IMG/VR virus record: IMGVR_UViG_3300005515_000062
Span: 1 to 22,337 of that record
Reading direction: 5' to 3' (one strand)
Origin: a virus
Length of the DNA stretch: 22,337 bases
Both the position numbers and the translations under genes were made by a program. Positions 1-22,337 of the stretch are shown here, piece by piece; positions within the stretch are counted from its first letter, which is position 1; the number at the start of each line of letters is the position of its first letter. The notes beneath the pieces are model-generated. The model was not told the DNA's origin. It did not search any database and saw only the letters and a program-made list of their open reading frames with translations.

Positions 1-605
1 TCAGCAAACCCTTGGGATACGGCATCGGTACCACCGATCCACGTTTCCGCGTCCATCAACGACTGGATGGACTCCAGCGTGTCGCCCGTCCGAGCCGCGT
101 AGATGTCGGCCATGGCTTGGTCGAACGGCTCCATCGTGTCTGCCACTTCCCGGAAGTCATGCCGGTTCCCGACCGCCATCACCCAGCAGTTGTGAATCAT
201 CAGAAAGCCAGCGCGAGCGACTTCAACTCGGTCACCTGCCATGGCGATGATCGAGGCTGCCGACGCCGCTACGCCAAGCACCCGCACGGTCACGTCGCCC
301 TTGTGCTGGCGAAGGAGGTTGTAAATCGCCAGGCCTTCGAACATGTCACCCCCGGGCGAATTCACGTTGACCGTAACGTCCTTGCCATCCATCGAGCGCA
401 GGGCGGCGGCGATCCGCTTTGCCGTGACGCCCTCACCCGTCCAGTAATCCTGCCCGATAACGTCAAAAACGCTGATCGTGTTTTCTTCGTCTGAAGCGGC
501 CTTGATGCCGGGGTTCCAGCGGTCCAGAGCCTTGGGCGACAGGTCGTATCGGACGCCCGCGCAGGGGCGCCCCTCCGGCGCTACCGGAAGGTGATTTCGG
601 GGCAT
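1..605 (-). CDS. Head maturation protease, ClpP-related (3' end cut by window edge)
   Basis: The minus-strand frame opens at an ATG (603-605) and runs off the left edge, so about 201 residues are visible. The protein is a ClpP-fold serine protease (S14-like) of the kind that processes the scaffold and major capsid protein in HK97-like phages. It has NSPGGDMFEG near residues 82-91. It then has GVAASAAS, where Ser115 matches the ClpP nucleophile, and FLMIHN, where His138 matches the catalytic histidine. An N-terminal extension of about 40 residues precedes the ClpP core, as is common in phage prohead proteases. A GGAG-type ribosome site lies just upstream at the portal gene's 3' end, and the gap to that gene is 5 nt. 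The order terminase, portal, protease is classical; the major capsid gene should follow beyond the edge. Confidence 0.9.
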   Translation of the reverse strand, partial: MPRNHLPVAPEGRPCAGVRYDLSPKALDRWNPGIKAASDEENTISVFDVIGQDYWTGEGVTAKRIAAALRSMDGKDVTVNVNSPGGDMFEGLAIYNLLRQHKGDVTVRVLGVAASAASIIAMAGDRVEVARAGFLMIHNCWVMAVGNRHDFREVADTMEPFDQAMADIYAARTGDTLESIQSLMDAETWIGGTDAVSQGFA

Positions 606-610
606 GAGGT

Positions 611-1846
611 CTACTCCTGGGTGACGGTTTGGGCGCTGCCCAGTTGATCTATCGGAACAAGGGCGGTCTGTACCGTAAGCACATCTGCATTCCCGCCCAT
701 CGGAGGCAGGTTCTCAAGGCGGCGCACCTCGTCGCGGGTCATAATTCCGTTGTTGACCATCTTCGATTCGTACTCAGCGCGACCGGCGGAATCCGCTCTC
801 AACAGGCCCTCGACGCTGAATTCCGCGTAGTAACGAAGTTGGTCGGCAGGGGACAGAAGGTCCTTGTTGATCGCCTGCTCGATACGGGTCAGCCAGGGCC
901 GAAGCGTGAACGTCAGGAATCCGATCATCTGCTGCTCGATACCTGTTCCCCAGCTCGTCGAATTGGCTGTGTGGCCGACCATGTGCGGCGGAACGCGGAA
1001 CCAACGGCAAATCTCCTCCACGCTGAAGTTTCGCGACTCTAGCAATTGGGCGTCGGTCGGATTGATGCCGATAGTTTTGGCATCCATGCCCGCTTCAAGT
1101 ACTGGAGATTCGCCGGCGTTAAGCGCTCCGCTAATTTTCTTGACGGTCTCTCGGAACCCTTCGCGCTGCTCCTTCTTCAGTACTCGGTCTACTGTGAACG
1201 CCACTGTCGGCGCCAAGCCCTTCTCGAAGGTGCTGTTTGCCGCAGTAGATGCGGCCAACGCGGAACCGAAGACGCCGGCGCCATACTCAATCGCGCTCAG
1301 CCCCCAATCCCCATCAAGAGTGAAGCCCGGGATCCGGAAAATCCGACTTGCGGGAATCTCTCTCTGCTTACCGTTCTTCTCTGTGTAGCGGTACCGAGGA
1401 TTGCCGTTCGAATCGCTCGAGATGGCGAGCCGAGACGGGATCAGAAACTCCAACGCTACCAGGCGGTTCCCGATGTACTTTTTTTCCGAGAATCCATTGC
1501 CACGCAGCAGCATGGAAACGATCTTCGCCTCCCAATACACCGTCGCGGTCGTATCCGCGCTGGGACGGGAATGAATCAGGGTGTAAAGCGGATGCCGTTC
1601 GGCCGGCACACGACCGCTAGGTGTGCGCTCGTACACGCCCAGGGGCAACGTCGAAATCGTTTCGGAAACCAACCGGGCGCATGCCCAGACGGCCGACAAC
1701 TGCAGAATGGTCCTTTCGTTGACTTGCTGCCCTGCCGTAGTCACTCCGAACTGCGACCAGAACGCCTCATCGGTCAAGCTGATGGGGACCCCGAGCCAGT
1801 TCAAGAGCGCGGCCTTGACTCGGCCGGGCTTTGCCTTGGTTTTCAT
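611..1846 (-). CDS. Phage portal protein, HK97 family
   Basis: This 411-residue protein would form the dodecameric portal ring through which DNA enters the capsid. Family signs are the N-terminal LLNWLGVPISLTDEAFW and the C-terminal core around EEICRWFRVPPHMVG followed by STSWGTGIEQQ, which are typical of the HK97-type portal. Length fits the family (about 390-430). An in-frame ATG 177 nt further upstream exists, but the start at 1844-1846 is preferred: it overlaps the terminase stop as ATGA, giving a 4-nt coupling, and the upstream extension is a low-complexity Arg/Gly stretch that duplicates terminase coding sequence in another frame. Confidence 0.95.
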   Translation of the reverse strand: MKTKAKPGRVKAALLNWLGVPISLTDEAFWSQFGVTTAGQQVNERTILQLSAVWACARLVSETISTLPLGVYERTPSGRVPAERHPLYTLIHSRPSADTTATVYWEAKIVSMLLRGNGFSEKKYIGNRLVALEFLIPSRLAISSDSNGNPRYRYTEKNGKQREIPASRIFRIPGFTLDGDWGLSAIEYGAGVFGSALAASTAANSTFEKGLAPTVAFTVDRVLKKEQREGFRETVKKISGALNAGESPVLEAGMDAKTIGINPTDAQLLESRNFSVEEICRWFRVPPHMVGHTANSTSWGTGIEQQMIGFLTFTLRPWLTRIEQAINKDLLSPADQLRYYAEFSVEGLLRADSAGRAEYESKMVNNGIMTRDEVRRLENLPPMGGNADVLTVQTALVPIDQLGSAQTVTQE

Positions 1847-3369
1847 ACGATGATCGGGTCCCTGATAAAGTCGGCAAAATCGCCGTCGTCCTCCGTCTCG
1901 TTCGGCATGACCCCCACCGCCATGGCGAGCGCCACCATGCCGTCGATCCGGCCGGACGTTTTCGATTTGGTGAATTTCCGGTTGCCAGCAGGGTCGGAGA
2001 CCGCCACCGCGTTTGCCGCGCACATCGTCAGCACCGGATGCTTTCCGTGCCTAAGCTTCTTCGCAAGCAGCCGGGCTTCCAGTTCGCGGATGGCCGGGCT
2101 CATCGATACGAAGCCCTGGCCAAACTCCACGAATCTTTCTAACTCGTCTTCGGTGAACCCTGCGCGTTCCAGCCACGGCTTGAGAAACCGCATGTTGTAG
2201 CGGTCAAAGGCAAGCGCCCTTATCTCATACCTGTCAAAGACATCCCGCAGGTAATGCGCGATGTACTCGTATTCAATTGCCCTGCCGGGCGTAGTCTGCA
2301 ACAGACCTTCGTCTTCCCAGACGTCGTACGGCACCCTGTCGTTCCGGGCTTTCTCGGCGAGCCCTTCGCTAGGCAGCCAGAACGTCGACTCGACGTCGCC
2401 ATCATCCGATACAAGGACCAGGGCAGTCAGGTCCGACACGCTGGACAGGTCCAGACCGCCGTAGACCGCCTTGCCCTCCAAACTCTCGGGCGGCGCGCCG
2501 TTCTCCTCCCAGACCGTACGGGAGATAAACGGGTTGCTCGCCTCCACACGCTGGTTCAGAATAAGGTTGCGGTATGAAGCCTCCCGGCTTGGCATGCGCT
2601 TGGCATCCGCCGCCTGCCGCCGCACTTCTTCCTTGTTCATGAACTCGTCGTAGTGCGGGTTCGCTAACCGGATCGTGTCCTCGCTGAAAGGATCCGAATC
2701 GAGCGGCGCACTATGTAGCACCACCTTGTTCCTAGGATCGGCCCCGGTCCTGGCATCGTCGATCAGCAAGCTCAACAGGTCCGCATCCGTCGGCGCCTGG
2801 GTGCTGATGATGATCGACAGCGGTGCCTCCTGAGCAGCCGATGCAGTTTCCAGCGCTTCGTACAGCTCAGAGCGCGGCCCTTTAACCTGGCCCAGCTCGT
2901 CATGTACCGTGAACACCGGAGACAGCCCGTATGCTGTACTGGCTTCCGCCGATAGCGCCCGGTAGAGTGTCCCCAGTTCGGGGCAAAACAACTGCTTCGC
3001 CGTATCCCTGATCACCACATACTCGCTCAGCTGAGGAGACATGCGGACCACCTTGGCGGCCAAGGCAAACAGGATGGCCGCCTGCTCCCTCGACTGAGCC
3101 GCGCTGTACAGCTGGCTATTGGGCCGTGCCTCAGGTCCACACGTATGCAGTAGCAGGAGGAACGCCGCGGTAGCCGTCTTCGCGTTCTTGCGCGCCATCG
3201 ACAAGATGAACATCCGCGTCGGCGTGTCGTAAATCGCGCGAATCCAGCCTTTTTGCGCCTTGGTCAGCGTGACAGCCTTACCGACGAACCTGCCTTCAGG
3301 GATCCGGCAAGTCGCTTCGATCCAGGCTATGTTGCGCTCGCCGCGGGTCAGTCTTCGACCAGTTCCCAC
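1843..3369 (-). CDS. terL: Terminase large subunit
   Basis: This is a 508-residue packaging motor and nuclease of the Terminase_1 family. The Walker A variant is at residues 59-65 (ARKNAKT, like PRKNGKS in HK97 relatives). Walker B with the catalytic Glu is VFTVHDELG at 152-160 (Asp157, Glu158). The C-terminal RNase H-like nuclease domain begins at YGGLDLSS near 303-310 (Asp307 as first metal ligand), with RIDGMVALAMAV near the C-terminus. It translocates DNA into the prohead and cuts the concatemer. The start overlaps the small terminase by 22 nt and the stop overlaps the portal start by 4 nt, a tight packaging operon. No disruption is seen. Confidence 0.96.
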   Translation of the reverse strand: MGTGRRLTRGERNIAWIEATCRIPEGRFVGKAVTLTKAQKGWIRAIYDTPTRMFILSMARKNAKTATAAFLLLLHTCGPEARPNSQLYSAAQSREQAAILFALAAKVVRMSPQLSEYVVIRDTAKQLFCPELGTLYRALSAEASTAYGLSPVFTVHDELGQVKGPRSELYEALETASAAQEAPLSIIISTQAPTDADLLSLLIDDARTGADPRNKVVLHSAPLDSDPFSEDTIRLANPHYDEFMNKEEVRRQAADAKRMPSREASYRNLILNQRVEASNPFISRTVWEENGAPPESLEGKAVYGGLDLSSVSDLTALVLVSDDGDVESTFWLPSEGLAEKARNDRVPYDVWEDEGLLQTTPGRAIEYEYIAHYLRDVFDRYEIRALAFDRYNMRFLKPWLERAGFTEDELERFVEFGQGFVSMSPAIRELEARLLAKKLRHGKHPVLTMCAANAVAVSDPAGNRKFTKSKTSGRIDGMVALAMAVGVMPNETEDDGDFADFIRDPIIV

Positions 3370-3794
3370 GGCTTCCTTGCCTTACCTTGCCTGCTGTTTG
3401 CCCGGCCGACTGTCTTTGGGTCAGCCGTAGCCTGCCGCGTGATACGCAAGCGCGTGGCCAGGGACGACGCCGCCCGGCCTTCTCGCTCCTGCATCGTCAA
3501 CAGAAGGTTGTAGCGCTTGAGCCCGTCGTCATCTGCCAACCAAGCGCGGTCAAAGCTCATGATCTCGTCGGCGATCAAACGAGCCTGTACCACGTGACGG
3601 CAGTACTGCTCCAGTAGTGGCGAATGCGTCGGGGTGAAAGCGTTGGCTGGCTGATCGTTGACCACCTCCAGCCACACTGACCTTTCTGCATCCGTCATAT
3701 GCACCGGCGCTTGTAGGCGGTCCGTGCTGAACACGGGCGCAACTTGGGCCGCGACGGTCATTTCTGACGTCGACTTACGGCCCCGAGTGCCCAT
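3348..3794 (-). CDS. terS: Terminase small subunit, P27 family
   Basis: This 148-residue protein is likely the DNA-recognition subunit that selects the packaging start. It begins MGTRGRKS, a basic N-terminus typical of P27-type small terminases, and continues with the helical segments seen in that family (MTDAERSVWLEVV, LLEQYCRHVVQARLIADEI, then LTMQEREGRAASSLATRLRI). Length matches the family. It lies directly before the large subunit and 68 nt after an HNH gene, the arrangement in HK97-like cos phages where HNH protein, TerS and TerL act together. The upstream gap is short and T/A-rich and could hold the packaging site, but I cannot identify a cos sequence. Confidence 0.9.
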   Translation of the reverse strand: MGTRGRKSTSEMTVAAQVAPVFSTDRLQAPVHMTDAERSVWLEVVNDQPANAFTPTHSPLLEQYCRHVVQARLIADEIMSFDRAWLADDDGLKRYNLLLTMQEREGRAASSLATRLRITRQATADPKTVGRANSRQGKARKPWELVED

Positions 3795-3834
3795 TTCAAT
3801 CCTTACAGTGTCCCGTTTTTTCTGGACGTTTATG

Positions 3835-3864
3835 AAAAAAGAGCTGAGCGGCCGGTGTCCAGCT
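3835..3864 (-). terminator. Possible intrinsic terminator between HNH and terS
   Basis: On the minus strand a 5-bp stem AGCTG/CAGCT with a GC-rich 13-nt loop (which can pair further through CGGCCG) is followed by CTTTTTT. It overlaps the HNH stop codon. The stem is short, so this may be a weak or attenuating terminator, or a structure belonging to the packaging region. Confidence 0.4.
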
Positions 3865-4183
3865 AAAAGGGGCCAGACTTCCGACCCACCCTATGCCCCT
3901 GCGGCCACCCGTCCAACCCTACTGCGGCCCTGGGCTTGTGGCCCTGGTTCGCCTCGCGCTTGGTCTTCTCGGCGTGGCAGTCTCGGTGCATCGCCCTAAG
4001 GTTGCTCGGGTCATCGTTCAGATTGCCCGCTGCATCCCTCTTGTTGCTGATGTGATCTACCTCGTGTGCGATGAGCTTCACGCCCTTGCAGTTCTCGCAC
4101 TGGCACATGTACCCATCGCGGGTCATGATCTGATCTCGAAGGCGGCGCCATGGCCGTCCTCCTCTTCCCTTCCCGTAGCTCAT
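3863..4183 (-). CDS. HNH endonuclease (terminase-associated)
   Basis: This 106-residue protein has a clear HNH metal-finger motif: EVDHIS (Asp43-His44), then DDPSNLRAMHRDCHAEKT (Asn61, His70). Zinc-ligand cysteines are seen at CENC (29-32), with Cys69 in the motif. It belongs to the short phage HNH proteins encoded next to terminase. In HK97 and related cos phages these stimulate cleavage by TerL at cos (known for the family; inferred here from position). The start overlaps the upstream gene by ATGA. The C-terminal tail after residue 80 is basic and unlike the core. Confidence 0.9.
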   Translation of the reverse strand: MSYGKGRGGRPWRRLRDQIMTRDGYMCQCENCKGVKLIAHEVDHISNKRDAAGNLNDDPSNLRAMHRDCHAEKTKREANQGHKPRAAVGLDGWPQGHRVGRKSGPF

Positions 4184-4380
4184 AGCGGCTGGGAATCGTC
4201 CCGCTCGCCGCCTACTGCCTCGCCATCCAGCGTGAGTTCCGGCCTCTCAATCTCTTCGCCTTCATCTGCCAGAGCTTCTAGTAGAGCGTCTAGCTTGGCT
4301 TCTATGCGGTCAAGCTGGGACGGCCTGGGTCCATCCCAATCGTGTGGTGGTGGCGGGGCCTTCGATGCGGGCGGGTTCAA
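4180..4380 (-). CDS. Small acidic hypothetical protein
   Basis: This 66-residue protein is not recognised as a family. The N-terminus is Pro-rich (ASKAPPPPHDW). The middle, SQLDRIEAKLDALLEALADE, is a short amphipathic helix that could form a coiled coil. The tail is acidic. The gene overlaps both neighbours by 4 nt (ATGA at each end), which argues that it is translated. It sits in the late transcript just before HNH and terminase, so a packaging-related role is possible but unsupported. Confidence 0.65.
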   Translation of the reverse strand: MNPPASKAPPPPHDWDGPRPSQLDRIEAKLDALLEALADEGEEIERPELTLDGEAVGGERDDSQPL

Positions 4381-4622
4381 TTCTCGCCCTCTAGAATCGG
4401 GCGCCCAACCCTCAGCGGTGCCTCAATGAATGCATCGGCCGGCATGAAGTAAGTGGCCAGATCATAGACTTTGTCGCAGAGCCAGCACCACACTACTGCG
4501 GGCGCGAACTTCGGGGCGCCATCTACGCCATCGTCCGTCTCTCGCACCCATGCCGGAACGCCATAGATGGAGCCATGGTGCGTCATACCTGCGGCCAGCG
4601 CCTGCTTCTTGGTAATGAACAC
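4377..4622 (-). CDS. Hypothetical protein, first gene of the late transcript
   Basis: This 81-residue protein is of unknown function. It opens MFITKKQALAAGMTHHGSIYGVPAWV and has a WCWLCDKVYDLATYF segment. It reads like a compact soluble phage protein; there is no signal peptide or clear membrane segment. It starts 15 nt downstream of the intrinsic terminator at 4637-4662, so it would be the first gene made once that terminator is overridden. It overlaps the next gene by ATGA. Confidence 0.65.
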   Translation of the reverse strand: MFITKKQALAAGMTHHGSIYGVPAWVRETDDGVDGAPKFAPAVVWCWLCDKVYDLATYFMPADAFIEAPLRVGRPILEGEN

Positions 4623-4636
4623 AGATGCTCCAAAGC

Positions 4637-4662
4637 AAAAAGCCCCGGCAGGTGCCGAGGCT
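4637..4662 (-). terminator. Strong intrinsic terminator before the late genes (tR'-like)
   Basis: Read on the minus strand: stem AGCCTCGGC, loop ACCT, stem GCCGGGGCT (9 bp, one G-T wobble), then TTTTTG. It separates the early/replication genes from the packaging genes and lies about 40 nt downstream of a promoter (4701-4729). Late transcription must therefore read through it. Confidence 0.88.
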
Positions 4663-4700
4663 TCGTTTCCTATGGACGAGCGCCGTCCACTTGGATACCG

Positions 4701-4729
4701 AGCATAGTGAGCTAGGTCAGAGATTGCAA
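4701..4729 (-). promoter_or_regulatory. Candidate late promoter (PR'-like)
   Basis: On the minus strand TTGCAA (4724-4729), 17-nt spacer, TATGCT (4701-4706); each hexamer matches the sigma-70 consensus at 4 of 6 positions. It begins just past the stop of the Q-like gene and would produce a short RNA ending at the terminator at 4637-4662. This is the lambda PR'-tR' arrangement. Confidence 0.5.
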
Positions 4730-4733
4730 CCCC

Positions 4734-5264
4734 TCACGCAATCACCTTTATCATGTCTCGCTTGCGCAACATGGGCAGCAGTTGCTCCTTAGCTGCTTGG
4801 TACCGGTGCTGCTGCTCCTCCAGGCTGCACCGCGGGTTGCGGAATACCTGATTCGGCACGTCCTTGTTGCGCATGCTGACCCCGACAGCGGCGCGCAGGT
4901 CAACCGGCAGCGTACTCAGGCACACGTCCACCTGTTCCGCCACATACCGGTTCAGCTTCGCGTCGGTGTCGTCGTCATCCCCGTAGGCGTCCATGTCGGA
5001 CACGCCTTGGAATCCCGGCGCCACTCGTCTATGCCCCAAATGCTCCCGATGCGCCTTGGCCCAGTGGTACCAGGTCATGAGCAGTTCTTCCAGTTGTTCG
5101 CTTTCGTCTTTCGTCATGTGATCCTCGCTGAATAGCTGCTCCAATCCTTGTCTTGCAAGCTCTTTCCGGGTTAACCGCGGCTTCGGCGGTCTGCGGCGCA
5201 TCTCCTGCATCCGCTCGCAGACCTTGGCCGGGTCTCCCATCTGCCACCGCATTAGGTCTGCCAT
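4734..5264 (-). CDS. Candidate Q-like late antiterminator
   Basis: This is a 176-residue protein. The N-terminal part is basic (MRRRPPKPRLTRKELARQG). The C-terminal part has MTWYHWAKAHREHLGHRRVAP, a Tyr/Asp-rich linker, and a helical tail ending EQLLPMLRKRDMI. The WYxWAxxxRxxLGxxRVAP pattern resembles proteins found at the Q position in many proteobacterial prophages; this is recalled resemblance, not a search result. Position is the main evidence: it is the last early gene, followed at once by a promoter and a strong terminator ahead of the packaging genes. The membrane-protein gene upstream ends at the adjacent base. No zinc motif of lambda Q type is seen. It could instead be another DNA-binding protein of the region. 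Confidence 0.55.
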   Translation of the reverse strand: MADLMRWQMGDPAKVCERMQEMRRRPPKPRLTRKELARQGLEQLFSEDHMTKDESEQLEELLMTWYHWAKAHREHLGHRRVAPGFQGVSDMDAYGDDDDTDAKLNRYVAEQVDVCLSTLPVDLRAAVGVSMRNKDVPNQVFRNPRCSLEEQQHRYQAAKEQLLPMLRKRDMIKVIA

Positions 5265-5597
5265 CTATGCCGCCGATTCTTCTCTTCTGGCCTCGTCTCG
5301 CGCGTAGAAGACCAGAAGTACAAAGGCAAACAAGCCGGCAATGAAGAAGTACGCGTTAGCCGCCAGAACGATCACTGTGACAATGTTCGAGAGTCTGGTC
5401 AGGCCGCGCACCCAACGGGGCTGCTCAACTCCTTTTTTCTTTGCAGGCGCCACCGACAGCACAAGCAACCCGGCGATGGTCAATGCAGAGGCATAGAACA
5501 CCACCAAATTCTCGGCGTACGCTAAGGACTCCACCTGCCAAAGCCAAAGGGATGCGCCGAGTACGAGCGAGATCAACACAGGGAAGATGGACTTCAT
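5265..5597 (-). CDS. Small integral membrane protein
   Basis: This 110-residue protein has three probable membrane segments: about residues 3-20 (IFPVLISLVLGASLWLW), 32-50 (VVFYASALTIAGLLVLSVA) and 70-98 (IVTVIVLAANAYFFIAGLFAFVLLVFY). A basic loop lies between (AKKKGVEQPRWVRG) and the tail is charged. It is not a recognised holin: it lies upstream of the late promoter with no endolysin beside it. The stop abuts the Q-like start and the start overlaps the upstream stop by one base (TAATG). Function unknown; an inner-membrane early protein is the safest reading. Confidence 0.7.
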   Translation of the reverse strand: MKSIFPVLISLVLGASLWLWQVESLAYAENLVVFYASALTIAGLLVLSVAPAKKKGVEQPRWVRGLTRLSNIVTVIVLAANAYFFIAGLFAFVLLVFYARDEARREESAA

Positions 5598-5956
5598 TAC
5601 GCAAACTCCGGGCTGTACTGGACCTTGCTGGACATGCTGACCGGGCTGGGCATACGCATGCTTTGCAACCGGTCTCTTGCGTAACGCATGCTGCTGTCCA
5701 GCGAATATGGCTTACCGCTTCCGTAGGCCAGGCGCCCCGGCACCACTTCGGCCGGCTTGATTGCCACCCAGGCCCGGATCAACACCATCGGGTCGCCAGA
5801 GTCCAGGCCCGGGTCAATCTGTCGAATGGCGGCAGCAATGCCTTCCGCCCGGCGAGCCGTCTTGTCCAGGATGACGCCGTATTCAGTCTTCAGGCGTTCA
5901 AGGGCCGCGGTGCGCATTTGCTTGTTCGCGTCCTCAATGCTTCTCGGGAGTGCCAT
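5597..5956 (-). CDS. Hypothetical phage protein
   Basis: This 119-residue protein starts MALPRSIEDANKQM. This start is chosen because an AGAGGGGA ribosome site lies 5 nt upstream within the end of rusA; an in-frame upstream start would overlap rusA by about 77 nt. The N-terminal half is helical and charged, and the C-terminal half contains YGSGKPYSLDSSMRYARDRLQSM. No family is recognised. It sits between the Holliday-junction resolvase and a membrane-protein gene in the leftward operon. Confidence 0.65.
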   Translation of the reverse strand: MALPRSIEDANKQMRTAALERLKTEYGVILDKTARRAEGIAAAIRQIDPGLDSGDPMVLIRAWVAIKPAEVVPGRLAYGSGKPYSLDSSMRYARDRLQSMRMPSPVSMSSKVQYSPEFA

Positions 5957-5957
5957 T

Positions 5958-6335
5958 TCAAATCCCCTCTGCCTTTGCATGTGTGCTGATGAAAACGCGT
6001 ACCCGGCCACCCTTGCAGACCACACCGCGCTCAATGGAAAGCTTGTCTATCTGGCTGTCGTCCTCGATGACCTGGGCGTGAACCAGGCCGTCAAGCAGGC
6101 CCTTCATCATGTTGTCCAAGTCGCGTCGCCGGTTGTCAGGCGGGAATGCGTCGATGTGGACCGACAGCCTTCCAGCCAGTTTTGCTAGCTGGTACCGACT
6201 GGCTTCATCGATTACGGCCTGGCGGTACTCGCGCCCCTTCTCGGAGATCAAATGGCGACCGGCCAGCTTTCCCTTGGTCGGGTGACGCCAGTACGTGTTA
6301 ACGCTGGGCGGAAATGGAAGCTCAAGGACGTTCAT
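5958..6335 (-). CDS. rusA: RusA-family Holliday junction resolvase
   Basis: This 125-residue protein matches the length of RusA (about 120). It has the family N-terminus LPFPPSVNTYWRH and the acidic core RRRDLDNMMKGLLDGL followed by VIEDDSQI, holding the Asp residues that bind metal in RusA. As a homodimer it would cut four-way junctions made during recombination or replication. The start at 6333-6335 is set by the GGAAGGAA ribosome site and by a 4-nt overlap (ATGA) with the small gene upstream. An in-frame start 165 nt further up is rejected because it would overlie that gene entirely. Confidence 0.93.
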   Translation of the reverse strand: MNVLELPFPPSVNTYWRHPTKGKLAGRHLISEKGREYRQAVIDEASRYQLAKLAGRLSVHIDAFPPDNRRRDLDNMMKGLLDGLVHAQVIEDDSQIDKLSIERGVVCKGGRVRVFISTHAKAEGI

Positions 6336-6493
6336 TTCCTTCCAGCCTCCTTGATGGCATCGCAAACTTCCGCCGCGCCGAAAATCAGAATCTGGGTGGC
6401 AAGTATCGTGGCCGACCACCAGACCTCCCCAAAGACAGCGACGGCCAACAAGGCCCCCAGGAATTGCAGGTATAGGTATGTCCGTGTACTCAC
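6332..6493 (-). CDS. Tiny membrane protein with GTG start
   Basis: This 53-residue gene is easily missed because it starts with GTG (6491-6493). It overlaps the upstream gene by GTGA and the downstream rusA by ATGA, so it fills the interval exactly. Residues 6-40 are strongly hydrophobic (YLYLQFLGALLAVAVFGEVW, then ATILATQILIFGAA), enough for one long or two short membrane helices, followed by a charged tail (DAIKEAGRK). Function unknown. The perfect nesting between two genes is the main evidence that it is real. Confidence 0.72.
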   Translation of the reverse strand: MSTRTYLYLQFLGALLAVAVFGEVWWSATILATQILIFGAAEVCDAIKEAGRK

Positions 6494-6870
6494 GCCACAC
6501 CCCCTACCTGCGCTCGCAGAACGCGGAAAGGATCGAACAGACCGGGCACATAGCTCGAGCGCAAGGCCGTGATAGATCGCTCATTAGCCTTCATCTGAGC
6601 ATCGCGCTCCGTGCCGCGTAAGACTCGCTCCGGTACTTCCAGATCCAGCATCGGTACCCAACTGAAGACATTCGCTCTGTACTTGCCTACACCTCTGAAC
6701 TCGCCAGTGCGTGTGGCAAACCCTGCTTCCTCCATGCGATAAACCGTCTTGTTGGCCAGACCCACATCGAGGTGAAGCTCTTCGGCCAACTCGCGTCCAG
6801 TCTTTGGCCCGTGGTCACGCAAGTGCTTGATAACCATCGGACCGTACCTATCCTGTCCTGAGAATTTCAT
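6490..6870 (-). CDS. Winged helix-turn-helix DNA-binding protein
   Basis: This is a 126-residue protein. Residues 10-60 form a winged helix: GPMVIKHLRDHGPKTGRELAEELHLDVGLANKTVYRMEEAGFATRTGE, the MarR/ArsR-like pattern of helix, recognition helix and wing. The C-terminal half carries no recognised domain (VPERVLRGTERDAQ). An AAGGGG ribosome site precedes the ATG. A second winged-helix gene of similar size lies immediately upstream, so the pair may act together on a phage promoter. Role in transcription control is inferred from the fold only. Confidence 0.75.
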   Translation of the reverse strand: MKFSGQDRYGPMVIKHLRDHGPKTGRELAEELHLDVGLANKTVYRMEEAGFATRTGEFRGVGKYRANVFSWVPMLDLEVPERVLRGTERDAQMKANERSITALRSSYVPGLFDPFRVLRAQVGGVA

Positions 6871-6895
6871 GATTTGCCCCTTAGACCCTGGCCGC

Positions 6896-7279
6896 CTAAT
6901 CGGCGCCCGTGTTTTCCAATCGTCCGCCCATCTGGACTATCAGCGACCGAAACGGGTTATCCATTTGGGCGGCCATAGCGTCCAGCGCCCTCTTGCGGCG
7001 ATAGCACAAGTACTGACGAGCTGTGCGTTCCTTAAGCGTCTGGCGCCCCATCGCTCTGTTCTTCCCTGAGCCAAGCCGGTAGAACGGATGCCGCAAACCC
7101 TGGCGCTTCGGCAGTCCCCATCCGCAGATGTGGATCTCGTCCGCCTCCAGCAGGCGGCGCAGGTTGTACTGAACCGTGGAAGGGACCGCACCCAGTTCGT
7201 CTGCCAGTTCCGCCAGGCTCATATCGCCATTGGCGAGCGCCGCCAAGATTGCGGGTCGAGTGATGTTGACTGGAGCCAT
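6896..7279 (-). CDS. Winged helix-turn-helix protein
   Basis: This is a 127-residue protein. Residues 5-55 form a winged helix (ITRPAILAALANGDMSLAELADELGAVPSTVQYNLRRLLEADEIHICGW). The C-terminal part is basic and aromatic (RTARQYLCYRRKRALDAM). The ATG at 7277-7279 is chosen because GGGAG lies 5 nt upstream; a TTG four codons earlier would place that ribosome site inside the gene. It starts one base past the stop of the DnaB-like gene. Its relation to the next winged-helix gene looks like a divergent duplication in fold, not in sequence. Confidence 0.75.
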   Translation of the reverse strand: MAPVNITRPAILAALANGDMSLAELADELGAVPSTVQYNLRRLLEADEIHICGWGLPKRQGLRHPFYRLGSGKNRAMGRQTLKERTARQYLCYRRKRALDAMAAQMDNPFRSLIVQMGGRLENTGAD

Positions 7280-7280
7280 A

Positions 7281-8225
7281 TCAACTCCCAATAAGGTTGA
7301 TGGGCTGGCAGCGGCTGTCGGCCACGTACTGCAGCGATTGGGGGTGAAACCAAAGCGCGATACTTCCCTCCCACTCGCCGTGCCGGTTCTTGTCGCAAAT
7401 CAGCATTGCGTCAGGGGCATTGGCGAACTTGTCAGGCATTGGTGTGCCGCTCCGGGCGCATTGGTCCAGCGCCTTCTCCTTCGCCTTGTTCCGCCACACA
7501 GTCAGGAACTGGTCCACCTGGTCAGAAATCGAGCCGCTGCCTTTGGCGTCCAACTTTCCAGGGGGTTTTTCTTCGCTTTCGCCTTTGCGCACGTGATGCA
7601 CAAGGTGGATATGGACTTGGTGATCCCGCGCTAGGGATGTCAGCATGTCTACGAAGTCTTTCTGCGCGTTGTAGTCATCTTCGCCACGCACGCACTTCAT
7701 CAAGCTATCGATCACGATGTGCTTAATCCCGAGTTTTGACGCGCAGTACCTGATAACTGCGTAGACCATTTCAGGCTTCACAGTGCCCTGCTGGTCGTAC
7801 AGCCACACCTTGCCCTTCAGCCATTCTCCGAACTTGCGCGCCATTGCCTCACTAGGGCGGTCGTTCATCGCACCCTGGCGCAGCATCCGCTTCAGCGTCG
7901 ACAGCGGCTTCATTTCGAAGCTCGCAATACACAACTTCTCGCCAGCCGCGGCAAAACCAAGACACGCCATCCCCAAGAGTTGGCTCTTGCCGTGGCCATT
8001 CATGCCCTGCCACACCGTCACCTCGCCCGGACGAAACCGCAGATGGTCATGAGTCTTGGCCCACGGCAACGTCGCTCCAGTCACGACATTTCCATTCCGG
8101 ATTGAATCGACCAGATCATCGGTCCATGTGTCTGCGCTGATCACCTTGGCCTGCGGCTCCGACTCGGCCATGTAGGCTTTGAAGTCGAACGTGTCAGGCG
8201 TAATCATTTGGACTACGTTGTTCAT
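7281..8225 (-). CDS. DnaB-like replicative helicase / RecA-fold ATPase
   Basis: This 314-residue RecA-fold ATPase has Walker A GMNGHGKS (74-81), a following SFEMKP segment like the DnaB H1a region, Walker B HIVIDSL (Asp173) and the H4-like VHIHLVHHVRK. DnaB has an N-terminal primase-interacting domain, which is missing here; about 60 residues precede the ATPase core, as in phage helicases of the Twinkle/gp4 type. It would unwind DNA at the phage fork. The start at 8223-8225 makes an ATGA overlap with the upstream gene. With the DUF1376 protein upstream it forms the likely initiator-helicase pair of this phage. Confidence 0.88.
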   Translation of the reverse strand: MNNVVQMITPDTFDFKAYMAESEPQAKVISADTWTDDLVDSIRNGNVVTGATLPWAKTHDHLRFRPGEVTVWQGMNGHGKSQLLGMACLGFAAAGEKLCIASFEMKPLSTLKRMLRQGAMNDRPSEAMARKFGEWLKGKVWLYDQQGTVKPEMVYAVIRYCASKLGIKHIVIDSLMKCVRGEDDYNAQKDFVDMLTSLARDHQVHIHLVHHVRKGESEEKPPGKLDAKGSGSISDQVDQFLTVWRNKAKEKALDQCARSGTPMPDKFANAPDAMLICDKNRHGEWEGSIALWFHPQSLQYVADSRCQPINLIGS

Positions 8226-8578
8226 GCAACCTCCAAGCGGCGGATTTCGCCGTTCTCGTATCGAAGAATTCCGGTTGAGTCCAAGGCACAAGCCGTCACG
8301 TCAGCCGGGGAAAAATCGAGGATCCGCTTGAAGAGCGCTTTCACGTGGCGCCCCTCTGGACCGGAAAGGTGGACACTCAGCCCAGCAAGAACCCGTAGAT
8401 CCACGGTCTTGAGGGTGTCATCCGGGAAAACGTCTATTTCGGGCAGTCCACCCAGCGACATGATCATGTCCGGGTGGCTGAAAACCGTGTAGTCGCGGGC
8501 TTCGGTCAGGCAGACAAAGACAGCAGCCGGTCGATAACCGCGCATCCGAAGCGCGAGCAGGGTTTCGTGGCCGATCAC
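8222..8578 (-). CDS. Hypothetical replication-region protein (GTG start)
   Basis: This 118-residue protein begins with GTG at 8576-8578, overlapping the DUF1376 stop as GTGA, with GGAGGG 6 nt upstream. Sequence features are an N-terminal IGHETLLALRMRGYRPAAVFVCL, an acidic middle and a C-terminal ILRYENGEIRRLEVA. No family is recognised. Lying between the initiator-like and helicase genes, it could be a loader or accessory factor, but nothing in the sequence shows that. Confidence 0.65.
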   Translation of the reverse strand: MIGHETLLALRMRGYRPAAVFVCLTEARDYTVFSHPDMIMSLGGLPEIDVFPDDTLKTVDLRVLAGLSVHLSGPEGRHVKALFKRILDFSPADVTACALDSTGILRYENGEIRRLEVA

Positions 8579-9282
8579 AGCGCGCCCTCCCACGGTTGCT
8601 CAGGCGAACCTCCGTCCGCCACCACGCCGTCCTCCCAGCGCTTCTGGTTCAGGTAGGTCAACGGGGCCGGCTCAAATCCGTCCTGCCACTGCTTCGTGCC
8701 TTTCATCGCCGCCACGTGGGCAATAATCTGGTCAGCAACGGAGTCGAGTTTTCGCAGCCGCCACTTCTTCGCACACTCAGCCTTCGCCGCTCTCCGCTGC
8801 GTTACTGGCCAGGTGTCCCAGAACTCCTGAAACCGGTCGGCATGGTCGGCGTGAGCCGACGAATGTTTTTCTTTATTGGTGTCTGGTGTCTGGTTAGGTT
8901 GATCGTTCGTTCCACGATTCGTCGCACGATTCGTGCTAGTTTCGTTAGACGATCTCGCCTCTTTGCGTTTAGCCTCACGTTCCTGAGCGATGCGACGATT
9001 CGTGTCCGCCTGCTTGCCAGCTTTTTCAAGCTCCGCCTCGATACGGCTGTGCATCAAGCCAGACTCAACCACCGTAAAGAACCGCGCCACAGCCTTCACG
9101 GCGTCCTTTTCTGCCTTAGTGAAGGCGCCAGCGATGCGGCACAGAGCGCCGTGATCGTTTGGCAACGGGACCTCAGTCGCGTAGTAGTGGTGCATAAGCG
9201 CTAGGTAGGCACCGCGCTCCGTCAGGGACAAGTGCCCGGTGTCGCGCTGGAAGTCACCGATGTAGTGCTTGTAGAAGTTCAT
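8575..9282 (-). CDS. DUF1376-family replication protein
   Basis: This is a 235-residue protein. Residues 1-100 are a DUF1376 (YdaU-type) domain: MNFYKHYIGDFQRDTGHLSL followed by ERGAYLALMHHYYATEVPLP. A charged, Asn/Thr-rich linker (about 95-140, with TNR repeats) leads to a C-terminal domain (DRFQEFWDTWP to LTYLNQKRWEDG) common in phage replication initiators of O type. It probably recognises the phage origin and recruits the helicase encoded two genes later. The DNA for the linker contains repeated 9-mers that could be the origin itself. The start overlaps the next gene by 4 nt. Confidence 0.85.
   Translation of the reverse strand: MNFYKHYIGDFQRDTGHLSLTERGAYLALMHHYYATEVPLPNDHGALCRIAGAFTKAEKDAVKAVARFFTVVESGLMHSRIEAELEKAGKQADTNRRIAQEREAKRKEARSSNETSTNRATNRGTNDQPNQTPDTNKEKHSSAHADHADRFQEFWDTWPVTQRRAAKAECAKKWRLRKLDSVADQIIAHVAAMKGTKQWQDGFEPAPLTYLNQKRWEDGVVADGGSPEQPWEGAL
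8901..9003. repeat. Iteron-like repeats; candidate replication origin
   Basis: ACGATTCGT occurs at 8914-8922, 8926-8934 and 8995-9003, with a near copy at about 8902-8910 (ATCGTTCGT). The copy at 8926 is centred in GCACGATTCGTGC, a 13-bp palindrome with one central mismatch. An AT-rich tract lies alongside (about 8862-8878). The repeats fall in the linker of the replication protein gene, as lambda iterons fall inside gene O. They also encode repeated Thr-Asn-Arg, so a peptide repeat is an alternative. Confidence 0.45.
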
Positions 9283-9731
9283 GCTGCAGCCCTTTTCATC
9301 GGCTCATAGGCGACCTTGTAGGCTTGCTCAACAGAGTCAGGCCACAGGCCGCGAGAAATCAATTCGGCGCGGGTTCGGTCCACGTACTGAACTTCCAGCC
9401 AGCGGCGAACCTCTTTGGCGATACCGCTGCTGTCATGCAGACGGTGACAACGCGGGCAGGCTGCAAACGTCTGGGAGTCGCAAGCCTTCAATGCCAGGCC
9501 CTTGCCGAAGTTGGCATGAGCGCATTGGGAAGGCCCGAAGGCGCCGCAGATCACGCAATCCAGGCTGGCCACATTCCGGCGGTGTTTCTCTGAGCGCATT
9601 ACCGTGCTGGCCTTCATGCCAAGCGGACGCAGGAAACCAAGGTGAGCGGCAACCTTCTGACCGAGGCCTTGGCCGCGATCCGACTTGGCCCGGAGAGACT
9701 TGCTGCGCTTGAGGGTGGAATTCCAGGTCAT
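9279..9731 (-). CDS. Zinc-binding HNH-like nuclease in the nin region
   Basis: This 150-residue protein has a basic N-terminal tail (about 50 residues). Its zinc-finger core has CVIC (59-62), CAHANFGKG (His72) and CPRCHRLHD (92-100). The pattern CxxC, HAH/AHA-type and CxxCHxxxH resembles small phage HNH proteins of the DUF968/YbcO kind that sit beside NinB and RusA. A structure-selective nuclease in recombination is the likely role (inference). Both ends overlap neighbours by ATGA, fixing the start at 9731. Confidence 0.7.
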   Translation of the reverse strand: MTWNSTLKRSKSLRAKSDRGQGLGQKVAAHLGFLRPLGMKASTVMRSEKHRRNVASLDCVICGAFGPSQCAHANFGKGLALKACDSQTFAACPRCHRLHDSSGIAKEVRRWLEVQYVDRTRAELISRGLWPDSVEQAYKVAYEPMKRAAA

Positions 9732-10153
9732 GCTGCCTCCACTTCCAGATGAACGCCGCGGCTTGCAAAGTCGTCACGGACGGCTTCGGCGTACTTGGTC
9801 AGTTGCTTGGTGGTCATGCGGGAAGTGACGGGGAAGACGCGCATCACGAGCAGCTTTTGCTCGTAGGACAGGCCTTTGATGGCGCCGTCGTAGGCTTCGC
9901 GGAATTCTTCGTCCTCGGCGCGCAAGATCGGCACGCCGTGATGCAGCTTGCAGTAGCACTTCCAGCCAAGCGCGTCGTCTTCCGGCAGAGCCAGCGAGAT
10001 TTCCTCGTACCAGGCGTGGGAAAAGGCGTTCTGCAACTTCGAGCGAGTCTTCGCCTTGATCTCCACCTTGTAGCCATCCGGCGCGTGTGCGCAGGCATAG
10101 GCCGCGTTACGGCGGACCAAGGGGCTAGAGAGGATGAAGACCTGGTTTGCCAT
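9728..10153 (-). CDS. ninB: NinB (Orf-family) recombination protein
   Basis: This 141-residue protein is similar in length to lambda NinB (146). It matches the NinB pattern: N-terminal strand FILSSPLVRRNAAYA, a central basic segment KAKTRSKLQNAFSHAWYEEI, WKCYCK, and the C-terminal TSRMTTKQLTKYAEAVRDDFASRGV. Lambda NinB (Orf) binds single-stranded DNA and SSB and can replace RecFOR in loading recombinase. SSB is encoded in the other early operon of this phage (18181). The start shares one base with the CII-like stop (TAATG). Confidence 0.85.
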   Translation of the reverse strand: MANQVFILSSPLVRRNAAYACAHAPDGYKVEIKAKTRSKLQNAFSHAWYEEISLALPEDDALGWKCYCKLHHGVPILRAEDEEFREAYDGAIKGLSYEQKLLVMRVFPVTSRMTTKQLTKYAEAVRDDFASRGVHLEVEAA

Positions 10154-10662
10154 TACTTGCTCGCCGCGCGCAGGACGTTGCGCTCCATGCGATGCAGCAG
10201 AACGCGCGTTGCGCGCAGCAGCGGGACCAGTTGATCGGCCTCAGCCTGGTCAATCTGACTGTCAGCGGTGGTCTGGGCAGTCACCGCGGCGATCTTGCCC
10301 ATTTCGGTAGCCAGCGCGAGGAACTTGTCCTGCAGCGCCTTTGCTTCGTTTTCCCATCCACCAACAGGAGCAGCCGGCACGTCGTCAACGAACACGCCCT
10401 CTTGAGCGTTCAACGACAGAAGCCAGTCGTTGGACCTGTGCTGGGCACCCGCATCGTTCCGAACAAATTCAGCCAGGAGAACAGCGACGTCGACATCCAA
10501 CTGATCCCCACCGCGCAACTTGCGGCGCAGCGACTCAGGATGAATAGAAGTGTCGCGACGGAGCGTCAGGAATTGAGCAGCAGCCTCGACACCGCCGTCA
10601 GCAGCGCGAACCGAGTTGTAGAGAGCGTCACGCCAGTAGGTAATGGTGGTGGGGCAAGTCAT
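10153..10662 (-). CDS. Phage regulatory protein, CII family
   Basis: This 169-residue protein resembles the P2/186-type CII regulatory family found after cro in many proteobacterial prophages: an N-terminal helix-turn-helix-like segment (WRDALYNSVRAADGGVEAAA, then IHPESLRRKLRGG), a middle FVRNDAG, and a helical C-terminal half (residues 95-165) suited to oligomerisation. Such proteins activate lysogenic transcription or otherwise tip the switch. An AGGA site lies upstream of the ATG. An 84-nt gap separates it from the cro-like gene, with no clear promoter in it. Confidence 0.75.
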   Translation of the reverse strand: MTCPTTITYWRDALYNSVRAADGGVEAAAQFLTLRRDTSIHPESLRRKLRGGDQLDVDVAVLLAEFVRNDAGAQHRSNDWLLSLNAQEGVFVDDVPAAPVGGWENEAKALQDKFLALATEMGKIAAVTAQTTADSQIDQAEADQLVPLLRATRVLLHRMERNVLRAASK

Positions 10663-10745
10663 TACGTTGGATTCCTGATAATTTCAGCGTTTCGGTACTA
10701 GTGCGGGTTAACTAATATTCACCGCATGGAACAACTCAACTCTCT

Positions 10746-11015
10746 CTACAGCGCAGCTTCGGCAGTTACCGCTTTCGCTTTGCGGATCCGGCGCGGCTTG
10801 CGCAACACGTCCCAGCGGAAATTCGGCACTAGCTCTTCACAGATCACCCGCTTGCCGGTAGCCTCTTCGATGACCGGGCAGTGCTCCGAAGGGAGAGGCC
10901 GCGAGCCGTTGACCCACTGGCTAACCGACTGCGGGGTAACGCCGAGGATTGCGGCCAGAGCTTTCTGACTTCCCACAATCGAGATGGCCTTTTCGAGGCC
11001 GACATTTCGGTCCAT
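10746..11015 (-). CDS. Cro-like / YdaS-type HTH repressor
   Basis: This is an 89-residue DNA-binding protein. Residues 5-45 carry a lambda-type HTH: LEKAISIVGSQKALAAILGVT followed by PQSVSQWVNGSRPLPSEHC, the pattern of YdaS/Cro proteins. The C-terminal tail is basic (LRKPRRIRKAKA). It is the first gene of the leftward operon, 28 nt from the -10 of a promoter whose -35 lies in the 15-bp palindromic operator. In analogy with lambda it would bind the same operator and repress cI. AGGA precedes the ATG. Confidence 0.87.
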   Translation of the reverse strand: MDRNVGLEKAISIVGSQKALAAILGVTPQSVSQWVNGSRPLPSEHCPVIEEATGKRVICEELVPNFRWDVLRKPRRIRKAKAVTAEAAL

Positions 11016-11043
11016 ATCCGGTCCTAAAGCATCACTTGCCTCA

Positions 11044-11072
11044 ATACTAAACTAATGCTTTATCAAAAGCAA
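11044..11072 (-). promoter_or_regulatory. Leftward early promoter for cro (PR-like)
   Basis: On the minus strand TTGCTT (11067-11072), exactly 17 nt, TAGTAT (11044-11049). The -35 lies in the left half of the palindrome at 11067-11081, so a bound repressor would block it. The 5' leader of cro would be short, about 22 nt. Confidence 0.65.
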
Positions 11073-11081
11073 TCATTGCTT
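11067..11081. promoter_or_regulatory. Palindromic repressor operator
   Basis: AAGCAAT-C-ATTGCTT is a perfect odd 15-bp palindrome between the divergent cro and cI genes. Related half-sites occur nearby at 11027-11039 (AAGCATCACTTGC), 11054-11062 (AATGCTTTA) and 11107-11117 (AAGCAATGCTT, overlapping the cI start), and again at 13634-13660. The repeated half-site AAGCAAT is the likely CI/Cro recognition unit. Confidence 0.78.
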
Positions 11082-11105
11082 GCACGCGTTGCGCCCAAGC
11101 ACAAT
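11076..11105 (+). promoter_or_regulatory. cI promoter (PRM-like), leaderless start
   Basis: TTGCTT (11076-11081, right half of the operator), 18-nt spacer, CACAAT (11100-11105). The A of the cI ATG at 11112 is 7 nt past the -10 box, where transcription should begin. Both boxes are weak, as expected of an activator-dependent maintenance promoter. Confidence 0.5.
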
Positions 11106-11111
11106 CAAGCA

Positions 11112-12194
11112 ATGCTTTCCTCCGTCCTAATTCAAGAACTCCTTTCCTCGCCTCCTGCGGATCTCGCTGGCAAAGTCGCCGCGACCATCGGGCGGGGGCT
11201 TGTGCCCGCTAAAGATGTGGCGGAGGCGTGCGGAGTGACTGTCCAGGCCATCAATGGCTGGAAGACGAACGGGCGCGTGGGAAAACAGCACATTAAGACG
11301 CTGGCTCGCCTGACGGGCCTGCCTGTTTCGTGGTGGCTGCCGGGTGATGATTTGGATGACGAGTCCAGCCCTGTTGGCTCGACTCCCTGGCCGTTTGCGT
11401 CTATCGATCGCGAGCGGATCGAAGCCCTTCCGGCTGAACGGCTGAAGCATCTTGAAGGCGTGATGCTTTTCGCCTTGCAGGGCTACTCTGAAGGCACGGC
11501 GACGATCAATGTCCCAGCTGTGTCCGCCACTCCCGCAGCAGGCAGCCGCGGTTCCGTATTCGACATGGACGCGGCCGACGACGTGTTCCCTATGCGAATT
11601 GGTGGAATGCCGCCAGCACCTTGGGAAGGCGGCACAACCACGCACCAGACCGATAAGGCGCCGCCAGTCCGTATTAGCACTCAGGTTGGGGTAATTGCGA
11701 ATGTTGGCCCTGGCGAGCCGCACGCTGCAAACGACAAGTTTGAGAAGGTCCCTGAGCTGGCCGACGTGCGCCTGGCCGCTGGTGATGGAATCGAGAACCA
11801 GACCGAAGAACAGACCGGAATGATTCAGTTCCGTCGCTCGTTCCTGAAGGAAGTCGGCGCTGACGGTGGCAAGGCACGCGTGGTGTATGCCAAGGGCGAC
11901 AGCATGGAGCCGGTGATTCGAGACGGCGCCGCCCTACTTGTGGTGCCGAACGAAAACCTGACGATCCGCGACTTGGCTGCGGGCGGCGTTTACGCCATCA
12001 ACTATGACGGCAAGATGATCGTCAAGACGGTGGCGCGGGACAAGCTGACGCAGCGTTGGGTAGCTCGGTCCTTCAATCCAACCTATGCGGATATCCCACT
12101 TGAGAACGGGCATCCGGTCCGCGTGCTGGGCCAGGTTGTGTGGGCTGGCGCTCGGCTGCGGGATGACGAGGCGGGACAGTGGGTACGCTCCTAG
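11112..12194 (+). CDS. CI-like repressor with S24/LexA autoprotease domain
   Basis: This 360-residue lysogeny repressor is longer than lambda CI (237). An N-terminal HTH lies at about residues 32-55 (PAKDVAEACGVTVQAINGWK), followed by a long Pro/Gly-rich linker (about 80-230). The C-terminal S24 peptidase has Ser264 in GDSMEP and Lys305 in MIVKTV as the catalytic dyad, so RecA-stimulated self-cleavage on DNA damage is expected. An in-frame ATG at 11055 would add 19 residues but would put the operator inside the gene. The start at 11112 fits a leaderless mRNA from the promoter at 11076-11105; no ribosome site precedes either start. The transcript appears to continue into the next three genes. 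Confidence 0.92.
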   Translation: MLSSVLIQELLSSPPADLAGKVAATIGRGLVPAKDVAEACGVTVQAINGWKTNGRVGKQHIKTLARLTGLPVSWWLPGDDLDDESSPVGSTPWPFASIDRERIEALPAERLKHLEGVMLFALQGYSEGTATINVPAVSATPAAGSRGSVFDMDAADDVFPMRIGGMPPAPWEGGTTTHQTDKAPPVRISTQVGVIANVGPGEPHAANDKFEKVPELADVRLAAGDGIENQTEEQTGMIQFRRSFLKEVGADGGKARVVYAKGDSMEPVIRDGAALLVVPNENLTIRDLAAGGVYAINYDGKMIVKTVARDKLTQRWVARSFNPTYADIPLENGHPVRVLGQVVWAGARLRDDEAGQWVRS

Positions 12195-12221
12195 ACCTTT
12201 TTTTATAGGTGAGGTAACCGA

Positions 12222-12653
12222 ATGCGATTTGCCGCTCTAGTTGTTGCGTCTCTTCTGCTAACTGGCTGTGCAACAGCGCCAGGGAAATTGAAGCAAGACG
12301 ACTTCGATTGGTCGGAATCCGTTCTGACTATCTCGCCTGAAAAGACGTTTGCAGGGCTGCAGAACTACGCCCGCATGTGCGGTGGGATTCTGAACCAGGC
12401 TCCTGAGTGGTATCCCACGCAGACAGGCGACGGATCCAAGGTAGATCTGTTCATGCGAGGACTCGCCGGCCAAACGGAGTTTGTCTACGGCGTGATTGAG
12501 TTAAGCCGAACGTCGGATGGAGGCACCGTTGCCAAGACCGGAATTCAAACGGTCTATTCAAAACCTGCCTTCCGTAAGCGTGGATGGTGGATCGAAAAGG
12601 TTCAGACCATGTTTGCCGAGATTGATTCGGGCAAGACGCCTTCGTGCCAATAA
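12222..12653 (+). CDS. Predicted lipoprotein, cI-operon cargo
   Basis: This 143-residue protein has a type II signal peptide: MRFAALVVASLLLTGC, lipobox LTGC with lipidated Cys16. The mature part is unknown; two further cysteines (Cys48 region ARMCGG and the C-terminal SCQ) may pair. The start follows a GTGAGG site and lies 27 nt after cI with no terminator hairpin between them, so co-transcription with the repressor is likely. A lysogen-expressed surface lipoprotein suggests lysogenic conversion or superinfection exclusion, a known class of prophage cargo; that role is inferred here from context only. Confidence 0.82.
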   Translation: MRFAALVVASLLLTGCATAPGKLKQDDFDWSESVLTISPEKTFAGLQNYARMCGGILNQAPEWYPTQTGDGSKVDLFMRGLAGQTEFVYGVIELSRTSDGGTVAKTGIQTVYSKPAFRKRGWWIEKVQTMFAEIDSGKTPSCQ

Positions 12654-12674
12654 CGCTACACCTTGAGGTCAAGC

Positions 12675-13136
12675 ATGCGACGTACAACAGCTTCGCTGGG
12701 CGCCGTCCTGTTACTTACTGGCACCACGGTTTTAGCCCAAGACAAGGTGATGACCCTATCGGCGATTTGCAAGGAGCCGCAAGGTCATTTGATCAGCTAC
12801 CAGAGCAAGGATGGCAATCCGGAGCGGGTGAAGGATGGTTTTAAGAACGCCGCTTGGTTCTTCCAGTGGAGCACAGCCACCCCGGGTGTTGGCCGGGTGG
12901 TCACCCAAGACTCTCAAAGCGCCGGTAGTGGAACCAGGGGCGTCGACGCATCGGTAAGGTTCAGTGACGGCCTGGAGTCTATATCGTTCTTTGTCTTTTA
13001 TGAATCAGGCCTGTGGGTCTACACGCTGTTCCCCTCATCCAAGGTGATGGTGGCTTCACGGCACATGATCAGTTCCCTTCATCAAGGCGGTAGCGGCGCG
13101 GTGTTTAGCGCTAAATGCGACATGGGAATTCAGTAA
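12675..13136 (+). CDS. Predicted secreted/periplasmic protein, cI-operon cargo
   Basis: This 153-residue protein has a classical signal peptide: MRRTTASLGAVLLLTGTTVLA with cleavage expected after Ala21. The mature part has two cysteines (AICKEP and the C-terminal AKCDMG), consistent with one periplasmic disulfide. No family is recognised. The ATG at 12675 is preferred over an in-frame TTG at 12663 because GAGG lies 7 nt upstream. It follows the lipoprotein gene by 21 nt, and both products go to the envelope, so they may work together. Confidence 0.78.
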   Translation: MRRTTASLGAVLLLTGTTVLAQDKVMTLSAICKEPQGHLISYQSKDGNPERVKDGFKNAAWFFQWSTATPGVGRVVTQDSQSAGSGTRGVDASVRFSDGLESISFFVFYESGLWVYTLFPSSKVMVASRHMISSLHQGGSGAVFSAKCDMGIQ

Positions 13137-13173
13137 TCTTCCCGTTGCGCTATGCGGACGCTAGAATCGCCGC

Positions 13174-13575
13174 ATGATCGCAATCATCTTCTTTTGGTTT
13201 TTGTTCGCCATCGCCGTGGGCATGATCGCCTCCAGCCGCGGGCGTAGCGGCTTTGGATGGTTCATTCTTGCGTGCCTCATCAGCCCGCTTTTGGCTGGAA
13301 TCATCTTGCTGGTCAGCGCTAACCTGCGTAGCCAGGCGCCGCGTCCCACGCCCTTCACGCACGTCAAGTGTCCGGACTGCAGAGAACTGATCCTCAAGGA
13401 CGCTCGCGTGTGCCGACACTGTGGCTGCAAGCTGGTTGTGGCGGAAGCCTCCCTACCCCTTGACCGAGATCCATCCCTCACTTCTGAACTGAAGGATCTG
13501 GGCGCGTGGAGGGTTGTCTACGTCGCAGGCGTGATTGTCATCATCGCCGCCGTCATCTGGATCCAGGTCTACTAA
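13174..13575 (+). CDS. Membrane protein with zinc-ribbon
   Basis: This is a 133-residue protein. Two N-terminal membrane segments lie at about 2-20 (IAIIFFWFLFAIAVGMI) and 28-50 (GWFILACLISPLLAGIILLVSA). A cytoplasmic zinc ribbon follows at about 68-88 (CPDCRELILKDARVCRHCG, four cysteines in two CxxC). A C-terminal helix ends the chain (VVYVAGVIVIIAAVIWIQV). The ATG has no ribosome site, but TAGAAT ends 6 nt upstream, so it may be expressed from a leaderless transcript as well as by read-through from cI. The combination of two helices, zinc ribbon and helix occurs in small bacterial membrane proteins of unknown role. An intrinsic terminator follows 20 nt after the stop. Confidence 0.8.
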   Translation: MIAIIFFWFLFAIAVGMIASSRGRSGFGWFILACLISPLLAGIILLVSANLRSQAPRPTPFTHVKCPDCRELILKDARVCRHCGCKLVVAEASLPLDRDPSLTSELKDLGAWRVVYVAGVIVIIAAVIWIQVY

Positions 13576-13594
13576 GCCCCCTCACCTAGCTACA

Positions 13595-13616
13595 GCCGCC
13601 TTCGGGCGGCTTTTTT
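13595..13616 (+). terminator. Intrinsic terminator of the cI operon
   Basis: GCCGCC, tetraloop TTCG, GGCGGC, then six T: a perfect 6-bp stem with the stable UUCG loop. It closes the rightward cI-cargo transcript before the next promoter region. Confidence 0.93.
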
Positions 13617-13621
13617 GCGCC

Positions 13622-13670
13622 CTGACTTAAATCATTGCTTGCTTTTAAGATAAAGCAATGGTTTAATTAA
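13622..13670 (+). promoter_or_regulatory. OL-like operator/promoter of the rightward early operon
   Basis: Two half-sites in inverted orientation, ATTGCTT (13634-13640) and AAGCAAT (13653-13659), match the halves of the 11067-11081 operator. AATCATTGCTTGC at 13630-13642 is shared exactly with 11071-11083. A possible promoter is CTGACT (13622-13627), 18 nt, TAAGAT (13646-13651), whose -10 would lie between the half-sites; boxes are only moderate. The AT-rich context and position after a terminator fit a CI-controlled PL. Confidence 0.6.
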
Positions 13671-14001
13671 TCCAACGCAGCAAACGACCCGCAGAACAGC
13701 CTAGGCGAGAGCCAGCCCAGTAACGAGTCTGCTGCGAAGTACCGCAGGACCGCTCTTTAACAACCAGCTAAGCGATAGAACAGGCTCTATGTCCCTCTTG
13801 GGACGCTCGGCCCCGGACGCACTCTCCACCGGAAGCGAAGTTTGCTCAAGACGAGAGACGAGAAGACAGTTTTCACGACCTGGCCCGTAAAGCCCGGCCT
13901 CGAAAGAGTGATTGAAAAACTGGCGGCGACGGCTGTCTTCTCCAGATTCATCTGAATGTGCCTTCTACGAGGGCACAGCCACATGAACAAGGGAGATTGA
14001 C
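13671..14001 (+). promoter_or_regulatory. Long structured leader with boxA antitermination site
   Basis: This 330-base leader holds no convincing gene. It has CGCTCTTTAACAA (13751-13763), a match to the rrn/lambda boxA bound by NusB-S10. Twelve nt later comes a hairpin ATAGA-ACAGGC-TCTAT (13775-13790, boxB position), directly followed by GTCCC-TCTT-GGGAC (13791-13804). Upstream, CGCAGCA (13676-13682) can pair with TGCTGCG (13730-13736). A further hairpin, TGTGCC/GGCACA, lies near 13957-13977. This looks like a nut-type site for processive antitermination of the operon. Confidence 0.6.
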
Positions 14002-14181
14002 ATGACCAAGCAAGGAATGATCGACAACGCCCAGCACATCGCCGGAATCATCGTTGGCCGCGCGTTTCGCTTCCTGGGACTGCGCTACGCGAAAGAAGAT
14101 CGCGGAACTCGTTGGTTCAGCACGGTAGCTGCAAACTTGGCTGCTGACGGCGAGCCGATGCAGTGGATGCCGTACCGCTAA
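14002..14181 (+). CDS. Small hypothetical protein, first gene of rightward operon
   Basis: This 59-residue protein has an excellent ribosome site (GGGAG, 6 nt before ATG). It contains QHIAGIIVGRAFRFLGLRYAK and a C-terminal GEPMQWMPYR. It is mildly basic but lacks the N-terminal Arg-rich motif of lambda N-type antiterminators, so despite its leading place after a boxA it cannot be called N. No family is recognised. Confidence 0.72.
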   Translation: MTKQGMIDNAQHIAGIIVGRAFRFLGLRYAKEDRGTRWFSTVAANLAADGEPMQWMPYR

Positions 14182-14215
14182 TTACTCTGCCTGCGCCGTG
14201 ACAGGACGCAGATAC

Positions 14216-14355
14216 GTGAGTCCTGAAAGAAGCGGCAGTACGAAAGGGCGTACCAGGGGCGCTGCCAGTAGGCGCGCTACCTGACCGATGGCGGGGTTGA
14301 TCGCCTGTTTATCGGGAGCAGCTATCAAGCGCTGCCCGCTTCTTTCAGGATTCAT
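14216..14355 (+). repeat. Long inverted repeat enclosing hairpins; putative structured RNA
   Basis: TCCTGAAAGAAGCGG (14221-14235) pairs perfectly with CCGCTTCTTTCAGGA (14336-14350). Outward pairing of about 5 more positions (two wobbles) and inward pairing of CAG/CTG past one bulge give over 20 bp. Inside is GTACG-AAAGGG-CGTAC (14238-14253), and GGCG/CGCC can form another branch. The whole gap 14182-14377 has no supported gene. The ribosome site of the next gene (AAGGAG) is left unpaired. Confidence 0.6.
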
Positions 14356-14377
14356 ACCGATTAACAAGGAGAACGAG

Positions 14378-14671
14378 ATGATCGATCTGGAAGCAGTGTT
14401 TGAAAAGTTCGACGACGAGTACATCCGCTTTGAGAGGATCGAGAACCCGGCGCACTCTCGGCCAGATGTGTGCGCGTTCATCATGCTTGACCGCCTTGTT
14501 CCCAGCGAGGGAAGCCGGGACATGGTTTGCTCTGCCGAGCACGACGAGATCTGGCTTGACGTTGACATCGAGGAACTTGCCCGAGTTGCCACTGAGGACG
14601 ACGTTCTCTCGCTTGTGCGCTGCGGCGTGAGATTGGACAAAGACATTCAATCTTTGGCCATGTTCGTCTAA
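14378..14671 (+). CDS. Acidic hypothetical phage protein
   Basis: This 97-residue, strongly acidic protein (MIDLEAVFEKFDDEYIRF, then EHDEIWLDVDIEELARVATEDDV) has an AAGGAG site 7 nt upstream. It could mimic nucleic acid in charge, a theme among phage anti-host proteins, but no such family is recognised. It lies between two structured non-coding segments in the early rightward operon. Confidence 0.75.
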   Translation: MIDLEAVFEKFDDEYIRFERIENPAHSRPDVCAFIMLDRLVPSEGSRDMVCSAEHDEIWLDVDIEELARVATEDDVLSLVRCGVRLDKDIQSLAMFV

Positions 14672-14710
14672 CCCCTCCCTATTAGCAGCCCGAATGGCAA
14701 AGGAGAAGAT

Positions 14711-14896
14711 ATGCAGATCACTACCCAACAAGCCGTAGCAGCGATGCAGAAGTACGGCGGCAACGGGATGCAGAAGCTGGCGGCGTGCTGGCTTGCTCTG
14801 GACTCGGACAAGCGGATGCGGCTGGAGATGGCGTTCAACGCCGAATTTCAGATCTACCGCGAAATGGCCGAGCAGGACAACCGGCAGGCAGCTTGA
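14711..14896 (+). CDS. Small hypothetical phage protein
   Basis: This 61-residue, mostly helical protein (QITTQQAVAAMQKYGGNGM, then LALDSDKRMRLEMAFNAEF) has a strong AAAGGAGA site. Function unknown. It is the last gene before a 754-base non-coding stretch. Confidence 0.7.
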   Translation: MQITTQQAVAAMQKYGGNGMQKLAACWLALDSDKRMRLEMAFNAEFQIYREMAEQDNRQAA

Positions 14897-14928
14897 AGAC
14901 GCGCTCAGGGCCGCGCACGCCCTGAACT

Positions 14929-15050
14929 CTCATCAGACGGAACCTGGGAAGTAATACAGCGCTTTAGCAACGCTGTACCGCCATGTTTAAGCGAAAAGCG
15001 TACGTCAAAATGAACCGATGCTTTATTCGGGCTAGGTTCCGTCTGATGAG
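14929..15050 (+). repeat. 17-bp perfect inverted repeat; putative structured RNA
   Basis: CTCATCAGACGGAACCT (14929-14945) and its exact reverse complement (15034-15050) enclose 88 nt. The interior holds TACAGCG/CGCTGTA (14955-14961 with 14971-14977, 9-nt loop) and a smaller AGCG-AAA-AGCGT region. A transcript would fold into a long closing stem with internal branches. It shares no sequence with the element at 14216-14355 but has the same architecture. Confidence 0.65.
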
Positions 15051-15301
15051 GGTGAATGCGCAGTGCTGACGCGCAAATAACAACCGTAGTGATTCCAGCA
15101 AAGGCGAGCGGCAACGCCAGAAAGCGGGCCAGTGGAGCGGACCCACATTAAAAACACCAGCTACGGGAAACCGAAAAGCCGGATCAACAGCACCGGCCAC
15201 CCTCTCCCAAATCTCCCTGGCGCCGTGCAACAGTCGGCCGTCTCCCGGACGAAACCCGGGGTCCTCAAGAGAGGTCAGCGGGGTTTGCCTCGTTGGACCA
15301 G

Positions 15302-15388
15302 GGTCAGCCGACATACAGGTGCGGTGGGTTGCGGGATGCATACCGTCTCTCACGTAAGTCTTAGGGGTTCGAATCCCCGCCGCTGGCC
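15302..15388 (+). other. tRNA-like element or degenerate tRNA
   Basis: GGGG-TTCGAAT-CCCC (15364-15378) is an ideal tRNA T-arm. GGTCAGC (15302-15308) pairs fully, with one wobble, with GCTGGCC (15382-15388), giving an 87-nt class II-sized unit. A GCCG/CGGT pair could serve as D-stem. However, the acceptor and T-arm are offset by 2 nt, the possible anticodon loop lacks U33, and no CCA follows. I do not call a functional tRNA. Confidence 0.35.
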
Positions 15389-15572
15389 TCCCTTGAGGGT
15401 ATGCAGTACGCCCAGGCGATGGGCTATAGCTCCGGTATTTGGTCCGGATCGATAAGCCAGGCTACAGGTGTTCGGAATAGCAGGTCATTGGCGCAAATCG
15501 CCATGGCAATAGGCTCCCGATGCAAACGCAAGGACATCAACGCCGGATTCGCACCCGGCACCCTCACCCCTC

Positions 15573-15633
15573 AAGCCCCCACTATTCCCCCTAATTCTCC
15601 CGTGCAGGGTATGCCGGGGGAGAGCGGGGGCTT
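15573..15633 (+). repeat. G/C-tract hairpin upstream of 15651 gene
   Basis: AAGCCCCC (15573-15580) pairs with GGGGGCTT (15626-15633). Inner C and G runs (15587-15591 and 15616-15620) extend the stem. It ends 8 nt before the GGAG ribosome site (15642-15645) of the next gene and has no T-tract, so it is more likely an RNA-stability or translation element than a terminator. Confidence 0.5.
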
Positions 15634-15650
15634 ACCTGATTGGAGATCGT

Positions 15651-15959
15651 ATGGAAGACCGTGAACTGCTGGAGTTGGCGGCGAAGGCGGCTGGGATCGA
15701 CGCTAAGCCTCTCAAGGGATTTGACGGAGTAGAGCGTTTCCATACTGGCGCGGGAAGCTATATGCCATTGATCTGGAACCCGCTCACCGACGACGGAGAC
15801 GCTTTGCGGCTAGCGGTGGGTCTGGACCTGTTGGCCTACCCCTCCTTCTTCCACTATCGGTCACTTGAGCGATTCTCGAGGCAGGATGCCGACGACTACA
15901 CCGCAACCCGTCGCGCCATCGTCCGTGCTGCTGCCGAAATCGGCAAAGGAATGCCATGA
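15651..15959 (+). CDS. Phage accessory protein, DUF2591-like
   Basis: This 102-residue protein has the core SYMPLIWNPLTDDGDALRLAV, with an N-terminal ELLELAAKAAGI helix. This is the pattern of short early proteins (DUF2591-like) common in phages of Enterobacteria and Burkholderiales. Role unknown. GGAG lies 5 nt upstream. It overlaps the next gene by ATGA. Confidence 0.78.
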   Translation: MEDRELLELAAKAAGIDAKPLKGFDGVERFHTGAGSYMPLIWNPLTDDGDALRLAVGLDLLAYPSFFHYRSLERFSRQDADDYTATRRAIVRAAAEIGKGMP

Positions 15960-16258
15960 CCTCCCCTGTGAAACTCCCGCCGCTTCCAAAATCACCGGAA
16001 AGCATCTACTTCGAGGGCGAAGGAAATGAGCCTGGTGAACTCGTAGAGATGTACAGCAAGACGCAGATGGTCGCCTACGCCGAGCAGGCTGTGCGCGAAG
16101 CTCTGGCGGCGCAGAAACCGGTAGCGTGGCTTCGTGAAGTGACCTCTGGCGGTGGTGTGTGGAATCGCTGTGTGTCTTTATGGGAACCGCCTACCGGCTT
16201 CATCGCAATAGATCGGAAGTTTGCCCTCGCCATCATCCCGGAGGTCAGCGATGGATGA
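15956..16258 (+). CDS. Hypothetical mosaic accessory protein
   Basis: This is a 100-residue protein. The N-terminal half, SIYFEGEGNEPGELVEMYSKTQM then VAYAEQAVREALAA, followed by QKPVAWLREV, is typical of Ead/Ea22-like modular phage proteins in which a shared N-terminus is joined to varied C-termini. No function is known. ATGA overlap upstream; its stop lies inside the next small gene. Confidence 0.7.
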   Translation: MTSPVKLPPLPKSPESIYFEGEGNEPGELVEMYSKTQMVAYAEQAVREALAAQKPVAWLREVTSGGGVWNRCVSLWEPPTGFIAIDRKFALAIIPEVSDG

Positions 16259-16346
16259 CCTCAAGCACATGCTGCAAAACGCCTGGGCCATGCGCTGGTA
16301 CTACGCAACCCTAATTATCCCGCTCGCGTGCGTAGTGGGGTGGTAG
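16251..16346 (+). CDS. 31-residue membrane peptide
   Basis: This is a very short gene with GGAGG 6 nt before ATG, overlapping the previous gene by 8 nt. The product MDDLKHMLQNAWAMRWYYATLIIPL ends in ACVVGW and is one membrane helix with an acidic/polar N-terminus. Its strong ribosome site and exact place between genes support it, but its length keeps this tentative. Confidence 0.5.
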   Translation: MDDLKHMLQNAWAMRWYYATLIIPLACVVGW

Positions 16347-16355
16347 GAGATAGAC

Positions 16356-16682
16356 ATGGGATCAAGATTCAGCTTCGGCCCGCCTCAGCACATCTACGAC
16401 GAGAAGTACGCAGAAGTCGCCAAGGCAATCGAGGCGGATCTGTTCACCCATCGCTGGGCAGTCATAGAAGCGTTTGAGCAGGAGTTCCCGAACGAGGACG
16501 CGCAGATGCTGGCTTTCATCGCTGGCGATGCGGACAAGCCCGAGAAGATCCTTGAACTGGCGGCGTCCGGCATCCTCGGACCTGAATGCCGCGATCAACT
16601 GACGCTGGCTATTGCCCACGTCGCAGACTACCAAACAAAGAACTTTGTTCGCGGCTTCTGGCCGGAATGGGAGAAAGAATGA
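16356..16682 (+). CDS. Hypothetical phage protein
   Basis: This 108-residue, mostly helical acidic protein (YAEVAKAIEADLFTHRWAVI, then FEQEFPNEDAQMLAFIAGDADKP) ends FWPEWEKE. No family is recognised. TAGGAGA lies 6 nt upstream. It overlaps the next gene by ATGA. Confidence 0.72.
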   Translation: MGSRFSFGPPQHIYDEKYAEVAKAIEADLFTHRWAVIEAFEQEFPNEDAQMLAFIAGDADKPEKILELAASGILGPECRDQLTLAIAHVADYQTKNFVRGFWPEWEKE

Positions 16683-16900
16683 GCATGCCGAATGGCAACA
16701 TCTTGGCGCTATTCCATGATGGCTTCTACCTAGCCGAAATCCCCGATGGGTTGCGAGCGGCACATCAGGATGGACGACAAGCCGATTTCAAAGATGGCAG
16801 CCGCATTGCGGTCGAACTGCAATCCGCCTATGCAAGCGATTCCACGGAAGACCTTCGTAAGAAGGTCGTTGATGCGTTGACAGCCAGGGGGAAAACATGA
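16679..16900 (+). CDS. Hypothetical phage protein
   Basis: This 73-residue protein starts at the ATGA overlap (16679) rather than at an in-frame upstream ATG (16586) buried in the preceding gene. It has a beta-rich look (NGNILALFHDGFYLAEIPDG) and a basic C-terminal helix. Function unknown. It overlaps the next small gene by ATGA as well. Confidence 0.68.
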   Translation: MSMPNGNILALFHDGFYLAEIPDGLRAAHQDGRQADFKDGSRIAVELQSAYASDSTEDLRKKVVDALTARGKT

Positions 16901-17067
16901 CCCGCCTACTCCGCAAAATCCTCCAAGCCGATGCCCACACCGCCGTGGGCATTTTCTCGATCATCTGCGCCCTCGTAGGCGCCCTGGCATGCGTCCAACA
17001 GGCCGACCAAGAATCCGCCGAACGTTGGGCTAAGGACGGCGGCACCCGATACGCCGCAAAGGAATAG
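16897..17067 (+). CDS. Tiny single-pass membrane protein
   Basis: This 56-residue protein has a basic N-terminus (MTRLLRKIL), one membrane helix (AVGIFSIICALVGALACV) and a polar tail (QQADQESAERWAKDGG). It overlaps the previous gene by ATGA with AGGGGG upstream and is followed by the next gene after 2 nt. Function unknown. Confidence 0.65.
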   Translation: MTRLLRKILQADAHTAVGIFSIICALVGALACVQQADQESAERWAKDGGTRYAAKE

Positions 17068-17069
17068 AC

Positions 17070-17555
17070 ATGTCCAAGACACACTGGAAGCTCCTGATCA
17101 ACCCTGACTACATCGGAGCCTACGCGCTGGAAGAAGGTCAGGACCTTACGGTGACGATTGACTGGGTGCAACAGGAAACGGTCACCGGGACTGGCGGCAA
17201 GAAAGAAGATTGCACGGTTGCCCACCTAGTAGGCCAGAAGCCGATGATCCTGAACGTCACCAATTCCAAGATGATCGCCAAGCTGTACGGGCCTTACATC
17301 GAGGACTGGGCGGGGAAGCCGATCACGCTGTATGCCAGCACTACGAAGCTGGCCGGGGAAACCGTGGAATGCCTGCGGGTCCGTCCGAAGGTGACGGTGA
17401 AGAAGCCGCCGGCCATCAATGCTGAGCGGTTCAGCAAGGCCATCCAGTCGATCAAGGAAGGCTCCTACACCACGGACAAGCTGCGGGCCAACTTCAGTCT
17501 GACGCCTGAGCAGGAAAAGGAACTTGAGGAGGCACTAGGTGAAGCCACTGTTTAA
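17070..17555 (+). CDS. Recombination-module protein upstream of YqaJ exonuclease
   Basis: This 161-residue protein is not confidently placed in a family. The N-terminal 110 residues look beta-rich (HWKLLINPDYIGAYALEEGQ, then LTVTIDWVQQETV, MILNVTNSKMI, ITLYASTTK), plausible for an OB-like or substrate-binding fold. The C-terminus is helical and acidic (LTPEQEKELEEALGEA). It overlaps the exonuclease gene by 17 nt and is followed by SSB, so it occupies the place of the single-strand annealing protein (RecT/Bet/ERF), though it does not resemble those in sequence. Confidence 0.75.
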   Translation: MSKTHWKLLINPDYIGAYALEEGQDLTVTIDWVQQETVTGTGGKKEDCTVAHLVGQKPMILNVTNSKMIAKLYGPYIEDWAGKPITLYASTTKLAGETVECLRVRPKVTVKKPPAINAERFSKAIQSIKEGSYTTDKLRANFSLTPEQEKELEEALGEATV

Positions 17556-18177
17556 GGTCCGCTGCTCGTCCCTCAGCACGATCATGACCGACCCGAAGAC
17601 AAAGGGAGCGGTGCTGTCCGAGGGGGCCAAGACGTACTTGGAAGGTGTGGCTAAGGAGTTGGTCTACGGCTACACCTACTGCCCCACGGCCAAGTACATG
17701 GAGAAGGGCACTCTTGTAGAGGATCAGTCCATCGCTCTCTACAACTCGGTCTTCTTCACCAACTACACCAAGAACACGGAGCGTCGGGAAACTGACTTTC
17801 TGACAGGTGAATGCGACATCTTCACCGGCTCCAAGATCATCGACATCAAGTCGGCGTGGTCGCTCCACACCTTCCCAGCAACCGCCGCCATGGGGGCCAG
17901 CAAAGAGTACGAATGGCAAATGCGCGGCTACATGAAGCTGTGGGACGTGGACGAGGCTGAGGTTGCCTACTGCCTCGTAAACACGCCTGATGAGCTTGTG
18001 GGCTACGAGGACCCTGATCTGCATTACGTGGACCACATCGACGAAGTTCTGCGCGTAACCCGTGTCCAGTACACCCGGGACCGCGAACTGGAAGACAAGA
18101 TGGAAGCCCGCGCTTTAGCGGCCCAGAAGTACGTCATAGAAGCCATGCAGCGCATTGGCGAAGAACACCAAGGATAG
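17539..18177 (+). CDS. YqaJ-family phage recombination exonuclease
   Basis: This 212-residue PD-(D/E)XK nuclease starts with GTG at 17539, with GAGGAGG upstream; no better ATG exists. Likely catalytic residues are Glu61 (MEKGTLVEDQS), Asp93 (TGECDIF) and the Asp102-Ile-Lys104 of KIIDIKSAW, the variant (D/E)xK. A QMRGYMKLW segment follows, as in YqaJ/lambda-exo-like proteins. It would resect double-strand ends for phage recombination. Gene order (partner, nuclease, SSB) is a Red-like module. Confidence 0.88.
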   Translation: MKPLFKVRCSSLSTIMTDPKTKGAVLSEGAKTYLEGVAKELVYGYTYCPTAKYMEKGTLVEDQSIALYNSVFFTNYTKNTERRETDFLTGECDIFTGSKIIDIKSAWSLHTFPATAAMGASKEYEWQMRGYMKLWDVDEAEVAYCLVNTPDELVGYEDPDLHYVDHIDEVLRVTRVQYTRDRELEDKMEARALAAQKYVIEAMQRIGEEHQG

Positions 18178-18180
18178 GCC

Positions 18181-18627
18181 ATGGCATCTGTTAACAAGGT
18201 AATTTTGGTCGGAAATTTAGGCCGCGACCCGGAGGTGAAATATAGCGCGGATGGAGTTGCGATCTGCAACCTGTCCCTGGCGACCACATCGTCTTGGAAG
18301 GACAAAGCCAGCGGCGAGAAACGCGAGGAAACCGAATGGCACCGGGTGGTCATGTACAGCCGCCTCGCTGAGATTGCAGGCGAATATTTGGCTAAGGGCC
18401 GGTCTGTCTACATCGAAGGTCGATTGAAGACCCGGAAATGGCAGGACAAGGACACGGGCGCTGATCGCTATGCGACGGAGGTCGTAGCAGACCAGATGCA
18501 GATGCTGGGTGGTAAGGGCGACGAAGTTGACCGCACCCCATCGCATCGCCCCGCACCGAAGCAACCACAACGCCAAGCCCCCGCCCAGTCAGGCGGCTAC
18601 GACGACGCGGATCCACCGCCGTTCTGA
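18181..18627 (+). CDS. ssb: Single-stranded DNA-binding protein
   Basis: This is a 148-residue protein. The OB-fold (residues 2-106) has the classic start [15 protein letters not shown] and the middle [20 protein letters not shown] Pro/Gln-rich linker leads to the C-terminal tip DDADPPPF, which binds partner proteins. It coats ssDNA during phage replication and recombination, and NinB of this phage may act through it. AAGGAT lies upstream and the gap from the exonuclease is 3 nt. A GCATCC/GGATGC hairpin lies downstream at 18667-18684. Confidence 0.96.
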
Positions 18628-18707
18628 TCCCCGGCAGCTCCCAGCACAACCCACCTGGAACCCGCAGCATCCGCTGGGGGATGCCACCCTATTCCTTGGA
18701 GAAATGA

Positions 18708-18857
18708 ATGAAGAACTACATCTGGGTCATTGAATTCCGGGCTGGAGGCGAATGGCACGGCACCGATGTGCGGGACACGCGCCAAGCGGCTAGATGGGCA
18801 CAGAAAGTCCTCTATTCCACTGTTTCGACGCGCATCCGCAAGTACGTACCCGCCTAA
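18708..18857 (+). CDS. Small hypothetical protein
   Basis: This 49-residue protein has GGAG 6 nt before ATG. The product (KNYIWVIEFRAGGEWHGT, then DTRQAARWAQKVL and RIRKYVPA) resembles a small beta-beta-helix phage protein. Function unknown. Confidence 0.62.
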   Translation: MKNYIWVIEFRAGGEWHGTDVRDTRQAARWAQKVLYSTVSTRIRKYVPA

Positions 18858-18868
18858 CGGAGCCATAT

Positions 18869-19033
18869 ATGGACCTATCGCAACAACTCGAGCAAGCCGA
18901 CGCAGACCGCGTTGACGGCATCACGACCGACAAGCAGTACATGGAGCGCCGTGCCGAGATTGTGGCGCGGTCCGTGGACCTTGATGACGCATATGACCGA
19001 TACAAGGAGCGTGCGCTCCTGAGGGGGATGTGA
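18869..19033 (+). CDS. Small hypothetical protein
   Basis: This 54-residue protein starts at 18869, where GGAG lies 6 nt upstream; an upstream in-frame ATG at 18794 lacks a site and overlaps the previous gene. The product is acidic and helical (MDLSQQLEQADADRVDGITT, then YMERRAEIVARSVDLDDAYD). Function unknown. Its stop TGA overlaps the next ATG (TGATG). Confidence 0.65.
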   Translation: MDLSQQLEQADADRVDGITTDKQYMERRAEIVARSVDLDDAYDRYKERALLRGM

Positions 19034-19191
19034 TGGAAGCAAACGAAATGCCGGACGAGGATGAACTCGCCATAGAGCGCGCCCTGATTAACTGGGGGCT
19101 GTTAGGGGTCGTCTCTGGCCTCGCAACTATCTATGTCGGCATCTTCCTTCTGTGGCGATACGCCCTGTCCTTCTTCTACCCTGGAGCGTGA
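19033..19191 (+). CDS. Tiny single-pass membrane protein
   Basis: This 52-residue protein has an acidic N-terminus (MEANEMPDEDELAIERAL) and one membrane helix (GLLGVVSGLATIYVGIFLLW) ending YALSFFYPGA. It is coupled to the previous gene by TGATG and preceded by a GAGGGGG site. It is the third single-helix peptide in this operon. Function unknown. Confidence 0.65.
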   Translation: MEANEMPDEDELAIERALINWGLLGVVSGLATIYVGIFLLWRYALSFFYPGA

Positions 19192-19195
19192 ACAA

Positions 19196-19822
19196 ATGAC
19201 ACAACAATGGAAGCTTGTCCCGGTTGAACCGACGCCGAAGATGGTCGATGCGACATGGAATGATTCGGTCGATCGCGATGGCGGCATTGAGAGCCAGAAC
19301 ACTCGCAACCGCCGCATCTACGCCGCAATGGTGAACGCTGCTCCCATCCCTCCCGCCAGCGCACAGCCCGAACGGGACTGGGAATTGACCTGCGACGAGT
19401 GCAACGGCGACGGCTTCGTTTATGTCGAGCGCCAGGTTGCCGAGCGTAAAAGCGACGTGCAAGAGTTCAAAGAGGACTGCGAGTGCTGCGAGGGCCGCGG
19501 CTTCACCATCGCATTCGAGGATATCCCGGGCATTGATGCCTACGTGAAGTCGCGGCGTCCGGCTCCCGCCAGCGCACAGGACGATGCGAAGGACGAGCGG
19601 CAAGAATGGATGACGTGCACCATGCGCCACCGTATGGTGGTGGACAACCTGCGTTTCAGCGCAACGCATATGCGTGACAAAGAAAATCGCGCCCGCACCG
19701 CCTACCAGCAGGACTACATGGGGGCACCAATGCGCTGGCTGGCGGACGTGTATGCCGATGCTGCGGCGGTCTTTGAGGCCAAGCTCGCCGCCCTTTCGGC
19801 CTCTCAGCAGCAGGAGGGGTGA
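19196..19822 (+). CDS. Ea22-like modular protein with DnaJ-type zinc motifs
   Basis: This 208-residue protein starts at MTQQWKLVPVEPTPKM, a common N-terminal module of phage Ead/Ea22-like proteins; an earlier in-frame start lies in the preceding gene. A central Cys-rich segment carries CDECNGDG and CECCEGRG, two CxxCxGxG motifs as in the DnaJ zinc domain, likely binding one zinc. The C-terminal third is helical (RMVVDNLRFSATHMRDKEN). Exact 17-bp direct repeats flank the Cys-rich segment in frame. Role unknown. Confidence 0.78.
   Translation: MTQQWKLVPVEPTPKMVDATWNDSVDRDGGIESQNTRNRRIYAAMVNAAPIPPASAQPERDWELTCDECNGDGFVYVERQVAERKSDVQEFKEDCECCEGRGFTIAFEDIPGIDAYVKSRRPAPASAQDDAKDERQEWMTCTMRHRMVVDNLRFSATHMRDKENRARTAYQQDYMGAPMRWLADVYADAAAVFEAKLAALSASQQQEG
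19350..19579 (+). repeat. In-frame 17-bp direct repeats flanking a zinc module
   Basis: CTCCCGCCAGCGCACAG occurs at 19350-19366 and 19563-19579, 213 bp (71 codons) apart, each encoding PASAQ. The interval carries the two CxxCxGxG motifs. Confidence 0.85.
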
Positions 19823-20202
19823 TGGACAAGTATCAGCAAGCCATCCTCTCCCTGAACTTGGCCGTCCAGGAAGTGAATCGACTATCCGAAGAAATCGGGA
19901 AGGCGATAGAGGCCTCCCTTGTGGCGCAGGATCCGACGGATGGCGTCATTTCCTATCGCCACCAGTCCATCAATTGGCTGGAGCGCGCTTACGCGCTCGA
20001 CCATGACGACGACGGAGACCGTCACCACGCCCATCACGATGGCGACGTTGACGCTTACCTGGCGGCCAACTGCCAGCACGCCTTGCTGGCCCACCAGCTC
20101 ATTCAGCAACGCAAGGCAGCCAAGAAAGCCCGCGCCAGCGCGCGCCGTTGGATTACCAAGCTCGGAAAAGAGCTGGCCGCCACCATCAAGGGAAAGACAT
20201 GA
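19822..20202 (+). CDS. Hypothetical His/Asp-rich protein
   Basis: This 126-residue protein: the ATG at 19822 is preferred over GTG at 19819 because of spacing to GGAGG. Features are an N-terminal helix (YQQAILSLNLAVQEVNRLSE), a striking metal-ligand-rich loop DHDDDGDRHHAHHDGDVD near residues 60-77, and a basic tail (KAAKKARASARRW). The loop could bind divalent metal. No family is recognised. Confidence 0.7.
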   Translation: MDKYQQAILSLNLAVQEVNRLSEEIGKAIEASLVAQDPTDGVISYRHQSINWLERAYALDHDDDGDRHHAHHDGDVDAYLAANCQHALLAHQLIQQRKAAKKARASARRWITKLGKELAATIKGKT

Positions 20203-20603
20203 GCGAAACGAAATTCGACTGCTACAGCCTGAACAACGAAGATTTCACTACCGGTGAAGCGGGCGATGCCCTCGACGATCTCGACGGCCAGGGCGAACTG
20301 GAGCCTGGTCGCGCCTACTACCTGGGCGTGTCCGTGACCCCGAAACCGTCTAGCTTTTTCGACTTCGAAGACATGATCGACCGTATGCAAGCGCTGGCGT
20401 TCGACGGCAACGGCGAACACGCCGAAAGCTACCTCGGCAGCCACGACCTGCCGGACGCCAAGCGCGGCGAACTCAAGTCGATGATCGAAACCTGGCTCGA
20501 CGCCAACGTTATGCCGGCCTTCTACAAGGTAACGCAGGTCCAGCGCTTCACTGTCACGCAAGCGGACATCGACGAATTCCGCGCCAATTCGGAGGCAGCA
20601 TGA
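20199..20603 (+). CDS. Hypothetical phage protein
   Basis: This 134-residue acidic protein starts at the ATGA overlap (20199). It has FDFEDMIDRMQALAFDGNGE, then LKSMIETWLDANVMPAFY, and a C-terminal beta segment VTQVQRFTVTQADIDEF. Function unknown; ATGA-coupled at both ends. Confidence 0.72.
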   Translation: MSETKFDCYSLNNEDFTTGEAGDALDDLDGQGELEPGRAYYLGVSVTPKPSSFFDFEDMIDRMQALAFDGNGEHAESYLGSHDLPDAKRGELKSMIETWLDANVMPAFYKVTQVQRFTVTQADIDEFRANSEAA

Positions 20604-21268
20604 CCACCAACACCCCCGCCCCGGCGCAGGAAGCCCGTCTGACGGCAGACCAAGAAATCGACGCCATTATGGAGCAAGCCCAGGTATTCGCCTCAGCATG
20701 GGCTTTTCTTGGTGGACCATTCGACAACGGCAGTGGCCTGGAAACGGCTGAACGCGAAAAAGCAAACCTGCGCGCCCTGCTTTCCAAGCTGCGCGCCCCT
20801 GTAGCCACGACTACTGACCGAGCCATGCTCCAGAGCGTTCTACAAGACTTGGAGAACTCAGATTCGGTGTGCCCACGATGCGGGTATAGCGATAGCTGCG
20901 CGGATATGGATGTGGCCCACATGATCCGCGATCACTTGAGAACCGAAGTGCGTGCCCCTGTAGCCGGGGAGGCGCATAAGCCAGTTGGAACGCTGCTGAA
21001 CCAGCACGGGGAAATTCTCTGGCATCGCAAGCCCGATTATTTCCCCGCTGACTTCTATGCCGCGCCCCAGGCCAGCGAGGCGGTGCGCGATGCGGCGAGG
21101 CTGGACTATCTGGAAAGCCTGCGCGAACAAGCCAAGGAAAAGCGGTATCAGTGGGATGGCTGGCGGTTCTACGCGTTGCAGAACGATCTGACGATTCGCG
21201 AGCAACTGGACGCCGCCCTGTCCGCGCAACCGGGCGCGCAGAAGAACGGAGGCAGCGATGCGGGTTGA
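20600..21268 (+). CDS. Modular (mosaic) accessory protein
   Basis: This 222-residue protein is built of recognisable blocks: an N-terminal helical block (LTADQEIDAIMEQAQVFASA), a repeated linker RAPVA (twice), a central Cys block CPRCGYSDSCADM, and a KPVGTLLNQHGEILWHRKPD block with a DYLESLREQ helix typical of Ead-like phage proteins. Near-identical 17-bp DNA repeats (16 of 17) at 20790-20806 and 20949-20965 encode the linkers and flank the Cys block. Function unknown. Confidence 0.72.
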   Translation: MTTNTPAPAQEARLTADQEIDAIMEQAQVFASAWAFLGGPFDNGSGLETAEREKANLRALLSKLRAPVATTTDRAMLQSVLQDLENSDSVCPRCGYSDSCADMDVAHMIRDHLRTEVRAPVAGEAHKPVGTLLNQHGEILWHRKPDYFPADFYAAPQASEAVRDAARLDYLESLREQAKEKRYQWDGWRFYALQNDLTIREQLDAALSAQPGAQKNGGSDAG

Positions 21269-21965
21269 GCAGATTGGTACCGCGACGCTTTACTGCGGAG
21301 ACTGCACCGATCACTTGGCTGCCTTGCAGGAAGCGGCCGGCGTGCTCACTGATCCGCCTTTCGGAATCAGTTACCGCAGCGGGTTCGCAACGGATGCGCT
21401 ATGGAGCGAAGAAGGCATTAAGGGAGATAGCTCGCCTGCCATGCGCGATTACGTCCTGGCCAGACTCCAAGGAAAACCCATGCTCGTTTTCGGAAGCTGG
21501 AAAGCCCCACGTCCCCACGGTACGCGCGCCGTTCTCATATGGGACAAGGGCCCTGCCCTGGGCATGGGTGCACTGGACATTCCATGGAAGCCTAGCACCG
21601 AAGAGATTTACGTCCTCGGAAAGGGCTTCGTCGGATCCAGGGACGAAGGCGCCGTACTTATGTGCCCGCCCGTCCAAAGCATGGCGAAGAATGGTCGCAG
21701 TCACCCGAACGAAAAGCCTGTCGCGCTTCTGCAGCGGCTACTTCGGAAGCTGCCCGAAGGGTTGATCGCAGATCCCTTCATGGGTAGTGGGAGCACCGGG
21801 GTCGCATGCGTTGAGGCTGGCCGACCTTTTGTAGGGTGTGAGCTGGACGAGCGGTACTTCGACATCGCATGTCGTCGCATCGAGGACGCTCAGCGGCAAC
21901 ATCAACTATTCCCCCTTGGTGACGGTGCCCAGTCCCACCTCAACCACAAGGACGGAGGCGCTTGA
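21258..21965 (+). CDS. Orphan DNA methyltransferase (N6-adenine or N4-cytosine)
   Basis: This 235-residue beta-class amino-methyltransferase has catalytic motif IV DPPF (32-35) near the N-terminus and the AdoMet-binding motif I DPFMGSGSTG (172-181) near the C-terminus. HPNEKPVALLQRLL precedes motif I and GRPFVGCELDERYF follows it. No target-recognition domain insert is obvious and no restriction gene is adjacent. Orphan phage methyltransferases usually protect phage DNA from host restriction or influence gene control. The ribosome site is GGAGG; the gene overlaps the previous one by 11 nt. Confidence 0.92.
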   Translation: MRVEQIGTATLYCGDCTDHLAALQEAAGVLTDPPFGISYRSGFATDALWSEEGIKGDSSPAMRDYVLARLQGKPMLVFGSWKAPRPHGTRAVLIWDKGPALGMGALDIPWKPSTEEIYVLGKGFVGSRDEGAVLMCPPVQSMAKNGRSHPNEKPVALLQRLLRKLPEGLIADPFMGSGSTGVACVEAGRPFVGCELDERYFDIACRRIEDAQRQHQLFPLGDGAQSHLNHKDGGA

Positions 21966-22014
21966 CTCATATATAGCGCATAGCCTGCGTCTTTGATCGA
22001 TTAATGGAGCAATT

Positions 22015-22239
22015 ATGGACAAGAACCCGGTAACAGAGATCCACCGGCACGTATATGTTGAAGGTGGCCCACAGGCTATCCGCGTAATCCCCGGCCCGGA
22101 TGGCTACGGGATCCACATCAGCACTACCCACGACCAGGTTTCCAAGGACTGGTTTGGAAGTATCGACCTCACGTTTTCCAACGAAGTCGCTGAGGCTTTG
22201 GGACGCGCCCTGATCGCTGCATCGAAGGACCAGACATGA
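22015..22239 (+). CDS. Small hypothetical phage protein
   Basis: This 74-residue protein appears beta-rich (TEIHRHVYVEGGPQAIRVI, then GYGIHIST) with a C-terminal helix (NEVAEALGRALIAASKDQ). TGGAGC lies upstream. It follows a 49-nt gap after the methyltransferase and overlaps the next gene by ATGA. Function unknown. Confidence 0.68.
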   Translation: MDKNPVTEIHRHVYVEGGPQAIRVIPGPDGYGIHISTTHDQVSKDWFGSIDLTFSNEVAEALGRALIAASKDQT

Positions 22240-22337
22240 CACGCGACGAACTAGAGCAGATAGCCACCCGCGAGGCGCACTGCAAGCCCTATGGCTCTGC
22301 GGTGACGCTCAGTATTGGAGAGCGCGACGAGCTGGTG
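22236..22337 (+). CDS. Hypothetical protein, truncated by window edge
   Basis: Thirty-four residues are visible (MTRDELEQIATREAHCKPYG, then SAVTLSIGERDELV), continuing beyond the right edge. The start is coupled to the preceding gene (ATGA). Too little is present to assign a family. Confidence 0.5.
   Translation, partial: MTRDELEQIATREAHCKPYGSAVTLSIGERDELV

Follow-up and report, generated by a model that had tools for sequence, protein, structure and literature searches.

What purpose is served by genes for exported proteins that lie directly behind the repressor gene of a temperate phage? The question is raised by an IMG/VR virus record of 22,337 bases, called the window here. The phage is temperate and of Achromobacter type, with Cro-like and CII-like proteins encoded divergently to its cI gene; its close relatives are Achromobacter prophages (among them L014 of A. 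mucicolens, whose ZN is 90% identical) and viral contigs. A preliminary description of the window had placed three genes, all of them envelope-directed, between cI and the terminator of its operon, and both points hold: LP1, SEC and ZN all lie on the + strand between the end of cI and position 13594 (Table 1), LP1 with a lipobox, SEC with a cleavable signal peptide and ZN with three hydrophobic segments.

Table 1. Features of the repressor-proximal region, in window coordinates
Feature	Position	Strand	Remarks
cI-type repressor (HTH and Peptidase_S24), operon head	11055..12194	+	PF00717, E 1.1e-14; phrog_4 (CI-like repressor), E 1.4e-37
Operator word AATCATTGCTTGC, cI start region	11071..11083		Same 13-mer at right flank
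LP1, 143-aa lipoprotein, the swapped gene of the slot	12222..12653	+	Lipobox LTGC/ATAP, Ala at +2
SEC, 153-aa secreted periplasmic protein, predicted small beta-barrel	12675..13136	+	Start ATG 12675
TAGAAT, -10-like box, 12 nt ahead of the ZN ATG	13162..13167	+	Kept in 10/10 loci
ZN, three hydrophobic segments and a zinc ribbon	13174..13575	+	Conserved neighbour
Intrinsic terminator closing the cI-to-ZN stretch	13594..13617	+	7-bp stem with 6 GC, then T-run
Second CI operator word, start of rightward early promoter region	13630..13642		Identical to 11071-11083

Purifying selection marks all three as real genes, with dN/dS values of 0.13-0.25 for LP1, 0.02-0.05 for mature SEC and about 0.12 for ZN against its closest relatives; an Rfam search of the region returned no RNA family. 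For SEC, the TTG start at 12663 proposed by the ORF finder was rejected, because the ATG at 12675 has GAGG upstream and is kept as a start in the relative L002. The signal peptide is cleavable at TVLA/QDK (here and below the slash marks the cut), so that the mature protein starts at window position 12738. In the LP1 lipobox, LLLTGC/ATAP, the residue at +2 is Ala, and a residue other than Asp at +2 is the sorting signal of outer-membrane lipoproteins; by this rule LP1 is predicted to be located in the outer membrane.

LP1 and SEC follow their preceding genes at distances of 27 and 21 nt, and no terminator was found ahead of 13594. In a terminator scan, whose sites are no more frequent than in shuffles, 13594-13611 was the sole terminator-like site on the + strand within 10900-14100; we assign it as a terminator on the basis of its position and its presence after ZN in relatives. 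The longest word common to the cI-start flank and the stretch behind this terminator is 13 nt long, AATCATTGCTTGC in the window. Relatives with other repressor N-domains have other pairs of words at the same two places (AACTATGGTTGA in L006, AGCCATCTAAGAT, inverted, in L008, and ATTAGGCGTCGCCTAAT in L010). The operator words common to both flanks measure 12-17 nt within an immunity type and 0-10 nt across types, and the operator pair is absent only from L007. With one operator at the cI start and another on its far side, the block has the place of rexAB in lambda, which lies between cI and the second operator there. Judging from this anatomy, transcription of the block in a lysogen should start at the cI promoter: with this promoter on and the flanking early promoters off, cI, LP1 and SEC would be made together. 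Position, orientation, the lack of an intervening terminator and the flanking CI operators support co-transcription of cI, LP1 and SEC, and for these genes agree with the preliminary assignment to the repressor transcript.

Homology searches and structure prediction had been proposed as checks. LP1 and SEC have no match in Pfam (for LP1, no family at E <= 1), PHROGs, NCBIfam or PADLOC, as expected from their earlier description as unrecognised. LP1, SEC and ZN together hit 0 families of PADLOC defence models and have no match among 50,697 phage records; a sequence search against solved structures found nothing. A search of 399 further genomes of the order gave 0 LP1 matches, which is uninformative since it had no positive control. 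The structure model of LP1, built from 4 sequences, has a helix-grip fold (pLDDT 77), and its match to the BamC N-domain (Z 8.7, 3.0 A over 100 residues) is middling and tied with relatives of KA1 and Bet v 1. SEC is modelled as a small beta-barrel (pLDDT 72), its best fold match being likewise middling (Z 9.5, 3.3 A over 102 residues). Neither model points to a mechanism, and neither was used in assigning function.

What does inform on function is the set of genes found at this place in relatives. The window and L014 are 85% identical up to the cI stop at 12194 and 90% identical again from 12738, the first position of mature SEC; between these points L014 has LP2 and a different signal peptide in place of LP1 and the SEC signal peptide. 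The mature SEC domain is orthologous in this prophage, with 97% identity. SEC travels with LP1 or LP2 and is a separable neighbour of LP1. LP1 occurs also in L002 and L003; LP2 in L011, L012 and L095 besides L014; and LP3 in L005, L008, L100, L101, L102 and L104. L007 has LP4 plus LP3, and no lipoprotein lies in the slot of L006 and L010. Nine cI-linked relatives were found via ZN, a search blind to lipoproteins, and seven of these nine have a lipoprotein directly after cI, from four families; the two without one count against the reading favoured below. A joint LP1/LP2 family was considered and rejected: full-length hhalign gave E 8e-5, the mature proteins without signal peptides only E 0.14, and since the signal is lost with the signal peptides we treat the two as unrelated. 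Comparisons of LP1 with LP3 and of LP2 with LP3 found no similarity. Across the loci compared, the stretch that follows cI acts as a swap slot.

Traces of the exchange remain. In six loci the lipoprotein gene is followed immediately by what is left of a second cI 3' end: L005 (4880-4960), L007 (3949-3990), L011 (3612-3659), L012 (3573-3611), L101 (6378-6419) and L104 (6377-6430). The repressor of L101 is a different S24 protein, yet the older cI tail remnant is present. These remnants are scars of exchanges in which blocks of repressor plus lipoprotein were joined on in front of an older cI tail. A search by sequence alone also placed distant LP3 relatives directly behind unrelated S24 repressors on the chromosomes L120 and L121. 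Other LP3 relatives were seen in T7-like phages of Pseudomonas and Limnohabitans (L067:1581-1976 and L068:4905-5282); one of these is annotated 'outer membrane lipoprotein' and adjoins an integrase-like gene. The Bordetella avium IFTN phages were rejected as relatives, since they have only the cI C-terminal domain in common and their slot is occupied differently; that they reportedly lack superinfection immunity is a coincidence and not evidence here.

The lipoprotein is exchanged independently of immunity specificity, since homoimmune phages differ in it and heteroimmune ones share it. The cI N-domain is 98-100% identical in the window, L002, L005 and L014, which carry LP1, LP1, LP3 and LP2, respectively, and the heteroimmune L003 (18% identity in the cI N-domain) has LP1.

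Besides lipoproteins, the slot takes up other cargo. DUF1828 gene pairs are found in L011, L012 and L101, and the slot DUF1828 proteins match the PADLOC candidate PDC-M24B in L011 (E 1e-9) and L012 (E 3e-6); the slot of L104 has an extra, unassigned 364-aa protein. Swapping of the slot for unrelated lipoproteins and candidate anti-phage genes suggests that the dormant phage uses LP1 to protect its host cell from other phages. The preliminary description had left the choice between exclusion and lysogenic conversion, and this repeated replacement speaks for exclusion or defence. As further observations on the cargo, a two-gene unit encoding a protein of about 170 aa and a DUF1828 protein occupies L012:3639-4884, L101:6519-7762 and L063:1959-3199, the L063 copy adjoining a chromosomal SEC homolog, and a DUF7946/DUF7947 protein is encoded at L007:4037-4888, between the lipoproteins and ZN.

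Genes of the LP1 and LP2 families were found in one other place besides the repressor slot, behind DUF1833 in tail operons. For LP1 this is a distant homolog (24% identity, E 7e-18) in G172, where the tail genes of a prophage run tape measure, small tail protein, DUF1833, lipoprotein, NlpC-like, J; this homolog is adjacent to the receptor-binding tail gene, and the LP1 of the window is not. The syntenic tail operon of six window relatives has a J gene product 57-60% identical to that of G172 and no lipoprotein there. In L098 the same three genes up to DUF1833 are followed by an inserted reading frame and then by an LP2-family gene, and the contig ends before J. Lipobox-like ORFs are rare in the tail operons of slot-bearing phages. 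The presence of two unrelated slot families at one tail position suggests a shared purpose tied to tail-mediated entry. We tentatively propose, as a possibility that we would not put at even chances, that two slots are filled in turn by unrelated families of outer-membrane lipoproteins, a repressor-proximal one for lysogenic use and a tail-operon one near J for lytic use, with the same purpose of exclusion at tail-mediated entry. We rejected a match between lipoprotein type and the phage's own J: L002 (LP1) and L014 (LP2) have J C-termini that are 91% identical, which speaks against a simple receptor block fitted to a phage's own J.

Both repressor-linked exclusion (RexAB, CarolAnn 43/44) and exclusion lipoproteins (Ltp, Llp) are known kinds of system. 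Defence by genes co-transcribed with the repressor is established for CarolAnn 43/44 (PMC6426606) and for rexAB of P. putida P1 (PMC12894663). LP1 and SEC resemble RexAB-type systems in gene position, being accessory genes directly downstream of cI and between two operators; in RexAB-type systems such genes are transcribed with the repressor and made in lysogeny. RexA is a DNA-binding protein and RexB a membrane channel, and they act inside the cell, whereas LP1 and SEC carry export signals; LP1 and SEC do not match RexA or RexB, nor are they the combination of a cytosolic RexA with a multi-pass RexB.

Among exclusion lipoproteins, Ltp of Streptococcus thermophilus phage TP-J34 is expressed from the lysogeny module of the prophage and blocks DNA injection (PMC3952083). 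LP1, by lipobox and position, is likewise a lipoprotein in a lysogeny module; Ltp, however, is a Gram-positive protein anchored in the cytoplasmic membrane, LP1 has a predicted helix-grip fold and a predicted outer-membrane location, and no Pfam match (E <= 1) links LP1 to the Ltp family. The tape measure is similar among LP2 phages (86-95% versus 68-75%) and not among LP1 phages (68%), only a lead at n=6; the similarity among LP2 phages would fit a block of ejection like that by Ltp. The outer-membrane lipoproteins Llp (T5) and Cor (T1 and phi80) exclude related phages, llp adjoining pb5 in T5 (PMC9586334), and the mEpimmI phages encode exclusion lipoproteins (Lpp), tested by expression, in their structural cluster (PMC11893012). 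The LP1- and LP2-family genes of tail operons resemble these in lying in a structural or tail region, and LP1 resembles Llp and Cor in its non-Asp +2 signal of outer-membrane type. Unlike Llp, Cor and the mEpimmI Lpp, the LP1 of the window lies behind the repressor and the lipoprotein class does not follow J; we found no sequence similarity of LP1 to any of them. SEC might be a soluble periplasmic exclusion protein, as is Glo, encoded by Vibrio cholerae phage K139 (cited in PMC3952083); we found no relation between the two, and SEC has chromosomal homologs.

From these comparisons we think it probable that LP1 is a lysogeny-expressed outer-membrane lipoprotein for superinfection exclusion, perhaps aided by SEC. 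The stretch after cI would then be a repressor-linked accessory slot in the rexAB position, with LP1 as its present occupant. Lipidated LP1 would reach the outer membrane and block the entry of other phages, at adsorption or at DNA ejection, and periplasmic SEC would assist or stabilise it. As the phage community changes, the LP gene would give way to genes for unrelated lipoproteins that do the same work. ZN is, on this reading, a separate conserved unit.

A possible objection, and the main rival, is lysogenic conversion: LP1 and SEC, like Bor of lambda, would alter the envelope for the benefit of the host (serum, stress, surface) and leave phages unaffected. Three envelope-targeted proteins fit such a role, and chromosomal relatives make modification of the host envelope possible: SEC homologs occur on the chromosomes of three genomes, and LP2 resembles a chromosomal lipoprotein present in 65 of 268 family genomes that, where examined (L107, L108, L113, L117), adjoins msbA-like and/or RNase G genes. 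We nevertheless consider conversion unlikely, because a gene of benefit to the host would not need the tail operon in which LP1- and LP2-family genes occur, because candidate defence genes share the slot, and because fast replacement by unrelated lipoproteins better fits an arms race. The tail-operon copies, together with the LP3 relatives carried by T7-like phages, might instead suggest a lytic role, in which LP1 and SEC shield new virions from receptors on debris or help release and came to lie behind cI by an accident of recombination. To this we give little credence: a lipoprotein repeatedly follows the repressor in the temperate relatives examined, including unrelated S24 repressors, and would there be made in lysogeny.

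It could also be argued that ZN, the most constant neighbour of the slot, is, rather than LP1, the working part of a three-part exclusion system with LP1 and SEC. ZN has a zinc ribbon, CPDC-x10-CRHC (Zn_ribbon_3 at E 0.001, below the Pfam cutoff), and its Pfam matches at E <= 1 do not include Imm_superinfect (T4 Imm-like); it does match PHROGs of unknown function (phrog_8436, E 9e-13), so that the label 'unrecognised' does not hold for it as it does for LP1 and SEC. TAGA(A/C)T stands 12-13 nt ahead of the ZN ATG in all ten loci, though most of the upstream sequence is unrelated between cargo types, and TAGAAT is probably the promoter of a separate, leaderless ZN unit. Terminator-like hairpins lie between cargo and ZN in L007, L011 and L012. 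For these two reasons we read ZN as a neighbouring unit, probably outside the exclusion unit, and its place on the repressor transcript is not secure. With LP1 present without ZN in L003, and ZN homologs in 32 of 268 family genomes in mixed, unrelated chromosomal contexts, a three-part system seems very improbable. The earlier picture of a three-gene envelope cassette thus errs in its details: the unit that is swapped is LP1, with SEC separable from it and ZN a conserved neighbour.

New here are the LP families, the two-slot pattern, and the finding that Achromobacter-type phages have a predicted outer-membrane lipoprotein where lambda has rexAB; in the open-access literature we found no paper describing this. 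With exclusion by LP1 as the favoured reading, an anonymous lipoprotein becomes a testable hypothesis, and the natural allele swaps of LP1, LP2 and LP3 in otherwise similar homoimmune phages come close to ready-made isogenic comparisons for exclusion by envelope lipoproteins. If this reading is true, Achromobacter and related prophages would yield new exclusion proteins from their repressor-proximal slots, with a bearing on phage resistance in opportunists considered for phage therapy; if the two-slot reading is true as well, the repressor-proximal slot would be a general place to search for exclusion proteins in Burkholderiales prophages.

Two minor features lie to the right of the second operator. 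About 110 bases past it, window positions 13751-13762 read CGCTCTTTAACA, which we take to be identical to the boxA antitermination consensus; its core recurs at about this position in L010, L011 and L012. A further lipoprotein of 145 aa (LLAACDDD, with Asp at +2) is encoded on this side at L002:6707-7144 and L006:5776-6213 and is 96-99% conserved.
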